This document shows, piece by piece, positions 1-64,000 of a stretch of 64,000 bases of DNA. Origin of the DNA: Chlorobiaceae bacterium. GTDB taxonomy: Bacteria; Bacteroidota; Chlorobiia; Chlorobiales; Chlorobiaceae. The notes under the pieces were generated by a model. It did no database searches. It was not told where the DNA came from and saw only the letters and a list, made by a program, of their open reading frames with translations. Where the stretch lies: positions 186,001 to 250,000 of the forward strand of contig JAAXWQ010000002.1 in the NCBI GenBank assembly GCA_013335115.1, in the 5' to 3' direction. A program made the position numbers and the translations under genes. Every line of letters starts with the position of its first letter. The first letter of the stretch is position 1.

Positions 1-197
1 GCGTACCTCCTGTGCGCTCCTTTTCCGGCCTCCATCGTGCGCTCCTCCTGTTCATGACGAAGCCATGTCGACGCAACCGCAACAACTCCCCGGTTGAAAC
101 TCCCTTTTCCCGACGATACCATTTTGGTCGCCTTACCGTTCCTGCATCCCCTGAATTTTCTTATTATTGGCATATGCCACTAAAACAAGGAAAGCCC

Positions 198-893
198 ATG
201 ATATCACACACTCCACTCAGGAAGCTTGCAGCAGGCTTGCTCATGCTTCCGCTGCTACTCACCGCTACGGCTTGCACCAGGGACGGAAACGGGCGCGCCA
301 CCGGATCGGTCGGGGATATCGACGGCAACCGTTACGGAACCGTCGTCATCGGCGGAAAAGGCTGGATGACGGAAAACCTCCGGGTGGGACGATACAGGAA
401 TGGCGATCCCATCCCCGAGGTGCAGGATTCCTCTGCATGGTCCACCCTGGTGTCGGGGGCCTGGAGCAATTACGGGCATCGGGAAGAAAATGGCAAACGC
501 TTCGGCAAACTCTACAACTGGCATGCCGTGAACGATCCGAGAGGCCTGGCGCCGGTCGGGTGGCATGTGGCGACCGACCGGGAGTGGACGGAACTTGCCG
601 AATCGCTCGGTGGGGAAGCGCGGGCGGGGGAGGCCCTGAAGGCTCCCGGCAAATGGAGCGACCCGGCAGCCGGGGCGGGCAAAGCCAGCGGATTCGACGC
701 ACTGCCGGCCGGAGCCAGGCGTGATAATGACGGTGCGTTCGTCCTGCTCGGGCAGTTCGCCCGCTTCTGGACATCGACCCCGGCCGATGCGGCAAGGGCG
801 TATGGGCGGGCGATGGAGTACTACGACAGCGCCGTAAGGAGGGGTGAGGTTAAAAAGGAGAACGGATTTTCGGTGAGGTGCGTGAAGGACTGA
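198..893 (+). CDS. Lipoprotein with fibrobacter-succinogenes-type (FISUMP) domain
   Basis: A 231-residue predicted outer-membrane or periplasmic lipoprotein. The ATG at 198 has an AAGGA ribosome site at about 186-190 and is followed by a signal peptide ending in a lipobox (LLLTATAC), so it is preferred over an upstream in-frame start at 12. The rest resembles the 'Fibrobacter succinogenes major paralogous domain': a short GNRYGTVVIGGKGWMTENL opening, a YNWHAV segment, GWHVATDREW, an FWTS motif near the end, and a terminal GFSVRCVKD. The domain is common in FCB-group secreted proteins and has no established biochemical role, so I give no function. It converges on sdhB with 61 bases between stops. 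Start and lipoprotein nature are seen in the sequence; the family call rests on motif resemblance. Confidence 0.75.
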   Translation: MISHTPLRKLAAGLLMLPLLLTATACTRDGNGRATGSVGDIDGNRYGTVVIGGKGWMTENLRVGRYRNGDPIPEVQDSSAWSTLVSGAWSNYGHREENGKRFGKLYNWHAVNDPRGLAPVGWHVATDREWTELAESLGGEARAGEALKAPGKWSDPAAGAGKASGFDALPAGARRDNDGAFVLLGQFARFWTSTPADAARAYGRAMEYYDSAVRRGEVKKENGFSVRCVKD

Positions 894-900
894 CCATCGA

Positions 901-933
901 CCGGCAGGTGTGGAAACGCTTCCATCCTGCCGG
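901..933. terminator. Hairpin between convergent genes
   Basis: CCGGCAGG at 901-908 pairs with CCTGCCGG at 926-933, in the short gap between the lipoprotein gene and sdhB. There is no T-tract on either side, so it may be a weak bidirectional terminator or an mRNA 3' end stabiliser. Confidence 0.35.
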
Positions 934-954
934 CAGGGCAAAAAAGGGCTGGCA

Positions 955-1728
955 TCACATCGAGAAGCTGATCGTCTTCTCCTTTTCAGCGAAGACCTTG
1001 GCGGCAAGGAACTCGCGGTTCATGCGGGCGATGTTGGCCACCGAGATCTCCTTGGGACACTCGGCCTCGCAGGCGTAGGTGTTGCTGCAGTTGCCGAAGC
1101 CCAGGCTGTCCATGGTGGCGACCATGTTCTGTACGCGACGCTCGCCCTCCACGCGGCCCTGGGGAAGCAGGGCGAAGTGAGAGACCTTGGCCGACACGAA
1201 GAGCATTGCCGAGGCGTTCGGGCACGAAGCCACGCAGGCGCCGCAGCCGATGCAGGCAGCCGCATCGAACGAGGCGTCCGAATCGTGCTTGGGCACGGGA
1301 ATCGCATTGGCGTCGGGGATACCGCCGGAGTTCACCGTAACGTAACCGCCGGACTGGATGATCTTGTCGAAGGCGCTCCGGTCGACGATGAGGTCCTTGA
1401 GGACCGGGAATGCGCCACAGCGCCAAGGCTCGATGAAAATGTTCTCGCCGTCCTGGAACGAACGCATGTGCAGCTGGCAGGTGGTTACCCCCTTCAGCGG
1501 CCCGTGAGGGCGGCCGTTGATGTAGAGGCTGCAAGTGCCGCAAATGCCCTCGCGACAATCATGGTCGAAGGCGACGGGGTCGACGCCCTGGCTGATCAGC
1601 TGCTGGTTGAGCATGTCGAGCATTTCGAAGAAGGAGCTGTCCGGGGAGATCCCCTTGACCTCATAGGTGACCAGGCCGCCTTTATCCGCGCCGTTTTTCT
1701 GACGCCAAATCTTCAGGGTGAAATTCAT
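955..1728 (-). CDS. sdhB: Succinate dehydrogenase/fumarate reductase iron-sulfur subunit
   Basis: A 257-residue electron-transfer subunit that carries electrons between the flavoprotein and the quinone-reactive membrane anchor. The N-terminal plant-type [2Fe-2S] domain has Cys58, Cys63, Cys66 and Cys84. The C-terminal ferredoxin-like domain has Cys159, Cys162, Cys165, Cys169, then Cys214, Cys220 and Cys224, the ligand pattern for the [4Fe-4S] and [3Fe-4S] centres. It is the last gene of the three-gene operon, 9 bases after sdhA. In green sulfur bacteria this complex is expected to reduce fumarate in the reductive TCA cycle; direction and quinone partner are inferred. The length is normal for the family. 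Confidence 0.95.
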
Positions 1729-1737
1729 GATCGCTGA

Positions 1738-3678
1738 TTATTTATAAGAGCGTTGAGATGGTGTCACCGTTTCGAAGCGGAGCTCTTCCTTGCGCAGTTC
1801 CGGAGCAGAGCCTCCGTCCGTAAACTCCCATGCGCCAACGAATGCGTACGCATCATCGTCGCGCATCGCCTCGCCGTCCGGCGTCTGGTATTCCTCGCGG
1901 AAGTGGCCGCCGCACGACTCGTTCCTCTGCAGCGCGTCGCGGACCATGAGCTCGCCGAGCTCGATGAAATCCTGGACTCGCCAGGCTTTCTCGAGTTCCG
2001 GGTTGTACTCCTTCAGACCTCCCGGGATGCAGACGTTGGCGGCAAATTCAGCCTTCAGTTCGGCGATAAGCCCGAGCGCCTTGTTGAGGCCGGCCTCGTT
2101 CCTTGCCATGCCGCAGTACTCCCACATGATCTTGCCGAGCTTCCGGTGGAAATGGTCGACCGACTCCTTGCCATTGGTGTTCTTCAAGGCGTCAAGGCGG
2201 TCGCGGACACCCTTTGCAGCGGACTCGAACTCCGGAAGGCCCGTATCGATGCGCGGCGTGTGGATTTCGGCGGACAGGAAGTTGGAGATGGTGTACGGCA
2301 GGACGAAATAGCCGTCGGCAAGTCCCTGCATGAGCGCCGAGGCGCCGAGGCGGTTCGCGCCGTGGTCGGAGAAGTTGCACTCGCCGATCGCGTAAAGGCC
2401 GGGGACGGTGGTCATCAGGTCGTAGTCGACCCAGAGGCCGCCCATCGTGTAGTGCACCGCCGGATAAATCATCATCGGGGTCTTGTACGGGTCTTCGGCG
2501 ACGATCTGCTCGTACATCTGGAACAGGTTGCCGTAGCGGGCCGCAATCGCTTCGCGTCCGAGGCGCTTGATGGCGTCGCTGAAGTCGAGGTAGACGGCAA
2601 GGCCGGTGCTGCCCACGCCGAAGCCGGCGTCGCAACGCTCCTTGGCCGCCCTGGAGGCGACGTCCCTGGGGACGAGGTTGCCGAAGGCCGGATAGCGGCG
2701 CTCGAGGTAGTAGTCACGGCGCGCCTCAGGGATATCGGTCGGCTTGATCTCCTTTTTACGAAGCTTTTCGACGTCGGATTTTTCTTTTGGAACCCAGATG
2801 CGTCCGTCGTTGCGGAGGCTTTCGCTCATCAGGGTCAGCTTCGACTGGAACTCCCCGTGGACCGGGATGCAGGTCGGATGGATCTGCGTGAAGCAGGGGT
2901 TCGCGAACAGGGCACCTTTCTTGTAGGCACTCCAGGCCGGTGTGACGTTGGAGCCCATGGCGTTCGTCGAAAGGTAGAACACGTTGCCGTAGCCGCCGGA
3001 AGCCAGCACCACGGCGTGCGCGGAGTAGCGCTCGACCTCGCCGGTGACGAGGTTGCGCGCGATGACGCCCCTTGCCTTGCCGTCGACGATCACCACGTCG
3101 AGGATGTCCCTGCGATTGTACAAGGTCACGTTCCCTTCGGCGATCTGGCGACTCAGTGCGCTATAGGCGCCGATGAGCAGCTGCTGGCCGGTCTGGCCGC
3201 GCGCATAGAAGGTCCTCGAAACCTGCGTGCCGCCGAAGGAGCGGTTGGCCAGCAGGCCGCCATACTCGCGGGCGAACGGCACGCCCTGGGCCACGCAGAG
3301 GTCGATGATCTGCGGACTGATGGAGGCAAGGCGGTAGACATTCGACTCGCGGGCGCGGTAGTCGCCACCCTTGATCGTATCATAGAACAGGCGGTAGACG
3401 CTGTCTCCGTCGTTCTGGTAGTTCTTGGCCGCATTGATGCCGCCCTGTGCTGCGATGCTGTGCGCACGACGGGGGGTATCCTGATAGCAGAACACCTTGA
3501 CGTTGTAACCGAGCTGGCCAAGTGTCGCCGCCGCCGAGGCGCCAGCAAGTCCGGTGCCGACGACGATGACGTCGAGTTTTCGCTTGTTGTTCGGATTGAC
3601 CAGTTTGCACCCGGACTTGTAGGAGGCCCATTGTTCAGCCAATGGACCCTTGGGTGCCCCTGCATTCAGGTTAATCAT
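1738..3678 (-). CDS. sdhA: Succinate dehydrogenase/fumarate reductase flavoprotein subunit
   Basis: A 646-residue catalytic subunit interconverting succinate and fumarate on the cytoplasmic face. The N-terminal FAD-binding Rossmann segment is [16 protein letters not shown] (around residue 40). The His-Ser-Ile-Ala-Ala-Gln-Gly-Gly segment contains the histidine that binds FAD covalently in this family. A C-terminal [17 protein letters not shown] segment is typical of the FAD/active-site region. It lies between sdhC upstream and sdhB downstream. The length and the b558-type anchor put it in the group of Bacillus subtilis SdhA and Wolinella FrdA (type B). Sequence alone cannot decide between dehydrogenase and reductase; the autotrophic context favours fumarate reduction. 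Confidence 0.95.
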
Positions 3679-3732
3679 GTACGGTGTTGTTTGCAGTGTC
3701 GTTCATGGAGATCGGACGGAGATGCAGGAGCG

Positions 3733-4398
3733 TCACCTGGAGAACATGACCCAGAGCGGAATGATCATGAACCCGCCGGCGACGACGACCGAATAGATCG
3801 TGCTCGCTGCCTTGACTGCCCCGGTGTACTTGGTGTGGTTGAACCCCATCGTCTGGAAAGCCGCCTGGAGGGCATGGTTCAGATGGAACCCGAGGAACAG
3901 GAACCCGACCATGTAGGCCGCCGAATATCCCTTGTCGGCGAACAGCACGAGCGTCCGGTGGTAGAAGTCATGGCGTTCCACACCTGCAGGAGGTGCGACC
4001 AGGCCGATCTTGATGAAGTAGAAATCGATGAAATGAAGGGCGAGGAAGATCGTCACGATGATGCCGCTGTGGAGCATGTACCTGGAGAGCGGGGAGGTTT
4101 CGCTGAGGTTCCGGTGCTGGTAGCGGACCGGCCTGGAGGCGCGGTTCCGGATACTGACCAGGAGGCCGAAGAGCATGTGCAGGAGGAATCCGCCGAAGAG
4201 AACCACCTCCATGCCCCTGATCACCGGATTGGTGCCCATGAAGCTTGCCGCCGCCGAGAAGGCGCGCCCGTCGTCGTTGGCGAGCAGCAGCAGGTTGATA
4301 CCGAGGTGAACCAGGAGAAACACAACCAGGAATAATCCGGCGAGAGCCATGATCACTTTGCTGGTTATGGATGATAATTTGCGCGAGGAGCTGTCCAT
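3733..4398 (-). CDS. sdhC: Succinate dehydrogenase cytochrome b558 membrane anchor
   Basis: A 221-residue membrane anchor of the b558 (type B, single-polypeptide, di-haem) family, with about five hydrophobic helices (near 15-35, 65-85, 110-135, 165-185 and 200-218). Candidate haem-ligand histidines lie in FLLVHLGINL, LHSGIIV, LALHFIDFY and GFHLNHALQ. The ATG at 4398 has an AAAAGGATT ribosome site just upstream, so the in-frame start at 4458 is rejected. It is the first gene of the sdhCAB operon. A promoter-like -33/-7 pair ends about 58 bases upstream (4456-4487). Confidence 0.9.
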   Translation of the reverse strand: MDSSSRKLSSITSKVIMALAGLFLVVFLLVHLGINLLLLANDDGRAFSAAASFMGTNPVIRGMEVVLFGGFLLHMLFGLLVSIRNRASRPVRYQHRNLSETSPLSRYMLHSGIIVTIFLALHFIDFYFIKIGLVAPPAGVERHDFYHRTLVLFADKGYSAAYMVGFLFLGFHLNHALQAAFQTMGFNHTKYTGAVKAASTIYSVVVAGGFMIIPLWVMFSR

Positions 4399-4455
4399 AA
4401 TCCTTTTGGTTTCGATAGGAAAGAACAGTTCCAGCAAATGCTGACAAGAATGACG

Positions 4456-4487
4456 CAAAGGTAACGCATCCGAGCCAAACTTCCAAA
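4456..4487 (-). promoter_or_regulatory. Putative FCB-type -33/-7 promoter of sdhCAB
   Basis: On the minus strand TTTG (4484-4487) is followed, after exactly 20 bases, by TACCTTTG (4456-4463). This matches the TTTG and TAnnTTTG consensus known for the primary sigma factor of Bacteroidetes. Transcription would start about 7 bases downstream, giving a leader of roughly 50 bases before the sdhC ATG. It is a pattern match only. Confidence 0.5.
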
Positions 4488-4607
4488 AAACGCATCATAA
4501 CAATAGTTACAACACAGCCACAGATAAACGGGGGTAGCTGCCGGCATATCTTTCAGAACAGAAGTGCAGCGACTAAACCCTCCGTATGGTGGCCGAAGAA
4601 AAATAAT

Positions 4608-5276
4608 TCACGGCCAGAGGATCGCCACTGCCCTGACCGGGCAGGCTTCGGCGCCACGGACAGGCAGCGGGAATACGGCCAGCGTGCATCCTGACGGAGG
4701 AAGGAGATGGAGGTTCGCCAGGTTTTCGACCAGTAGCACGCCCCTGCGGAGCAACCGCAGGTGGACCGGAAAGCCTTGCGAATCGAAGGTATCGAAGGAG
4801 GGGGCGTCGATGCCTACGCCCTTGAGCCCCATGCCGGCGAGCCATTCGGCAGCTTCGTCGTCGAGCACCGGATATCCGGAGCCATAAGCCGCTTGTCCCC
4901 AAAATCGGGCCCATCCCGTATGGAGCAACACGAAATCCGCCGCGCCGATTGCCGTGCCGTATGGCTCCAGCAACCGCTGCCGGATGACGCCATCCGTTAC
5001 GGCGCAGGCATCGATTACCGCGACCCTTCCCATGAACTGCCCGGGCACGAAACGGTCGATTGTCGCCGCACCATCGATCAGGTGGGCCGGAGCGTCGAGA
5101 TGGGTGCCCGTATGGGACGACAGGTGGATCGACTGTTCGGCGAACCCGTCATCGTTGACGGTCGCGAGCGGCAGGAACTCGGGGGCGGGCGTGCCCGGCC
5201 AGAGAGGCATCTCCGGGCAGATGGGGTGGCTGAGGTCGATCACCTCGACCGACCCGGGGGTTTGTTGCTGCATCAT
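4608..5276 (-). CDS. Cyclase-family metal-dependent hydrolase (kynurenine-formamidase-like)
   Basis: A 222-residue member of the cyclase/kynurenine formamidase superfamily. The hallmark HTGTHLDAPAH sits around residues 55-65 and supplies the metal-binding His and Asp residues. Its opening (VIDLSHPICPEMPLWPG) is also typical. Family members hydrolyse amide or lactam substrates; the actual substrate cannot be told here, and no tryptophan-degradation genes are nearby. The start at 5276 (ATGATG) overlaps the TGA stop of the upstream hydrolase gene, which implies translational coupling and argues against the long upstream extension to 5411. No signal peptide is seen, so it is probably cytoplasmic. 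Confidence 0.8.
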   Translation of the reverse strand: MMQQQTPGSVEVIDLSHPICPEMPLWPGTPAPEFLPLATVNDDGFAEQSIHLSSHTGTHLDAPAHLIDGAATIDRFVPGQFMGRVAVIDACAVTDGVIRQRLLEPYGTAIGAADFVLLHTGWARFWGQAAYGSGYPVLDDEAAEWLAGMGLKGVGIDAPSFDTFDSQGFPVHLRLLRRGVLLVENLANLHLLPPSGCTLAVFPLPVRGAEACPVRAVAILWP

Positions 5277-6085
5277 CGGGATTTGGCAAGGCCGGGAACA
5301 GGGATTGGCCGGCCGGCCTCGATTCTGCGTGCGATGAATCCCGTGACCTCGTTGACGGCTGCCAACCTTTCGCAGTCGCAAAAGATCTGGTGGTCGGTCT
5401 TTTCGAACCAAGCCACCCGCTTGTCTGCCGCCGGGGTGCCGAGGGCCTGCATGACCAACCCTGCGCTTTCCGGCAGGACAATGCTTTCATGCCTGCCGTG
5501 GAGGATGAGCGCCGGGGCCCGGACCTCGCTCATGACCGGTATCGTCGCCTCGAGCAGGTCGAACATCGACAGGATTGCCCGGGTCGGGGCCCACCGGTAC
5601 TGCTCCGGCATGATGGCGACCTCCGGATCGGCGAAACAGGCCTGCATATCCCAACGATCGACAACCCTGCCGACCAGCGGAGCAAGGAAATGGAGCGGCC
5701 TGCCGGGAGCCAGGGGGGAGACGATCCTCAGGGGAGGAGTCGCCAGGATGACCGAATCGACCAGCTCGGGATACCGCGCCGCAAGCTGCAGGGCAAGGAG
5801 CGAACCCATGCTGTGACCAAGGACGACGAGCGTTCCCCCGGTCCCGGCTGCTGCAATCAGGGCATGTGCGGCATCGTCGAGCCAGTCGTGCCAGGTGACG
5901 CCGCGCAGCGCATCGGGCGAGGCCTGCCCATGGCCACGCAGCAACGGGGTAACCAGTTCGAGGCCGGTCTGCCTGACAGATTCGAAAAGCGGCCTCACGC
6001 TTTCGAGGTTTGCCGTGAAACCGTGCAGTATCATTACTCCCGTGAGCCTACGACCGCCACGGCCATCGTTCCCCTCGATCGTCAT
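5273..6085 (-). CDS. Alpha/beta hydrolase (carboxylesterase or thermostable monoacylglycerol-lipase type)
   Basis: A 270-residue alpha/beta hydrolase. An oxyanion-hole HGF motif (LHGFTAN) follows the first strand near residue 20. The nucleophile elbow is GHSMG near residue 93. A late Asp/His pair is plausible (DHQIFCDCE near residue 235). The pattern HGF...RGHG...GHSMG is that of carboxylesterase Est30-like enzymes. Substrate unknown. Its stop overlaps the start of the cyclase-family gene by 4 bases, so the two are co-translated. No signal peptide. It diverges from rlpA. Confidence 0.85.
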   Translation of the reverse strand: MTIEGNDGRGGRRLTGVMILHGFTANLESVRPLFESVRQTGLELVTPLLRGHGQASPDALRGVTWHDWLDDAAHALIAAAGTGGTLVVLGHSMGSLLALQLAARYPELVDSVILATPPLRIVSPLAPGRPLHFLAPLVGRVVDRWDMQACFADPEVAIMPEQYRWAPTRAILSMFDLLEATIPVMSEVRAPALILHGRHESIVLPESAGLVMQALGTPAADKRVAWFEKTDHQIFCDCERLAAVNEVTGFIARRIEAGRPIPVPGLAKSR

Positions 6086-6261
6086 TCCTTATGCATGCCT
6101 ATGTTGAGATAAATGTCCCGCAACTCCTCGCGCCACGCCGACAGGGCTCCTGTCGAAGAGCAAATATACCAAGGGCATCGTGGAAATTCTCGCGAATTGG
6201 CTATTTTTTCAGAATGGAACGGACCCTCCGGCATGAATCGTTCCTGAAGCATGACTGTACC

Positions 6262-6774
6262 ATGACCATAAGAAAATACCTTCCGGCGCTCTTCGCGCTC
6301 CTGCTCCTGGGCCTCGGCGCCTGCACTTCGACTCGAGCGCCGTACACCCCGGCGCGAAGGAGCGGACTCTCACCCGAAGAGGCCTACCGCCTCGGCAAAC
6401 TCAAGAACGACCCCTACATCATCGCGGGCAGGGTCTACGTTCCCATGAGCTTCGACCAGGTCTACGCCTACGAGGAGACCGGCATCGCCTCATGGTACGG
6501 TCAGGAGACCCTCGACCAGCACAACGGACAGCCCACGGCATACGGTGAAATATTCGATCCCGGCCGTCCGAGCGCAGCCCACAAATACCTTCCGCTGCCC
6601 ATGATCGTCAGGGTGACCAACCTCGAGAACAACAAATCAATCGAGGTACGGGTCAACGACCGGGGTCCATTCGTCGATGACCGCGTCATCGACCTGAGCG
6701 CCGAAGCCGCAAAGCAGCTCGGCTACTACGAAAAAGGCACCGCAAGGGTCAAGGTGGAATCGGTCTACCGGTAG
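6262..6774 (+). CDS. rlpA: RlpA-like septal ring lipoprotein (lytic transglycosylase domain)
   Basis: A 170-residue lipoprotein with an N-terminal signal and a lipobox (LLLGLGAC). The double-psi beta-barrel domain lies from about residue 75 to the end: GIASWYGQE opens it and VRVNDRGPFVDDRVIDLS is the conserved RlpA core. The Asp in NDRGPF corresponds to the catalytic acid of RlpA transglycosylases, which cut glycan strands lacking stem peptides. There is no C-terminal SPOR domain, so septal targeting is not supported here. The ATG at 6262 is chosen because it begins the signal peptide directly; upstream in-frame starts (6214, 6091) would bury it. Confidence 0.88.
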   Translation: MTIRKYLPALFALLLLGLGACTSTRAPYTPARRSGLSPEEAYRLGKLKNDPYIIAGRVYVPMSFDQVYAYEETGIASWYGQETLDQHNGQPTAYGEIFDPGRPSAAHKYLPLPMIVRVTNLENNKSIEVRVNDRGPFVDDRVIDLSAEAAKQLGYYEKGTARVKVESVYR

Positions 6775-6782
6775 GGGGGGGG

Positions 6783-6840
6783 AATGAAGAATGATGAATG
6801 ATAAGGGATGAATGATGAATGAAGAGGGATGAGGGATGAA
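6783..6840 (+). repeat. Left heptamer repeat array
   Basis: Degenerate tandem copies of a 7-base unit (GATGAAT/AATGATG) immediately after rlpA. The array is the reverse complement of the better-preserved array at 7293-7362 on the other side of the four-helix-bundle gene, so the two arrays form a long interrupted inverted repeat. Confidence 0.8.
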
Positions 6841-6895
6841 TTGCAAATCCATCAACATTCATTCATGATTAAAGTTACATGCAGTTACATGCACC

Positions 6896-7264
6896 GTGCA
6901 GCAGGATAATTCCCCGTACATTACCGGGCGAACGTTTCAGTTCGCCATTCGGATAGTTGCACTTTGCCAGTGCCTGGAAAAAGAGGGGGCTGTTTCTAAG
7001 GTGCTGTCAACTCAGCTGCTGAAATCAGGCACTTCTGTCGGGGCGAATGTAGAAGAAGCTCAGGCCGGGCAAAGTAAAGCTGACTTTACCGCCAAAATGT
7101 CCATAGCCAGAAAAGAGGCTCGTGAAACGAATTACTGGCTCAGACTACTGAAAGAATCTCAAATTTTACGATCAACCGACCTTGATTTCCTGCTTGAGGA
7201 GTCGGACCAACTGATTCGAATCCTGACCAGCATCGTAAAGTCCGCTCAAAAAAATAAGTGCTGA
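6896..7264 (+). CDS. Four-helix-bundle protein (S23 / 23S rRNA intervening-sequence family)
   Basis: A 122-residue, entirely helical protein of the S23 / four-helix-bundle family, related to proteins encoded in 23S rRNA intervening sequences and to Avd accessory proteins of diversity-generating retroelements. The characteristic stretch is LLKSGTSVGANVEEAQAGQS (about residues 42-61), then KEARETNYWLRLL. The start is a GTG at 6896 without a clear ribosome site. Here it is a free-standing gene with no rRNA, reverse transcriptase or variable region nearby. It is bracketed by inverted heptamer arrays, which suggests it sits in a small mobile or formerly mobile unit. Function unknown. Confidence 0.85.
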   Translation: MQQDNSPYITGRTFQFAIRIVALCQCLEKEGAVSKVLSTQLLKSGTSVGANVEEAQAGQSKADFTAKMSIARKEARETNYWLRLLKESQILRSTDLDFLLEESDQLIRILTSIVKSAQKNKC

Positions 7265-7292
7265 ATGGCGAATCACGCGATTCACAACTCAG

Positions 7293-7362
7293 CACTCATC
7301 ACTCATCATTCATCACTCATCATTCATCATTCATCACTCATCATTCATCACTCATCATTCAT
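7293..7362 (+). repeat. Right heptamer repeat array
   Basis: About ten near-perfect tandem copies of a 7-base unit alternating CATCACT and CATCATT, ending about 5 bases before the transaldolase stop codon. It is inverted relative to 6783-6840. There are no spacers, so it is not a CRISPR array. Confidence 0.9.
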
Positions 7363-7367
7363 AACCC

Positions 7368-8036
7368 TTACCGCTTCATCACGGCGGCGTCTTCCATGAA
7401 CTTCTTCAGGCCGGCGTCGGTCAGGGGGTGGTTTGCCAGCTGTTTGATGACCGAGAAGGGGATGGTGGCGATGTCGGCGCCGATCATGGAGGCTTCGACG
7501 ACGTGCTGCGGGTGGCGGACGCTGGCCACGATCACCTCGGTGAGGTAGCCGTAGTTGTCGTACATGGTTACGATCTGCTCGACCAGGCCCATGCCGTCGG
7601 TGCTGATGTCGTCCAGCCTGCCCACGAAGGGGCTGACATAGTCGGCACCTGCCTTGGCGGCGAGCAGCGCCTGGTTGGGCGAGAAGACCAGCGTGGCGTT
7701 GGTCCTGATGCCCTGCTGCGAGAGGTACCGGATGGCCTTGAGGCCGTCGACGGTGAGCGGGCACTTGACGACTACGTTTTCGTGGATGGCCGCAAGGTCC
7801 TCGCCCTGGGCGATCATCTCCTCAGACTTCAGCGTGGTGACCTCGGCGCTGACCGGGCCATCGACGATGTCGCAGATCTTCGAGATATGCTCCTTGAAGT
7901 CGCTGTAGGTGAAGTTCGACGGGTCCTTCACGATTTTGGCGATCAGCGACGGGTTGGTCGTGACGCCGTCGAGCACACCGAGTTCGGCCGCGGCGCGGAT
8001 CTCGTCGAGGCTTGCCGTATCGATAAAGAATTTCAT
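7368..8036 (-). CDS. tal: Transaldolase, TalC / fructose-6-phosphate-aldolase-like
   Basis: A 222-residue short transaldolase of the subfamily that includes MipB/TalC. It forms a Schiff base with a donor ketose in the non-oxidative pentose phosphate pathway. The opening [21 protein letters not shown] (25-32) and the catalytic Lys91 in VVVKCPLT are all present, as is the C-terminal SVRHPQHV segment. The length is right for the short family, not the 310+ residue E. coli TalB type. It is 11 bases downstream of the deoxyhypusine-synthase-like gene, on the same strand, so the two probably share a transcript. Transaldolase versus F6P aldolase cannot be settled from sequence. Confidence 0.92.
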
Positions 8037-8047
8037 TGGTTTCCTCC

Positions 8048-9097
8048 TCAGGCGTTGACGGTTTTTGCGTCGAGCATGGCATTGAAATTCCTGGCCGGGC
8101 GCCCCTGCCAGTTGCCCTTGTGGTAGGCGTAGCCGGCGATGAGCGGCATGGCGATCGTCGCTTCGGCGTAGACCATCTGCTCGAAGACCGTGTCGACCTT
8201 GCCCCAGGAGCTGGCCTCTTTCAGCGTCGAGCCGGACAGTGCGCCGTCGCGCTCGTCGGCCACCGTGACCTGCACCGCGTAGGTGTGCATCGAGACATCC
8301 TCGTAACCGAGCACCTCGGCCGCGACGACGATGTCCTGCGTGAAGTTCTTCGGCACGCCGCCGCCGATCATGAAGATACCGGTCTTGTCGTTCTCGATCT
8401 TGATCTTGGTCAGTTCACGGAAGTCCTTGACCGAGTCGATGGAGACGTGGCTGTCGGGGTTGTGCCACTGGTGGTGCACCAGCCCGAAGCCGGCGGAGCA
8501 GTCGGAGAAGGCAGGGCAGAAGATCGGCACGCCCTTCTCGTAAGCCTTGTAGACGATGGAGTTCCTGTCGTGCCCCTTCTCTTCGATGTAGCGGCCCATC
8601 TCGACGATGAACTCGCGCGAGGAGTAGGCGCCGGGCTGCATGGAGTTGGCGATAACGGCCGTGGTGTCGTCGCAGATGCGGAGGTCGTCCTCGTCGATGT
8701 AGGTGTCGTAGATACGGTCGATGGCGAGTTCGCGAAGCTCGGAGTCGTCAGCGAACTGGCTGCCCTTGTAGTGCTTGAAGCCGAGGGCTTCGAAGAAGTC
8801 CTGGTCGACGATGTTGGCGCCGGTCGAGACGATGACGTCCACCATGTTGTTGTCGAGCATGTCGACGATGACCTGCTTGAGCCCGGCGCTGATGAGCGAG
8901 CCTGCAAGCGTCAGGATGACGGCGCAATCCTTGTCCTTCTGCATGAGGTCGACGATCGTCGCGGCCCGGGCCAGGTTCCTTGCCTGGAATGCCATGTCGG
9001 CCATCTGCTCGACCATCGGGACGACGTTGTGCTTCTTGATCTCGATATGCCTGATCGGTTCCTTCAGAAACTCGCCTTTCTTCAAATCTTTCTGCAT
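8048..9097 (-). CDS. Deoxyhypusine-synthase-like protein
   Basis: A 349-residue NAD-dependent protein of the deoxyhypusine synthase family. The NAD-binding and core segments are visible: [38 protein letters not shown]. The [12 protein letters not shown] segment contains the lysine equivalent to the spermidine-linked catalytic Lys329 of human DHS. Bacteria lack eIF5A/hypusine, so the family is usually assigned to polyamine chemistry (for example homospermidine-synthase-like) or left unassigned. The catalytic lysine suggests it is an active aminobutyl-transferase. It is the first gene of a pair with the transaldolase; an SRP RNA gene lies directly upstream on the same strand. Confidence 0.85.
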
Positions 9098-9156
9098 GGT
9101 GGCTCCTGTATCTTCAGCTTTGCTGGTTAAAGTGGCTTCATTTAAACAAAAAAAAA

Positions 9157-9256
9157 GAGAGCAAGCTGACTATATCACACATTCACATTGCCGGATGCTG
9201 CTTCCTTCCGGATCTGACATGGTTGGGCAAGAGAATGTTGTATAGGACTTGCTCTC
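9157..9256 (-). ncRNA. ffs: Signal recognition particle RNA, small bacterial type (4.5S)
   Basis: A 100-base minus-strand gene. GAGAGCAAG at the 5' end (9248-9256) pairs perfectly with CTTGCTCTC at the 3' end (9157-9165). The apical domain carries the invariant SRP core: CAGATCCGGAAGG followed by AAGCAGC, with the GGAA tetraloop. A run of T (minus strand, about 9148-9156) follows the stem directly and would end transcription. The rest of the gap to trpS (9257-9442) holds no gene I can support. Confidence 0.93.
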
Positions 9257-9442
9257 CTAAACTGGATTTGTTTTTATTGTCGAATGCAATTAAAAACAAG
9301 TTGTTTAATATAGCGCTCCGGGGACAAAAAAACAAACACCACGCTTTTATCTTTAGACGAACTGTCATAACTTCAAAAACAATTAACAGATAGGCCGTCA
9401 ACACCCACGGTGTTTTCCGGCAGGGCCACGAATCACGGCGAT

Positions 9443-10473
<1,031 letters not shown>

Positions 10474-10477
<4 letters not shown>

Positions 10478-11181
10478 GCGACAGCCCGAAGGCATTCATC
10501 TTCGACATGGACGGCGTGCTCACCGACAACATGAGGATGCACGCGCAGTCATGGGTCGACCTCTTCGCCGACTACGGCCTGCAGGGGCTCGACCCGGAGC
10601 GGTACCTCGTCGAAACCGCCGGCATGAAGGGGCTCGACGTGCTCCGCTACTTCCTCGACCCCTCGATCTCGACCTCCGAAGCCGAGAGGCTGACCGAACT
10701 GAAGGACATCCTCTACCGGGTGATGAACCGCGAGGCCATCAGGCCGATGCCCGGGCTTGAGGGCTTCCTCTCGTCGGCGGCGGATGCCGGCATCCTGCTC
10801 GGCGTCGGTACGGGTGCAGGCCCGAAGAACATCGCCTACGTGCTCGGGCTGCTCGGCATCGAGTCCCGGTTCTCGGCGGTGGTGGGCGCCCACCAGGTCA
10901 GCCATGGAAAGCCGCATCCCGAGACTTTCCTCAGGGCGGCCGAACAGCTTGGCGCAAACCCCGCATCATGCATCGTCTTCGAGGACGCCTTGCCTGGTGT
11001 GGAAGCGGCGGCTGCCGCGGGCATGCGCTGCGTCGCCGTCACGACGACCAACGCCCCGGAAGCGTTCACGGGCTTCGACAACGTCATCACGACCATCGAC
11101 CACTTTTCAGGGCTCCGGCCAGAAACGCTGCACGCCCTTCTCTGGCCGCGTGCAAACAACGACATTGAGGTAAACCGATGA
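10474..11181 (+). CDS. HAD-superfamily hydrolase (beta-phosphoglucomutase / phosphatase-like)
   Basis: A 235-residue HAD subfamily IA enzyme. Motif I is [10 protein letters not shown] with the nucleophile Asp and the acid/base Asp two residues on. A helical cap follows, then motif II (GVGTGAG), motif III Lys (HGKPHPETF) and motif IV ([12 protein letters not shown]). It acts on a small phosphorylated metabolite, probably a sugar phosphate; the substrate is not recognisable. It is sandwiched between trpS and argS with 4-base overlaps at both ends, implying co-translation. Confidence 0.88.
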
Positions 11182-12833
11182 GAGACTTCTTCATCCCGTC
11201 CATCCAGGGGGCCCTGCGCTCCGCAGGCATAGAGACCGACAGGGAGATCCAGATCGAAAAGCCGGCCGACAAGAAGTTCGGCGACTTCTCCACGAACATC
11301 GCCTTCCTTCTGGGCAAGGAGCTGAAAAGGAATCCCCGGGACCTTGCCGGCGAACTGATCGGCCACCTCTCGTTCCCGGAAGGCAGCGTCGTCAAGTCCG
11401 AGGTGGCCGGCCCGGGATTCATCAACTTCCACCTCGACCCGGCATTCATCATGCGTTCCGTGCGCGAGGTGCTCTCGTCGGGCGATGCGTTCGGCACCAG
11501 GGGCATCGGCGCCGGCCAGAAGGCCATCGTCGAATACGTCAGCGCCAACCCGACCGGCCCGCTGACCGTCGGGCGGGGCAGGGGCGGCGTGCTCGGGGAC
11601 TGCATCGCCAACCTCATCGCCACGCAAGGCTACGAAGTCACCAGGGAGTACTATTTCAACGACGCCGGCCGCCAGATGCAGATACTGGCGGAGTCGGTCC
11701 GGTTCCGCTACCTCGAGCGCTGCGGCCTCCAGGTCGAATTCCCCGACGGCCACTACCAGGGCGACTACATCCGTGACATCGCCGAGACGATCTTCATCGA
11801 ACACGGCGACGTGCTCGCCGCTTCAGAAAGCCTCTCCATCTTCAAGGAGACTGCCGAGGGAATCATCTTCTCATCGATCAGGAAAACCCTTTCCCGCCTT
11901 TCGATCAATCACGACTCCTTCTTCAACGAACACACCCTGTACCGAGTCGAAGAGCGTGGTATCTCACCGAACCAGGCGGTCATCGAAGCCCTCGACGCCA
12001 AGGGGTTCATTTCCAGGCATGAGAACGCCACCTGGTTCACGACGACGAAGCTTGGCCAGGAAAAGGACAAGGTGCTCATCAAGTCGTCGGGCGACCCCAG
12101 CTACCGCCTTCCTGACATCGCCTACCACGTGACCAAGTTCGATCGGGGATTCTCGCTGATCGTGAACGTCTTCGGCGCTGACCATATCGACGAGTATCCC
12201 GACGTGGCCGAGGCGTTGAAGATCCTTGGTTACGACACGGGCCGCATCCGCGTGGCAATCAACCAGTTCGTCACCACGACGGTCGGCGGCCAGACCATCA
12301 AGATGTCGACCCGCAAAGGCAACGCAGACCTTCTCGACGATCTGATCGACGAGGTGGGCGCCGATGCGACTCGGCTCTTCTTCATCATGCGCAGCAAGGA
12401 TTCGCACCTGAACTTCGACATCGATCTCGCAAAAAAGCAGTCGAAGGACAACCCGGTATTCTACCTCCAGTATGCCCATGCGAGGATCTGCAGCCTGCTT
12501 CGGATGGCATCGAAGGAGGCCGGATTCGACGCCGCGGCCTCGACCGGCGAAAACCTCGACCGATTGGTTGAACCGGTCGAGATCGAACTCGGCTCCGCCC
12601 TGCTCGACTTCCCTGAGGTGATCCAGTCGTGCCTTCGCTTCCTCGAACCGCAGAAGATGGTCGAATACCTGCACGGCATCGCCGAACTGTACCACAAGTT
12701 CTACCAGGAGTGTCCCATCCTCAAGGCAGAACCGACCCTGTGCGCAGCAAGGCTGGAGCTCTCGCTGTGCACGCGGCAGGTGCTAAGGAACGGGTTCTCC
12801 CTCTTGGGGATCTCCGCGCCTGAATCGATGTAA
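11178..12833 (+). CDS. argS: Arginyl-tRNA synthetase
   Basis: A 551-residue class I synthetase for tRNA-Arg, with an N-terminal Add-1 domain ([12 protein letters not shown]), a catalytic Rossmann domain (SANPTGPL near 122-129), KMSTRKGN at residues 375-382 and a C-terminal DALR anticodon-binding domain. The HIGH motif, normally HVGH or HIGH, reads TVGR (residues 130-133), so both histidines are missing; the surrounding PTGPL and GRGG residues are intact, so the frame is right. The start overlaps the HAD stop by 4 bases. Its transcript probably ends at a hairpin inside the convergent nadD gene. Confidence 0.95.
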
Positions 12834-12851
12834 TCGGAAAAGGAGGGGCGC

Positions 12852-13439
12852 TCAGCGGTACAGGCCATTGGCCTCGATATAACCGGCTATGGCCCGTGGC
12901 AACAGATGGGCCACGGGCTCTTTTTTTGCAAGAAGGTCGCGCACCCCTGTGGCCGAGACCGGGATATCGAAATCTACGAAACGGGCCGGAATCAGCTCAT
13001 GGGACCGAACTCCGCCGCCGGTAGCGCCGCAATCCCTTCTGGCGAACACCACGACGGTGCAAAACTGCGGAATCATCGAAGACTCCATCCAATCCGGCAT
13101 ATCACGGTAACTGTCCTCACCGACGATCAGGAACAGCTCGTCAGCAGGGTATTCAAGCCGCAGGCGGCGAAGCATATCCACCGTGTATGAAGGGCCGGGC
13201 TGTTCGAGCTCACGGGCATCGAGCGTCGCGACAGGAGATGACCGGTTTATTTCGGTGACGAGCAGGCCGGCCATCAGCAGACGGTGGTCATCGGGAGCGT
13301 CGGAAGGTGATTTGAAGGGATTCCGGGATACGGAGACGAGCAGCCGGTCGAGGCCCAGGATCTCGCAGGCAAGAATGCAGATGGCCAGGTGGCCATTATG
13401 CGGCGGGTCGAACGATCCGCCGAAAACGCCGATGCGCAC
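12852..13439 (-). CDS. nadD: Nicotinate-nucleotide adenylyltransferase
   Basis: A 195-residue enzyme that adenylates nicotinate mononucleotide to form deamido-NAD, in NAD synthesis. The nucleotidyltransferase motif GGSFDPPHNGHL lies at residues 8-19, and the C-terminal PVSATGVRDLL is the (I)SxTxxR phosphate-binding motif. It is followed on the same strand by nothing close; upstream is bamD with a 11-base gap. The last 20 or so codons contain a perfect intrinsic terminator for the convergent argS. Confidence 0.93.
   Translation of the reverse strand: MRIGVFGGSFDPPHNGHLAICILACEILGLDRLLVSVSRNPFKSPSDAPDDHRLLMAGLLVTEINRSSPVATLDARELEQPGPSYTVDMLRRLRLEYPADELFLIVGEDSYRDMPDWMESSMIPQFCTVVVFARRDCGATGGGVRSHELIPARFVDFDIPVSATGVRDLLAKKEPVAHLLPRAIAGYIEANGLYR
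12892..12927 (+). terminator. Intrinsic terminator of argS, inside nadD
   Basis: GCCCGTGGC (12892-12900) and GCCACGGGC (12910-12918) form a perfect 9-bp stem with a 9-base loop, followed by TC and seven T (12921-12927). It lies in the antisense of nadD codons for the C-terminal region, about 60-95 bases past the argS stop. Confidence 0.85.
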
Positions 13440-13450
13440 GGCCGGTGAAG

Positions 13451-14350
13451 TCAGGGATTGGAAAATTTCCTGAGCACTTTCTTGTAGGTGCCGTCGACCT
13501 TGTCCTTCTTCTCAGGGAAGTGCTGAAGGTACTGTTCGATTGCCTGACGCGCCTCGAACCACTTGTTGCGCCTTACCGCCATATCGATCCTGCCCATCCA
13601 GGCGGGTTCGTTCCAGGCCGTATCGGAGTAGTTGGCGATGACCTGGTCGTAATACATGGCGGCAGGGCGGTACTTCTTGAGCTTGGCGTAATGCGATGCG
13701 ATCGAGAACCTGTTGTGGGCAAGTTTTTCGCGCAAGGTCGCTATGGCAGCATTCGCATATTTCGCAGGGGACTGCCCGGAGAGTTCGGCCATCGCCTTTT
13801 CGTATTTCTCCCGGTACTGGGCGTTATCGGGCTTCAGCTTCAGCAGCTCCCGGTATGTCTCGACATCACTGACAACCCGTTCCGAATCCTGGGACGGGTA
13901 CTGGTCGAGGTAGATCCTGAACTCGTTGATCGCATTGACCGTGTACTCCTGGTCAAGCTCAAAATGGGGAGAGAGCTTTTCATACGACCGGGCCAGCTGG
14001 TACTGTGCATCCTTTGCATACGGGGATTCCGGGGTCTGCTGGAGGAGGCGGCGGTAGATCTCGGCAGAAAGGAGGTACTGCTTTGTCTGGAAGTAGGACG
14101 ACGCGAGCGAATGCAGCACCTTGTCCTCAAGCGGGGTCGCCCTGGTGGAGAACATCAGCCCCTCGAACTTGAGGATGGCGTTGTCGTAATCCTTCCGGTC
14201 CATATCGACCATGGCCTGGCGGTAACGCTCCTGCACAGGGTCCGTGTCAACTGCCTCTTTTGAGGACGAGCAGGCTGAGAGCAGCAACGTCAGGCCGAGC
14301 AGGGCAGGAAAGAACCTGCGCAACGGCATGCCGGAATTCGATTTGGACAT
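13451..14350 (-). CDS. bamD: Outer membrane assembly lipoprotein BamD-like
   Basis: A 299-residue tetratricopeptide-repeat lipoprotein of the BamD/YfiO family, part of the complex that inserts beta-barrel proteins in the outer membrane. The signal peptide ends in a lipobox (LLLSAC, Cys about residue 23). Helical TPR-like repeats fill the rest; ASSYFQTKQYLLSAEIYRRL and DAQYQLARSYEKL are typical BamD units. The ATG at 14350 has AAGGA at a good distance; a longer in-frame start at 14407 would add residues ahead of the signal and is rejected. Confidence 0.85.
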   Translation of the reverse strand: MSKSNSGMPLRRFFPALLGLTLLLSACSSSKEAVDTDPVQERYRQAMVDMDRKDYDNAILKFEGLMFSTRATPLEDKVLHSLASSYFQTKQYLLSAEIYRRLLQQTPESPYAKDAQYQLARSYEKLSPHFELDQEYTVNAINEFRIYLDQYPSQDSERVVSDVETYRELLKLKPDNAQYREKYEKAMAELSGQSPAKYANAAIATLREKLAHNRFSIASHYAKLKKYRPAAMYYDQVIANYSDTAWNEPAWMGRIDMAVRRNKWFEARQAIEQYLQHFPEKKDKVDGTYKKVLRKFSNP

Positions 14351-14456
14351 GGACAGATCCTTGAACCTTGGTTGACAAGAGTGGTCCCCGCCGCTGGAAA
14401 CGGACAAGGGATAAGGCTTTTCAGGTAAGCCTGCCGGGCGGACCGGGCTGGATTTG

Positions 14457-14529
14457 TGGAGCTTAGGGGAGTCGAACCCCTGACCTTCTCATTGCGAACG
14501 AGACGCTCTACCAACTGAGCTAAAGCCCC
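14457..14529 (-). tRNA. tRNA-Ala, anticodon CGC
   Basis: A 73-base cloverleaf on the minus strand. The acceptor GGGGCTT pairs with AAGCTCC and contains the G3-U70 pair that marks alanine tRNAs. The D arm is GCTC/GAGC, the anticodon loop TTCGCAA (CGC at 34-36, reading GCG), and the T arm AGGGG-TTCGACT-CCCCT. The discriminator is A and no CCA is encoded. Confidence 0.95.
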
Positions 14530-14592
14530 GCAACATAATTGTGCATGATACGAATTTTCATACTGGGCTCAAAGATAACCTTTTTGCCCCCA

Positions 14593-14622
14593 CAAAAAAA
14601 GCCTGCTTCGCGGCAGGCTTTT
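14593..14622 (-). terminator. Intrinsic terminator of the ATP synthase operon
   Basis: AAGCCTGC (minus strand) and GCAGGCTT form a stem around TTCGCG-type loop bases, at 14601-14620, followed by seven T on the minus strand (14594-14600). It lies about 20 bases after the atpH stop. Confidence 0.88.
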
Positions 14623-14643
14623 ACTGGAGTATCCCTCTGTAGG

Positions 14644-15189
14644 TCAGGCCGTTGCCGAAGAAAGCGATTTGCGGAGCAACTGAAGCTGGTGGCTGACGCT
14701 GCCGTCGAGGATGGTGTCACCGATCTTGGCCGTGAAGCCGCCGATGAGCGACGCGTCGAGAGACATCTTCGCACGAATCTTCTTGCCGGTCCTGGATGAG
14801 AGGCTGTTGACCAACTCACGCGCCTGCTCGTCGGAGAGCTTCACGGCGCTCTTCACATCAGCGTTGAGGTAGCCGTTCTTCTCGTCGAGGAGGGCGTTGA
14901 ACTCGGTCACGACTTCAGCGATGAGATTCGCCCTCTTCTTGTGCGAAAGCAGCTTGAGGAAGATCATCGTCTTGTCACAAACCTTTCCGCTGAAAATCTC
15001 TTCGAGGATGCTGGATTTCAGGTCCCCCTTGATGAGCGGGCTCTTGAGCGCCAGCTGCAAGTCCCGGCTTGCGCCGAGGACTTCATCTATCTGCTGAAGG
15101 TCAGCGGTAACCGTCTCCAGAAAATTACCGTCAACAGCGACATCGAGCAGGGCTGATGCATATCGACGGCTTGCGATTGCACTTGACAT
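14644..15189 (-). CDS. atpH: ATP synthase F1 subunit delta
   Basis: A 181-residue OSCP/delta subunit that links the F1 head to the peripheral stalk. The N-terminal helical domain (IASRRYASALLDVA) and the C-terminal signature near residues 140-175 (GKKIRAKMSLDASLIGG, then DGSVSHQLQLLRKSL) match the family. It is the last gene of the operon and is followed by a strong terminator, so the remaining F1 genes must be elsewhere. Confidence 0.93.
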   Translation of the reverse strand: MSSAIASRRYASALLDVAVDGNFLETVTADLQQIDEVLGASRDLQLALKSPLIKGDLKSSILEEIFSGKVCDKTMIFLKLLSHKKRANLIAEVVTEFNALLDEKNGYLNADVKSAVKLSDEQARELVNSLSSRTGKKIRAKMSLDASLIGGFTAKIGDTILDGSVSHQLQLLRKSLSSATA

Positions 15190-15205
15190 AGTTCCGGAGT
15201 TTATT

Positions 15206-15733
15206 TCAGTTACGCGATGCGGCTAATTCCCTGATCATCTCATCGACCACCGCCTTCTGCTTTTCAGCGTCGAGTGCCGTCCTGATGATTTTTTCAGCGC
15301 CCTTGACCGCCATGTCGGCGACCTCGTTACGGAGCACGTCGAGTGCACGGCGCTTTTCCTGTTCAATTTCGTCTTTGGCCGCAGCGATCATCTTCTGGGA
15401 TTCCTGCTGAGCCTTCTCCGTAAGCTCTGTGCGTACCTTATCGGCATACTCCCTGCCTTCCCTGATGAGACGGTCGGCTTCGGAATCGGCCCTGGCAAGC
15501 AACTCCTTGTTTTTCTTCAGGATCGCTTCGGCCTCATCCTTGGCGGAATGTGCACGATCGATCGCAGACTGGATGCCTTTCTCCCGCTCCTCGAGCATCG
15601 AAACGATCGGGCCCCATGCGAATTTGCTCAGGATGAGCATCACGATGAAGAAAGAGATAGCGGTCCAGAAGATCAGTCCCGGATTCGGGTTGAGAAGACC
15701 GCCCTCGAGCAGAATAATCCCTGACGTAAGCAT
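15206..15733 (-). CDS. atpF: ATP synthase F0 subunit b
   Basis: A 175-residue peripheral stalk subunit. A single hydrophobic helix near residues 19-40 ([18 protein letters not shown]) is followed by a long charged, heptad-rich helix from about 50 to 165 that forms the dimeric stalk. It lies between atpE and atpH on the same strand, in the usual order. Confidence 0.94.
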
Positions 15734-15819
15734 GAACGCTGTTCGTTAATCGGATTGAAAAAAACCGTCTGCAGTCTCTCAGCGATACTGCAGACGGAGT
15801 AAGCTATGGCAGAAGTGCA

Positions 15820-16041
15820 TTACTTCAGGGCGAGAAGAACGCAGATAACCTCACCGAACAGAGCAACACCTTCGATAAGAGCTGCTGCAATGATCATGGT
15901 GGTGCGGATATCGGACGTAGCTTCAGGCTGACGGGCCGTGCCTTCGGCTGCGGAAGCTGCAATGTTGCCGATACCAAGACCAGCGCCGATAACTGCCAGA
16001 CCGGCGCCGATACCGGCACCTAAATAACCCAAACCTTCCAT
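15820..16041 (-). CDS. atpE: ATP synthase F0 subunit c
   Basis: A 73-residue hairpin of two membrane helices joined by a polar loop with ARQPE. The ion-carrying Glu lies in ALIEGVALF in the second helix (residue 57). In the first helix, where sodium-type rings carry a glutamine, there is an isoleucine (GLGIGNIAASAAEG), so I infer proton coupling. Normal length. Confidence 0.95.
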   Translation of the reverse strand: MEGLGYLGAGIGAGLAVIGAGLGIGNIAASAAEGTARQPEATSDIRTTMIIAAALIEGVALFGEVICVLLALK

Positions 16042-16168
16042 CTTTGAATTGCCTCCGTTTATTGTTTGTATAAAGCGAATGCTACCTCTTGTAGCGGTTC
16101 TGAAAAATAGTCCAGGAACTTTTAAGATACGATTTCTTTTTCAATTCCTCACCCATGCAGCGACACGC

Positions 16169-17212
16169 TCAGTGGTGGGCTCCTTCAACGGCATGGTCGT
16201 CATGTCCCTCGTGGGCGGTCGCAAGCCCGATGAACAGGGCAGACAGCATCGTGAAGACGAACGCCTGCAGGAATGCGACAAACAGCTCGAGGAGGTAGAT
16301 GAAAATGGCGAACGGGACCGATACGGCCATGGCGACGACATAGCTCTTCAGGATGAAGGCGATGAAGATCAGGCTGTAGATGATGATGTGGCCAGCGGTC
16401 ATGTTCGCAAAGAGTCGGATGGTGAGTGCGAACGGCTTGGTGAACTGACCGATGATTTCGATCGGCACCATGATGATCCAGAGCGACCAGTGGGTCCCTG
16501 CGGTCAGGTGCTGCAGGTATCCCTTGACACCCTGCGCCTTGAACGCCGCTGCCTGGGTGATGACGAAGGTGAACAGGGCGAGCGTCAGGGTCACGTTGAT
16601 GTTGCCCGTTGCCGTTGCGCCATAAGGGATCAGGCCGATCAGGTTACAGATAAGGATGAAGAAGAAGACCGTTACCAGGAACGGCACGAACTTTTCGTAG
16701 CCGTGGCCGATGTTCGACTTCGCGACGTCGGTCCTGATGAAATCGATGAGGGCTTCGATGGCGTTGGCCATCCCCTTCGGGGACTCCTTCGACGAAAGGC
16801 TCTTGAAGCTGGCGCCGACGGTGAGGCCGACGACCAGGAGGACGGCGCAGGCGAGCCATACCATCACGACGTGCTTCGTGACGGATATGTCTATTCCGAA
16901 AGGTTTGGCTGCGATTTCAGGAAGGTGGATCTCGCCGAACGGCTCGATAGGGTACACCTTGTTGTCGAGGATGTGGTGCATGATCACTTCGCCGGGCTTC
17001 TCCGCGCCCTCGGCTTCATGGGTGGCGGTCGCCTCTGCCGGGGCTACCCCTTCGGGTGCTGCCACGGTTGCCGGCCCTGCCGGCGCCGCTGCTGTTGCGG
17101 ACTCCTTCACCGGGGCCTCTGCCTGGGCGGTGACAGCGAACACATGGCTGTTCAGGCTCAGGAGGACAGGCACGACCAGTGCCAGGATTCTTGAAATCGC
17201 TTTAACTCGCAT
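16169..17212 (-). CDS. atpB: ATP synthase F0 subunit a
   Basis: A 347-residue proton-channel subunit. The essential Arg is in [14 protein letters not shown], in the penultimate helical pair. It has an N-terminal hydrophobic segment resembling a signal peptide followed by an Ala/Pro-rich extension of about 50 residues, longer than in E. coli; similar extensions occur in other FCB-group AtpB proteins. The C-terminus is His-rich. The ATG at 17212 lies just beyond the atpI stop (17218), so the in-frame extension to 17293 is rejected. Confidence 0.93.
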
Positions 17213-17217
17213 GACGA

Positions 17218-17610
17218 TTATCCGTTTCTTGCCGCGTTTTTTAGTTGATTCCTTTTCTGGTATCCGAGGATCTCGACGACCAGGTAAATGCAATAAAAAG
17301 AGATGAACGACACCGCGAAATCGATCGGCCTGACCAGATGGAGCAGGTTGATGACGAGTACGAGGGCCATGATGAGCAGGAGCCTCATCGCCACGCCGCC
17401 GAAGACGACCAGGGTGAATACCCGCGATTCCTTATCGAATGCATATTCAAAGAGCACATACCCTGCGAGGGTGTTGACGGCGACTATCGCCCACGCCGTA
17501 AAAACGGACATCAGGTCGACGGGATATCTCGTATATCCCCAGTAGACTACCCCCCATAAAATGACGGACAAGATAAATAACTTTAACAGAAAATCAAACA
17601 ACGGCTTCAT
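17218..17610 (-). CDS. atpI: ATP synthase subunit I-like membrane protein
   Basis: A 130-residue protein with four predicted membrane helices (about 5-25, 35-55, 68-90 and 96-115), in the atpI position directly before atpB with a 5-base gap. AtpI-type proteins help assemble the c-ring or import magnesium. Sequence similarity is weak, so the call rests on size, topology and position. A TTG at 17619 is an alternative start three codons upstream. Confidence 0.7.
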
Positions 17611-17637
17611 AACTCTCAATCTTCTTGTTCGGATGTT

Positions 17638-17910
17638 TCAATTGTCCCTTGTTCGTCCCTCATGCTCCCGGTTCGCCTTTTGCACGACCTTCATGAGCAC
17701 CAGGCCCATGCCGGCCATGCCCACCAGCACCCCGGCAAGCATCAGCAGCGGCGAGGTTCCGAGCTTCGTGTCGGCCCAGTAGCCGAGGAACACGAAAAAG
17801 GCGAAGCTTGCCGCAATCTGCAACCCGATGCCGAAGTAGTCGGAAAGAGCCCTTGCCGAGCGACCGAACTGGTCTGTGAATTTATCCTTTTTCCCATCAT
17901 TGCCTAACAT
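17638..17910 (-). CDS. atpZ: AtpZ/AtpI-family small membrane protein
   Basis: A 90-residue protein with a polar N-terminus and two membrane helices (about 30-50 and 55-75). The second segment, LGYWADTKLGTSPLLMLAGVLVGM, is the characteristic motif of AtpZ-type proteins that open F0 operons. The ATG at 17910 has AAGG at a suitable distance; 17919 is an in-frame alternative. It is the first gene of the ATP synthase operon; galE lies 46 bases upstream on the same strand and could share its transcript. Confidence 0.8.
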   Translation of the reverse strand: MLGNDGKKDKFTDQFGRSARALSDYFGIGLQIAASFAFFVFLGYWADTKLGTSPLLMLAGVLVGMAGMGLVLMKVVQKANREHEGRTRDN

Positions 17911-17964
17911 GATAACCATCCTTCCCCGAAACGTTGAATGAAGCCCGGCCGGCCCGGCTTCCAG

Positions 17965-18954
17965 TCACAGGTGCCCCGTCTCCCCGAATACCTGCCGGTA
18001 AACGTTCCAGGTCGATTCGATAAGGGTTTCCGGGCTGCTGTACCTGGGGACCCACCCGAGCAGTTCCCTCGCCATCTTCGACGAAGCGACCAGGTTCGCC
18101 GAATCACCGGCGCGCCTCGGCGAGATCGTCGCCGGGATCGGCCGACCGGTCACCCGCCGCGCATGCCCGATCATCTCGAGCACGGAGACGCCGTTTTCGC
18201 TGCCGAGGTTGACCGAAAGGCTGCGGCCATGCTTCACGACATATTCGAAAGCCGAGACGTGTGCGGCCGCAAGGTCGCTGACATGCACATAGTCGCGGAT
18301 ACAGGTACCATCCCTTGTCGGATAGTCGTCACCGAACACGGAAAGCCCAGGCCTGACGCCGAGGGCCGCCTCCATGACGATCGGCAGGAGGTTCTCGGGG
18401 TTGCGCTCAAGCCCCCGTATGCGGCCCCCGATATCGTATCCGGCGGCATTGAAATACCTTACCGCAGCGAACCGGAGCCCCTTCAGGCGGTCGTACCACT
18501 CCAGGATCCGCTCGATCTCGAGCTTGGTGAACCCATAGTAATTCTCGGGCTCCTTCGGATGCCCCTCGTCGATCGGCAGGTACTTCGGACTGCCGAAGAT
18601 CGCCGCGGTAGAGGAGAAGAGCAGGCACCGGATTCCATTGTTCGCTGCCTGGTTGAGCACGGCGACCGTTCCGCAGATGTTCGTGACGGAGTACTCCTCA
18701 GGCCGCTGCATGGACAGGCCTGCGGCCTTCAGCGCAGCCAGGTGGACGCACCCGTCGAACCCGCGGCGCATCACCCCGGCAAGCTCCGCGTCGCAAAGAA
18801 TATCGCCGCGGACGAACTCCGCCTCCCCGAAGAGGTTCTCCTCCCTGCCGGTCGAAAGGTTGTCGAACACCGTAACCGCATAACCACGGTCGAGGAACTC
18901 CCTCGTCACATGGCTTCCGATATAACCAGCCCCCCCGATGACAAGTATTTTCAT
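17965..18954 (-). CDS. galE: UDP-glucose 4-epimerase
   Basis: A 329-residue short-chain dehydrogenase/reductase. The NAD-binding motif GGAGYIGSH is at residues 7-15, the Ser of the triad in FSSTAAIFG (about 118-126), and the YGFTK (YxxxK) motif near 141-145. It interconverts UDP-glucose and UDP-galactose for cell-surface glycans. Slightly shorter than E. coli GalE (338). No other sugar-nucleotide genes are nearby. The 229 bases upstream to pgeF hold no recognisable gene. Confidence 0.93.
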   Translation of the reverse strand: MKILVIGGAGYIGSHVTREFLDRGYAVTVFDNLSTGREENLFGEAEFVRGDILCDAELAGVMRRGFDGCVHLAALKAAGLSMQRPEEYSVTNICGTVAVLNQAANNGIRCLLFSSTAAIFGSPKYLPIDEGHPKEPENYYGFTKLEIERILEWYDRLKGLRFAAVRYFNAAGYDIGGRIRGLERNPENLLPIVMEAALGVRPGLSVFGDDYPTRDGTCIRDYVHVSDLAAAHVSAFEYVVKHGRSLSVNLGSENGVSVLEMIGHARRVTGRPIPATISPRRAGDSANLVASSKMARELLGWVPRYSSPETLIESTWNVYRQVFGETGHL

Positions 18955-19183
18955 CTCTTTTCAGGTCGTAATTTTTTTGAAAAGAAAGATAACACATCCG
19001 GGCTTCATAACCCGTAACATGTGACGCGTGATGCGGCGAATCGAGGAATTCAGGAAAGGGACTGCAGGGAATGAACGGACGACAGGGGCGCAAAGGAAGT
19101 CCCTCGTCACCGGACACTCGTTACTCGTCACAACGCTTCTTATCTTAACCGGAAACAAATAATAACCGCCGAACCATCCCGCC

Positions 19184-19954
19184 ATGACCGACCATGGACA
19201 ACCGCACCTGATCGAACCGGAGATCTTCCGCAGGTTCCCCGGGCTCATCGCCCTGCAGACCACCCGAAAAGGAGGCGTGAGCGAGCCGCCCTTCGAGTCG
19301 CTGAACCTCGGCAGGAACACCGACGACGATCCCGCATGCGTCCGGGCAAACCACGAGGGGCTCTGCCGACACCTCGGCATCCCGGACGAGAGCCTCGTGC
19401 TCACCGTCCAGGTCCACGGCACGTCGGTCTGCAGGATAGGCCTGCCCGGCAACGTCAGCGGCTTCGATGCCCTCATCACCGACACCGCGGGCATCTACAT
19501 CGCGATCGGTACCGCCGACTGCTACCCCGTGCTGATCCATGACCCCGAACACGGAGCCTCCGGAGCAGTGCATGCCGGCTGGCAGGGCACCGTAGGGGAG
19601 ATCGTGGCAAAAACGCTCAAGGCGATGGCCGAATCCTTCGGAACGCGCCCGGAGGACTGCTTCGCCTGGGTGGGAACAGGAATCTCCGGTGACAACTACG
19701 AGATCGGGCCAGAAGTGGCCGAAAGGTTTGACGAGCGCTACCTCAGACCATCGCCGGGCGACGACGGCAAATACCTCCTCGACCTCTCCGCCGCCAACCG
19801 CGACCAGCTCGTCAAAGCCGGCCTCCCGGTCGTCCAGGTCGAATGCTCCTCCTGGTGCTCCTCACGGGACCAGAAACTTTTCTTCTCCTACCGCCGCGAC
19901 CAGGGCCGAACCGGCCGGATGCTCAGCATCATCGGCATCAGGCCTTGCGGCTGA
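19184..19954 (+). CDS. pgeF: Peptidoglycan editing factor PgeF (laccase-domain, YfiH/YlmD family)
   Basis: A 256-residue protein of the multicopper-polyphenol-oxidase-like family. The metal-binding residues lie in TADCYPVLI and HAGWQGTVGE; CSSWCSSRDQKLFFSYRRD is the C-terminal signature. PgeF in E. coli removes L-Ser-containing peptidoglycan precursor errors; purine-nucleoside phosphorylase/deaminase activity is also reported for the family. Its stop lies 17 bases inside a convergent small gene. Confidence 0.88.
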   Translation: MTDHGQPHLIEPEIFRRFPGLIALQTTRKGGVSEPPFESLNLGRNTDDDPACVRANHEGLCRHLGIPDESLVLTVQVHGTSVCRIGLPGNVSGFDALITDTAGIYIAIGTADCYPVLIHDPEHGASGAVHAGWQGTVGEIVAKTLKAMAESFGTRPEDCFAWVGTGISGDNYEIGPEVAERFDERYLRPSPGDDGKYLLDLSAANRDQLVKAGLPVVQVECSSWCSSRDQKLFFSYRRDQGRTGRMLSIIGIRPCG

Positions 19955-20147
19955 TGCCCTGGACGGCGACGAGCATGGTGCCGAGTTTCTCCTCGAGCGC
20001 CTTGAGCAGGGCGAGTTCTTCGGGTGAAAGGTCGTCGGGCACGACGTCGTAACCCGAAAACGAGAGCAGGGTCTTGCCCAGTTTCTGTTCGAGCGAGCGG
20101 ATCTCGTCGACCTGCTCCGGAGTCAGTTTTGAAAGGGTCGATAACAT
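19938..20147 (-). CDS. Small conserved-looking hypothetical protein
   Basis: A 69-residue, mostly helical, acidic protein beginning MLSTLSKLTPEQVDEIRSLE. The ATG at 20147 has AGGAG five bases upstream, which is why it is preferred over long in-frame extensions to 20342. It has no cysteine pairs, signal or membrane helix. It converges on and overlaps the last 17 bases of pgeF. Function unknown; the good ribosome site and regular helix pattern argue that it is real. Confidence 0.6.
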   Translation of the reverse strand: MLSTLSKLTPEQVDEIRSLEQKLGKTLLSFSGYDVVPDDLSPEELALLKALEEKLGTMLVAVQGISRKA

Positions 20148-20280
20148 GGCATCTCCTGTGTTTACCCCGGTACGGCGTGCCGGGCTGCTTGAGGGGGGAC
20201 CATCTGTACTCCGCACTCCACGGTTCAAGTAACGATTTTCCCGGGGAAAGGCCAACTGGCCGCCCCCGGAAACCGTGCCG

Positions 20281-21573
20281 TCACTCCGGGCAGGTACTCT
20301 TCTTTCCGTAGATCTCGTGGCCCCTTCGCAGGATCTCCTCACGGAAGTCGGGATGGGCGATGCTGGCCATGGCTTCGACGCGCTGGCGGAGGTTCCGTCC
20401 GTACAGGTTGACGATGCCGTACTCGGTCACGACGTACTGGACGTGGGCCCGGGTGGTCACGACGCCTGCGCCGGGCCGGAGCTGCGGCACGATCCTCGAC
20501 TCGCCCCTGGCCGTGACGGAGGGTAGTGCGATGATCGGCTTGCCTCCAGGGGAGAGGGCTGCGCCGCGGATGAAGTCCATCTGGCCACCGACGCCGGAGA
20601 AGTGCTTGACCCCGATGGAGTCGGCACAGACCTGGCCGGTCATGTCAATTTCGATGGCGCTGTTGATGGCGGTGACCTTGGGGTTCTTCCTGATTTCGCG
20701 GGTATCGTTGATGTAATCGGAAGGGAACATCTCGACGAGCGGATTATCGTCGACGAAATCGTAGAGCTTGCGGGAGCCCATCAGGAAGCTGGCGACGATG
20801 ATCTCTTTGTGGGTCTTCTTGTAGCGGCCGGTGATGACCCCCTTTTCGACCAGGTCGACCACGCCGTCGGAGAACATCTCGGAGTGGACCCCGAGGTCCT
20901 TGTGGCCGCCGAGTGCGGCAAGCGTGGCGTCAGGGATGGCCCCGATGCCCATCTGCAGGGTCGCACCATCCTCGACAATGGAGGCGATGTACTCGCCGAT
21001 CCGGCGTTCGGCATCGCTCAGCGGGTGCGGCGGGAACTCCGGCAACGGCTCGTCGGACTCGACGAGGGAGCTGATCTTGCTGACATGGAGCAAGCCCTCC
21101 CCATGCGTCCGCGGCATATGGGGATTGACCTGGGCGATCACATGCTTTGCGGTATGGACGGCCGCCAGGGTCACGTCGACCGATACGCCGAGCGAGCAGA
21201 AGCCGTGGCGGTCGGGTGGCGAGACGTGCACCAGGGCGACGTCGAGCGGCATGATGTCGTTGTAGAACATGGACGGGACGTCGCTCAGGAAGATCGGTAT
21301 GGCGTCGGCATCGCCGCACTGGACGGCCGAGCGGACATTCTTGCCGACGAAGAATGCGTTAAGGCGGAAGCTCTCCTGATACTCCGGCTGGACATAGGGG
21401 GCACGCCCCTCGGTGTGCAGGCTCACGATCTCGACGTCCCTCACGGACGGTGCCCTGCCGACCAGGGCGTCGACGAGCCGTCGCGGGGTTGCCGCCGCCG
21501 TCTGGAGGAACACGCGGTCCCCTGATTTGATGGCCATAACGGCTTGTTCCGCCGATATCATCCGATAATGCAT
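20281..21573 (-). CDS. Acetyl-CoA hydrolase/transferase family protein (4-hydroxybutyrate CoA-transferase-like)
   Basis: A 430-residue class I CoA-transferase. Diagnostic segments are GIGAIPDATLAAL (about 209-221), LGVHSEMFSDG with a candidate catalytic Glu232, and FSGVGGQMDFIRGA (325-338), with a C-terminal VTEYGIVNLYGRNLRQR. It probably moves CoA between acetyl-CoA and another acid (for example succinate or 4-hydroxybutyrate). AAGGAG lies six bases before the ATG at 21573, so the longer frame to 21741 is rejected. No partner gene is adjacent. Confidence 0.85.
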   Translation of the reverse strand: MHYRMISAEQAVMAIKSGDRVFLQTAAATPRRLVDALVGRAPSVRDVEIVSLHTEGRAPYVQPEYQESFRLNAFFVGKNVRSAVQCGDADAIPIFLSDVPSMFYNDIMPLDVALVHVSPPDRHGFCSLGVSVDVTLAAVHTAKHVIAQVNPHMPRTHGEGLLHVSKISSLVESDEPLPEFPPHPLSDAERRIGEYIASIVEDGATLQMGIGAIPDATLAALGGHKDLGVHSEMFSDGVVDLVEKGVITGRYKKTHKEIIVASFLMGSRKLYDFVDDNPLVEMFPSDYINDTREIRKNPKVTAINSAIEIDMTGQVCADSIGVKHFSGVGGQMDFIRGAALSPGGKPIIALPSVTARGESRIVPQLRPGAGVVTTRAHVQYVVTEYGIVNLYGRNLRQRVEAMASIAHPDFREEILRRGHEIYGKKSTCPE

Positions 21574-21694
21574 GAAATACTCCTTATGGTGAACGGTTAC
21601 TGCCGGCACCGCGGGTTCCGGTGTCTCGCCTGGCGCGACCGCTCCGGAATACACCACCACCGGCAGCTGCAGAGTCAAGGAACAAAGATCAAAT

Positions 21695-21735
21695 GCGGGA
21701 AGGAAGCACAGGAAACCCCTGGGCTCCCTTCCCGC
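21695..21735 (-). terminator. Putative terminator of the dcw cluster
   Basis: A perfect 9-bp stem, GCGGGAAGG (21695-21703) with CCTTCCCGC (21727-21735), lies about 25 bases after the ftsZ stop. A smaller hairpin nests in its loop. The downstream minus-strand bases are T-rich (ATTTGATCTTTG) but not a pure T-run. Confidence 0.5.
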
Positions 21736-21759
21736 AATCATATGATAACAAATATCTTA

Positions 21760-23043
21760 CTAAAATGGAGCCCCGTTTTTCCTCCGGAGGTACGCCGGTG
21801 TGTCGGGCTGCTCTTTCCGAATCTGCTCGTCATCTTCTGACGGGGCCTTCATCGGCCCCGCGCCGGTTGAAGTCCTGCCACCCGGCAGTTCGGAGGGCTC
21901 GTTGATCGGGAGGTTTTTCCTGATATACGCGGGAATCCTGAGGTCTTCGCGGGGGGCTTCCGGATAACCGCCCTGCTGGATGGGCCTGACCTGGCCGGCG
22001 ACAGGGACCTGCCTCGGGTTCCGGGGCTCTTTGGTGCCGGTCTGCACCGTCGGGCGCTGCTCCTCGCCGGGCTCCTGCCTCTTGAACCCGGTGACGATCA
22101 CCGTGACGCGGATCTCTCCGGAGACCTGTGGCTCGTCGACATAGCCGTTGATGATCTTCGCTTCGCCGCCGACCTGCTCCTCGATGAAGTTCATGGCATC
22201 GGACATGTCGCGCATGGTGACGTCGCCGGTAATGTTGACCAGCACGCCTTTGGCACCCCGGACCGATACGCCGTCCATGAGCGGGCTGTTGATGGCGTCC
22301 GATGCTGCCTTGAGCGCCCGGCGCTCACCGGCGACGGCGGCAGAGCCCATAACGGCGTCGCCGGCACCCTGCATGATGCTGCGGACATCGGCGAAATCGA
22401 CGTTGACGTGGCCGTGGCGGGTGATGATGTCGGCAATTCCCTTGACGGCCCGGTAGAGGACGTCGTTGGCCATATTGTAGGCTTCCGTGGCGCTGACCCC
22501 CTCTTCGGCGATGCTGAGGATCTTCTCGTTTTCGACGACGATGAGGGTATCGATGTACTTTCGGAGCTCGGAGATGCCGCTGTCGGCGATGCGGGCCTTG
22601 ATCTGCCCCTCGAAGCTGAATGGCCTGGTGATCACCCCGATGGTGAGGATGCCCATGTTGCGGGCGATCGATGCCACGACAGGTGCTGCCCCGGTACCGG
22701 TTCCCTTGCCCATGCCGGCCGCGATGAACACGAGGTCCGCACCGCGAAGCTGCGTGGCGATGGTCTCGCGGTCGTCCTCGGCGGCCTGTCGGCCCTTTGC
22801 CGGGTCGGCCCCGGCTCCGAGCCCGTTCGTGGCCTTCTTGCCGATCTGGACCCTGAGGGGCGCCTTGGAATTCAGCAGGGCCTGCCGGTCGGTGTTCAGG
22901 ACGACGAACTCGGTTCCGCTGATTTTCCTGTCGATCATATTATTCACGGCATTGCCGCCACAGCCGCCGACGCCGACGATCTTGATGCAGACGCCGCCAC
23001 CCTGGTCGCTGTCGAACAGCCCCGGGTCAAGTTCAAATGCCAT
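21760..23043 (-). CDS. ftsZ: Cell division protein FtsZ
   Basis: A 427-residue tubulin-like GTPase that forms the Z-ring. [10 protein letters not shown] (residues 24-33) opens the nucleotide site. The tubulin signature, normally GGGTGTG, reads GMGKGTGTG (110-118), with Lys113 in place of the first Gly. After about residue 315 there is a Pro/Gln-rich linker. The tail carries two copies of a conserved-tail-like motif, [10 protein letters not shown] (369-378) and DTPAYLRRK (414-422); such peptides bind FtsA/ZipA. It is the last gene of the dcw cluster, 39 bases after ftsA. Confidence 0.97.
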
Positions 23044-23082
23044 GATATCCGTTTCCCTTTGTCATGCCTGTTGTATTGTGCT

Positions 23083-24417
23083 CTATAACTGGTTCCAGAA
23101 ATCCTTGAGCTTGTTCATCCATGGATTGGCACCCCCAGGCCCCGGCTGGGGCTTGGACTTCGGCTTCGGCTGCTCCTGGGCGCCTGCAGGCTCCTGGACG
23201 AGCTCCGGCTCCATGACGGGCTCCTCCCTGGCCGGCTGTTCAACCATACCGCAGTCCTGGTAGGCGCTGTTCTGCAGCGAGTGGGCGACCAGGCCCATGA
23301 CGGTAGCATACATCGGGTTGTTGATCGACTCCTTGATGCCGCCGGAGACGCCTTCGGGATAACCGGTCCTGACGTCGAGGCCGAGGATCTCCCTTGCCAG
23401 TTCCTCGGTGCCGGGCAGCAGCGAGCCGCCGCCGGTGATGATTGCCCCGGCGTTCAGGTACTCGTAATAGGCGGAGCGCCTGACGATGTCGCGCGCCAGC
23501 TCGAAGATCTCCATCATGCGGGCCTCGATGATCACGGCAAGGGAACTCTTCGGGAAGGATTTGCTCGGCCGCCCTTCGATTCCGTCGATCACGATCTCCT
23601 CATCCTCGCCCATCGACTTCGTGCTGGCGCAGCCGTAACGGATCTTGACCTCTTCGGCCACGTCGTTGAGGGCCTTGACGCCGTAGGCGACGTCGTGGGT
23701 CACGTCGTTGGCAGCGACCTTGATCACCTCGGAGTAGCGGATCGCCCCGTCGATGTAGATGGCCACCTCGGTGGTGCCGCCGCCGATGTCGATGACGACG
23801 ACGCCGCTCTTCTTCTCACTCTCCTTCATGACGGCAAGGCCGGAGGCGACGGGCTCGAAGGTCATGGCACTGACCTCGAGGCCGGCCTTTTCGATGCACT
23901 GCTTGATGTTGCGGATCTTGGTGCGGAGCCCGACGACGATATAGGCGCTGCCCCTCATGATCGTGCCCGCCATGCCGATCGGGTCGAGCACCCCATCCTG
24001 GTCATCGACGATGAACTCCTGCGGGATGACGTGGATGATCTCGTGGTCGATATCGAGGTAGCGGATGTTGGTCTTCGCCTTTTCGAGGAAACGCTTGACG
24101 TCCGAATCGTTGACGATGCCCGACTGGTTGACGCTGATCTCGGAGTTGCTGTAGATGCAGTGGACATGGGCGCCGGAGATGCCGACATTGACCCCCTTGA
24201 TCCTGATCGACGACTCGCGCTCGGCATCGGCAACGGCCTTCCTGATGGCATCGACCGTCTTGTTGATGTTCACGACGGTCGCACGATGGAGCCCCTCGGA
24301 GTTCGAGCGGCCCTTGCCCAGCACGTTGAGCTTGCCCATGTCGTCTTTCTCGGCGACGACGACACAGACTTTCGTCGTGCCGATATCGAGTCCGATTACA
24401 ATATCGCTTTTCAGCAT
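23083..24417 (-). CDS. ftsA: Cell division protein FtsA
   Basis: A 444-residue actin-like ATPase that tethers FtsZ to the membrane. Phosphate 1 is IGLDIGTTKVCVVV near residue 8, phosphate 2 VVIDIGGGTTEVAIY near residue 202, and ITGGGSLLPG is the adenosine motif. A Pro/Glu-rich linker leads to the C-terminal amphipathic helix NPWMNKLKDFWNQL that inserts into the membrane. It lies between ftsQ (19 bases) and ftsZ, the usual order. Confidence 0.96.
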   Translation of the reverse strand: MLKSDIVIGLDIGTTKVCVVVAEKDDMGKLNVLGKGRSNSEGLHRATVVNINKTVDAIRKAVADAERESSIRIKGVNVGISGAHVHCIYSNSEISVNQSGIVNDSDVKRFLEKAKTNIRYLDIDHEIIHVIPQEFIVDDQDGVLDPIGMAGTIMRGSAYIVVGLRTKIRNIKQCIEKAGLEVSAMTFEPVASGLAVMKESEKKSGVVVIDIGGGTTEVAIYIDGAIRYSEVIKVAANDVTHDVAYGVKALNDVAEEVKIRYGCASTKSMGEDEEIVIDGIEGRPSKSFPKSSLAVIIEARMMEIFELARDIVRRSAYYEYLNAGAIITGGGSLLPGTEELAREILGLDVRTGYPEGVSGGIKESINNPMYATVMGLVAHSLQNSAYQDCGMVEQPAREEPVMEPELVQEPAGAQEQPKPKSKPQPGPGGANPWMNKLKDFWNQL

Positions 24418-24436
24418 TTCTCCAGTTCAATGATGT

Positions 24437-25369
24437 TCATCGGGGCGAAGGCTTTAAGGCCGGTGGCGGCGCCGGGGTTGCAGGCGCAGGTGCGGGAGCG
24501 GTTACGGTCGGGGCCTGGGCGGACCCGGCGACTTCCGGCTCCTTGGCGAAAACCCTTTCCCGGAATCGAAGGTCGACAGACTCATAGCAATCGAGCCCCT
24601 TTTTTGCAATAACCTTTTGCCAGAATATCTCGAATTTTTTCAACTTTTCCTTGAAGTTGCCGTCATTGCCGAGAATAAATCTGATCGGTGATCCGGAGAC
24701 GAGAAACCATGACTGGCTGGCGGGCGCAAGATGGATTTCACGGAGCATGAGGCCGGCATATTCCGACTGGGCGAACGCCTCGATCATGCTTTCGAGCATG
24801 CGCTCCTCGACGTCGGCCATACGCCAGGTCCCGGAGCGGGCCGGCGTTGCCCCGGAGATGCCGTAGACCTGCGGCAGGCGGTGGAACCTCGACGACACGG
24901 CCTTGTCCGGCAGCAGGAATCCCTCGGTATCGATGATCATCGGGCTGCCCTGGAATACGGTGGCCGCCATCGGCTCGCGCTCGGCGATCATGACCCTGAC
25001 GATCCCGTTGAGCTCACGCGAGATCTTCGCATCCCTGATGTAGGGCTCCGAGGCAAGCACCTCGAGCAGCTCCTCTTCGCGGAGACCGTCAAGCGTCCGG
25101 CCGTTGAACGGCGAGAGCAACCGCAAGACCTGCTCCCTGGCGACCAGTTTCGTCCCGACGACCACCACCTTCGTGACCACGACGTTGCGTTTCCATCGGG
25201 ACGCCTGCCAAGCCAGCGATGAGATGGCGGCAAAGAGCATCAGCAGGACCACCGTGACGACCGGAGGAGAGGCGAACAGGCGAAGGAGCTTCCCTTTCGG
25301 GGAGCCTGGACCGCCCTGCTCGTGCATCTGGGCGCCGTCGGGGCCGGTCTCGTCAAATGAATGGGACAT
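24437..25369 (-). CDS. ftsQ: Cell division protein FtsQ/DivIB
   Basis: A 310-residue bitopic membrane protein: a cytoplasmic tail, one membrane helix near residues 36-56 (SPPVVTVVLLMLFAAISSLAW), and a POTRA domain beginning near VVTKVVVVGTKLVAREQV, then a periplasmic beta domain and an Ala/Pro-rich C-terminus. Identification rests on topology, the POTRA pattern and its position between murB and ftsA. The ATG at 25369 overlaps the end of murB by 17 bases; a TTG at 25396 is an in-frame alternative. Confidence 0.85.
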   Translation of the reverse strand: MSHSFDETGPDGAQMHEQGGPGSPKGKLLRLFASPPVVTVVLLMLFAAISSLAWQASRWKRNVVVTKVVVVGTKLVAREQVLRLLSPFNGRTLDGLREEELLEVLASEPYIRDAKISRELNGIVRVMIAEREPMAATVFQGSPMIIDTEGFLLPDKAVSSRFHRLPQVYGISGATPARSGTWRMADVEERMLESMIEAFAQSEYAGLMLREIHLAPASQSWFLVSGSPIRFILGNDGNFKEKLKKFEIFWQKVIAKKGLDCYESVDLRFRERVFAKEPEVAGSAQAPTVTAPAPAPATPAPPPALKPSPR

Positions 25370-26279
25370 GGGTTCCGTTACGGTTATATCCGACAAGGAC
25401 GAGTCCGGGTTCGAGTTCTACCCCGAACCGCTGCCGCACGGCTTCCCTGGCATGGCGCACCAGTTCGAGCACGTCGCCCGACGATGCATTGCCGTTGTTG
25501 AGTATCCGGTTGGCGTCAGAGTCCGAGAACTGCGCCCCTCCGCAGGATGAACCCCTCAGGCCGCAGGCGTCCAGGAGCTCCCCGGCCGTCGCCGGCTCAT
25601 GGCCGTGCCGGGGATCGGGATCCCTGAACACCCTGCCGGAGAGCGCATGGGACGGCACGGGCACCGCATCCGGAGTAATGGCCGGCGCAGCAGGGCGGGC
25701 CCTGCCGGAAACCTTGCGCAGCTTGAAGCCCGCACCGAGGATCACTTCTGCCCCGAGGCCCCGCTTCCCCATGCCGGCCTGCAGCTCCCCGTTCCGCAAC
25801 CGCCTCGTGCGGCCATGACGCAGGACGTCGACCCATTCGAGGCAGTCGCAGGCCATGCGGCCAGGGGTTCCGTCAATCCTGCAGAGGGCGCCTCCCACGG
25901 TACCTGCGCCGGTACCGAAGTCCCCCAGGCCACCGAGGGAGGCCTTTGCGGTGCAATCGGTCAGGTCCGAGATGGCTGCGCCGGCATCGGCCTCAACCAC
26001 CTCTCCGTCGACAGCGATCCTGTCGAGGTAGTGGGTCGCGATCACCGTGCCGCGAAACCCCTCCTCGTGCACCACGAGGCGACTGCCCCTGCCGAGGATG
26101 AAGAACGGCAGCCCGCGCTCCCTGAAATAGCCGAACGCCCGGCACAGGTCGCCCCGGTCCCGGGGTTTGATGAAATAGTCTGCCGTGCCACCGATGCGCA
26201 GGCCGGTGTAAGGGGCCAGCGGCTCGGCCACGGCAATCGGCCCTTTGATGAGCCGGAAGAGTTCCTGCGTCGAGATCAT
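25353..26279 (-). CDS. murB: UDP-N-acetylenolpyruvoylglucosamine reductase (divergent MurB)
   Basis: A 308-residue FAD enzyme expected to reduce the enolpyruvyl group to give UDP-MurNAc. The overall fold is visible: [15 protein letters not shown] near 25-39, GRGSRLVV (63-70), a glycine-rich [11 protein letters not shown] (122-132) and [12 protein letters not shown] near the C-terminus, with the late active-site Glu. Two usual features are not: the YRxS segment is degenerate (GMGKRGL, 169-175), and the catalytic Ser of the GSxFKNP motif is Arg216 (SGRVFRDP, 214-221). It lies between murC and ftsQ and overlaps both, so the role is supported mainly by context. Confidence 0.8.
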
Positions 26280-27694
26280 CGGCTACCTTCGGTTTCCGCT
26301 CCGGCGGGATTGCTGCATGCGGCGGCAAACTGCGTCGCCGTGTGGGTGATGTCTCCCGCCCCCATGAAGAGGATCAGTGTCCGGCCGGAGGCGAAGGGGC
26401 GAAGCGCAGCACCGAGTTCGTCGCGATCGGCCACATACACCACACTCTTCGCGCCCGCCTTGCGCGCGGCCTCGGCGACCAGTTCCCCGGTGACCCCGGG
26501 GTAATCGGCTGGTTGCTCGCGCGAGGGGTAGATCCCGGCGACAAAGACCTGGTCAGCCCTCGACAGCGCCCACCCGAACTCGTCGGCGAACTCGACGGTC
26601 CGCGAAAAGAGGTGCGGCTGGAACACCGCCACGACGCGATGGCCTTTCCATCCATCCTTGGCGGCCCGGACGGTGGCTTTGACCTCCGAAGGGTGGTGGG
26701 CGTAGTCGTCGACGACCAGAAGGCCGTCGGCACCGGAATGCTTCACCTGGAACCGGCGGCGCATGCCGCTGTAGCGTGCGAGCCCGTCGATGATCCGCTG
26801 CGGATCGAGCCCCAGTTCAAGGCCGGTGGAGAAGGCGGCCAGCGCGTTGAGGACATTGTGCCGGCCGGGTACGCCGAGGCGGACCCCCTCGTATCGCCCG
26901 CCGAACGCCTCTACCGTGAAGCGGCAGCCCGACTCGCCGAGTTCGATCTCCGACGCCATGACGTCAGCCGGCTCCTCGATGCCGAAGGTGATGCATCGGC
27001 GGTTGAGGCGGGGAATGAGCCTCCTGATCTCGGGCCAGTCGACGCAGCAGACGACCCTCCCGTAGAAGGGCACCTTGTTGGCGAACTGGGCGAAGCAAGA
27101 GCGCAGCTCGTCCATGGTGCCGTAGGTGTCCATGTGCTCCGATTCGAGGCTGTTGATGACCGCAATGGTCGGGGTGAGCTTCAGGAACGCCCGGTCGTAC
27201 TCGTCGGCTTCGATCACCATGTACCGGCCCTCGCCGACCACGGTGCTCCCTTTGAGATAGTCCGACACTCCACCGATCATGACGGTCGGGGACTCCCCGG
27301 CGTCGATCAGCATGGTGGCGATCATGGCCGTAGTGGTGGTCTTGCCGTGGGTGCCGGACACGCAGATGCCGGATTTGTAGCGCATCAGTTCGCCGAGCAT
27401 CTCGTCACGCTTGATGACCGGGATGCCGAGCTTTTCGGCCGCCTGGATCTCGACGTTGCTCTCTGGCCTGACGGCAGAGGAGTAGACTACCACGTCGCTC
27501 GTACCGACCTGCCCGGCCTGGTGGCCCTGGTAGATCACGGCGCCGAGGTCCCGGAGCTTTTCGGTCACCTCCCCCGAAGCCAGGTCGGAGCCGCTGACGC
27601 CGAAGCCCGACTTCAGGAGCAGTTCAGCTATGGCGCTCATGCCTGCCCCGCCGATGCCGACGATATGCACGTTTCTCGTTTTTCCCAGTTCCAT
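26276..27694 (-). CDS. murC: UDP-N-acetylmuramate--L-alanine ligase
   Basis: A 472-residue Mur ligase that adds the first L-Ala of the peptidoglycan stem peptide. The N-terminal nucleotide motif is [15 protein letters not shown]; the ATP P-loop is [11 protein letters not shown] near residues 113-123; the C-terminal domain has DDYAHHPSE. The ATG at 27694 has an AAGGA site upstream; the longer frame to 27844 lacks one and would run into murG. The stop overlaps the murB start by 4 bases. Confidence 0.95.
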
Positions 27695-27707
27695 CGATGA
27701 GGAGTCC

Positions 27708-28802
27708 TTATTGTTTTGAAAGTGCGGTGATTCTTTCCGCCAGCTCCGCCGCCGCCGCGGGATGCCCCTGGCCCCGGCTTGCGGCACCCATGCGGTCAAG
27801 CGCGTCGCGGTCTTTGAGCGTCGCCATGATCGTCCCGAACGCATCCTCCCCGCCGAACCGGCTGTCGTCGATCATGAGGGAAGCGCCGGCCTTGACCAGG
27901 GCCAGGGCGTTGTGGCGCTGGTGGTCCGCCGCGGCGTAGGGATAGGGCACGAGGATTGAGGGCTTGCCGAGGTTGGTGAGTTCGGCGAGGGTCGAGGCAC
28001 CGGCCCTGCAAGCCACGAGGTCCGCGGCCGCGTAGGCAGGACCCATCTGTTCGAGGTACGGCGCGACCCAGAGCGAATCAGAGGAGGTGACCTGCTCGCG
28101 GATCCTCGGGAAGTCGAGCGATCCGGTCTGCCATATCAGGTTGACCTTCCCGGAAAGCTTCGGGGCGAACCTGAGCATCGCGTTGTTGATCGACCTTGCG
28201 CCACGGCTCCCACCGAAAACGAGCAGTGTCGGGCGGGAGGGGTCGAGGCCGAAGCTGCGCCGAGCCGAGCCAGGATCCCCGGCATCGAACGAACGGGCAG
28301 GGTTGCCGGTTACGAAGACTCCGGTGCCGCGCTTGAAGAAGCGCCGGCTCTCTTCGAACGAGAGGTGCAGCTCGGTAGCCCGTCGGGCAAGGAGCCTGGT
28401 CGTCAGTCCGGGAAATGCGTTCTGCTCCTGGATCAGGGTCTTGCGCCCCATGAACTGGGCTGCAAGCAGCACCGGGGCGCTGACGTAGCCCCCCGTACCG
28501 ACCACAACGTCGGGACGCTCGCGCCGGATGAGCGAGGCCGACTGCAACACAGCCGACACGAAGCCGGCGAGCACGCCGACATTGTCGACGAGGTCGCGGA
28601 GCGATCGTCCGCGCTTCAGGCCCCTCGACGGAAGCAGGTGGAGGCGGTAGCCCAGGCGTGGCACTTCGGTCGCCTCGATGCCCGAGGCAGTGCCGGCAAA
28701 CGAGACAGAAACCCCGGGGTCGGCCTTCTGCAGCTGCGCAGCCATGGCGATGCCCGGGTAGAGGTGGCCGCCAGTTCCCCCTCCGGCGAACAGTATCTTC
28801 AC
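27708..28802 (-). CDS. murG: UDP-GlcNAc:lipid I N-acetylglucosaminyltransferase
   Basis: A 364-residue GT-B glycosyltransferase that makes lipid II on the inner face of the membrane. [15 protein letters not shown] (residues 7-21) and the [14 protein letters not shown] segment (about 191-204) are MurG signatures, and the donor-binding [11 protein letters not shown] follows. It overlaps the end of ftsW by 4 bases, so flippase/polymerase and transferase genes are translationally coupled. Confidence 0.95.
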
Positions 28803-30010
28803 AACGCGCCTCCTTCGGCTTCGGGGTTGGGGGTGGCCACGGCTATCGCCTCGGCCCGCTTCTTGTATCTGGAGATACTGACGAGGATGCCCACGCCGAG
28901 CGAATTGAACAGCAGGGCCGTGCCGCCGTAACTGATGAAGGGCAGCGCCACGCCGGTGGTCGGCAGGAGGTGGCTCGCCACGGCGATGTTGACGAACGCG
29001 AAGAGCGAAATGGCGATCGTAATGCCGATCGCGACGTAGCGGCCGAAAATGTCGGGGGCATGCTTGGAGATCACGATGCCGCAGATGAAGAAGCCTGCGA
29101 ACAGGGTCAGCACCACCAGCGCACCAATGAAGCCGTACTCCTCGCCAATGACGACGAAAACGAAATCGTTGTAGGAGAGCGGCAGGTAGAGCTCCCGCTG
29201 CTTGCTGTTGCCGACGCCGAGCCCGACCATGCCGCCATTGCCGAGGCCGATCAGCGCCTGGATGACCTGGTAGCTCATCTGCTTCGGGTCCGAACTAAAG
29301 AAGGTGGCCAGGCGATAGACCCGGTATGGCGCCGCGATGGCGAACACCGCCGCGATCGGGATGAGCATCGATGCTGTGGCCAGGAGGTACTTGATCCTGA
29401 TGCCGCCGATGAACATCAGGATGAACCCGATGAGGGCGATGAGCGATGCGGTGCTGAAATTCGGTTCGAGGGCCACCAGCGCCACGACCGTCATCAGGAG
29501 GAGCAGCAACGGTGAGTAGCTGTCGTGCAGGTCCTTGATGTACTCCTGCTTCTCGCTGATGAGCCTCGAGAAGTGGAAGATGATCGCGTACTTGGCCAGG
29601 TCGGAGGCCTGGAACTTGAACGGGCCGAACCCGAGCCATCGGGCGGCGCCATGGATGACATGGAGCAGCTTGAGCATCAGGAGGGCCGCAAGCAGTCCCA
29701 TGCTGATGAAAAGCAGGATCTTGCTGATCTTCATGAATATATGGTAGTCGACCGCGCCGACCCCCACGATCAGCAGCATGCCGGCGGCCGCGAAGGTAAG
29801 CTGGCGCCAGAGGAAGTACTGCGGGTCCGAAAACTTCTCTTCCGCCCATCCGGCCCCGCTGCTGTAAACCACGATGATGCCGATGCACATCAAAAGGGCG
29901 ACGATCAGCAGCAGCAGCTTGCCGGCGACGCCGTCGCCGCCGCCACGCGCCTGCCGCAGGGGCTCCGGCGTCCCGACTGCAGGAGCCTGTGTCACTTCTA
30001 CGGTGTTCAT
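28799..30010 (-). CDS. ftsW: Septal peptidoglycan glycosyltransferase FtsW
   Basis: A 403-residue SEDS-family polymerase with about ten membrane helices; it works with the class B PBP encoded upstream. [20 protein letters not shown] and [18 protein letters not shown] are family signatures; the Asp of NDFVF corresponds to the catalytic Asp (TDFIF in E. coli). [20 protein letters not shown] is the C-terminal motif. 4-base overlaps join it to murD upstream and murG downstream. Confidence 0.94.
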
Positions 30011-31401
30011 GCCGAAAGCTCCCTGACCAGTTGCTTGAACTGTTCCCCCCGGTCCTCGAAGTCACGGAACATGTCGAAGCTCGAGCAGGCGGGCGAAAAG
30101 AGGACGGTCGAGCCGGGCGCCCCGGTACGTGCCGCCTCGGCGACCGCCTCGCGAAGCGAACCTGCCTTCACCACCTCGACGACGCCTTCGAACGCCGCCG
30201 AGATCTTCTCCTGCGACTCGCCGATGGCGACGATGCAGGCGACCTTCTCCTTCACCAGTCGGGCGACGGAGCCGTAGTCGTTGCCTTTGTCGCGCCCCCC
30301 GGCAATCAGCACCATGCCTGCCGGCACAGCCTGCAGCGCCTGGCGCATCGCGTTGACGTTCGTCGCCTTCGAGTCGTTGATCCACTCCATGCCGCAGGCC
30401 GACCCCGCGAACTCCTGCCGGTGCTCGACGCCGCCGAACTGCACGAGCCCCTCGCGGATCGCCTCGTCCGATACGCCGGCGGCCCTCGCCGCCGCGACCG
30501 CCGCGAGCGCGTTGTAGAGGTTGTGCTCACCCCTGAAACTCGGCTTGACGAACTCGTCGACCCCGATGGCCTGCCCGGCCGAACCCGGCTCGACGATCGC
30601 GCCGTCGCGCACCGTGACGCATCCCCCCACCCCGGCCTCCAGGGCACACTCTCTGAGGCCGAAACGTACGACACGGAAGGGCCGGGGCCCCTCTTCGGCG
30701 AAGTGCTCCCTGAGCATCGGATCGTCATGGTTGTAGACGACCGTCCCGTCCGCGCCCATATTGGCGTGGATCCTGAACTTGGCCGCAGCGTAGGCGCGGA
30801 TGTCGCCGCCATAGCGGTCCATGTGGTCCGGGGTGATGTTGGTCAACACCGCCACCTCCGGCCGGAAGCTGACGCACCGTTCGAGCTGGTAGCTGCTGAG
30901 TTCCAGCACCACCAGGTCCTTCGGCCCCGCCTCGAGCACCTTCGAGGAAAAGGGCACCCCGATGTTGCCGACGCTGAAGGCACGAAAACCGCGACGCCGG
31001 CCTTCGGCCTGGCAGATGCGGTGAATGAGCGTCGCCGTGGTGGTCTTGCCGTCCGTGCCGGTGATGCCGATGACGCGGGCGGGGCAGAACCAGGAGGCCG
31101 CCTCGATCTCGCTGTAGACGGGAATGCCCCGCAGGGACATCTCGAGCAGCACCGGGGCCGTCTGCGGGATCCCTGGGCTCACGATGCAGAACGAGGCGTC
31201 GAAGGCCCGTTCCGTATGGCCGCCATCTTCGAAAGGGATGGCCAGCTCTTCGAGAAGCGTTCCCCCCTCAGCCGACATCCGCCCGAATTCGCTGACGAAC
31301 GGACGCGCCCCGGCCTTCATGAGCAGTTCGGCCGCCGCCAGCCCGCTCTTGCCGGCGCCGAGCACCGATGCTTTCATCCCCCTGAGCCGTTCCGGTTCCA
31401 T
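30007..31401 (-). CDS. murD: UDP-N-acetylmuramoylalanine--D-glutamate ligase
   Basis: A 464-residue Mur ligase adding D-Glu. The N-terminal nucleotide motif is VLGAGKSGLAAAE, the P-loop GITGTDGKTTTAT near residues 108-120, and the Mg/ATP motif NDSKATNVNA near 335. The order mraY-murD-ftsW is the usual one. Its ATG follows the mraY stop by one base. Confidence 0.95.
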   Translation of the reverse strand: MEPERLRGMKASVLGAGKSGLAAAELLMKAGARPFVSEFGRMSAEGGTLLEELAIPFEDGGHTERAFDASFCIVSPGIPQTAPVLLEMSLRGIPVYSEIEAASWFCPARVIGITGTDGKTTTATLIHRICQAEGRRRGFRAFSVGNIGVPFSSKVLEAGPKDLVVLELSSYQLERCVSFRPEVAVLTNITPDHMDRYGGDIRAYAAAKFRIHANMGADGTVVYNHDDPMLREHFAEEGPRPFRVVRFGLRECALEAGVGGCVTVRDGAIVEPGSAGQAIGVDEFVKPSFRGEHNLYNALAAVAAARAAGVSDEAIREGLVQFGGVEHRQEFAGSACGMEWINDSKATNVNAMRQALQAVPAGMVLIAGGRDKGNDYGSVARLVKEKVACIVAIGESQEKISAAFEGVVEVVKAGSLREAVAEAARTGAPGSTVLFSPACSSFDMFRDFEDRGEQFKQLVRELSA

Positions 31402-31402
31402 G

Positions 31403-32509
31403 TTACCTGAGCTTGAGGGTGGTGAGGCTCGCGAGGAAGAACAGGATGGTCACGATCCAGAACCGGATGACGATCTTCTGCTCCGGCCACCCCTTCATCT
31501 GGAAATGGTGGTGCAGCGGCGCCATCAGGAAGATCCTCCGCCCTTCGCCGAAACGTATCTTCGTGTACTTGAACCAGGCAACCTGCATCGAGACCGAAAC
31601 CGTCTCGAGGAAGAAGACGCCCGCGAGCACCGGCAGGAGCAGCTCCTGCTTGATCATGAGCGCGATGACCGCAATGGCGCTCCCGATGGCCAGCGACCCG
31701 GTGTCGCCCATGAACACCTCGGCTGGATTCGAGTTGAACCAGAGGAAGCCCACGCAGGCCATGGCGATGGACATGCTGACGATGGCGACCTCGCCCGCTC
31801 CCGGAATAAACGGAATGCTCAGGTATCCGGCGTAGACTGCGTTGCCGGCAAGGTAGGCGAAGACGCCGAGGGCGAACACCACGATCGCGGAGCTGCCTGC
31901 CGCAAGGCCGTCGAGTCCGTCGGTCAGGTTCACCGCGTTGGAGACCGCCGTGATGATGAAGATGACGACCGGGATGTAGAGGACGCCGTAATCGAGCGTG
32001 AGCTTCTTGAAGAAGGGAACCGTTGTCTTGGAGAGCAGCACGGAGAATGAGGGATCCGTCCAGGTATAGAGCCCGACGAGCAGTCCGAGCGCGACCTGTC
32101 CGACCAGCTTGTACTTGCCGGCAAGCCCCCCCTTGATCTTCAGCACCACCTTGCGGTAGTCGTCGATGAAACCGATGACCCCCATCCAGAAAACGGCAAG
32201 CATGATCAGCCAGACGTGCGGGTCGTCGAGCTTTGCCCAGAGCATGGTGGAGACTTCGACGGCGAAGATGATCAACAGGCCGCCCATGGTGGGGACATCC
32301 TTCTTCTTGCGGTGCTCAGGCGGCGCCTCCTCCTTGACCGGTTCGATGAAGCGCGACTTCAGCAACCTGATGAACCAGGGCCCGGCGAGCAGGGTGATCA
32401 GGAGCGCCGTGATGGCCGCCGCGCTCGACCTGAAGGTCAGGTACTCGATGACCCTCATGCCCGGCGGATTGAACGCCTCATTAATATATCTGAGCAGGTA
32501 ATACAACAT
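31403..32509 (-). CDS. mraY: Phospho-N-acetylmuramoyl-pentapeptide transferase
   Basis: A 368-residue membrane enzyme with about ten helices that forms lipid I from UDP-MurNAc-pentapeptide and undecaprenyl phosphate. Active-site segments are [23 protein letters not shown] and [13 protein letters not shown], the last carrying the histidines of the catalytic loop. The ATG at 32509 ([10 protein letters not shown]) matches usual MraY N-termini; the frame opens further to 32557 inside murF and that start is rejected. Confidence 0.95.
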
Positions 32510-32516
32510 ACTTCCG

Positions 32517-33932
32517 TTATCCTTGTGTTTTGGCCCTGATGAGCGATTCGGCCGCAAGCTCCAGCTTCATACCGCGGGAACCCTTGAACAGCACGGCATC
32601 TCCGGCTGCGACCAGGCCCGCAAGAAAGGCGTTCAACTTGTCCATGTCGTCGAAATGGCCGAGGCAGCGCGCCCCCGAGTTGCTGCAGCAGAGCCGGGAC
32701 ATTTCGCCGTAGGTACAGACCCCGTCGACCGGCACCTGCTGAATATAGTTGCCGATGCCCTCATGTTCAACTGCCGAGGTGTCGCCGAGCTCGAGCATGT
32801 CGCCGATCACGGCGATCTTCTTCCCTCCGCACCCGAGGCCGGCGAGCGTGTCGAGCGCGAAACGCACCGAGTCCGGGTTGGCGTTGTAGGTATCGTTCAG
32901 TACCACGATGCCTCCCCCTTCGAGCAGCTCCATGCGCTTCCACCCCTTCGCGGGCATCAGCCCCTCCAGGCCGGCGGTGATCTCCAGCGGCCCCACGCCG
33001 AAGTGGTTGCCGACCGTGGCCGCGCACAGCGCGTTGATGACATTGTGCCGGCCGATGAATTGCAGCGATACCGGCTGGCGGCAATCCTTCGAGCAGAGGT
33101 CGAACGAGACCCGTCCGACCCGGTCGGCCGAAACCCCTTCGGCCCACCACCCATTGAGGCCGCCCGGCATGGTGCCGAAGCACACCTTGCGGGAGAGGAC
33201 CCCGCCCCTCGCGCGAAGGCGGGCATCGTCCATGTTGACGAAGGCCGTGCCGCCATGTGCGTCGAGGAACCGGAACAACTCCGCTTCGGCCTCGGCCACG
33301 CCATCAAGGCTGCCGAAGAATTCGAGGTGCTCGTGACCGATATTGGTCAACAGTCCGTGCGTCGGCCTGGCGATACCACAAAGGACCTCCATTTCTCCCG
33401 GATGGTTGATGCCCATCTCAACCACCGCGATGCCGGTATCCCGACGCATCTGCAACAGGGTCAGCGGCACGCCGAGGTGGTTGTTGCGGTTGCCCTGGCT
33501 CATGTGGACGGCATACTTTGTCCCGAGCACGGCGGCGAGCATCTCCTTCGTGGTGGTCTTGCCGTTGCTGCCGCCGACGCCGATAACCGGGATGTCGAAC
33601 CGCTCACGGTAGCACGAACCCAGCGTCTGGAGTGCCTCGACGGGATCATCGGCCACCACGAACCGGTGCCCGGGCCCGGTGAAGTCGTGGCCGTTCGCCT
33701 CGTGCCATTCACGGCTGACCACTACCCAGGCAGCCCCCTTCGCGAAGACGTCAGCCACGTATCGGTGCCCGTCGGTCCGGTCACCGGGCAGGGCGACAAA
33801 GACCGAGCCCGCCACGGCCTCCCGCGAATCGATCACCACGACCGGGTCGAGGAGCGCGTACCGCTCGTCCACGTCTGCGGCCACGATCCGGCCGGCCTTT
33901 CTGAAATCCCCGCAGGTCAGGGCTCCCTTCAT
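32517..33932 (-). CDS. murF: UDP-N-acetylmuramoyl-tripeptide--D-alanyl-D-alanine ligase
   Basis: A 471-residue Mur ligase adding the D-Ala-D-Ala dipeptide. The N-terminal domain has [12 protein letters not shown], the P-loop is [13 protein letters not shown] (about residues 118-130), and [11 protein letters not shown] is the conserved central motif. Its ATG overlaps the murE stop by 4 bases; mraY follows 7 bases after its own stop. Confidence 0.95.
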
Positions 33933-35458
33933 GCATGCTCCTTTGCTTCGTTCCCTGGCCCGGGCTTGCCGAGGCAGGTGGAGAGGATCTCCTGGTCGGA
34001 GAAGTAGTGCTTCTTGCCGGCGACCTCCTGGTATTTTTCATGTCCTTTCCCGGCGACCAGCAGGATGTCTCCGTCCCCGAGCCCCTCGACCGCCCGGCGA
34101 ATCGCCTCGGCGCGGTCGCTCACCCGGAGGTGGGCACGCCCGGCCATGCCGGCCTCGATCTCGTCGAGGATCGCCTCGGGATCCTCGTCCCTCGGATTGT
34201 CCGACGTCAGGATGACCCGGTCGGCCAGGTCGGCCGCGATCCGGCCCATCTCGGGCCGTTTCAGCCGGTCGCGGTTCCCGCCGCACCCGAACACCACGGT
34301 CAGCCCCGCCCCGGCGGGGACGATCGTCCGCAGCGCTTCAAGGGCCTTCTGCAGGGCGTCGGGCGTGTGGGCATAATCGACCACCGCGCAGCGGCTCCGG
34401 TCAGGGCTCCAGAACCGCTCCATGCGGCCCTCGACCGCATCGGCCGAAACGAGGCCCTGCAGCGCGGCTGCCGGGTCGAGGCCGAGCCCGACCCCCACGG
34501 CGAACGCTTCGAGCAGGTTCATGACGTTGAAGGCTCCCGGCAGGGCGACCGTCACCGGCAAGCGCCCTTCCCCGAAAACGATCGTCGCCCTGGTCCCCTC
34601 GACGTTCATGGCGGAGATCTCCGCCTCGACGCGGCGGCCATCCATTGCGCCTGCCGCTCCCCCTTCGAGCGAACAGCGGAACACCCTGTCCGGGGCGAGC
34701 CCGGCGGTCATGTACACCGCATGGGGGTCGTCCGCGTTGACCACGCCGAACCCGTCGGGAGCCAGCTGGCCGAAAAGCAGCCGCTTGGCTTCGGCATACC
34801 CTTCCATGGTCTCGTGGAAGTCGAGGTGCTCCGGACTCAGGTTCGTGAACACGGCCGCACGGAAGCGCATGCCGTGCACCCGCTTGAGCACCAGCGCGTG
34901 GGAGGAGACCTCCATCACGGCAGCCTTGCATCCGGCATCCAGCATCCGGCGGAAAAGCGCCTGCAGTTCGTGTGACTCCGGCGTGGTCCGGTCCAGCAGG
35001 ATATCCTCTCCCCCGATACGGCAGAGGCCGGTGCCGATGTAGCCGGAAGGGATGCCCGCAGCGTTCAGCATCGAGGTGATCAGGCGCGAGGTGGTGGTCT
35101 TGCCGTTCGTTCCGGTCACGCCGATAAGCATGAGCCTGCCCGCGGCATCAGCATGGAACACCCGTGCCGCATCGGCCAGCGCCGTCCGGGCGTCACCGAC
35201 CAGGATGAAGCGCACCGTTGGCGGGCACTCCCCGGGGTACTCCTCGCAGACCACGGCGGCGGCGCCTGCCGCCACGGCGGCTCCGATGTGCCGGTGCCCA
35301 TCAGTCTTGAAGCCACGCACGGCCACAAAGAGCGCCCCGGGCAGGACCTCCCTCGAATCACAGCTCACCAGGCTGATCCCGACGGAGGCGGGATCAGCCT
35401 GGCCGCGACACCCGAGGATGCCGCCGATGCCCGACTCGATCTCCCTCAGCGACACCAT
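33929..35458 (-). CDS. murE: UDP-N-acetylmuramoyl-tripeptide synthetase
   Basis: A 509-residue Mur ligase adding the third residue of the stem peptide. The P-loop is IGVTGTNGKTTTSRL and the C-terminal DNPRDEDP motif is the one that selects meso-diaminopimelate, as expected in a Gram-negative. The ATG at 35458 has GAAGGGA at eight bases; a GTG at 35485 is an in-frame alternative. It lies between ftsI (30 bases) and murF (4-base overlap). Confidence 0.95.
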   Translation of the reverse strand: MVSLREIESGIGGILGCRGQADPASVGISLVSCDSREVLPGALFVAVRGFKTDGHRHIGAAVAAGAAAVVCEEYPGECPPTVRFILVGDARTALADAARVFHADAAGRLMLIGVTGTNGKTTTSRLITSMLNAAGIPSGYIGTGLCRIGGEDILLDRTTPESHELQALFRRMLDAGCKAAVMEVSSHALVLKRVHGMRFRAAVFTNLSPEHLDFHETMEGYAEAKRLLFGQLAPDGFGVVNADDPHAVYMTAGLAPDRVFRCSLEGGAAGAMDGRRVEAEISAMNVEGTRATIVFGEGRLPVTVALPGAFNVMNLLEAFAVGVGLGLDPAAALQGLVSADAVEGRMERFWSPDRSRCAVVDYAHTPDALQKALEALRTIVPAGAGLTVVFGCGGNRDRLKRPEMGRIAADLADRVILTSDNPRDEDPEAILDEIEAGMAGRAHLRVSDRAEAIRRAVEGLGDGDILLVAGKGHEKYQEVAGKKHYFSDQEILSTCLGKPGPGNEAKEHA

Positions 35459-35488
35459 CGCGATTGTCCCTTCATGACGATTCACGTT

Positions 35489-37438
35489 TCAGATTTTTTT
35501 CGGCCGTTGCGCCATGGTCAGCCTGACGACCGCCTCCTTCTGCGCTTTCGTACCCGCATCGAGGCTCTGGCTGAGCACCGTTTCGTCGGGGCTACCCGCA
35601 AACTCGGTTTTCAGCCCGTTCCATTTCAGCAACCGCTCGGCCTCCCTGCCGCTCAGCCCCGTCAGGTCGGGAACCGCGATCGTGACGATCCTGTCGAGGT
35701 TGGCCTTCTCCACCGACTTCATGGCAAGCCGGTGCTGCATCTCGCGCGAACAGGCCACCGAACGTCCGCAAATCCTGGAAAACACCGGGGCGGCAACCGC
35801 CGCGGCATAATAGGCGGTCTGCGGTTCATCGACGATGACGATCGCCGCGTACTGCGGGTTGCCAGCAGGGAAGAACCCGACAAAGGTCGAAAGGTAGGCG
35901 TGCTGGCCCTGGTAGCCCCCAGTATATTTCTGCGCCGTTCCGGTCTTGCCGGCGATATCGATGCCCTCGACGGCCGCCGAGACACCGGTGCCCGTCCGGA
36001 CCACCTCCCTGAAATACTCTTTCGCCATGTACCTTGCGGTTTCGGGCTTGACGACCTGCGCCACCTTCACCGGTTTGCCCTCCCAGACCGGCTGTCCGTC
36101 GCGGTCGACGACTTTGCGGATGATGTAGGGCCGCATGCGGACGCCGTCGTTGGCGATGGTCGCATAGGCCTGCAACACCTGCAGCGGCGTTGCCATGATC
36201 TGGTAACCGTAACCCATCCAGGGCAGCGTCGTGCGGTCCCATTGCGGAATCGGCTTGAGGATGCCTCGGGCCTCACCGAGGAGCCCGACGCCGGTCTTGC
36301 GTCCGAAGCCGAAGTTGCGGGCGTAGCGGTAATAAACCTCGGGACCGACTTTCAGTGCGGTCAGTGCCGCGACGACGTTGCTCGACTTCGTCATCGCCTC
36401 CCTGAAGGTGATCCTGCCCATCGGTTCGTGGTCGACGATCCTGCGGTCGTAGAGCTGGACCACACCGTTGTGGCCGTCAACCATCGTCTCTGCATTGTAA
36501 TTGAGCGTCTCGGTGGCGGCGGAAGCCATCACGATCTTGAAGGTCGAGCCGGGCTCGAACATGTCGGTCACGGCACGGTTGCGCGTCTGGTCGCTGGTGA
36601 CGGTGGCCCGCCGGTTCATGTCGAAACCCGGGTAGTTGGCCATGGCGAGGATCTCCCCGGTCCTCACGTCCATCACGATACCGGCGGCGGCCTTCGCCCT
36701 GAAGGTCCCGACGGCGTGCATGACCTCGTCCTCGACAATCCCCTGGATATCCGAATCGATAGTCAGCTCGACGTCGCTCCCCGCCAGCGGCATGATCTGC
36801 TCTGCGTCGGGTGCCGGGTAGCGGTCTCCGGTCGCCGAACGCTGGAAGATCCTCGTGCCGTCGCGCCCCTTGAGGTGGCTGTTGAGCTGCCGCTCCAGGC
36901 CGCTGATACCCTTGTCGTCACGGTCGGTGAAACCGATGATCTGCGAGGCGATGTTCAGGTAGTAGCGCTGCTGCTCGCGGCGGAAGTGGAGCCCCGGCGC
37001 CTTCAGTTCCATCAGGTCGGCCGCCTGCGACACCGGCACATTCCTCTCGAGCCAGACGAAGCGCTTCTTCGACTGGAGCAGGTGGAGGTAGGTGGTGCGG
37101 TTCCTGCCGAAACGGGTCGAAAAACGGGTCGCCAGGTCCTGCGGCGTCTTGACGTGGAGCGGATCGGCGTAGAAGGAGATACTCTCGATGCTTTCTGCGA
37201 GCTGGCGCCCGTGGCGATCGTAAATCCTTCCGCGACGGGCCTTTTCGGTCACCAGGCTCTCATACTGCCGGCTCGCCATCGCCTTGTATTTCCTGACGTT
37301 GATGACCTGGATACTGAGCAGCTTGAACACAATGGCCACGAAAAACAACGCCATGATCAGCCCCACGATACCCAGTCGCTGGCCGAATTCCCGGTCGCTG
37401 GTGCCCTTGCCTCGCTGGCGTGATTCCTGGCCGTTCAT
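35489..37438 (-). CDS. ftsI: Class B penicillin-binding protein, FtsI type, with PASTA domain
   Basis: A 649-residue septal transpeptidase. One membrane helix near residues 21-43, then a pedestal domain with RGRIYDRHG. The catalytic Ser is in STFK (298-301), the second motif is SSN (352-354) and the third KTGT (498-501). A single PASTA domain fills the C-terminus (about 585-645, VPDLTGLSGREAERLLKW). PASTA on a class B PBP is more familiar from Gram-positives but is not exclusive to them. It lies between the ftsL-like gene and murE. Confidence 0.94.
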   Translation of the reverse strand: MNGQESRQRGKGTSDREFGQRLGIVGLIMALFFVAIVFKLLSIQVINVRKYKAMASRQYESLVTEKARRGRIYDRHGRQLAESIESISFYADPLHVKTPQDLATRFSTRFGRNRTTYLHLLQSKKRFVWLERNVPVSQAADLMELKAPGLHFRREQQRYYLNIASQIIGFTDRDDKGISGLERQLNSHLKGRDGTRIFQRSATGDRYPAPDAEQIMPLAGSDVELTIDSDIQGIVEDEVMHAVGTFRAKAAAGIVMDVRTGEILAMANYPGFDMNRRATVTSDQTRNRAVTDMFEPGSTFKIVMASAATETLNYNAETMVDGHNGVVQLYDRRIVDHEPMGRITFREAMTKSSNVVAALTALKVGPEVYYRYARNFGFGRKTGVGLLGEARGILKPIPQWDRTTLPWMGYGYQIMATPLQVLQAYATIANDGVRMRPYIIRKVVDRDGQPVWEGKPVKVAQVVKPETARYMAKEYFREVVRTGTGVSAAVEGIDIAGKTGTAQKYTGGYQGQHAYLSTFVGFFPAGNPQYAAIVIVDEPQTAYYAAAVAAPVFSRICGRSVACSREMQHRLAMKSVEKANLDRIVTIAVPDLTGLSGREAERLLKWNGLKTEFAGSPDETVLSQSLDAGTKAQKEAVVRLTMAQRPKKI

Positions 37439-37465
37439 GACGTCATTCCGATATTCGAGTGGTTG

Positions 37466-37930
37466 TCAAGGTTCAAGGTCCACCGGAGGCACGGCAGAGG
37501 AGGCCAACCCGAGCCCCTGGGCATACCCTGAGATGTTATGGATGCTCTGAAGCTCGCTGGCCTTGAGCTCCTGCGCGGTCCTGATGCTGGTACTGATCCT
37601 GAGCTGCTCCCGGAGCCGCTCGTTCTGACGGGCAAGTTCCTTGATGGAGAGGGTGTTGTGGATCTGGAACAGCAGCAGCGCCGTTGCCGCGATAAGGTAC
37701 AAAAAGGTCCTCAGGCGCAAAATGGCACCGATGTCGAAGATGTCATCCTTCGGCCTCGGCGGTGCGGTGGAAGGTTCCTGTGGGAACAACCCTGTCCGCG
37801 GCTCGCCCAGCACGTCGATCCCGGCAAGCTCAATCTCGCCCGAAACCGATTGCGGACGCCCCCTGAACAGGCGGCCCGCGCCACCGGCAAACCCTGCCAG
37901 CGACTGTTCGATTCTCGTTACGGTGCCCAC
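37466..37930 (-). CDS. ftsL: FtsL-like cell division protein
   Basis: A 154-residue bitopic protein in the ftsL position, between rsmH and ftsI. About 70 polar, Pro-containing residues precede one membrane helix (about 75-92, FLYLIAATALLLFQI), followed by a heptad-rich segment (SIKELARQNERLREQLRIS) that would form a coiled coil in the periplasm. FtsL proteins are too variable for motif recognition, so the call rests on topology, size and position. The long cytoplasmic tail is greater than in E. coli FtsL. Confidence 0.72.
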   Translation of the reverse strand: MGTVTRIEQSLAGFAGGAGRLFRGRPQSVSGEIELAGIDVLGEPRTGLFPQEPSTAPPRPKDDIFDIGAILRLRTFLYLIAATALLLFQIHNTLSIKELARQNERLREQLRISTSIRTAQELKASELQSIHNISGYAQGLGLASSAVPPVDLEP

Positions 37931-37942
37931 GGCTTTCCTCCT

Positions 37943-38905
37943 TCAGATTTTTTGAACCACCCTGAGGCGTGCGCTACGCGACCTCGGGTTCCTGCCGATC
38001 TCCTCCGCGGTGGCCGTCACGGCCTTCCGGGTGACCAGGATCCCCTTGGCCGGAACCAGAGGCTCCCTGAGCGCGACCCCCTTCGGCCCCCAGTCCTCGG
38101 CTGCTTTCGAAGCAAAAAAGCGCTTCACGATCCGGTCCTCGAGCGAATGGTAGCTGATGACGGCCATCCGCCCACCGGGCGACAGCGAAGCGAAACCCTC
38201 GTCGAGCGCCTCGGCCAGGACGCCTAGCTCGTCATTGACCTCGATGCGCAAGGCCTGGTAGACCCGCGAAAGGGTCTTGACAGCCAGGTCCTTCCTCGGG
38301 CACGCCTCCTTCACCAGAGTTGCAAGCTCACCCGTCGTCGAGATCATGCCTGTCTGCCTTGCCGCCACCAGGGCTTTGGCGATACGTCCGCCGAGCGGCT
38401 CCTCGCCGTACCTGCGGAAAATCAACGCCAGCGACTTCTCGTCGTAACCATTCACGATATCCGCCGCCGTGACGGGCCCGTCGGGGTCCATCCTCATGTC
38501 GAGCGGGCCATTGCGAAGGTAGCTGAACCCCCGCCCGGGTGTGTCGATCTGGAACGAAGAGACGCCGAGGTCGAGCAGGATGCCCATGACCGGCAACCCC
38601 GCCCCGGGGCCCTTGAGCGCTGAACGGGCGACATCCCCGACCGTGCTGAAATTCCCCCGCACGAACATGGTCGAACCATGGTACTCCGCAAGCTTTCGGG
38701 AGGCCTCCTCGAGCGCAAAGCTATCCTGGTCTATGCCCACCAGCAGGGATCGGCCCGAGCCGTACGCGTCCGCGATCCGCCGGAGGATCAGTTGCGAGTG
38801 CCCACCTCCGCCCAGGGTGCCGTCGATATAGATGCCCGGTCCGGTAACCAGGAGCGACACGGTCTCTTCAGGCAGGACCGGGGCATGGTATCCGTAACCT
38901 TCCAT
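37943..38905 (-). CDS. rsmH: 16S rRNA (cytosine(1402)-N(4))-methyltransferase
   Basis: A 320-residue SAM-dependent methyltransferase (MraW). The opening [13 protein letters not shown] and the SAM motif [13 protein letters not shown] are family signatures, as are [21 protein letters not shown] and the late [15 protein letters not shown]. It modifies C1402 in the ribosomal P site. It follows mraZ by three bases, in the standard order. Confidence 0.95.
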
Positions 38906-38908
38906 ACC

Positions 38909-39370
38909 TTACACCAGCCTGCTGGCGAGCAGGGAGAACCTGCCGGCGTTTTCCCGAAGCAGCCGGTCGAGCCGCGAAGGATCCCAGACGATCATCTTCA
39001 CGTTGGCTCCGATGACGACCGCATCCTTTTCGATGCCGGCATGGTCAAGCATGTCGCGGGACAGGGCGATCCTCCCCGAACGATCCAGCTCGGCCTGTTC
39101 GAGGCGGGCGTAGATCATGGTGGTAAGGAGGCGCTCTTCCGGATTGAAATCGGAAAGCTTGAGCAACTGGCGCTCCTTTTCGGCCCAGGCAGAGGGCTCG
39201 TAGAGCTCCAGCGAGCCGTCGTCTGCCTTCAGGACGTAGAGCACCGTCACCGGGGACGACACGTCGGCACCGTCCTGCCGGAGGGCGATCTTTCGACGGA
39301 ACCGGGCCGGCACGAGCAACCGGCCTTTCTCATCGACGGCATGCTGTTCGCGTCCGATGAATCCGGGCAT
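38909..39370 (-). CDS. mraZ: Transcriptional regulator MraZ
   Basis: A 153-residue protein with two SpoVT/AbrB-like DNA-binding units: HAVDEKGRLLVPARFR near residues 9-24 and LDRSGRIALSRDML near 80-95. MraZ represses its own dcw operon. The ATG at 39370 is chosen because it leaves three TGGGN operator boxes (39376-39400) just upstream; the alternative ATG at 39391 would put two of them inside the gene and leave a 7-residue tail not seen in the family. First gene of the cluster; divergent from the NYN gene. Confidence 0.93.
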   Translation of the reverse strand: MPGFIGREQHAVDEKGRLLVPARFRRKIALRQDGADVSSPVTVLYVLKADDGSLELYEPSAWAEKERQLLKLSDFNPEERLLTTMIYARLEQAELDRSGRIALSRDMLDHAGIEKDAVVIGANVKMIVWDPSRLDRLLRENAGRFSLLASRLV

Positions 39371-39375
39371 TTTTA

Positions 39376-39400
39376 TCCCATTTTTCCCCATTTTCTCCCA
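39376..39400 (-). promoter_or_regulatory. MraZ operator: three TGGGN direct repeats
   Basis: On the minus strand TGGGA (39396-39400), TGGGG (39386-39390) and TGGGA (39376-39380) occur with 5-base spacers, exactly one box per 10 bases. This is the architecture described for MraZ binding upstream of mraZ in E. coli. The last box ends six bases before the mraZ start codon, so binding would also cover the ribosome site. Confidence 0.85.
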
Positions 39401-39492
39401 CCTAAATGTATCGAAAAAGGATTTCCAAAAAAAATGCTACAATCACCTTTCAGTAAGAGTAACATAGCCCACGGCAAAAAAACCGCCCGATC

Positions 39493-40017
39493 ATGCCGAC
39501 TCCAAGCAGGGAAACCGTCGTCGACGGCTACAACCTCATCCACAAGCTCTGGCGACCGGGCTCCGAAACCGCATCCATGGCTACGCTGCGCGACCGCCTC
39601 GAGTCGATGCTCTCGGCATACCGGAAGGTTGCCCGGAGGCATGTGACCGTGGTCTACGACGGAGGACCCGGCCCGGGGGCGCGATCGAGCAGTGGAGCGA
39701 TCGAGGTGGTCTTCAGCGGTTCCGACCGCACGGCAGACCAGCATATCGTCGAACTGGTCCGCAACCTCAAGGCCCGCGCCGGCCTGGTCACCGTGGTCAC
39801 CTCGGACCGGGAGATCCGACGACACGTCATCGCCTGGGGAGCCTCGTGCTCAGCATCGGAGTCCTTCATCGGCGAACTCGAGGCACTCGGACTCGTCGGG
39901 AAGCCAATCCCTGCCAGACTCGCCCTGAAAGGTTGCTCCCCGAAGAAAACCGGATCGCAGCCACTCGGCGACGCCGAGGTGGAACAGTGGCTAAAGCTTT
40001 TCGAACGCGGGAGCTGA
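39493..40017 (+). CDS. NYN-domain ribonuclease-like protein (YacP/Rae1 family)
   Basis: A 174-residue protein with a PIN/NYN nuclease fold. Acidic metal-site residues appear in VVDGYNLIH (residues 9-17), VVYDGG (about 53-58), SDRTADQHIVE (about 76-86) and VTSDREIRRH (about 102-111). The Bacillus homologue Rae1 cleaves mRNA in the ribosomal A site; RNA cleavage here is inference from the fold. It diverges from mraZ and ends 83 bases before the chorismate mutase gene. Confidence 0.85.
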   Translation: MPTPSRETVVDGYNLIHKLWRPGSETASMATLRDRLESMLSAYRKVARRHVTVVYDGGPGPGARSSSGAIEVVFSGSDRTADQHIVELVRNLKARAGLVTVVTSDREIRRHVIAWGASCSASESFIGELEALGLVGKPIPARLALKGCSPKKTGSQPLGDAEVEQWLKLFERGS

Positions 40018-40100
40018 GGGGAGATTCGGCGACAATTTTGTGTCGACAATTTCTTATAATTCAGCATTGGCATTTCTGCAGACCCTTAACCGACCCACGC

Positions 40101-40427
40101 ATGACGGCCTCCAGCAGTAACCACAACGATCACCGGCGGGAACTCGACGAGTGGCGGGGAAAGATCGACGCCATCGACCGGCAGATGGTAGCCCTACTCT
40201 GCGAGCGGCTCCGCTACGCAGGCAACATCAGCGCGGTGAAGTCCAGGATCGGCGAGACCGTCCTCCAGCCTGAACGGGAGAAGGAGGTCATCGCCAATGT
40301 GCTGTCCATGGCGGAAACCTCCCGGATGAGCACGGCGCTCGAACGGATCTACCAGAGCATCCTCCATGAATCCCGGCTGCTCCAGCAAGAATGCAACACC
40401 GGGCAACAGGGCATTCCCTCCCGCTAA
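40101..40427 (+). CDS. Chorismate mutase, AroQ class
   Basis: A 108-residue all-helical AroQ-type chorismate mutase, converting chorismate to prephenate in Phe/Tyr synthesis. LDEWRGKIDAIDRQMVALLCERL carries the first Arg and helix, NISAVKSRIG the active-site Lys, and QPEREKEVI the Glu. No prephenate dehydratase or DAHP synthase domain is fused. The ATG at 40101 is preferred over an in-frame start at 39846 inside the NYN gene. mltG follows after 15 bases. Confidence 0.88.
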   Translation: MTASSSNHNDHRRELDEWRGKIDAIDRQMVALLCERLRYAGNISAVKSRIGETVLQPEREKEVIANVLSMAETSRMSTALERIYQSILHESRLLQQECNTGQQGIPSR

Positions 40428-40442
40428 ACAGCCGACCTGCAC

Positions 40443-41489
40443 ATGCCCCGTCGCAAAGCCTTTCGCCCGCCAAGCCCACTGAAAGCGACCGTGCCCTTGA
40501 TCGTTGCCGCCGCCATGCTGTTCATGTTCATGCCCGGCGTGAACTCCACGAGCCTCACCGGACCGGGTGCAACGATCAACATCCACCGGGGCACCGGGTT
40601 TCGGCAGATCGTCGACAAGCTCGGCGAAGCCCGGATCATCCGCTTCCGCTGGCCGCTGCTGCTCTCGGGAACGCTCTTCCCTGAGCTCCACAAGATCAAG
40701 CCCGGCAGGTACACCGTGCCCATGGGCCTCTCCTCCTGGGGCCTGTTGCAACGGCTCCACACCAGCCCCCAGGACGAAGTCAGGCTCATGATCCCCAATG
40801 GCGTCGAGCAATCGAGGATCGCAGGCATCGTCGCGGCAAACCTCGATATCGACTCGACCGCGTTCATGGCGGCTACCCGTGACCGGGCCCTCCTCTCGTC
40901 GCTGGGCATCAACGGAGAGAGCGCCGAGGGGTACCTGTTTCCCGGCACCTACAACTTCCCCTGGGCGAGTACGCCCGGGGAGGTAGTGTCGTTCCTTGCA
41001 CGCAGGTTCAGGGCGTTCTATGCCGACAGCCTTCGGCAGGAGGCTTCAAAGGCTGGACTCAGCGAACTGCAGGTGCTGACGATGGCCTCGATCGTCGAAT
41101 CAGAAACCCCGTTCGACGCCGAAAAGCCGGTCATCGCGAGCACCTACCTGAACCGCCTGAAGAAGAACATGCGCCTCCAGGCGGACCCGACCGTGCAGTA
41201 CGCGATTCCCGGCCCTGCCAGGCGGCTCTATTTCAAGGACTACGCCATCGACTCATCCTACAACACCTATCTCCATGCCGGCCTGCCCCCGGGGCCGGTC
41301 TGCAATCCGGGTGCGGCTTCAATCATGGCCGTGCTGAGGCCGGCCTCCACCCCGTTCATCTACTTCGTCGCCAACGGGCAGGGGGGACACTCGTTCGCAT
41401 CGACCCTTGCCGCCCACGACAGGAACGTCCGCATCTACCGCGCCAAGCTGCGGAACCGGGCCGGGACGGAAGGATGCAAGACGCCCTGA
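40443..41489 (+). CDS. mltG: Endolytic murein transglycosylase
   Basis: A 348-residue YceG-family enzyme. One membrane helix near residues 18-36 anchors it; a LysM-like part and the YceG catalytic domain follow. The catalytic Glu lies in MASIVESETP near residue 220; LQADPTVQYAI and NTYLHAGLPPGPVCNPG are family signatures. It cleaves nascent glycan strands in the periplasm and may set their length. It probably shares a transcript with the chorismate mutase. Confidence 0.93.
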   Translation: MPRRKAFRPPSPLKATVPLIVAAAMLFMFMPGVNSTSLTGPGATINIHRGTGFRQIVDKLGEARIIRFRWPLLLSGTLFPELHKIKPGRYTVPMGLSSWGLLQRLHTSPQDEVRLMIPNGVEQSRIAGIVAANLDIDSTAFMAATRDRALLSSLGINGESAEGYLFPGTYNFPWASTPGEVVSFLARRFRAFYADSLRQEASKAGLSELQVLTMASIVESETPFDAEKPVIASTYLNRLKKNMRLQADPTVQYAIPGPARRLYFKDYAIDSSYNTYLHAGLPPGPVCNPGAASIMAVLRPASTPFIYFVANGQGGHSFASTLAAHDRNVRIYRAKLRNRAGTEGCKTP

Positions 41490-41572
41490 GGCGGGGCGAT
41501 GTGCGGGAGATATCCGAGATTGTGTATATTCATTGAACCGTTAGCTATCCATCAACCAACCACACCAGGGAA

Positions 41573-42772
41573 ATGCAGAAAAAGACGTTGTCCGACATAT
41601 CGTTACAGGGAAAACGGGTTCTGATGCGCGTCGACTTCAACGTTCCTCTCGACGAGGGCAGGAACATCACCGACGACAAGAGGATCATCGAGGCGCTGCC
41701 TTCGATCCGAAAGGTTGTCGAAGGGGGAGGCCGGCTGATCCTGATGTCGCACCTCGGCCGTCCAAAAGGCAAGGTCAATCCGGAATACTCCCTTGCCCCT
41801 GCGGCAAAACGTCTGTCAGAACTGCTTGAAACCCCGGTTACGATGGCGAAGGAGTGCATCGGCAACGAGGTGATGCAGCAGGCCCTCGCCCTGCAGGACG
41901 GGGAGGTCATGATGCTTGAGAACCTCAGGTTCCATCCGCAGGAAGAGGCCAATGACCCCGACTTCGCCAAGGAACTCGCATCCCTGGGCGAAATCTATGT
42001 GAACGACGCCTTCGGTACGGCGCATCGGGCCCATGCCTCCACGGAGGGCATTACCCATTATGTCCAGACGGCAGTGGCAGGCTACCTGATCGAAAAAGAG
42101 CTACGGTACCTCGGCAACGCCCTCGACCACGCCGTCCGCCCGTTCGTCGCCATCCTCGGCGGATCGAAGATCTCCGGGAAGATCGACGTCCTCGAACAGC
42201 TCTTCAACAAGGTCGACAGCGTACTGGTCGGCGGCGCCATGGTCTTCACCTTCTTCAAGGCGCAGGGCATGCCGGTCGGCAACTCGCTGGTCGAAAACGA
42301 AAAGCTCGACCTCGCCCTCTCGCTCCTCGAGCAGGCCAAGGCGAAAGGGGTGCGGCTCATCCTCCCGACCGACGTGGTCGTCGCTGGCGAGATTTCGGCC
42401 GACGCCCCGTCGCGCGTTGAGCCGGTCGGCAGCATCTCGGACGGCATGATCGGCCTGGACATCGGCCCTGAAACCATCGAGGCCTACAAGAAAGAGATCC
42501 TCGGTGCCAAGACGGTGCTCTGGAACGGCCCCATGGGCGTGTTCGAGATCGACCAGTTCGCCAGCGGCACCTTCGCCGTGGCCCAGGCCCTGGCCGACAC
42601 CACCGCAACCGGCGCGGTCACCATCATCGGCGGCGGGGACTCTGCCGCGGCTATCGCCAAGGCTGGGCTGGCCTCCAAAGTGACGCACGTCTCTACCGGC
42701 GGCGGCGCGAGCCTCGAGTTCCTCGAAGGCAAGGAGCTGCCCGGCATCGCCGCACTGAACGACCAGGCCTGA
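41573..42772 (+). CDS. pgk: Phosphoglycerate kinase
   Basis: A 399-residue two-domain kinase of glycolysis/gluconeogenesis. The N-terminal [12 protein letters not shown] (residues 18-29) and SHLGRPKG bind 3-phosphoglycerate; the C-terminal [11 protein letters not shown] and [13 protein letters not shown] bind the nucleotide. The length is normal. In a reductive-TCA autotroph it runs mainly in the gluconeogenic direction. A 13-bp GC-rich hairpin follows its stop. Confidence 0.97.
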
Positions 42773-42797
42773 ACAAGATCCGACAGGAAAACCTGTG

Positions 42798-42828
42798 CGA
42801 CGGGCGCCCGCAATCCGGGCGCCCGTCG
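42798..42828 (+). terminator. GC-rich hairpin after pgk
   Basis: CGACGGGCGCCCG (42798-42810) and CGGGCGCCCGTCG (42816-42828) make a perfect 13-bp stem with a 5-base loop, 25 bases after the pgk stop. There is no T-run, so it may act as a transcript stabiliser or a non-canonical terminator. The rhomboid gene starts 20 bases further on. Confidence 0.55.
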
Positions 42829-42848
42829 TGCGAATGCGAACGACTACC

Positions 42849-43679
42849 ATGACCAGATACGACCAGCCCTACGCACCTGGAGGGTTCCAGGTGATCCCCC
42901 CGGCCATCAAGGCGATCATCATGATCAACGTGGCGGCATTCCTGCTGCAGATGACACCGGCAGGCGAGATGCTGACGCTCATGGGCGGGCTCTGGCCCGT
43001 CGGATCCCAGAAGTTCGGCGGCTACGGCTTCCACCTCTGGCAGCCCGTGACCTACATGTTCCTGCACGGCAGCTTCGGCCACCTCTTCTTCAACATGTTC
43101 GCCCTGTGGATCTTCGGGGCTGAAATCGAGAACTACTGGGGAACACGTCACTTCACCACCTACTACTTTCTCTGTGGCATAGGGGCGGCCCTGCTCAACC
43201 TCCTGGCCACCATCGGCGACCCCTACCCGACCGTCGGCGCATCCGGAGCCATCTACGGCGTGCTCCTCGCCTTCGGCATGATGTTCCCCGAACGCTACAT
43301 CTTCATCTACTTCCTGGTGCCGGTCAAGGCGAAATACTTCGTCGCGGGCTACGCGCTCATCGAGTTCCTCTCCGGGCTCGGGACCCGATCCATGGGCAGC
43401 GGAAGCAACATCGCGCATTTCGCGCATTTCGGCGGTATGCTCATCGGATTCATCTACATCACCTTCAAGCGCAACGAATGGACCGTCGCGCAGTGGCTCA
43501 AGCGGCTGAAGGGATTGGGGCGCAAACCGAAAGGACCAACGCTCTACCAGGGCGGCAAAGGCGACGCCGAAGCGACCGAAGCGGAGATCGACGCGATCCT
43601 CGACAAGATTTCGAGCCAGGGCTACCAGTCCCTCACCGCCGAGGAGAAGCGGAAGCTGCTGCAAGCCGGCAAACGGTGA
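42849..43679 (+). CDS. Rhomboid-family intramembrane serine protease
   Basis: A 276-residue membrane protein with six or so helices up to about residue 210 and a soluble C-terminal tail. The nucleophile Ser132 is in GASGAIYG and the partner His193 in AHFGGML; HGSFGHLFFNMFALWIFG carries the conserved first-loop and second-helix residues, including the His-x-x-x-x-x-x-x-Asn pattern. Substrate unknown. Its stop overlaps the start of the DUF1232 gene (GTGA). The longer in-frame start at 42795 lies inside the hairpin and is rejected. Confidence 0.92.
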   Translation: MTRYDQPYAPGGFQVIPPAIKAIIMINVAAFLLQMTPAGEMLTLMGGLWPVGSQKFGGYGFHLWQPVTYMFLHGSFGHLFFNMFALWIFGAEIENYWGTRHFTTYYFLCGIGAALLNLLATIGDPYPTVGASGAIYGVLLAFGMMFPERYIFIYFLVPVKAKYFVAGYALIEFLSGLGTRSMGSGSNIAHFAHFGGMLIGFIYITFKRNEWTVAQWLKRLKGLGRKPKGPTLYQGGKGDAEATEAEIDAILDKISSQGYQSLTAEEKRKLLQAGKR

Positions 43680-44077
43680 AAGCCCTCGACAACGCCATCG
43701 GCCATGCGGCCGCCAGTGCCGTATCGCTGCTGAAAGACCGGAAGAAGTCGCTGAAGCTCCTCGATGCGGTCATCCGCCGGATCAACGGCAAACAGCGGCT
43801 TTTCGATACGAAGGAGTTGACGGCAAGCGTGCAGGCCGCGGTCCGGCTGGTCAGGACGACGGTGCGCCGGGAGTACCCCGACGTCCCGTGGAGGAGCATC
43901 GTGCTGATCACGGCCGGCCTTATCTACTTCGTCTCCCCGGCCGACGCCATCCCCGACATCCTCCCCATGCTCGGCCTCACCGACGACGCCGCAATCCTCA
44001 CCGCCATATTCGCCTCCGTCTCCTCGGACCTCGACGCCTTCCTCGAATGGGAGAAGTCAAGGGTAAGCCGCCCCTGA
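43676..44077 (+). CDS. DUF1232 (YkvA-type) membrane protein
   Basis: A 133-residue protein with a DUF1232 core: PWRSIVLITAGLIYFVSPADAIPDILP, whose YFVSPxDxIPD element is the family signature, spans about residues 71-97. One or two membrane helices. The start is a GTG overlapping the rhomboid stop, so the two are coupled. Function unknown. Confidence 0.82.
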   Translation: MKALDNAIGHAAASAVSLLKDRKKSLKLLDAVIRRINGKQRLFDTKELTASVQAAVRLVRTTVRREYPDVPWRSIVLITAGLIYFVSPADAIPDILPMLGLTDDAAILTAIFASVSSDLDAFLEWEKSRVSRP

Positions 44078-44143
44078 GAGGGCTTGGCATCCTCTTTTCC
44101 ACAACCCTCCGGGGCAGGCACCCCACCAGCACGGACACCCCGT

Positions 44144-45571
44144 TCACCCCCGCTCGAAGCAGGCGACGGTTTCGATGTGGCTGGTCTGGGGGAACATGTC
44201 GACCGGCTGGATCGTGGTGAGGCGGTAGCCCCTGGCGGCAATCTCCTTACCGTCGCGGGCGAGGTTGGCGGGGTTGCAGCTGACGTAGACGATGCGTTCT
44301 GCTTCGAGCTTGATCATGGTGTCGAGCGCCTTGGGGTGCATGCCGGCCCGGGGCGGGTCGGTCACGATGACCCTCGGTGCCGCGTAGGGGGAGAGCCTTT
44401 CCTGCATGGCATGGAAATCCTTGAGGTCGGCCTGGAAGAAGACCGCGTTGCCGATACCGTTTCGTTCGGCGTTCATCCCGGCGTCCTGGATGGCGCTCTC
44501 GACCACCTCGATGCCGATCGCCTGGCGGCAGTGGCGGGCGAGGTAGAGGGTGATGGTGCCGGTGCCGCAGTAGAGGTCGTAGACGGTGTCTTCGGGGCGC
44601 AGCTTGGCCTCGGCGAGGATCTGGTCGTAGAGGGCTTCAGCCTGGCGGGTGTTGGTCTGGAAAAAGGAGTTGGCGGAGATCCTGAAATCGAGCTCGCCGA
44701 GCCGCTCGGTGACGAATCCTTCGCCGCTGACGAGGTACTCCTGCTCACCGGTGGCGACCGTGTTGCGCCGGCTGGTGACGTTGTTGACGATACACATCGC
44801 CTGGCCGGGGAGAGCTGCTTCGAGCCGCTCCTTCAATGCGAGCATCACGGATTTTTCATACCACGAAGTGACGATGTTGACCATGAGCTGGTCGTGCCGC
44901 TCGCTGTAACGGAGCATGATGTTGCGCAGGAACCCTTCGTGCGCCTTGGCGGCGTAGGGGGCGAGAGCCCGTTCGAGGGCAAACTCCCGCACCGTCGAAA
45001 GCACCGTGTTCATGCAGGCTTTGGCAAGGAAGCAGGTGTCAAGGTCGAGCACCTTCTCGAAGTTGCCGGGGGCGTGGAAGCCGAGGGCGAAGGCTTTCGG
45101 TTTCGAGAGTTCCTCCCGGCCCATCTCCTCCGGAAGCAGGTAGCGGACGCTGGAGCAGGAAAACTCGACCTTGTTGCGGTAGTGGAACTGTTCCGGCGCC
45201 GGGAATACCGGCAGGACTTGGGGATCCTCGAACCCGCCGATGTGCACGAGGGCGTCGGCAACCTTCTTCTGCTTGTAGCGGAGCTGGGCCTCGTAGCCGA
45301 CGTGCATCCACTTGCATCCGCCGCAGACGCCAAAGACGGGGCAGACGGGCTCGACCCGGTCGGTCGAGGGCTCGAGTACTTCGAGGCAAACCGCCTCCAG
45401 GTAGCGTTGCTTTGCCTTGGTGACCCTGGCCGAGATGCGGTCGCCGACGGCGAGCATGCCTTTGACCATGACGCCCATGCCGCTTTCGGTCTTGCCAAAG
45501 CACTGGTCCTTGTCTGCGGGGTCGATGACGGTGAGCTGGATGATATCGTCTTTCCTGTACTGGGGTTCCAC
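44144..45571 (-). CDS. rlmD: 23S rRNA (uracil-5-)-methyltransferase, RlmD/RumA type
   Basis: A 475-residue SAM-dependent m5U methyltransferase. An N-terminal TRAM domain is followed by an iron-sulfur site (Cys77, Cys83, Cys86 in CPVFGVCGGCKW, plus a later Cys near 165). The SAM motif is DLYCGTGTITLYLA and the catalytic Cys lies in YVSCNPANLARD. The start is a GTG at 45571, preferred because the frame upstream runs through the ROK gene with no ATG. tRNA m5U54 methylation (TrmA-like/RlmFO-like) is an alternative role. Confidence 0.88.
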   Translation of the reverse strand: MEPQYRKDDIIQLTVIDPADKDQCFGKTESGMGVMVKGMLAVGDRISARVTKAKQRYLEAVCLEVLEPSTDRVEPVCPVFGVCGGCKWMHVGYEAQLRYKQKKVADALVHIGGFEDPQVLPVFPAPEQFHYRNKVEFSCSSVRYLLPEEMGREELSKPKAFALGFHAPGNFEKVLDLDTCFLAKACMNTVLSTVREFALERALAPYAAKAHEGFLRNIMLRYSERHDQLMVNIVTSWYEKSVMLALKERLEAALPGQAMCIVNNVTSRRNTVATGEQEYLVSGEGFVTERLGELDFRISANSFFQTNTRQAEALYDQILAEAKLRPEDTVYDLYCGTGTITLYLARHCRQAIGIEVVESAIQDAGMNAERNGIGNAVFFQADLKDFHAMQERLSPYAAPRVIVTDPPRAGMHPKALDTMIKLEAERIVYVSCNPANLARDGKEIAARGYRLTTIQPVDMFPQTSHIETVACFERG

Positions 45572-45612
45572 GGTTTTCCGATCGGTTTGATGCTGAAAAT
45601 AACCGGCAGCCC

Positions 45613-46551
45613 TCAGGCGCCGGGGTCCGGATGGTTGCGGTGTGCCGCTCCCGCGAGGAGCGCCGCCCCGAAGACGCCGGCGCTGTCGCCGAGCGACGGG
45701 GGCAGCACGGGGATGTCGAGGGAGCGGTTGAAAAGGTGGGCCTCGATGGCCCGGCGGGCGTTCGGCGTGTAGAGTTGCCGGATATTGCCGACACCGCCGC
45801 CGATGATGACGAGGTCGGGGTCGAGGATATTGACGACTGCAGCAAGCGCCTTGCCGAAGGAGGTCACGAGGCGCTCGATGGTGCGCCTGGCGGCCGCGTC
45901 CCGGCCTGATGCGGCGGCGATCTCCCTGAGGGGCAAGCGCCTCCCGCTGATCGAGGCGTACCAGGCTTCGAGGGCAGGGCCGGAGATGACGGTCTCGACG
46001 CAGCCGGTGCGGCCGCAGTAGCAAGGGGCGGACTCGCCGGGCAATGGGTTGTGCCCCCATTCGCCGGCAATGCCGTGCGCCCCCCTCAGGATCCGGCCGT
46101 CGCAGACGATGCCCCCGCCAACGCCGGTACCAAGGATGATGCCGAAGGCTGTCCTGCCTCGGTGCTGCATCTCGTCACGCCCCGCCCCCATCGTCGATTC
46201 GGCAAGGGCAAAACAGTTTGCGTCATTCTCGATGGAGACGTCCATGCCGAGCACCTCTTCGAGATCCTTCTTCAGCGGCATGCCGTTCAGGCAGACGGTA
46301 TTTGAGTTCTTGACCACTCCGTCGGGTCCCTCGGTTCTGCCGGGCGTGCCGATGCCGATAGCCCGGGGGCGCGGGATGCCGCTCTTTTCGGCCATCGATT
46401 CGACCAGCCCGCCGATCTGCATGAGGATGTGGCCGTACCCGCGCTCCTGGCCGGTCTCGACCCGCTCCCTGACGACCGGCCGCATCGACTCGTCGAGGAT
46501 CACCCCTTCGATCTTCGTGCCACCGAGGTCGATGCCCCACCTCGAGCTCAT
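45613..46551 (-). CDS. ROK-family sugar kinase (glucokinase-like)
   Basis: A 312-residue ROK kinase. The ATP-binding phosphate motif is GIDLGGTKIEGVILD (residues 6-20), the sugar-binding segment IENDANCFALAE near 106-117, and the zinc site a CYCGRTGCVE motif near 178-187. It probably phosphorylates glucose or another hexose. It overlaps the PAP2 gene upstream by 4 bases. Confidence 0.9.
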   Translation of the reverse strand: MSSRWGIDLGGTKIEGVILDESMRPVVRERVETGQERGYGHILMQIGGLVESMAEKSGIPRPRAIGIGTPGRTEGPDGVVKNSNTVCLNGMPLKKDLEEVLGMDVSIENDANCFALAESTMGAGRDEMQHRGRTAFGIILGTGVGGGIVCDGRILRGAHGIAGEWGHNPLPGESAPCYCGRTGCVETVISGPALEAWYASISGRRLPLREIAAASGRDAAARRTIERLVTSFGKALAAVVNILDPDLVIIGGGVGNIRQLYTPNARRAIEAHLFNRSLDIPVLPPSLGDSAGVFGAALLAGAAHRNHPDPGA

Positions 46552-47147
46552 GGCCAGCTCCCGGTATTGCGCATGGCTGCGCCGTGGACGAAACGCTTGA
46601 CGGTCCAGGCGGCGACGGTGTAGACCAGTGAGGCGCTGGCGATGCCGATGGCTATCCCTCCGAGCACGTCGCCGGGATAGTGGACGCCGACATAAATGCG
46701 CGAAAAGGCGACAAGCAGGCCGTAGGCTGCCATCAAGAGGACATAGGCCCGGTCGACCGGAGCCCCGCCCCGGAAGAATATCCAGACGGTCGTGGCGACG
46801 GCTGCGGCGTTGGCGGCATGCGAGGAGGCGAAGGACCAGGAGTGGGACTGGGCGACAAGGAGGCGGACCCCTTCGAGGGCGAAACAGGGACGGACCCGAT
46901 GGAAGAGCGGCTTCATAATGCCTGAGGCGGCGAAATCAGCGATACCGACGGCTATCGCGGCGAGGATGAGGATGAAGAGGCCATCCTTCCCCCTCCTGAC
47001 GATCATGAACGTGGCCGCCAGGAAGAGAAGATGCAGTGATAGGCCCGCATTGGTCAGGAAGAGCATCAGGTCGTCGGCCGCGGGGCAGGCCTGATGGCCG
47101 TTCAACAGCCGGAAGAGCCAGATGTCGGCCTGCTCGATGGGGCCCAT
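46548..47147 (-). CDS. PAP2-family membrane phosphatase
   Basis: A 199-residue membrane protein with about five helices and the three phosphatase motifs: KPLFHRVRPC (KxxxxxxRP), SFASSHAANAAA (SxxxH equivalent of PSGH) and SRIYVGVHYPGDVLGG (SRxxxxxHxxxD). It may act on undecaprenyl pyrophosphate or phosphatidate; the sequence does not decide. The ATG at 47147 is preferred over a 5' extension through the yidC end. Confidence 0.9.
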   Translation of the reverse strand: MGPIEQADIWLFRLLNGHQACPAADDLMLFLTNAGLSLHLLFLAATFMIVRRGKDGLFILILAAIAVGIADFAASGIMKPLFHRVRPCFALEGVRLLVAQSHSWSFASSHAANAAAVATTVWIFFRGGAPVDRAYVLLMAAYGLLVAFSRIYVGVHYPGDVLGGIAIGIASASLVYTVAAWTVKRFVHGAAMRNTGSWP

Positions 47148-47157
47148 GGTCAAGCGG

Positions 47158-48912
47158 TTACTTGCGCCCCCCCTTTCCGTGCTTCGGCGTCGCCTTCGAG
47201 GCTGCTGCGGCATGGAGCGCCGCTGGCGACGCCGGAGTGGTGGTGGTATTGATATAGTACTGCTGCGCGACGCTGAAGATGTTGAACATCAGGTAGTAGA
47301 GACCAAGTCCCGCCGGCATGTTGTTGAAGAAGAGCAGCATCATGGCCGGGAACATCCAGAGCATAACCTTCATCTGCTCGTTCGTCTGGGTCGAAGGGGT
47401 GATCTTCTGCTGCAGGAAAACGGTCACGGCCATCAGGATCGGGAAGACGGCGATATGGTCGCCGTACAGCGGCAACTTGAAACCGAAATCGAGGATCGAG
47501 TCGGGCACCGAAAGGTCTTTGGCCCAGAGGAACGCGTGCTGGCGAAGCTGTATCGAAGAACGGAACACGTAGAACATCGCAAAGAGCAGCGGCATCTGCA
47601 GCAGCGTGGGCAGGCAGCCGCCGAGCGGGTTGACGCCGGCATCCTTGTAGATTCGGCCAAGTTCGCTCTGGAGCTTGGCCGGGTTGTCCTTGTACTTGTC
47701 CTGGACCTCTTTCATGAGCGGCTGCAATTCGGCCATCTTCTTCATCGACTTGGTCGATGCCATCGACAGCGGGTAGGTGACCGCCTTGATGAGGAAGGCG
47801 AAGATGATGATGATCAGGCCGTAGTTGCCGACATAGCGGTTCAGCAGGTTGAAGATCGGCAGGATGATGTACTCGGCGAACGGCCTGGTGAGCCAGTCCC
47901 AACCGAAGTCCATGATCTTCTCGAGCCCGACATTCAGGGACTTGACCGTATCGTAGTCGAGCGGGCCGGCATAGATGCGGTAGTGGTCCTCGACCACGTT
48001 GCCGCCTGCAGGCAGGCTCATCTTGAGCGCCGCGATGTAGTTTTCGAAATCGTTGCCGTCGGCTTTAGAACCGTTCAGGTAGATGCCGTCGGTCTCGCGG
48101 GCCGGAATCAGCGCAGCGACGAAATACTTGCTCCTGACGGCAGCCCATTGGGCCTTTCCGGACTCCTCTTCCTTGTAGAATGGCTGTTTTGCATCTTTTG
48201 CATCCAGCTTGACGATGCCGCCGCCAAGGGAGGCGCTCGCAAGGGCGTTGCCCGCTTCATCGACCCGGTCCTTCTCGGAGTACGCCATGCCGCCGTCCCA
48301 GGCGAGCTGGTACTGGTTGCCGGCGATGGTCGAACCAAACCCGGTGAGCTTGAGGTCGTAGCCTATGGCGTAGCTGTCGCCGGTGACGGTGTAGGTCACC
48401 TGCATGCTCCTCGACGAGTCGACGTCGAGCACGAAGCTGAGCGTCGTCTTTTTCGTGCCGCTTACCGTCAGGGCTGAATCGGTCGAGAGGCAGCGGAAGT
48501 TGAGGTCGCGGGTATCGATCCGCTTGCCGTCATTGGTCAGGAACAACATCGACAATGCGCCTTTCTGATGCGACTGCACCAGGTCGAACGGCTTGTAGGC
48601 CCCGTCAAGGTGCTTCTTCATCACCAGGGACTTCAGGGTGGCGCCCTTCGTGGAGATGGTCGCCTTCATCAGGTCGTTTTCGATGGTGACCAGGCGCTCC
48701 GGACCTGCGGATGCTGAAGCAAAGGCTCCGAGGCTATCAGCCTTCGTCGCGGTCGAAGCCGGGGGCGGACTCAAGGCCTGTTGCGTTGCGACGAGCTCCT
48801 TCCGGGCCGCCGCCTGCTCGAGGCCGGCCTTCTGCTGGGGCTTCATGAACTGTAGCCAGACCATCATGATCGCAGCGATCAGGGCAAACCCTATCACCGA
48901 ATTTCTATCCAT
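47158..48912 (-). CDS. yidC: Membrane protein insertase
   Basis: A 584-residue Oxa1/YidC insertase of the large Gram-negative type: N-terminal helix near residues 5-22, a periplasmic beta domain of about 300 residues, then a five-helix core. [21 protein letters not shown] is the core signature and the hydrophilic groove Arg/Lys region follows [16 protein letters not shown]. It is in the usual rpmH-rnpA-yidD-yidC order leaving the origin. yidD overlaps its start by one base. Confidence 0.96.
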
Positions 48913-49190
48913 TAGTGCGAAACTTTAGAATTACCTGCTGTTGAATTTTTTACGGGAGGCACCGGATCGTATCCACCCCTGGAAAACGGATTGCAGCGCA
49001 GCACACGCCAGACGGTCAGCCACGATGCGTAAAAGAAATTGTGCGTTCCGTATGCCTGAAGCGCATAATTGGAACAGGTGGGTTGATACTTGCAGGATGG
49101 GCCGAGTAGCGGAGAAAGAAATGTCTGGTAAAACCTGATCAGGAGGATCGGGACTGCATTGAAGAATCGCCGGATCGAATTGCCGTTCAT
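48912..49190 (-). CDS. yidD: Membrane protein insertion efficiency factor YidD
   Basis: A 92-residue protein with the YidD signature: [20 protein letters not shown] near residues 20-40, three conserved cysteines, and [23 protein letters not shown]. It is membrane-associated by an amphipathic N-terminal helix and assists YidC. It lies between rnpA and yidC. Confidence 0.92.
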
Positions 49191-49214
49191 AACGCATCTG
49201 TCGGATAATCGGCG

Positions 49215-49658
49215 CTAAACGCCGTGTTCACGCTCATCGCTCGTCGCCGTCCTCTCCTTCACGAAAACCATCAACAACCTGGCCACCTCCGTCCGGAACT
49301 CCTGAAGTGAAGGGACCGCATCCCTTCTGCCCCGGTACATGAAAGCGACGAAGGCGACCTCCGTCACATTCCTTACCGTCAGGGCCGACAGGGCTGTTTT
49401 TTCAAGGCGGTAGGCCTCGCGCATCAGCCTTTTAATCCGGTTACGCTCCACGGCGCGCGGCACATGCTTCTTGCCGACGGTGAACATAACCCTTATCGAA
49501 GCACCCCTGCCGGCATCCTGCGGCGCGACCGACAAGGTGACCATCATGAGCGCACCGCCTTTCCGGCGGCTTCCGCTCGCAAACAGGCGGGACAGATTCG
49601 AGTTCCCGCGTGCTATTTCATGCCGGGGAAGGGCATTGATGCGCATTCCGGTCAGCAT
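49215..49658 (-). CDS. rnpA: Ribonuclease P protein component
   Basis: A 147-residue basic protein that binds RNase P RNA and helps trim tRNA 5' leaders. The RNR motif NRIKRLMREAYR (about residues 77-88) is present. An internal ATG at 49646 (MRINAL) is a good alternative start. It follows rpmH by 75 bases on the same strand. Confidence 0.92.
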   Translation of the reverse strand: MLTGMRINALPRHEIARGNSNLSRLFASGSRRKGGALMMVTLSVAPQDAGRGASIRVMFTVGKKHVPRAVERNRIKRLMREAYRLEKTALSALTVRNVTEVAFVAFMYRGRRDAVPSLQEFRTEVARLLMVFVKERTATSDEREHGV

Positions 49659-49733
49659 GCCGTCATGAGTATGCCATCCTGGAGGCGATGCCGTCGGGCT
49701 AAAACCTGCCGCCCTCGTGCATCACCCGCAGTG

Positions 49734-49883
49734 TTATCGCATGTCGCTGCTGACGCTCAGGGAGTGGCGGCCCTTGGCCCGCCTTGCGGCCAGCACCTTC
49801 CTGCCGTTCTTGGTTGCCATGCGTGCCCTGAAACCGTGCTTGTTCCTTCTTTTCCTGTTGTGGGGCTGAAACGTCCTTTTCAT
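49734..49883 (-). CDS. rpmH: Ribosomal protein L34
   Basis: A 49-residue protein: [18 protein letters not shown] at the start, then [20 protein letters not shown], the invariant L34 sequence. The C-terminal SLSVSSDMR is slightly longer than in E. coli. AGGAG lies eight bases upstream of the ATG. It is too short for many ORF callers. It is the gene nearest the origin on the left side. Confidence 0.97.
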
Positions 49884-49928
49884 CTCCTCAAGCTCCTCTC
49901 AAATGTGTTTAATAAAAATACAGGACAC

Positions 49929-49960
49929 GCAATGTATCATTTTTCCCATTTAATAACAAA
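49929..49960 (-). promoter_or_regulatory. Putative FCB-type promoter of rpmH
   Basis: TTTG (49957-49960) and TACATTGC (49929-49936) on the minus strand are separated by 20 bases, the same spacing as in front of sdhC. The -7 element matches TAnnTTTG in six of eight positions. Confidence 0.4.
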
Positions 49961-50290
49961 CAGCGGGACAAGCAAGTTCACACACTCACGGCGCCACAAA
50001 ACAAGTTGTCAACAATGTGGATAACTTGTTGACAAAAAAATCCCCAACCCCCCAAACCCCACGCGGACCACATGCAACCACTTGTCAACGCATGTGGACA
50101 ACTTCTCGCACCAAAAACCTTAAACGATAATATTTCAACAAGATAGCTTGTTGAAAACCCTACTGTCCACTGCGATTCGGTTCTGCCGCGATTTGCTCTG
50201 CTGCGTTGTTATTTATCCACCGAAAACACTAACTTGTGAACAGCAAATGTTGATGAACCTTCATCCTAACGCCAATCACCCTCGTATCCC
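49960..50290. other. oriC: Candidate replication origin between rpmH and dnaA
   Basis: A gene-free stretch where transcription diverges. It holds one perfect DnaA box on the minus strand (TTATCCACA, 50016-50024) and two with one mismatch (TTGTCCACA, minus, 50093-50101; TTATCCACC, plus, 50213-50221). The first two lie in imperfect 22-23-base direct repeats (50006-50027 and 50082-50104). A 10-bp inverted repeat (TTTCAACAAG-ATAG-CTTGTTGAAA, 50133-50156) lies in an AT-rich patch that could be an unwinding site. Confidence 0.7.
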
Positions 50291-51769
50291 ATGCCCGACC
50301 TGACCCAGCAGGAGACCCTGACAAACCTGCAATCCAGCACCATCCACACGACCCTGTTCGCTGAAAAGGTCTGGAACGCATGCCTCGGGCTTATCCAGGA
50401 GAGCATCAATCCACAGGCGTTCAAGACATGGTTCCTCCCCATCAGGCCTATAAGCTTTTCGGGAAGCGAACTGACCATCGAGGTCCCGAGCCAGTTTTTC
50501 TATGAATGGATCGAGGAGAACTATTCCGTTCACGTCAAGCAGGCCCTCAAGCAGGTTATCGGGCTGGACGCACGCCTTATCTACTCCATCGTGGTCGACA
50601 AGTCCCAGCTCCAGCCGGTCACCATTGAACTTCCCCACCAGAATACATCCCCTGCCGGGAATGTCGACCAGGTATCCCTGCCTGATACCGGTAACGCCGT
50701 GGCAAGGGCCAGGTTCAACAGCAACCGTGCGCGGTTCGAAACCAACCTGAACCCGAAATACACCTTTTCGACCCTGATCAGGGGCGATTGCAATTCATTG
50801 GCCTTTGCCGCGGCGAAGTCCATCGCGCAAAGCCCTGGCCAGAACGCCTTCAATCCGCTGGTCATTTACGGCGGTGTGGGACTCGGAAAAACCCACATGA
50901 TGCAGGCAATCGGCAATGCGGTCCGTGAAAACCGGATCAGTGATGCCGTTCTTTACGTGTCGAGCGAAAAATTCGCCATCGATTTCGTGAATGCCATCCA
51001 GAACGGAAACATCCAGGAGTTTTCATCGTTCTACCGGAACGTCGACGTGCTGATCATCGACGACATCCAGTTCTTTGCCGGCAAGGAAAAGACCCAGGAG
51101 GAAATTTTCCACATCTTCAATACCCTCCACCAGTCCAACAAGCAGATCATCCTGTCGGCAGACCGGCCAATCAAGGAGATCAAGGGGATCGAGGACCGCC
51201 TCATCTCACGCTTCAACTGGGGCCTGTCGACCGACATCCAGCCGCCGGACTACGAAACGAGGAAAGCCATCATCCAAAGCAAGCTCCACCAGAGCGGAGT
51301 CATGCTCGACGGGGCGGTCATCGAGTTCATTGCGACCAACGTTACGCATAACGTCAGGGAGCTGGAGGGGTGCATCGTGAAATTGCTTGCGGCCCACTCG
51401 CTCGACAACCAGGAGATCGACCTCCAGTTCACCAAGTCGACGCTGAAGGACATCATCAGGTACAATACCAAACAGCTCACGCTTGAAACGATCGAAAAGG
51501 CCGTCTGCGCATATTTCTCGATCACCTCGAACGACCTGAAGGGGAAATCGAAGAAAAAAGAGATCGCGGTCGGAAGGCAGATCGCCATGTACCTCGGAAA
51601 AATCATGACCGATTCGTCGCTGAAAACCATCGGCCTCCATTTCGGGGGAAGGGATCATTCGACGGTCATCCATGCCCTGAACACGGTCGATAAAAAAATC
51701 GAATCATCGAGCGACGAAAGGAAAAAAATCGAAGAGCTGAAAAAACGCATCGAAATCATGTCGATGTAG
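50291..51769 (+). CDS. dnaA: Chromosomal replication initiator DnaA
   Basis: A 492-residue initiator. Domain I (about 25-95) is helical, followed by a linker; domain III is AAA+ with Walker A GGVGLGKT (194-201) and Walker [11 protein letters not shown] near residue 255; domain IV ends in the DnaA-box-binding [15 protein letters not shown]. It binds the boxes on both sides of its own gene. It is first in a dnaA-dnaN-recF-dciA series, all on the plus strand. Confidence 0.98.
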
Positions 51770-52053
51770 GTGCGTGGTGTGCATAACATGTTGATTCGGT
51801 GTTGGGGGTATCTTGATTACCTGTATGTTGTCAACATCGGGTCCGCAACCGAAAAAACGGTCCACAATCACCCAACAAGGACACCTGAGGGATGTACACA
51901 ACTTATCCACAGGATCCAACGAGGCAGATAAACACCTAAAATCATATAAAATAAACACATAGAAGGGGACTTGCTGAAGTCGTCAAGAATTCCACAGCGA
52001 CAACAACAGCAACAAATATTTATCTATTAATTAATTATAAATGTTGTAAGAAG
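51770..52053. other. dnaA-dnaN intergenic region with DnaA box and AT-rich tract
   Basis: 284 bases without a gene. It contains a perfect DnaA box TTATCCACA on the plus strand (51903-51911) and two AT-rich runs (about 51935-51960 and 52010-52045). Such a region may be the second half of a bipartite origin or a site regulating dnaN. Confidence 0.55.
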
Positions 52054-53178
52054 ATGAAATTCACCACGACCATTAAAAAGCTTCAGGATGCGGTAAGCAA
52101 AGTGATCCTTGCTGTTCCGTCAAAATCCCTCGATGCCCGCTTCGACAATGTCCATCTTCAGCTGGAAGAAGGATCACTGACCTTATTCGCCAGCGACGGG
52201 GAATTGTCGATTACGGCGAAATGCGAAGTATCCTCTTCCGATCGTGGATCTGCAGCCATCAAGGCCAGGACACTCCAGGATTTCCTGCGTAGCATGTACG
52301 ATACCAGCGTGACCTTCGATATCGAACGTCAGGCCGGAGGGGAGCAGGGGATGGTGCATATCTCGACCGACAAGGGAAAGTACCGGATGCCCTGCATGTT
52401 CGGTGACAAACCGGAAAGCCACAAGCGGAATTTCGACCTTTCCATCGGCCTGCAACCTTCGGAGCTTCAGGACGTTATCCACAAGACCCTTTTTGCTTGC
52501 AGTGTCGACGGAATGCGCCCTGCCATGATGGGTGTGCTGTTCGAATTCGAGGCTGGCGGACTGGTTGCGGTCGCCACCGATGGACATCGCCTGGTAAAAT
52601 GCCGCAAAAAAACTACCACCGACATTCCGGAGAAGCAGAAGATCGTCGTTCCATCCCGTGCACTTTCCATCATCCAGAGGCTGCTCCAGAACGATGAGGT
52701 GAACATGGCTATCGATACTGAACGGAGGAATATCAGGTTCCAGTCCGAAAACGTGGAGCTCGAATCTGCACTCATCGTCGAACCGTATCCGAATTATGAA
52801 GCAGTGATTCCGGTGGAGAACGAAAAGAAAGTAGTTGTGGAGCGAGTGCAGATCCATGATTCGGTCAAGCGGGTTGGGAAGTTTTCCAGCATTGGCGATA
52901 TCAAGATCGTGATCGAAGGATCGACGATGAAAATCATGGCCGAAAATTCCAGCGAAGGAGAATCCGCACAGGAAGAGCTGCCATGCGTGTTCACCGGCGA
53001 AGATATCACCATCGGCTTCAATTCACGATTTGTGGAGGCGGCACTTGCCCATATTGAAAACGACGAAGTCACCGTCGAGCTCAGCAGCCCCACCACAGCC
53101 GTCATCTTCAAGCCTGGCAAGGATGAGCATCGTGACGACCTCATCATCCTCGTCATGCCGGTGAGGATAAACAACTGA
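52054..53178 (+). CDS. dnaN: DNA polymerase III sliding clamp, beta subunit
   Basis: A 374-residue ring-forming clamp of three similar domains that holds DNA polymerase on its template. ATDGHRLV near residue 175 and the C-terminal VMPVRIN, the site that takes clamp-binding peptides, are typical. Normal length. It follows dnaA after 284 bases and precedes recF by 16 bases. Confidence 0.97.
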   Translation: MKFTTTIKKLQDAVSKVILAVPSKSLDARFDNVHLQLEEGSLTLFASDGELSITAKCEVSSSDRGSAAIKARTLQDFLRSMYDTSVTFDIERQAGGEQGMVHISTDKGKYRMPCMFGDKPESHKRNFDLSIGLQPSELQDVIHKTLFACSVDGMRPAMMGVLFEFEAGGLVAVATDGHRLVKCRKKTTTDIPEKQKIVVPSRALSIIQRLLQNDEVNMAIDTERRNIRFQSENVELESALIVEPYPNYEAVIPVENEKKVVVERVQIHDSVKRVGKFSSIGDIKIVIEGSTMKIMAENSSEGESAQEELPCVFTGEDITIGFNSRFVEAALAHIENDEVTVELSSPTTAVIFKPGKDEHRDDLIILVMPVRINN

Positions 53179-53194
53179 TGTCGAAAGAGGGGCC

Positions 53195-54301
53195 TTGAAA
53201 CTCGAAGTAATCAGCATAGCCAATTTCAGGAACCATGTCCTGTTGGAATTCGAGCCGGGCCCCTCGATCACCGTTATCCATGGACGCAACGGAACCGGCA
53301 AAACCAGTATTCTTGAAGCTGTCCACTACTGTGCGTTGACCCGTGGATTTCCCGGAAGCACCGACCGGGATTGCCTTTCGTTTGGAACCGATCATTTCAT
53401 GATCAGGGGATCGTTCCTCAGCGACAGGAGCTTGAATACCGGTGTCAGGATCGTCTGGTCAGAGGAAAATGAGAAACAGGTGTTCGTCAACGAACAGGAA
53501 ATCGATTCATTTTCCCGACATGTCGGAACCATACCCTGCGTTACGTTCACCCCGGGAGAACTCTCCATTGTCAGCGGGGCACCATCAGAAAGAAGGCGTT
53601 TTATCGATAGTGCCATCTGTCAGTATGACAAGAAATACCTCGACGATATGATGCAGTATCGAAGGGTTTTACAACAAAGAAACGCCCTTCTTTCTACTGG
53701 TATCGAATCCCCATCAAATATGGCTGCATTCGATATCTGGACAGATCAGATTGCCTTGCTTGCGGCAAAGATTGTCGTTTCAAGACTTGAATTCATCAGG
53801 CAGTTCAGTGTTTCATTCAGGCAGATATATTCATGGTTTCCCGGAAACCTTGAGCCTGAAATGATGTATCAAAGTTCATATGGAAAGTTAGCGACCGGAC
53901 AGGTTTATGAAGAACTAAAATACTATTTTATAAATCGTTATAAGAACCTTAAAGCACAGGAGATACAGAGGAGGCAGACCCTTGCAGGGCCCCATCGCGA
54001 TGACCTTATTCTGTTGACCGATGGCCATGAAACCAGGAAATTCGCATCACAAGGCGAGCAAAGGAGCTACCTTATCGCCATGAAAATGGCTCTCAGGAGT
54101 TACCTTTACGAAACGACTGGTGAACATCCGATTATACTTTTCGACGATCTTTTTAGTGAACTCGATGCTGTTGTAGAAGAGAGGATAATAGATTCTTTGT
54201 TATCGTTTGGACAGGTATTAATTACTTCTACTTCAAAGATAAAAAGATCAGGTATCGAACATTACTCCATGCAAAATATGCATGAAAACAAGGTGGATTG
54301 A
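53195..54301 (+). CDS. recF: DNA replication and repair protein RecF
   Basis: A 368-residue SMC-like ATPase that helps load RecA at gaps. Walker A is HGRNGTGKTSILEA near residue 30, the signature LAGPHRDDL near 266, and Walker B IILFDDLFSELD near 315. The start is TTG at 53195 with AGAGG upstream; no earlier ATG exists in this frame after the dnaN stop. dciA follows 3 bases after its stop. Confidence 0.95.
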   Translation: MKLEVISIANFRNHVLLEFEPGPSITVIHGRNGTGKTSILEAVHYCALTRGFPGSTDRDCLSFGTDHFMIRGSFLSDRSLNTGVRIVWSEENEKQVFVNEQEIDSFSRHVGTIPCVTFTPGELSIVSGAPSERRRFIDSAICQYDKKYLDDMMQYRRVLQQRNALLSTGIESPSNMAAFDIWTDQIALLAAKIVVSRLEFIRQFSVSFRQIYSWFPGNLEPEMMYQSSYGKLATGQVYEELKYYFINRYKNLKAQEIQRRQTLAGPHRDDLILLTDGHETRKFASQGEQRSYLIAMKMALRSYLYETTGEHPIILFDDLFSELDAVVEERIIDSLLSFGQVLITSTSKIKRSGIEHYSMQNMHENKVD

Positions 54302-54304
54302 CGT

Positions 54305-54598
54305 ATGGCACGCGGTAAAAAACCACGGGTGCTGACCTCGGTCATGGGGGAAATGTATCGTACCATAGGTATGACGGAAGCTTATGACCGGTACCGTACG
54401 CTCCAGATATGGGCTACCGTTGTCGGGGAAACCATCGCAAGGGTGACTTCTGTGGAACAGTTGAAAGAGGGGGATCTGTACGTGAGGGTGAAAAACCCTT
54501 CATGGAGGATGGAGCTCAATTTCAGGAAAAAGGAGATTGCCGAACGCCTGAACAAGGCGATTGGCAATGAGATGGTAAAGACGATCATTTTTAGATAA
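54305..54598 (+). CDS. dciA: DUF721 / DciA-like replicative helicase operator
   Basis: A 97-residue small basic protein of the DUF721 family. QIWATVVGETIARVT, the Gly-x-x-Ile/Leu and the NPSWRMELNFRKKEI segment are the family core. DciA proteins load or stimulate DnaB in bacteria lacking DnaC/DnaI. Placed directly after recF at the end of a replication operon, it fits that role. It is about half the length of some relatives, being only the core KH-like domain. Confidence 0.85.
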   Translation: MARGKKPRVLTSVMGEMYRTIGMTEAYDRYRTLQIWATVVGETIARVTSVEQLKEGDLYVRVKNPSWRMELNFRKKEIAERLNKAIGNEMVKTIIFR

Positions 54599-54628
54599 AA
54601 AAGGCTGCAATCGACGCAGCCTTTTTCT
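54597..54628. terminator. Bidirectional intrinsic terminator
   Basis: AAGGCTGC (54601-54608) pairs with GCAGCCTT (54616-54623). A run of T follows on the plus strand and a run of A precedes it, which is a T-run for the minus strand, so it can end both the dnaA-dciA and the flavodiiron transcripts. Confidence 0.9.
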
Positions 54629-54648
54629 CCTTTTTTTTTCGATGTCGC

Positions 54649-55872
54649 TCAGAGGTTGCAGCTCAGGTTGTACATTTCGATCATCTTGTTTGCAAAGTCA
54701 CGACCGAACTGCCTGCATGCATCGAATTCCGGTTCATGCGGCTGGAATTTTACCACGATATTCCTGTCGAACAACTTCATTTTAAGGTTGGTCAGATTAC
54801 TTTCGATGATCCTCACCCCTTCACCGCTCCAACCGAACGAACCGAAAGCTGCGGACAACTTGCCGCGGTCGCGTAACGGATTGAGCACGGCGAATATATT
54901 GTAGATCTGGTGCACGATGTTCTGGTTGATGGTCGGTGAACCGATGATGATGCCCATGGAGTGGGCAATCTTGTCTTCAAGTTTCTCGGTGGAAATGTTT
55001 TCGATGTCACAGACGTCGACGTTGAAATCACAGGCTGACCTCATGCCGTCTGCTATCGCGTTAGCCATCAGGGCGGTGTTCTCATATGCGGAAACATAAG
55101 CGATCAGGATGCTTTTCTCGTTCGGCATCGCAATGGCGTTCGTTGCATACTTGTGCGAAAGATCGACATACTTCTTCCAGTTCGAACGGAGAATCGGTCC
55201 GTGTCCCGGGCAGATGGCATGTATGTCGAGCGGACGGATCTTTTCGATGGCCTGAAGCATGTATTTGCTGAAGGGGCGCAGGATGGCATCGAAATAGTAC
55301 TTGAAGGCATCGTCGAAATCACCGGCAAGATCGTCATACATCGCGTCATGGCTGTAATGGCATCCGAACGAGTCGCAGGTGAACAGGATACGGTCCTCTT
55401 CGAGCCATGAGTAGATGGTGTCCGGCCAGTGCAGGTTCGGGGCTCCAATGAAATGGATTGTCTTGTTCCCGAGGTCGAGCTTGTCGCCGTTTTTAACCAC
55501 GAGGTGCCTGAAATCATACCCGGTCTGGTCACGAAGGAACTTGATGGCATTGCCGCTGCCGACGACCGTAGCGTTTGGGGCGACGGAAAGAAGGTTTCGG
55601 ATGTTGCCGGAGTGGTCGGGTTCGGTATGGTCGACGATGATGTACTCGATCTCTTCAGGATTCACAACCTGCCTGATTTTCTCAAGATACGTCGGCCAGA
55701 ACTTCAACTTCGTCGTTTCGACGATGGTCTTTTTGTCGGCGTTGATGAAATAGGAATTGTATGTGGTGCCATACTTGGTTTCCATCACGATGTCAAAGGT
55801 TATCAGGCCCGGGTCGAGCACACCAATCCAGGATACATCGTCGGTTATCGGGAGTATCTTATTGTCTGTCAT
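54649..55872 (-). CDS. A-type flavodiiron protein (FprA family)
   Basis: A 407-residue flavodiiron protein that reduces oxygen or nitric oxide to harmless products, a protection in anaerobes. The beta-lactamase-like domain has the di-iron ligands His82, Glu84, Asp86, His87 (DHTEPDHSG), His148, Asp167 and His224. A flavodoxin domain follows from about residue 255 ([16 protein letters not shown] binds FMN phosphate). No rubredoxin domain is fused. It is single, convergent with dciA. Confidence 0.93.
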
Positions 55873-56048
55873 AATTTTATCGTCATTATTATTGGCAGTG
55901 AATCAGGTAAAAATAGAAACATTAAGGGGGATGATGGGGACAACCTGAATCATTATGTATGAATGATTATCTCACTTACCCCTTGCATCAAAGATAAGGA
56001 TATGCTGTTCTTGAATGTGGCAAATTGTGCATAATTATGGGAATATGA

Positions 56049-58445
56049 TCAAAATGGAGTTTCATCTCCGTACAGGGACTCTGTTTCCAAATGTCGAATC
56101 TCCTTGACGACTTCAATACCCGACGGGGAAAATGCGAACAGGGTATCAGTTGAAAAAATGGTACTGAAATCCTGCGGTTTGAAAAAAGGCAGGAACTTCT
56201 GCGCGAACTCATCGAGTCGTTTCAGATAAAAATGTGTGTTTTCGTCAGGCTCCTTCTTTTTCCACTCTTCGGCAAGACGCCCCTTGTCAAGCGCAGATGC
56301 CGTGCTTCCCGTGCCGGAGATATAGTAAGTCATCCGGTCCCCCTTGTTGACCTGGATACCCTGCTTTACGGCAATTTCATAGGTTATCGACTTTGATCTC
56401 TTCCCTGATCGTGTATCGGTGAGGTATTGTTCGAGGGAGCTTTTCATCGATTCCGTCCTGGAGAAATCGGTGATGTGCATGCGGTGCTGCATGATGTTGT
56501 TCCTGTACTTCACGTAGAGGTCGTGGAGCCCCTGTATGTCCTCGTGCAGCAACAGGATGAATCCTTCGCGTACGAAATCACGGCCGAATTTCTCCCCGCT
56601 CCTGCTGATCAGCGACGACCCTTTCAACTTGAGCTTGTCATGGTAGTCCAAGAGGACGTAATTCTTCTTCATGTAGGAGATCATCTTCCTGAACCGCCCA
56701 TCGAATCCGATCGTGATGCCGGAAGGCATCTTGGCGGATACTTCCTCGACCAGGGCTCGTTCTTGGTCCTCGGTGACGAGGTGAGGGGGCGGGACCAGGA
56801 AAATACCATCCGTATCGACTTCGATGACTTTTGACCCTTTGGATTCGAACTCCCTGATCATCATTTTCGCGATCCCCTGCCCTGTTGTCGTGACCCGATC
56901 GGCCTCTTCGAAATCATTGAAGATTCCGCTGCTGAAGCCCAGGTAACCGTACATGGCATTGATGATGATCTTGAACGAGTTCTGCATGGCGTCATAATTG
57001 TCCGCCAGAGATCTGTTGCCCAAAGAATTTTCATCGGCAGAACGTTTTTTTGCTGCAAAGCGCAGATCCTTGAGGTCCTTCAGGATTGCCGGGAATGTCT
57101 TCAGTGTATCGGTTTTCGGGCAAATACCGCACGAGAGCATGATGGAAGGATACAGGGATTCTACGTCGGCATAAACGATAGGGCCGAGAATACCCTTGAT
57201 GAATACCTCAGTGAACCCTCCGACATGCTGCTGGCCTATCGAGGGTCGCGGTATGGATACTTTCCGCTTGATGTATTCCCTGACCATCAGTGCCTCGATC
57301 TTTGCGGCAGGACCAAGTCGAGATGCCTGGGCATAGGTATAGGGAAGCATTCGCGCGAGATTGAAATTGCTTCCTGAAAGCAGCGCCGCAAGTTCCCGGG
57401 TTTCCCTTACGTCGTCGAGGGCATAGGCCAGGAGCACTTCGGGGTTGTTGTCCCAGGTGTCGGCGAGATCCTTGTAGTCGACATAGGTACGGTTGGGTGA
57501 TGCAAATCCGAAGAATTTCGCCGCAGCCTTGAGCCCGTAGCTCGGAAGGGAGCGCTTTGAGGTGTCGTAGCTTTGAACGAGGAAGTAGGTGTCAATCACG
57601 TGCCTGCCGGGAATGTCGACGTACTGGTAATCGATGCTCCTTTCTGCGAAGCGTATGGTTGCCGGATAGGACCTCGGAACCAGTCCGTCACGGCCGATCC
57701 TGAATGGGACGGCGTTAAGCTCGCATCGACGCTGAAGATACGGAAGGTCGAACCCGAAGATATTATGGCCTTCGATGACGTCGGGATCCTTTTCCCTGAT
57801 GATGGCAACCAGTTCTTCCAGCAACGCCTTCTCCGAACGCCCCCTAGCGTGGATCACGTGTTCCCAGGATCGGTTGTCGCTCAGGGATACGATGATAACC
57901 GGGTCCGTGCCGAACGACTCTTTCTGATTGCCCCGGCCTTGAGGTCGGTAGTATGTTTCTATGTCGAGCTGGAGGCGATGGATATCCTCGAAATACAGCC
58001 CTTTGAACATCGTTTTCCCGCTTTGCAGCAGGTACTGGGTGACGGCATCACCCCTGGTGTAGGTGAGGTGGCTGTTGAAGCCTTGACCGACAGGAGCGTC
58101 GCTTCCGGAGGTGTTGTCCTGATTGCTGCTGTTGATATGGTCGAGCGCAGCCCGATAACTCTTCCAGCTCCTGAAAATGGCGAGATGGTTGAAGTAATTG
58201 TTTCCCGAAAGATTGATCAACCAGTATTTTTCCCGGTCTGCAGGCTCGAATCCATCAAGGAGTTCGTTGTCGGAAAGAAAGAAAAACGGAAAGAATGGTT
58301 CATCGCGATGGGTGATGCGCCCCTCCATCCTTATGAAAAGGCGAATGCGGGTGTCATTGAGTTGGTGGGCTCCGACGATGCCTGTTTCCGGATCCTTTCC
58401 GAACAGGAGTTCATTGAGAAGTGCTGGATCGACGGTGTTATTCAT
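56049..58445 (-). CDS. polB: Family B DNA polymerase (Pol II-like)
   Basis: A 798-residue family B polymerase with intact 3'-5' proofreading and polymerase sites. Exo I is LQLDIETYY (around 170), Exo [14 protein letters not shown], Exo [15 protein letters not shown]. Polymerase motif A is [13 protein letters not shown], motif [18 protein letters not shown] and motif [11 protein letters not shown], where DTDG replaces the usual DTDS. It may act in damage repair or replication restart. A parS site lies 40-55 bases upstream of its start, between it and mnmG. Confidence 0.93.
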
Positions 58446-58484
58446 GAGGTGAGCATGTCACGGTTGTTCAGCGGGGAAGTTGAT

Positions 58485-58500
58485 TGTTTCACGTGAAACA
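58485..58500. promoter_or_regulatory. parS: parS site 1
   Basis: A perfect 16-bp palindrome, TGTTTCACGTGAAACA, matching the consensus ParB-binding site of bacterial chromosomes. It lies in the 61-base gap between polB and mnmG, about 8.3 kb from the candidate origin. Confidence 0.93.
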
Positions 58501-58506
58501 TTTGGT

Positions 58507-60384
58507 TCATCGGCCGAGACGTATCATGAGAACCGAGATGTCGGCTGGCGAGACACCCAGGATCCTTGATGCCTGGCCGATCGTGGATGGCCGATGGCGG
58601 GTGAGCTTCTCGCGGCCCTCATTGGAGAGGGCTGAAATACAGGCATAATCAAAATGGCAAGGAATGGCAAGCGTGTCCATGCGTGATATCCGTTCAGCCA
58701 TCAGCTGATCCCTCCTGATATAGCCTTCATACCTGATCTCTATGTCTGCCTGTTCGACGATGCGCCGGTTATCGTAAAGGGGGGCAAGTCCTGTGCGCAC
58801 GGTTTCTGACGATTCGACGAGATCCGACAGGGATATCCCGGGCCTTTTGATGATGCTTGCCGCGCGTGTCGTTGACCGGATCTCCTGTAAGCCGATATTT
58901 ACCATAAGGCTGTTGATCTCATCGGGAGGCACCCTGATCTCCTGAAGGCGTTGTTTGCACTCATCGATCTGTTCCCTCAGGTTATTGACCTGTTCGTAGG
59001 ACGCTTTCGGGACTACCCCGGCATCGAACCCTGCCTTGGCGAGGCGGAGATCTGCATTGTCGTGACGAAGGATCAGCCGGTGTTCCGCTGATGAGGTAAA
59101 CATCCGGTAGGGTTCATTTGACTCCTTGGTGATCAGGTCGTCGATCAGCACGCCGATGTATGCTTCTGAACGCCCCAGGATAAGCGGCATTTTTCCCCTG
59201 ATTTTCAGCGATGCGTTGATGCCGGCCATGAGCCCTTGGGCGGCGGCCTCCTCATAGCCTGATGTTCCGTTGAGCTGCCCTGCGAAATAGAGGTTCCTGA
59301 CAAGCTTGGTTTCGAGGGTGGCGTCGATCTGCCATGGGTGGAAGTAGTCGTATTCTATGGCGTAACCTGGGCGGATCATCTTGACATGCTCAAGTCCGGG
59401 GATCGTGCGAAGCGCCTTAATCTGGATATCTTCAGGCAGCGATGTGGAGAATCCGTTCACATACATCTCGATAGTCTCGGTCCCTTCGGGTTCGAGGAAG
59501 ATATGGTGGCTCTCCTTGTCCGGGAACCTGAATATCTTGTCTTCGACTGATGGGCAGTACCGCGGGCCGATACCCTGTACCTTCCCCGTAAAAAGCGGAG
59601 ATCGGTCGAAACCCTGCCTGAGGATCTCATGGGTGATGCTCGTTGTCTTCGTCAGATAGCATGAGACGAGGTTTCTTTCAGCTACCGATATGGTGCTGAA
59701 TGAGAACGGTATCGGATCCGCATCTCCGGGCTGTTCGGTAACCTTCAGGTAATCGACGCTGCGTGCGTCGATTCGGGGAGGCGTACCGGTCTTGAGCCTG
59801 CCGTGTGTGAATCCGAGGGCGGCGAGCGATTCGGTCACTCCCTGCACCGGAGGTTCGGCAACGCTCCTTCCTCCGGGAAAATGCGACATCCCGACATGGA
59901 TAAGCCCATTCAGGAATGTGCCGCAGGTAAGGATTGCTGATGTTGCCCGGATTCTTCTGCCCGTGGCGAGCTCTACCTCCGAGAACCGGCCGTCGATGGC
60001 AATGATGCCCGTAACCGTATCCTGGACGATATCGATGAGTGGTTCCGTTTCGATTGCTCGCCGCATGTGGATGCTGTAGAGCGTTTTGTCCGCTTGGGCC
60101 CTCGGGGAGTGCATGGCCGCACCTTTGCTCCGGTTCAACAGCCTGAACTGTATCCCGGTTGCGTCGATCGCTTTCGCCATCTCGCCGCCAAGTGCGTCGA
60201 TCTCCCTCGTGATCTGCCCCTTTGCCACCCCGCCTATCGCCGGATTGCACGACATCCTTGCCACTGCAGACAGGTCGCTGGTTATCAGCAGGCATGTGCT
60301 TCCGCCCCGCGCCGCCGCGAGGGCTGCTTCGCAGCCGGCATGGCCTGCGCCGACCACGATAATGTCATACATTGGAGGTGTCAT
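58507..60384 (-). CDS. mnmG: tRNA uridine 5-carboxymethylaminomethyl modification enzyme MnmG
   Basis: A 625-residue FAD protein (GidA) that, with MnmE, modifies the wobble uridine of certain tRNAs. The FAD motif is [12 protein letters not shown] (residues 10-21); [13 protein letters not shown] and the C-terminal [13 protein letters not shown] are family signatures. The ATG at 60384 uses the last base of a parS palindrome as its A; an ATG four codons on (MYDIIV) matches usual GidA starts and is an alternative. MnmE is not in the window. Confidence 0.95.
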
Positions 60385-60399
60385 GTTTCACGTGAAACA
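60384..60399. promoter_or_regulatory. parS: parS site 2
   Basis: A second perfect copy of the palindrome TGTTTCACGTGAAACA. Its last base (minus strand) is the A of the mnmG ATG at 60384. The two parS copies therefore bracket mnmG, 1.9 kb apart. Confidence 0.93.
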
Positions 60400-60744
60400 T
60401 CCCGAGCAGTCATCTGTCGGCATGCTTTGTATTGTAAAGTTTCCTGGCGAAGAGTCCGCAATTATAGTTAAAATGCAAAAAAAGAGCAGTGCTTGCAGGT
60501 GAATAAATTTGCATGCTTTGGCTGGCTTTAGTAAAATAACCGTATCGTTGTATGGTTTCCCCTGATGCATGGTTCTTCTGGCCGATGCACCCTGCGTCCA
60601 TACGGTGGCGGAGCCGTCCTGGCTTTTTTATGCCGCGTGATGATTTGATTCCCGGATGTTGCTTTTCGATGCGCTATTTGAGGGACGTACCGCCGTTCCG
60701 TTTGTTTGTTCCTAATCTTTCATGAAATCACAGGAGGAGCAGTT
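60400..60744. other. Gene-free region between mnmG and fccA
   Basis: 345 bases between divergent genes. It must hold the mnmG and fccA promoters, but I cannot place them firmly. There are AT-rich blocks (about 60470-60540) and no convincing small gene or RNA. AGGAGGA at about 60733-60739 is the fccA ribosome site. Confidence 0.6.
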
Positions 60745-61104
60745 ATGCCGTCAATGCTGAAAATGTTGCTGACCGCCGGCCTTGTCGCGTCAATGTCTGT
60801 TGCCGTTGCCGCAAAAGGGTTTGCTTCGGCGAAGGCGAAAGCCGGAGGTGTGGCGAAGGTCGATCCGAGGGGACAGGTCCTTTCATTATCCTGCTCGGGG
60901 TGCCATGGACCGGACGGGAAAAGCTCCGGCGTCATTCCGTCATTTAATGGAAAATCGCCGGAGTACATTGAGGCAGCCCTCAAGGAGTTCAAGTCGGGAG
61001 AGCGCGTCTCGACGGTCATGGGGCGTCATGCCAAGGGATATACCGACGGGGAGATCCACCTGATCGCCGAATATCTCGGAACAGTCGGGAAGAAAACCAA
61101 ATAA
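60745..61104 (+). CDS. fccA: Sulfide dehydrogenase cytochrome c subunit
   Basis: A 119-residue periplasmic cytochrome c, the electron-accepting half of flavocytochrome c. A Sec signal peptide (about 1-25) precedes one CSGCH haem site (residues 50-54) with Met92 (VMGRHAKGY) as the likely axial ligand. AGGAGGA lies eight bases before the ATG at 60745, which rules out the 5' extension to 60706. One haem only, unlike the two-haem subunit of Allochromatium. fccB follows 14 bases after its stop. Confidence 0.92.
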
Positions 61105-61118
61105 CCGGGAGAGGTGTA

Positions 61119-62411
61119 ATGAGCACGAATATTTCTCGAAGGGATTTCAGCAAACTGCTCGCCACCGGTGTCGCCGGAGCCTCATTGGGCTTGTTCGGTG
61201 GGGTCGGTACAGCGTTTGCCGCAAAGTATCGGGTCGTGGTGATTGGTGGCGGCTTCGGCGGGGCCTCGACGGCAAGGTACCTGAAAAAGCTTGATCCGGC
61301 GCTGTCGGTTACCCTGGTCGAGCCCAAGGCGGCCTATGTGACCTGCCCGTTCAGCAACTGGGTTTTGGGCGGCCTCCGGACCATGCCCCAGATTACCCGG
61401 AACTACGCCAAACTGTCCGGCCGTTACGGCATCAATGTGGTCCCTGACTCGGCGGTCGCGATAGATCCTGTCAAGGGTACCGTTACGCTCAAGGGCGGCC
61501 GTGTGCTTGGGTATGACCGCCTCGTCGTCTCTCCCGGCATTGATTTCAAGTGGTCGGCCATTGCAGGCTACAGCCAGGAGCTTTCCGAATCGAAGATGCC
61601 GCACGCTTACCAGGCCGGCGCCCAGACCGTGCTGCTCCAGCAGCAGCTCCATGCAATGAACGATGGGGGAACGGTGCTGATCTGCCCGCCGGCAAACCCA
61701 TTCCGCTGCCCGCCAGGCCCCTACGAGCGGGCCAGCCTTGTTGCTCACTACCTCAAGCAGCACAAGCCGAAGTCGAAGGTCATCATCCTCGACCCGAAAG
61801 AGAAGTTCTCCAAGCAGGGGCTGTTTACCAAGGGGTGGCAGCGCCTCTACCCGGGCATGATCGAATGGCGGGGGCCGGCTGCCGGAGGCAAGCTGATCTC
61901 CGTTGACGGATCCTCCATGTCGGTCAAGACCGATCTCGGGGATGTCAAGGCGGAGGTGATCAACATCATTCCGCCCCAGAAGGCCGGTTCGATTGCTTTT
62001 ACCGCAGGCTTGACTGACGAGACCGGCTGGTGCCCGGTGAATCCGCTCTCGTTCGAATCGACCATCCACAAGAACATCCATGTGATCGGTGACGCCTGCA
62101 AGGCCGGTGCGATGCCGAAGTCGGGATTTGCCGCCAGCAGCCAGGGCAAGGTGACCGCAGCAGCCATCATCAGGCTACTGAAGGGGCAGGAGCCTGTGCA
62201 GCCATCCCTGGTCAATACCTGCTACAGCCTCATCGGGACGGACTACGGCGTTTCGGTCGCGGGCGTCTACCAGCTCTCTCCGACCGGTATCATCGATATT
62301 CCCGGCGCGGGAGGGCTGACCCCCATCGATGCTTCGGATGACCAGCTTGCGCAGGAGGCGATGTTTGCTGAATCCTGGTACAACAACATCGTCAGGGATA
62401 TCTGGGGTTGA
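61119..62411 (+). CDS. fccB: Sulfide dehydrogenase flavoprotein subunit
   Basis: A 430-residue periplasmic flavoprotein that oxidises sulfide and passes electrons to FccA. The N-terminus has a twin-arginine signal ([10 protein letters not shown]) and an FAD motif [11 protein letters not shown] (about 40-50). The redox-active cysteine pair next to the flavin would be Cys197 (CPPGPYER) and Cys368 (LVNTCYSLI), positions equivalent to Cys161/Cys337 of the Allochromatium enzyme. It marks the organism as a sulfide oxidiser. Confidence 0.94.
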
Positions 62412-62427
62412 CCCGGAGGACTTCGAG

Positions 62428-62463
62428 CTGAACCCCGGTCCGTAACCGGGGTTCAGCCGTTTT
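62428..62463 (+). terminator. Terminator of fccAB
   Basis: CTGAACCCCGGT (62428-62439) pairs with ACCGGGGTTCAG (62445-62456) in a perfect 12-bp stem with a 5-base loop. A short CCGTTTT follows. The remaining bases up to secD show nothing else. Confidence 0.75.
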
Positions 62464-62653
62464 GCCCCACCTTCCTCTCCTTCGGCGCCCTCATCATGAT
62501 TTATCGAAATCGAAATAGCCCTCGGGTGCGTTGTTGATGATTCCTGCTCCTGATGGAGCCCCCACCTCATCCTCCTTTCGCGTTCATTGTTAATCGGGAC
62601 CGGTTTCCTATATTTAGCCAACTTTCCCAATTATGCGTAAAGGCCAATTTTTC

Positions 62654-64000
62654 ATGAAAAATAACCGGTTCAAACTTATTCTCATCGCCGTCGTCGCGCT
62701 GGTGTCGGTGTGGTCGATATGGCCGACCTATCGGGACCATGAGCTGTCCCGGACACTGTCGGCTTTCCGATCAAGCGAGGACAGCCTCAAGTTTGCCATC
62801 GACCATCGTGCCGAAATCGAGCAGGCCCGCGACAAGAGCCTCAAGCTTGGCCTCGATCTCCGCGGCGGCATGCATCTGGTGATGGAGGTCGACCTGTTCG
62901 ACCTGATCGAGCAGAAGGCGTGGAACAAGGATGCCCGTTTCCAGCAGATTATGGCGAGCGTCAGGAGCTCGGCGGCCACCTCGGGCGACAGCCCGGTCGA
63001 ACTGCTGGCCGCAGAATTCAAGAAGCAGGGCATCCCGCTCAGCCGTTATTTCTACGATATCCGGAACAGCGACCGGGAAATCGTGGACAAGCTCAACAAG
63101 GAGTCCCAGGATGCCCTGGTTCGTGCCAAGGAGATCATCAGGAACCGCATCGACCAGTACGGCGTTGCCGAGCCCCTCATCCAGACCCAGGGGGCTCGAA
63201 GGATCATCATTGAACTTTCCGGCGTTACTGACGAGACTCGCGTCCGCAAGCTCCTGAAGGGGTCCGCCAAGCTTGAATTCAGGTTGGTGAAGGACCATGA
63301 ATCGCTGCTCAGGGCCATTGACACCATCAATTCCATGCCTGCGCAGGGCCAGGTGGTGACGGCTCCCGCGGATTCTTCCGTTGCCCCGGCATTACTTGCA
63401 GGCCAGGCCGGCGCGAAGGTCGCCACCGCTCCCGCTCCAGGCCGCAAGCTCTCCGATATGATCGGCGTCATGAAGAATGGGCTCGTGTTCACCCCGGAGT
63501 ATGCGCGTGACTATGTCTCGGCCATGTTCAAGCGCGAAGATGTCCAGGCGAGGCTTCCGCAGGATACCGAGCTGCTGATTGCCGCCAAGCCCGAACTGAC
63601 CGAGAAGGGGGAGAAGTTCTTCCCGATCTACCTGGTCAAGAAGAGCCCCGAACTGACTGGCGGCGTCATCACCGAGGCGAAGGCGACCTTCGGGACAGAG
63701 AATGTCCAGCCTGAGGTGAGTATGTCGATGAACGACGAGGGCACCTCGAAATGGGCCCGCATCACCGGTGCGAACATCGGCAAGCAGATCGCCATCGTGC
63801 TTGATGGCGCAGTCTACAGCGCCCCGGTCGTGCAGTCGCGAATTCCCAACGGCAATTCGGTAATCAATGGCATTTCGGGCCTCGAAGAGGCCAAGGACCT
63901 CGAGATCATCCTCAAGGCCGGTGCGCTCCCCGCTCCGGTCAGGATCCTCGAAGAGCGGACCGTTGGCCCGTCACTCGGATCCGACTACATCCAGGCAGGC
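62654..64000 (+). CDS. secD: Protein translocase subunit SecD (partial, runs off window)
   Basis: The first 449 residues of SecD; the gene continues beyond the window end, so a SecDF fusion cannot be excluded. A membrane helix near residues 5-25 (LILIAVVALVSVW) leads into GLDLRGGMHLVMEVD, the conserved D1 motif, and the periplasmic P1 domain with VRNRIDQYGV-like sequence (IIRNRIDQYGVAEP). ISGLEEAKDLEIILKAGALPAP marks the start of the core. The ATG at 62654 has AAAGG upstream; an ATG at 62633 is an in-frame alternative. Confidence 0.93.
   Translation, partial: MKNNRFKLILIAVVALVSVWSIWPTYRDHELSRTLSAFRSSEDSLKFAIDHRAEIEQARDKSLKLGLDLRGGMHLVMEVDLFDLIEQKAWNKDARFQQIMASVRSSAATSGDSPVELLAAEFKKQGIPLSRYFYDIRNSDREIVDKLNKESQDALVRAKEIIRNRIDQYGVAEPLIQTQGARRIIIELSGVTDETRVRKLLKGSAKLEFRLVKDHESLLRAIDTINSMPAQGQVVTAPADSSVAPALLAGQAGAKVATAPAPGRKLSDMIGVMKNGLVFTPEYARDYVSAMFKREDVQARLPQDTELLIAAKPELTEKGEKFFPIYLVKKSPELTGGVITEAKATFGTENVQPEVSMSMNDEGTSKWARITGANIGKQIAIVLDGAVYSAPVVQSRIPNGNSVINGISGLEEAKDLEIILKAGALPAPVRILEERTVGPSLGSDYIQAG

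Follow-up and report, generated by a model that had tools for sequence, protein, structure and literature searches.

An IVP gene bracketed by inverted heptamer arrays in a Chlorobiaceae genome: a possible representative of a widespread cassette type with period-7 arms

The window analysed here is a 64,000-nucleotide stretch of contig C1 of a Chlorobiaceae genome (G000). It contains, with an RlpA-type gene on one side and a transaldolase gene on the other, a unit of about 580 bases built around a gene for an intervening-sequence protein (IVP). Its parts are as follows.

6782 to 6841, plus strand: left heptamer array of the GAATGAT type (TRF, period 7, 8.6 copies)
6842 to 6895, plus strand: leader from the left array to the gene (sequence, TRF)
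6896 to 7264, plus strand: IVP/S23 four-helix-bundle gene, 122 aa (TIGR02436 and PF05635 profiles, fold)
7287 to 7362, minus strand: right array, of the GAATGAT/GAGTGAT type on that strand (TRF, period 7, 10.9 copies)
6782 to 7362, no strand assigned: whole cassette, with the IVP gene as the loop between the inverted arrays (RNA fold, shared architecture elsewhere)

The initial annotation had described period-7 arrays in opposite orientation around an S23-type gene. TRF and the profile matches confirm this layout, although the right array, put there at 70 bases, is a little longer (~76 bases). TRF gives the right array as the unit ACTCATC, which is of the reverse-complement type (88% matches, score 110), and finds the left array best also at periods 21 and 28, while in the leader AGTTACATGC is directly repeated (6873-6893). 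The gene has a GTG start as listed and its HMM alignment starts at residue 12. It is the only gene between the arrays, where neither a transposase nor a recombinase was found, and no rRNA family was matched at the element. The base pairing of the arrays that had been suggested was borne out by RNA folding: in the predicted structure both arms pair (-204.7 kcal/mol, z -7.7), and none of 100 dinucleotide shuffles matched the cassette RNA in stability. The same layout recurs at other IVP loci examined. Elsewhere in the window, a bacterial small SRP RNA lies at 9156-9254 on the minus strand.

The window genome has a second IVP gene (G000:C25:271654-271977) whose inverted arms consist of a different heptamer, AATGGAT. 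It also carries gene-less GAATGAT arrays at about nine further intergenic sites, several of them as inverted pairs. In 464 kb taken from four related genomes, strong period-7 arrays have a density of 0-2 per 100 kb and there are hardly any strong arrays with another short period, which speaks against a chance origin.

With 94 bits against TIGR02436 (cut-off 24) and 77 bits against PF05635 (cut-off 33.8), the gene product clearly belongs to the family named "23S rRNA intervening-sequence protein". Its predicted model (pLDDT 90) matches the S23-family structure 2rld at a TM-score of 0.80-0.85 and also 2gsc, of the same family; both entries contain five chains, and XCC0516 has been described as a homopentamer (PMC4990558). 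The conserved core reads GTSxGANxEEA...SxxDFxxKxxIxxKEAxETxYWL, and the median dN/dS of 0.076 (123 pairs, which are related and not independent) points to purifying selection; broken copies are common. A defence or phage family was rejected, PADLOC and PHROGs having given no meaningful match. The Avd proteins of diversity-generating retroelements share the four-helix-bundle fold, but the Avd structures 4dwl and 8ub7 match the IVP model more weakly (TM 0.65-0.74, Foldseek E-values 0.09-0.4). A neighbourhood of the retroelement type was likewise rejected: the window IVP has no reverse transcriptase as a neighbour, and the one RVT_1 match of the genome lies on contig C19. At L251 (G000:C19), a reverse-transcriptase ORF follows a radical-SAM/SPASM-like gene, with a 3' part duplicated ~750 bases downstream. 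Weak TIGR02436 matches (positions 4-69) occur at many places in Chlorobiaceae within reading frames of ~150-300 aa, which probably represent a different, fused family.

To what extent the arrays are a general attribute of the gene was judged from 80 IVP loci of many phyla, in whose 250-base flanks periods 5-30 were compared. Of 159 flanks, 90.8% had a multiple of 7 as their best period; the figure was 15.4% for 1,261 windows taken from these loci and 15.0% when the windows were matched for GC. A lag-7 score of at least 20 of 28 was reached by 51% of the IVP flanks and 2.5% of the control windows; for the flanks of transaldolase, used as a control gene, the corresponding values were 15% with a multiple of 7 and 0% with a lag-7 score of 20 or more. 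Since these loci were fetched through the gene, they show the surroundings of IVPs and not the frequency of arrays without an IVP, which comes from pattern counts only. Chance or low complexity as the origin of period 7 is rejected by the shuffles, the control windows and the control gene. A supply of stop codons as the reason for the unit finds only a weak excess, with inward-strand stops in 72% of the arrays compared to 66% after shuffling.

The IVPs of Chlorobiaceae are mostly flanked by period 7, with heptamers that include TCAGTAA, GAGTGCT, GGCAGTT and GGTTCAA. In one cyanobacterial order IVPs are present in 145 of the 196 genomes sampled, and 88% of 136 cyanobacterial flanks have period 7. 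Plasmid IVPs, with identities down to 36%, have period-7 flanks at 12 of 12 loci; two phage records were not convincing. The plasmid genes (L253, L257-L260, L265) often lie within restriction or candidate defence operons, in contexts such as hsdS/hsdR, helicase/methylase and DUF1156/Swt1. Tandem runs often comprise 3-5 units and five are not always present. The sole clear departure from period 7 seen at IVP loci is L327 in the cyanobacterial genome G212, where octamers make up both arms (GGGGTGTA / GGGGTATA; lag-8 scores 26 and 27 of 28), which suggests that the arms change together. The flank comparisons thus show a period of 7 that is conserved across phyla and a heptamer that is not.

The 199 arrays fall into 84 heptamer classes. 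A universal consensus was rejected; there is a loose core in which one A is nearly fixed. Taken as reverse complements, the arms of one locus differ by a mean cyclic Hamming distance of 1.24, compared to 3.10 between loci and 3.37 when the arms are compared directly. Likewise, the arm-to-arm alignment score is 19 within a locus and 8.5 between loci. Both measures show that a locus has one heptamer, which runs in opposite directions in its two arms, with a minority of IVP loci having arms in direct orientation or one clear arm only. The heptamer also follows the protein lineage, as shown by pairs of IVPs whose neighbouring genes have no detectable homology: the median array-sequence score is 13 for pairs with at least 65% identity and 8 for pairs below 45%. 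The initial annotation had called for a search for related units at different loci, and such units were indeed found in several phyla with unrelated flanking genes. TGAATGA-like units recur in Desulfobacterota, Verrucomicrobia, Calditrichota, a spirochaete and Chlorobi next to proteins ~75-88% identical to one another, although single assignments may be wrong, several of the records being metagenome bins. They fit a transferable unit of gene plus arrays and would be expected from recognition and from co-inheritance alike.

A further correspondence concerns the arrays that have no gene. In 86 Chlorobiaceae genomes we searched for the patterns TGARTKA (type A) and GAYARTK (type B), counting overlapping pattern hits and not numbers of arrays in species that are not independent. 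Genomes with a type-A-flanked IVP have a median of 22.5 type A hits compared to 0 in those without, and the medians for type B are 56 and 2. Within the genus the p-values for types A and B are 0.008 and 0.009, which overstate certainty because species and pairs are not independent. Outside this family, Thiohalocapsa has 173 hits of its own TTTGAAG unit and none of TGAATKA, and a Verrucomicrobium has 59 TGAATKA hits and none of TTTGAAG. The counts show that arrays without a gene are spread through the genome of the resident IVP and have the heptamer that matches it. The state of the gene itself is a poor guide. G006, with a degraded IVP, has few arrays and is the sole type-A genome of its genus so poor in them, yet G011 has the most arrays of all in spite of a stop in its IVP; together with other broken type-A copies this means that gene integrity does not predict array number. 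Some genomes have many arrays without a detected matching IVP (for type B, e.g. G003, G008 and G017), and related genomes range from 0 to hundreds of array pattern hits.

Both components have been described before, each in its own context. The 23S rRNA intervening sequences of Coxiella burnetii and Leptospira encode the same protein family and form a hairpin from terminal inverted repeats. In Coxiella, tandem heptamers (GACAGAT) precede the S23 ORF and vary in copy number among strains (PMC4990558). The window element has stem-forming terminal inverted repeats too (predicted fold, z -7.7), but it lies between protein genes and not within an rRNA gene, both of its arms are arrays and many arrays are gene-less. 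When seven 23S and two 16S motifs were sought in 126 IVP loci, none was present, and an rRNA context for these loci was rejected. Intergenic heptamers, on the other hand, are known as GGGAATC in Xanthomonas, GGGGATT in Nostoc and TAACTGA in Beggiatoaceae and cyanobacteria (PMC4692102, PMC4679880). They are also arranged in tandem, often as inverted pairs, at places shared among relatives. Heptamer repeats are over-represented in many bacterial genomes, and these papers state that a detailed study or mechanism is lacking (PMC4692102, PMC4679880). The window arrays, tandem 7-base units according to TRF, conform to this description. They differ in that no cognate gene was named for the published heptamers, whereas here the arrays bracket an IVP gene and match its type. 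The STRR of cyanobacteria are comparable tandem 7-base intergenic repeats that often form inverted pairs. One IVP from a cyanobacterium, L333, has TAACTGA units (TCAGTTA when read on the opposite strand) in its flanks. A prior linking of heptamers and gene is limited, in the open-access literature searched, to one strain-level note, on Coxiella (PMC4990558). A general link was not found there; heptamers and IVP were known separately, and we regard the link and its pattern as new, with an earlier description possible in subscription papers or preprints.

Whether the unit moves had been raised by the initial annotation, which proposed that the unit could be a minimal mobile or RNA-processing element and took occurrence at the same locus in all relatives together with widespread gene-less arrays as speaking against mobility. 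The window unit is found at the same place in G006 (the degraded copy) and G011 and gene-less arrays are widespread, which by that standard argues against recent mobility at this locus. The unit is absent from G016, where the site is array-free but of other sequence and hence not a clean empty site, and no outer terminal repeat was seen at the window locus; this distribution fits gain or loss equally. Close relatives mostly keep the IVP at one site.

The cyanobacterium G165 has five IVP copies, 96-99% identical, at different places. In four of them the terminal inverted repeat is identical (AACTGACGTTACGCA...TGCGTAACATCAGTT) and the target duplication, 3 bp long, is exact (AAT, AAT, AGT, ACT). 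Two copies in G218 have the ends GGCTCTTC...GAAGAGCC and exact 8-bp target duplications (GTTTTATC, AATTTTAT). These duplications bracket outer MITE-like shells that enclose arrays and gene, the latter being broken in some copies. Judged by their ends, the copies in both genomes are transpositions of such shells, and they show that gene and arrays can reach new places, in two cyanobacteria within MITE-like shells. Since the target duplications lie at the outer shells, the arrays themselves are not demonstrated as moving ends. The proposal of a minimal mobile element holds in so far as the cassette is discrete and such cassettes move (G165, G218), but in these two genomes the mobile unit is the outer shell. 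The G062 pair was also examined for element ends and is of limited value for this, since one contig begins 29 bases before the match. Other observations bear on individual loci: G165 (L278, L297-L303), a genome of 4.2 Mb, has 17 IVP matches, several of which are broken by MITE-like insertions that carry heptamer arrays and no IVP, and at L212 in G001 the cassette adjoins the RlpA gene in the orientation opposite to that seen here, as though it had been flipped between its arms.

In an alternative reading the cassette would not be mobile by itself and would travel as a passenger with MITE-like elements, with others or through horizontal transfer. Its arrays would grow by replication slippage and be kept alike through recombination among dispersed arrays, the hairpin simply being tolerated. 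MITEs are likewise short, dispersed and transposase-less with inverted ends, and the cyanobacterial copies resemble them further in their terminal repeats and in target duplications that are exact. That shells with 3-bp and 8-bp duplications enclose units, that gene-less MITE-like shells contain heptamer arrays too and that inheritance is vertical at many sites would all agree with a passenger, and slippage has already been proposed for heptamers (PMC4692102). However, the cassettes differ from MITEs in holding a conserved gene under purifying selection and in having period-7 arms without a fixed sequence, and at the Chlorobi loci neither outer MITE-like shells nor a visible outer terminal repeat were seen. 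Slippage, moreover, would account neither for a unit length of 7 that accompanies one gene family in different phyla, nor for the inverted arrays on both sides, nor for the agreement of dispersed arrays with the type of the resident IVP. We consider this explanation, the main rival, somewhat unlikely.

A different light is thrown on the arrays by the sites they occupy. For nine arrays without a gene we located the orthologous sites in three sister species. Of the 25 sites that could be used, 16 were periodic (14 of 21 or more), as against 5 of 138 other intergenic regions in these species (p 5.5e-12). The sister site usually has another heptamer than the window genome does: where G000 has GAATGAT, for instance, all three sisters have AATGGAT, and at a second site GAATTAT corresponds to GTTGATA in G010. 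The array is missing at some sister sites. An array may be rewritten where it stands, or particular places may take up arrays repeatedly; the data fit both. Two orthologous sites have period-9 arrays at or beside the heptamer site, L201 in G010 (orthologous to L037; GTCCATCAT GTCCACTTC GTCCACCAA...) and L205 in G016 (orthologous to L034; GGGGCTTAT GGGACCTAT AGGACTTAT...), and these may belong to a different system.

Conservation of place with differing heptamers could mean that the host benefits from the hairpins, which might for example form 3' ends, act like terminators or insulate. Selection would then preserve the hairpin in position but not its sequence, and the IVP would be an RNA-binding protein of the host that makes use of it. 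It would be in keeping with this that many arrays, as read from the sequence, start at or beside the stop codon of the upstream gene, and that the IVP is under purifying selection and often fixed at one site. However, some sister sites are empty, array counts range from 0 to hundreds among related genomes, broken IVPs are common and the need for a hairpin does not demand a period of 7, so that a host function appears distinctly improbable. Finally, a chance or composition effect, or a plain rRNA-type intervening sequence as the family name would have it, merits hardly any credence, as the pattern is absent from shuffles, GC-matched windows and control genes and the element is without rRNA match, with none of the nine rRNA motifs in 126 loci.

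The reading that we prefer is that the 580-base unit belongs to a widespread class of IVP cassettes in which the IVP ring recognises its own heptamer array; we give it a probability of roughly 45%. Three features favour recognition: the period stays fixed, the array sequence changes along with the protein, and arrays without a gene correspond in type to the IVP. We infer that the IVP probably binds its own array, a behaviour that the present comparisons do not separate from co-inheritance of gene and arrays. In such a mechanism the pentameric ring would bind the array with one subunit per heptamer, and its target could be the hairpin RNA or folded-back DNA. The TRAP ring, which binds regularly spaced triplets, offers an analogy. 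Self-recognition might allow the IVP to maintain or spread arrays in trans, gene-less hairpins would then behave as non-autonomous derivatives, replacement of the resident IVP would alter the heptamer at array sites, and the 23S rRNA intervening sequences could be copies that have landed in rRNA hairpins. To our knowledge, no class of elements is known that combines a fixed repeat length with free sequence, matched arms and differing units at sister sites.

Recognition by the ring may be taken one step further. If the IVP were the cognate protein of the heptamer arrays, with lineage-specific recognition of a unit spaced to its ring and with writing or spreading in trans at many hairpin sites of the chromosome, the arrival of a new resident IVP would lead to a new heptamer at the array sites, a little like telomere repeats that follow the template of telomerase. 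We regard this reading as unlikely on present evidence, but if true, it would give heptamer repeats, IVP cassettes and rRNA intervening sequences one origin.

IVPs are common proteins with solved structures whose function is not known, and the seven-base repeats of bacteria have long been unexplained. The pairing described here gives each a partner and ties the repeats to one protein family. This near-universal association predicts the heptamer to which a given IVP would bind and makes both questions directly testable, and it also suggests a source for the intervening sequences of rRNA.

Follow-up and report, generated by a model that had tools for sequence, protein, structure and literature searches.

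A fixed-spacing DnaA-box array upstream of dnaA as the probable first half of a two-part replication origin in Chlorobiaceae

Introduction

Two near-identical units and an inverted repeat lie between rpmH and dnaA in a green sulfur bacterium, and from the letters of this DNA alone they had been described as a compact replication origin. The question raised by this locus is whether the DNA upstream of dnaA is an origin in itself or one part of a larger origin that also includes the gap between dnaA and dnaN. Here we present a summary of the DnaA boxes on both sides of dnaA, together with their conservation in relatives, the GC skew and the calculated duplex stability. With moderate confidence we regard the locus as the upstream half (oriC1) of a two-part Chlorobiaceae origin flanking dnaA, with the opening half in the dnaA-dnaN gap. 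Bipartite origins are a known type; on our best reading, the lineage-specific geometry and the unusual TTG repeat are the new part.

Locus and gene content

The window, i.e. the whole stretch of 64,000 nucleotides analysed here, corresponds to positions 186001-250000 of contig C1 in a genome of 2.10 Mb in 29 contigs (G000). Its source is a Chlorobaculum-like green sulfur bacterium; the closest matches of its DnaA are from Chlorobiaceae, several Chlorobaculum among them. The gene order is rpmH followed by dnaA-dnaN-recF-dciA, with yidC, yidD and rnpA on the minus strand (Table 1). The gene context of dciA agrees with the one given in the available text of PMC5109545. A PolB-like B-family DNA polymerase is encoded close to the origin (56049-58445), with scores below the NCBIfam cut-offs.

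Table 1. Genes, DnaA boxes and associated elements around dnaA (positions in the window)
Feature	Position	Strand	Remarks
rpmH	start ~49883	-	read by eye; below the size of the ORF list
Site A, relaxed DnaA box TTGTCAACA	50006..50014	+	faces B, 1-bp gap; in 51/71 loci with 2 mismatches or fewer, the offset being exact in each
Site B, DnaA box TTATCCACA	50016..50024	-	B and C jointly without mismatch to TTRTCMACA in 59/71 loci
Site C, DnaA box TTGTCAACA	50027..50035	-	in tandem with B, starts 11 bp apart
Site D, weak box TTGTCAACG	50082..50090	+	faces E, 2-bp gap; at most 1 mismatch in 13/71 loci, at most 2 in 55/71
Site E, DnaA box TTGTCCACA	50093..50101	-	0 mismatches in 37/71 loci, 1 in 34/71
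E-F spacer, AT-rich	50102..50148	.	rival candidate opening site
Site F, weak box TTTTCAACA	50149..50157	-	at most 2 mismatches in 69/71 loci
Site G, box TTATCCACC	50213..50221	+	in highly conserved block near dnaA; at most 2 mismatches in 66/71 loci
Site H, box-like TTGTGAACA	50234..50242	+	at most 2 mismatches in 66/71 loci
Site I, box-like TCATCAACA	50248..50256	-	at most 2 mismatches in 70/71 loci
dnaA, chromosomal replication initiator	50291..51769	+	TIGR00362, 536.9 bits (cut-off 343.9); PF08299 DNA-binding domain
Downstream box TTATGCACA	51778..51786	-	1 mismatch
Downstream box TTGTCAACA	51828..51836	+	
Downstream box TTATCCACA	51903..51911	+	
Conserved box core TCAAGAATTCCACA	51983..51996	+	family form TCMAGAWWTCMACA
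Five trinucleotides CAACAACAGCAACAA	52001..52015	+	4 nt past the box core; TTG-type repeats on the opposite strand
AT-rich segment up to dnaN	52016..52053	.	candidate unwinding element
dnaN, sliding clamp	52054..53178	+	TIGR00663
recF	53195..54301	+	
dciA, ancestral helicase operator gene	54305..54598	+	PF05258; inside the dnaA-dnaN-recF cluster

DnaA boxes upstream of dnaA

The two near-identical units of the sequence-only reading are real: TTGTCAAC-A-ATGTGGATAACTT starts at 50006 and TTGTCAAC-GC-ATGTGGACAACTT starts 76 bp further on at 50082, and each contains a DnaA box on the same strand (TGTGGATAA at 50016-50024 and TGTGGACAA at 50093-50101). The one box per unit that had been described is present and has a partner, as TTGTCAAC(A) also forms a relaxed box, on the opposite strand; in relatives this position alternates with TTATCCACA. 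The relaxed DnaA box consensus used was TTRTCMACA. TTGTCAACA is such a relaxed box, and congeners have TTATCCACA, TTATCAACA or TTGTCCACA at the same place. Read against this consensus, the units are face-to-face pairs of DnaA boxes, A/B with a gap of 1 bp and D/E with a gap of 2 bp, and unit 1 is followed 11 bp on by a third box, C, in tandem with B.

What had been taken as the design, two units, corresponds to sites A+B and D+E of a nine-site array (A-I), of which D is weak. The nine sites are placed from -285 to -43 relative to the dnaA start. That such an arrangement escapes single-box searches is correct for A, C and D, which require the relaxed consensus, and incorrect for B, E and G, which are found by TTATCCACA with one mismatch.

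A single place in the 2.10-Mb genome matches the face-to-face pattern TTRTCMACA-N0-3-TGTKGAYAA, and none matches its backward control. TTRTCMACA by itself has 40 sites in the genome against 19 for its backward control, and seven of the 40 lie in C1 236006-238483, i.e. in a 2.5-kb stretch surrounding dnaA and taking in the start of dnaN. This 2.5-kb cluster, together with an array in 71/71 loci, agrees with the clustering of DnaA boxes expected of an oriC. Of 21 genomes of the genus, 12 contain the exact face-to-face pair pattern, which lies about 285 bp ahead of dnaA in 11 of them and elsewhere in G011. The other nine comprise seven with mismatches at A or without A, G012 without a dnaA match, and G014, whose dnaA is split over contigs and which stands outside the site-A comparison. 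The pair in G011 (C1:567467-567485) is a perfect one and is located 0.57 Mb from dnaA. G012 is rated 99% complete with 9% contamination; the assembly probably lacks its origin region.

Conservation and spacing

The upstream set comprised 71 Chlorobiaceae loci, 19 of the window's genus and 52 others; L069, L082, L097 and L098 were left out for short upstream DNA. In the mismatch search the distance from B to C was preset at 11 bp and that from C to E at 64-67 bp, so that these distances are built in and the mismatch counts are not. The mismatches at B, C and E add up to 0 in 36 loci, 1 in 24, 2 in 8, 3 in 2 and 4 in 1, and to never less than 7 in 1420 mononucleotide shuffles. The remaining sites were sought within 4 bp of the expected place; decoy places gave at most 2 mismatches in ~5%.

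Spacing was measured within 6 bp of the expected place. With F and I sought in this range, the distance from B is 130-134 bp to F (sd 0.64) and 229-233 bp to I (sd 0.73). The distance from rpmH to B, an unbounded measurement in 57 of the 71 loci (the rpmH motif was not found in 14), varies from 124 to 202 bp (sd 26). The spacing of the array is held to about 1 bp, whereas the distance to rpmH shifts by tens of bp. In the 45 loci that share exactly the same spacing, column information amounts to 1.2-1.8 bits at the sites and to 0.48-0.76 bits in most spacers; the G-H gap is conserved too, with 1.63 bits. The distances are retained while most of the spacer sequence varies, the pattern that a helically phased DnaA assembly should give.

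The 213 boxes at B, C and E in these loci differ from TTATCCACA mainly at position 6 (105 changes), position 3 (96) and position 2 (40; outside the genus, the A of TAGTC at E accounts for 32 of these). Nine further changes fall on positions 1, 4 and 5 and none on positions 7-9; as boxes with the fewest mismatches to TTRTCMACA were selected, part of the freedom at positions 3 and 6 is a matter of choice, unlike the constancy of 7-9.

Two boxes 64-66 bp apart, a distance like that of C and E, were also found in five (L100, L101, L103-L105) of eight Chloroherpetonaceae-type loci (L100-L107).

No other non-coding stretch upstream of dnaA is as conserved as the block with sites G to I (50206-50260). 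Site H is followed by three NTN units at spacer 4 in most loci, and by at least three units in 58/71. The block could be a dnaA promoter or a second opening signal.

The 10-bp inverted repeat that had been counted among the origin elements is perfect in the window, with a 4-nt loop (50133-50142 / 50147-50156), and its right arm overlaps site F; as an origin element it is not conserved. The arms are complementary at 10/10 positions only in the window and at no more than 7/10 in the other 70 loci, and the repeat looks like a coincidence of one genome. A functional hairpin at 50133-50156 was rejected on this loss of complementarity in the other 70 loci. A terminator scan also selects the repeat, on the minus strand, with 5 terminator-like sites against 3.4 ± 2.0 in shuffles.

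The dnaA-dnaN gap

The element in the gap consists, in this order, of a box core, 4 nt, usually five CAA/TTG trinucleotides and AT-rich DNA. Box core and trinucleotide run were found by pattern in 68 of 75 loci, a locus being scored only if a CAA-type hexamer lies within 26 nt of the core; of the seven that failed, six show a box-like stretch and a CAA run by eye and L089 is seen only in part. The run has five units in 52 of the 68 scored loci, and the spacer between core and run is 4 nt in 59, 7 nt in seven and 1 nt in two, i.e. the same register modulo 3. A strict pattern, TCMAGAWWTCMACA-N3-5-CAA, gave 62/86 genomes, which is an overcount and is not used as evidence. By sequence, the TTGTT repeats in the gap element fit the E. 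coli-type ssDUE motif, TT[G/A]T(T), to which DnaA may bind. Their strand polarity presumably matches the E. coli layout.

The minimum of calculated duplex stability is lower in the dnaA-dnaN gap than in the DNA from -500 to 0 of dnaA in 19/19 same-genus loci, and it is located at the dnaN start in 18/19. Boxes are present on both sides of dnaA, as in bipartite origins: at least one downstream box with at most one mismatch in 18/18 loci and the upstream array in 18/18. L043 has one downstream box only.

In a contig labelled Chitinispirillaceae (L069, JAFGIN010000013.1), dnaA shares 80% identity with the Chlorobiaceae query and the same dnaN-side element is present; the contig is probably mis-binned. 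A second origin-like locus in some Chlorobium genomes, in which the strict pattern has two places, was considered and rejected: 10 of the 14 fetched regions share one coding-like sequence and four are dnaN-side elements. The shared sequence of the 10 off-target regions is one we take to be a short-chain dehydrogenase.

Trinucleotide runs at both halves

According to the available text of PMC8287927, unwinding regions follow the rule of a box with at most 2 mismatches, a spacer of 0-16 and then at least three 3'-NAN-5' trinucleotides. The dnaA-dnaN element does not follow it: compared to shuffles, it is depleted of canonical runs (0.81 against 2.04), and the repeat strand reads 3'-GTT-5' instead of 3'-NAN-5', which sets it apart from a canonical DnaA-trio.

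Upstream of dnaA, box F with at least three NTN units fits the letter of the rule in 53/71 loci, the register not being fixed. The same rule fits at B in 38, C in 29, E in 33, I in 32, H in 7 and G in 0 of the 71 loci; since B, C, E and I often fit as well, the published rule is permissive in this DNA. The mean longest canonical run is 4.48 at F against 3.53 ± 0.19 in shuffles, and the mean run also exceeds the shuffles at A (2.45/1.82), E (3.55/2.99), H (3.25/2.15) and I (3.00/2.54), an excess that stems partly from neighbouring boxes, whose TGTKGA reads as NTN. Canonical runs show no excess over shuffles at B, C and G, and are about equal at D. The run after H stands at spacer 4 in 61/71 loci. 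Calculated low-stability segments occur in both halves.

GC skew and relatives with detached dnaN

In a closed congener with dnaA at 1.4-2.9 kb (G003), GC skew is positive in 10/10 sampled 20-kb stretches from 0 to 1.01 Mb and negative in 10/10 from 1.10 to 2.15 Mb; the two stretches beside dnaA are near zero. On the window's own 328-kb contig the cumulative GC minimum lies at 230155 and the keto minimum at 240117, with dnaA between them at 236291. The skew switch expected of an oriC is thus seen at dnaA, with 20/20 stretches of G003 having the expected sign and the minima of the own contig bracketing dnaA. The call of an origin at dnaA-dnaN is supported, and skew cannot separate the upstream and downstream halves, which are 1.8 kb apart. 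The sequence-only reading was right about the place, since the skew it had named as a check fits in all 20 stretches and the boxes keep their places family-wide, incomplete on what is paired, and probably wrong on compactness.

A longer form of the downstream core, TTRTYMAGATWTYMAC, reads as two overlapping boxes. Seven of 12 order-level genomes have a single copy of it, always directly upstream of dnaN, and its backward control never occurs. It is absent from the other five order-level genomes (G027, G028, G030, G033 and G036) and from 4/4 phylum-level genomes. In G028, G033 and G036 dnaN is detached from dnaA as well, with no long core in the genome; G027 and G030 have no long core either, with dnaN next to dnaA.

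In the closed order-level genome G026 the dnaA match begins at 61 bp and dnaN lies at 1,004,788 bp, about 1.0 Mb apart. GC skew is negative in 5/5 stretches from 0.16 to 0.90 Mb, positive in 6/6 from 1.06 to 1.98 Mb and mixed beyond; keto skew is cleaner, being negative to 0.90 Mb, positive from 1.00 to 2.70 Mb and then negative again between 2.86 and 3.22 Mb; the final 4.5 kb are positive. The skew switches at dnaN, and the origin of this genome therefore appears to be located there, about 1 Mb from dnaA. In the 700 bp preceding this dnaN (L177) there are 13 boxes with no more than one mismatch (shuffles: 1.04 on average, 4 at the most). They include a triplet spaced as A-B-C (+10, +11), and a box core stands at -77. 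Ahead of dnaA, 700 bp of DNA hold 7 boxes. G026 suggests that an origin can stay with dnaN while dnaA sits elsewhere, a suggestion on which the genomes without the long core urge caution.

Alternative readings

The array A-I could be the whole origin, with opening in the AT-rich E-F spacer by box F and a regulatory role for the dnaA-dnaN element. Such a single-part origin, which comes closest to the compact one first described, is unlikely in our view; several observations speak for it. In 16/19 same-genus loci the 40 bp of lowest stability between -330 and 0 overlap the E-F spacer, the AT-rich DNA by the inverted repeat adjoins box F, B, C, E and F all have the same orientation, and 5/12 order-level genomes are without the long dnaN-side core. 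Box F satisfies the box-plus-three-NTN rule in the 53 loci given above with runs exceeding the shuffles, but these runs have no fixed register (the commonest spacers are 6, 7, 4 and 11) and are frequent after several boxes. The dnaA-dnaN DNA is moreover less stable in 19/19 loci, the gap holding both the weakest duplex and a tightly constrained box-plus-repeat element, and where dnaA and dnaN are far apart, in G026, the skew switch goes with the dnaN-side element. Both points make compactness doubtful, and the dnaA-dnaN element is the likelier opening site as judged from these features.

It is distinctly improbable that the array is mainly an autoregulatory operator of dnaA and a DnaA titration site, with replication starting from the dnaA-dnaN half only. 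An operator would be in keeping with the strong conservation of the block that holds G, H and I, 35-78 bp ahead of the dnaA start, and with the skew switch at dnaN, away from dnaA, in G026; a fixed spacing over 230 bp, with pairs more than 190 bp from the start codon, seems beyond what an operator needs. A sigma-70 scan from rpmH to dnaA found no promoter-like site on the dnaA strand, a model that green sulfur promoters may not fit. Compatible with either layout, the CAA run might have no opening role and be an unstructured leader or promoter part of dnaN. CAA repeats are known as translation-friendly leaders, and the run ends 38 bp before dnaN on the coding strand; against this reading, which we consider unlikely too, its register to the box core is constant (a spacer of 4 nt, or of 7 or 1 in the other nine loci).

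Proposed mechanism

For the two-part origin, the sites, their spacing and conservation, the skew and the calculated duplex stability are what was observed; that DnaA binds and loops the DNA, where the helix opens and what the TTG run does are inferred. DnaA would nucleate on the phased nine-site array A-I between rpmH and dnaA, with a strong tandem pair C/B, the face-to-face pairs A/B and D/E and the weaker sites F-I toward dnaA. DnaA on the array would bridge to the oriC2 boxes in the dnaA-dnaN gap, looping out dnaA. From the box core it would move onto one single strand of the repeat of about five TTG units, and the AT-rich segment would melt, allowing the helicase to be loaded; the gene for DciA belongs to the same cluster.

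More tentatively, green sulfur origins may be opened by a non-canonical trinucleotide array, 3'-GTT-5' about five times and 4 nt from the box core, with the nine-box array as a bridging platform; we see this as a possibility worth stating rather than as a probable one. With the same reserve, T would replace the middle adenine of the Bacillus DnaA-trios in the 3'-GTT-5' reading, and the E. coli TTGT motif would be merged with the Bacillus 3-nt register. If true, this would be a natural trio-like repeat without the middle adenine, on which the reading of single-stranded origin DNA by DnaA could be tested directly. The family would also provide a natural alignment of DnaA arrays, with spacing constrained and most spacer sequence free, on which models of orisome geometry could be tested.

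Comparison with known origins

Among the matches listed from the open-access literature no paper is titled on a Chlorobiaceae origin; subscription journals and DoriC entries lie outside this search. The known origins are compared here as described in the available parts of the cited papers. The bipartite origin of B. subtilis, with its BUS, has boxes on both sides of dnaA as here, and its dnaN-side half likewise consists of boxes, a spacer of ~4-5 nt, trinucleotide repeats and AT-rich DNA (PMC8287927, PMC10316083). In contrast to B. subtilis, the repeat here is 3'-GTT-5', without the conserved middle A of 3'-GAT-5' required by the published rule, and the upstream array has its own fixed geometry.

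C. difficile, H. pylori and other Epsilonproteobacteria share with the present locus an oriC1 upstream and an oriC2 between dnaA and dnaN. In these bipartite origins unwinding takes place in oriC2, opening of oriC2 required both halves in vitro in C. difficile, and bridging of the halves by DnaA is reported for B. subtilis and H. pylori (PMC7561715, PMC5043019). The box consensus here, TTRTCMACA, differs from that of Clostridioides difficile and the Epsilonproteobacteria. The box pattern of the latter is reported as not conserved (PMC7561715, PMC5043019), whereas the spacing here is fixed family-wide.

The E. coli oriC DUE (TTGT/TTATT, ssDUE recruitment) is similar in that TTGTT opposite the box fits its motif, and in the opened E. 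coli origin the TTGT/TTATT-type motif is bound by DnaA (PMC10316083). The repeats here differ from E. coli in their strict 3-nt register beside a box and in belonging to a dnaA-linked two-part locus. In the oriC of Thermotoga maritima (eTrio) an inverted box 2 works in the array and three TAG repeats are bound single-stranded (PMC10316083); the box and repeat sequences here are different. For Melioribacter roseus an origin has been predicted in the 303-bp dnaA-dnaN gap (PMC3534657), a prediction only, with no upstream half mentioned in the available text.

The DnaA protein of the window is ordinary. Beside the single-strand-binding motif it reads DFVNAI, compared to EFINSI in 8btg and DLVDSM in 2z4r, which we take to be the DnaA proteins of B. 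subtilis and T. maritima, respectively. The valine next to the motif, as in T. maritima DnaA, may be a lead; Val176 of the T. maritima protein is named in the available text of PMC10316083.
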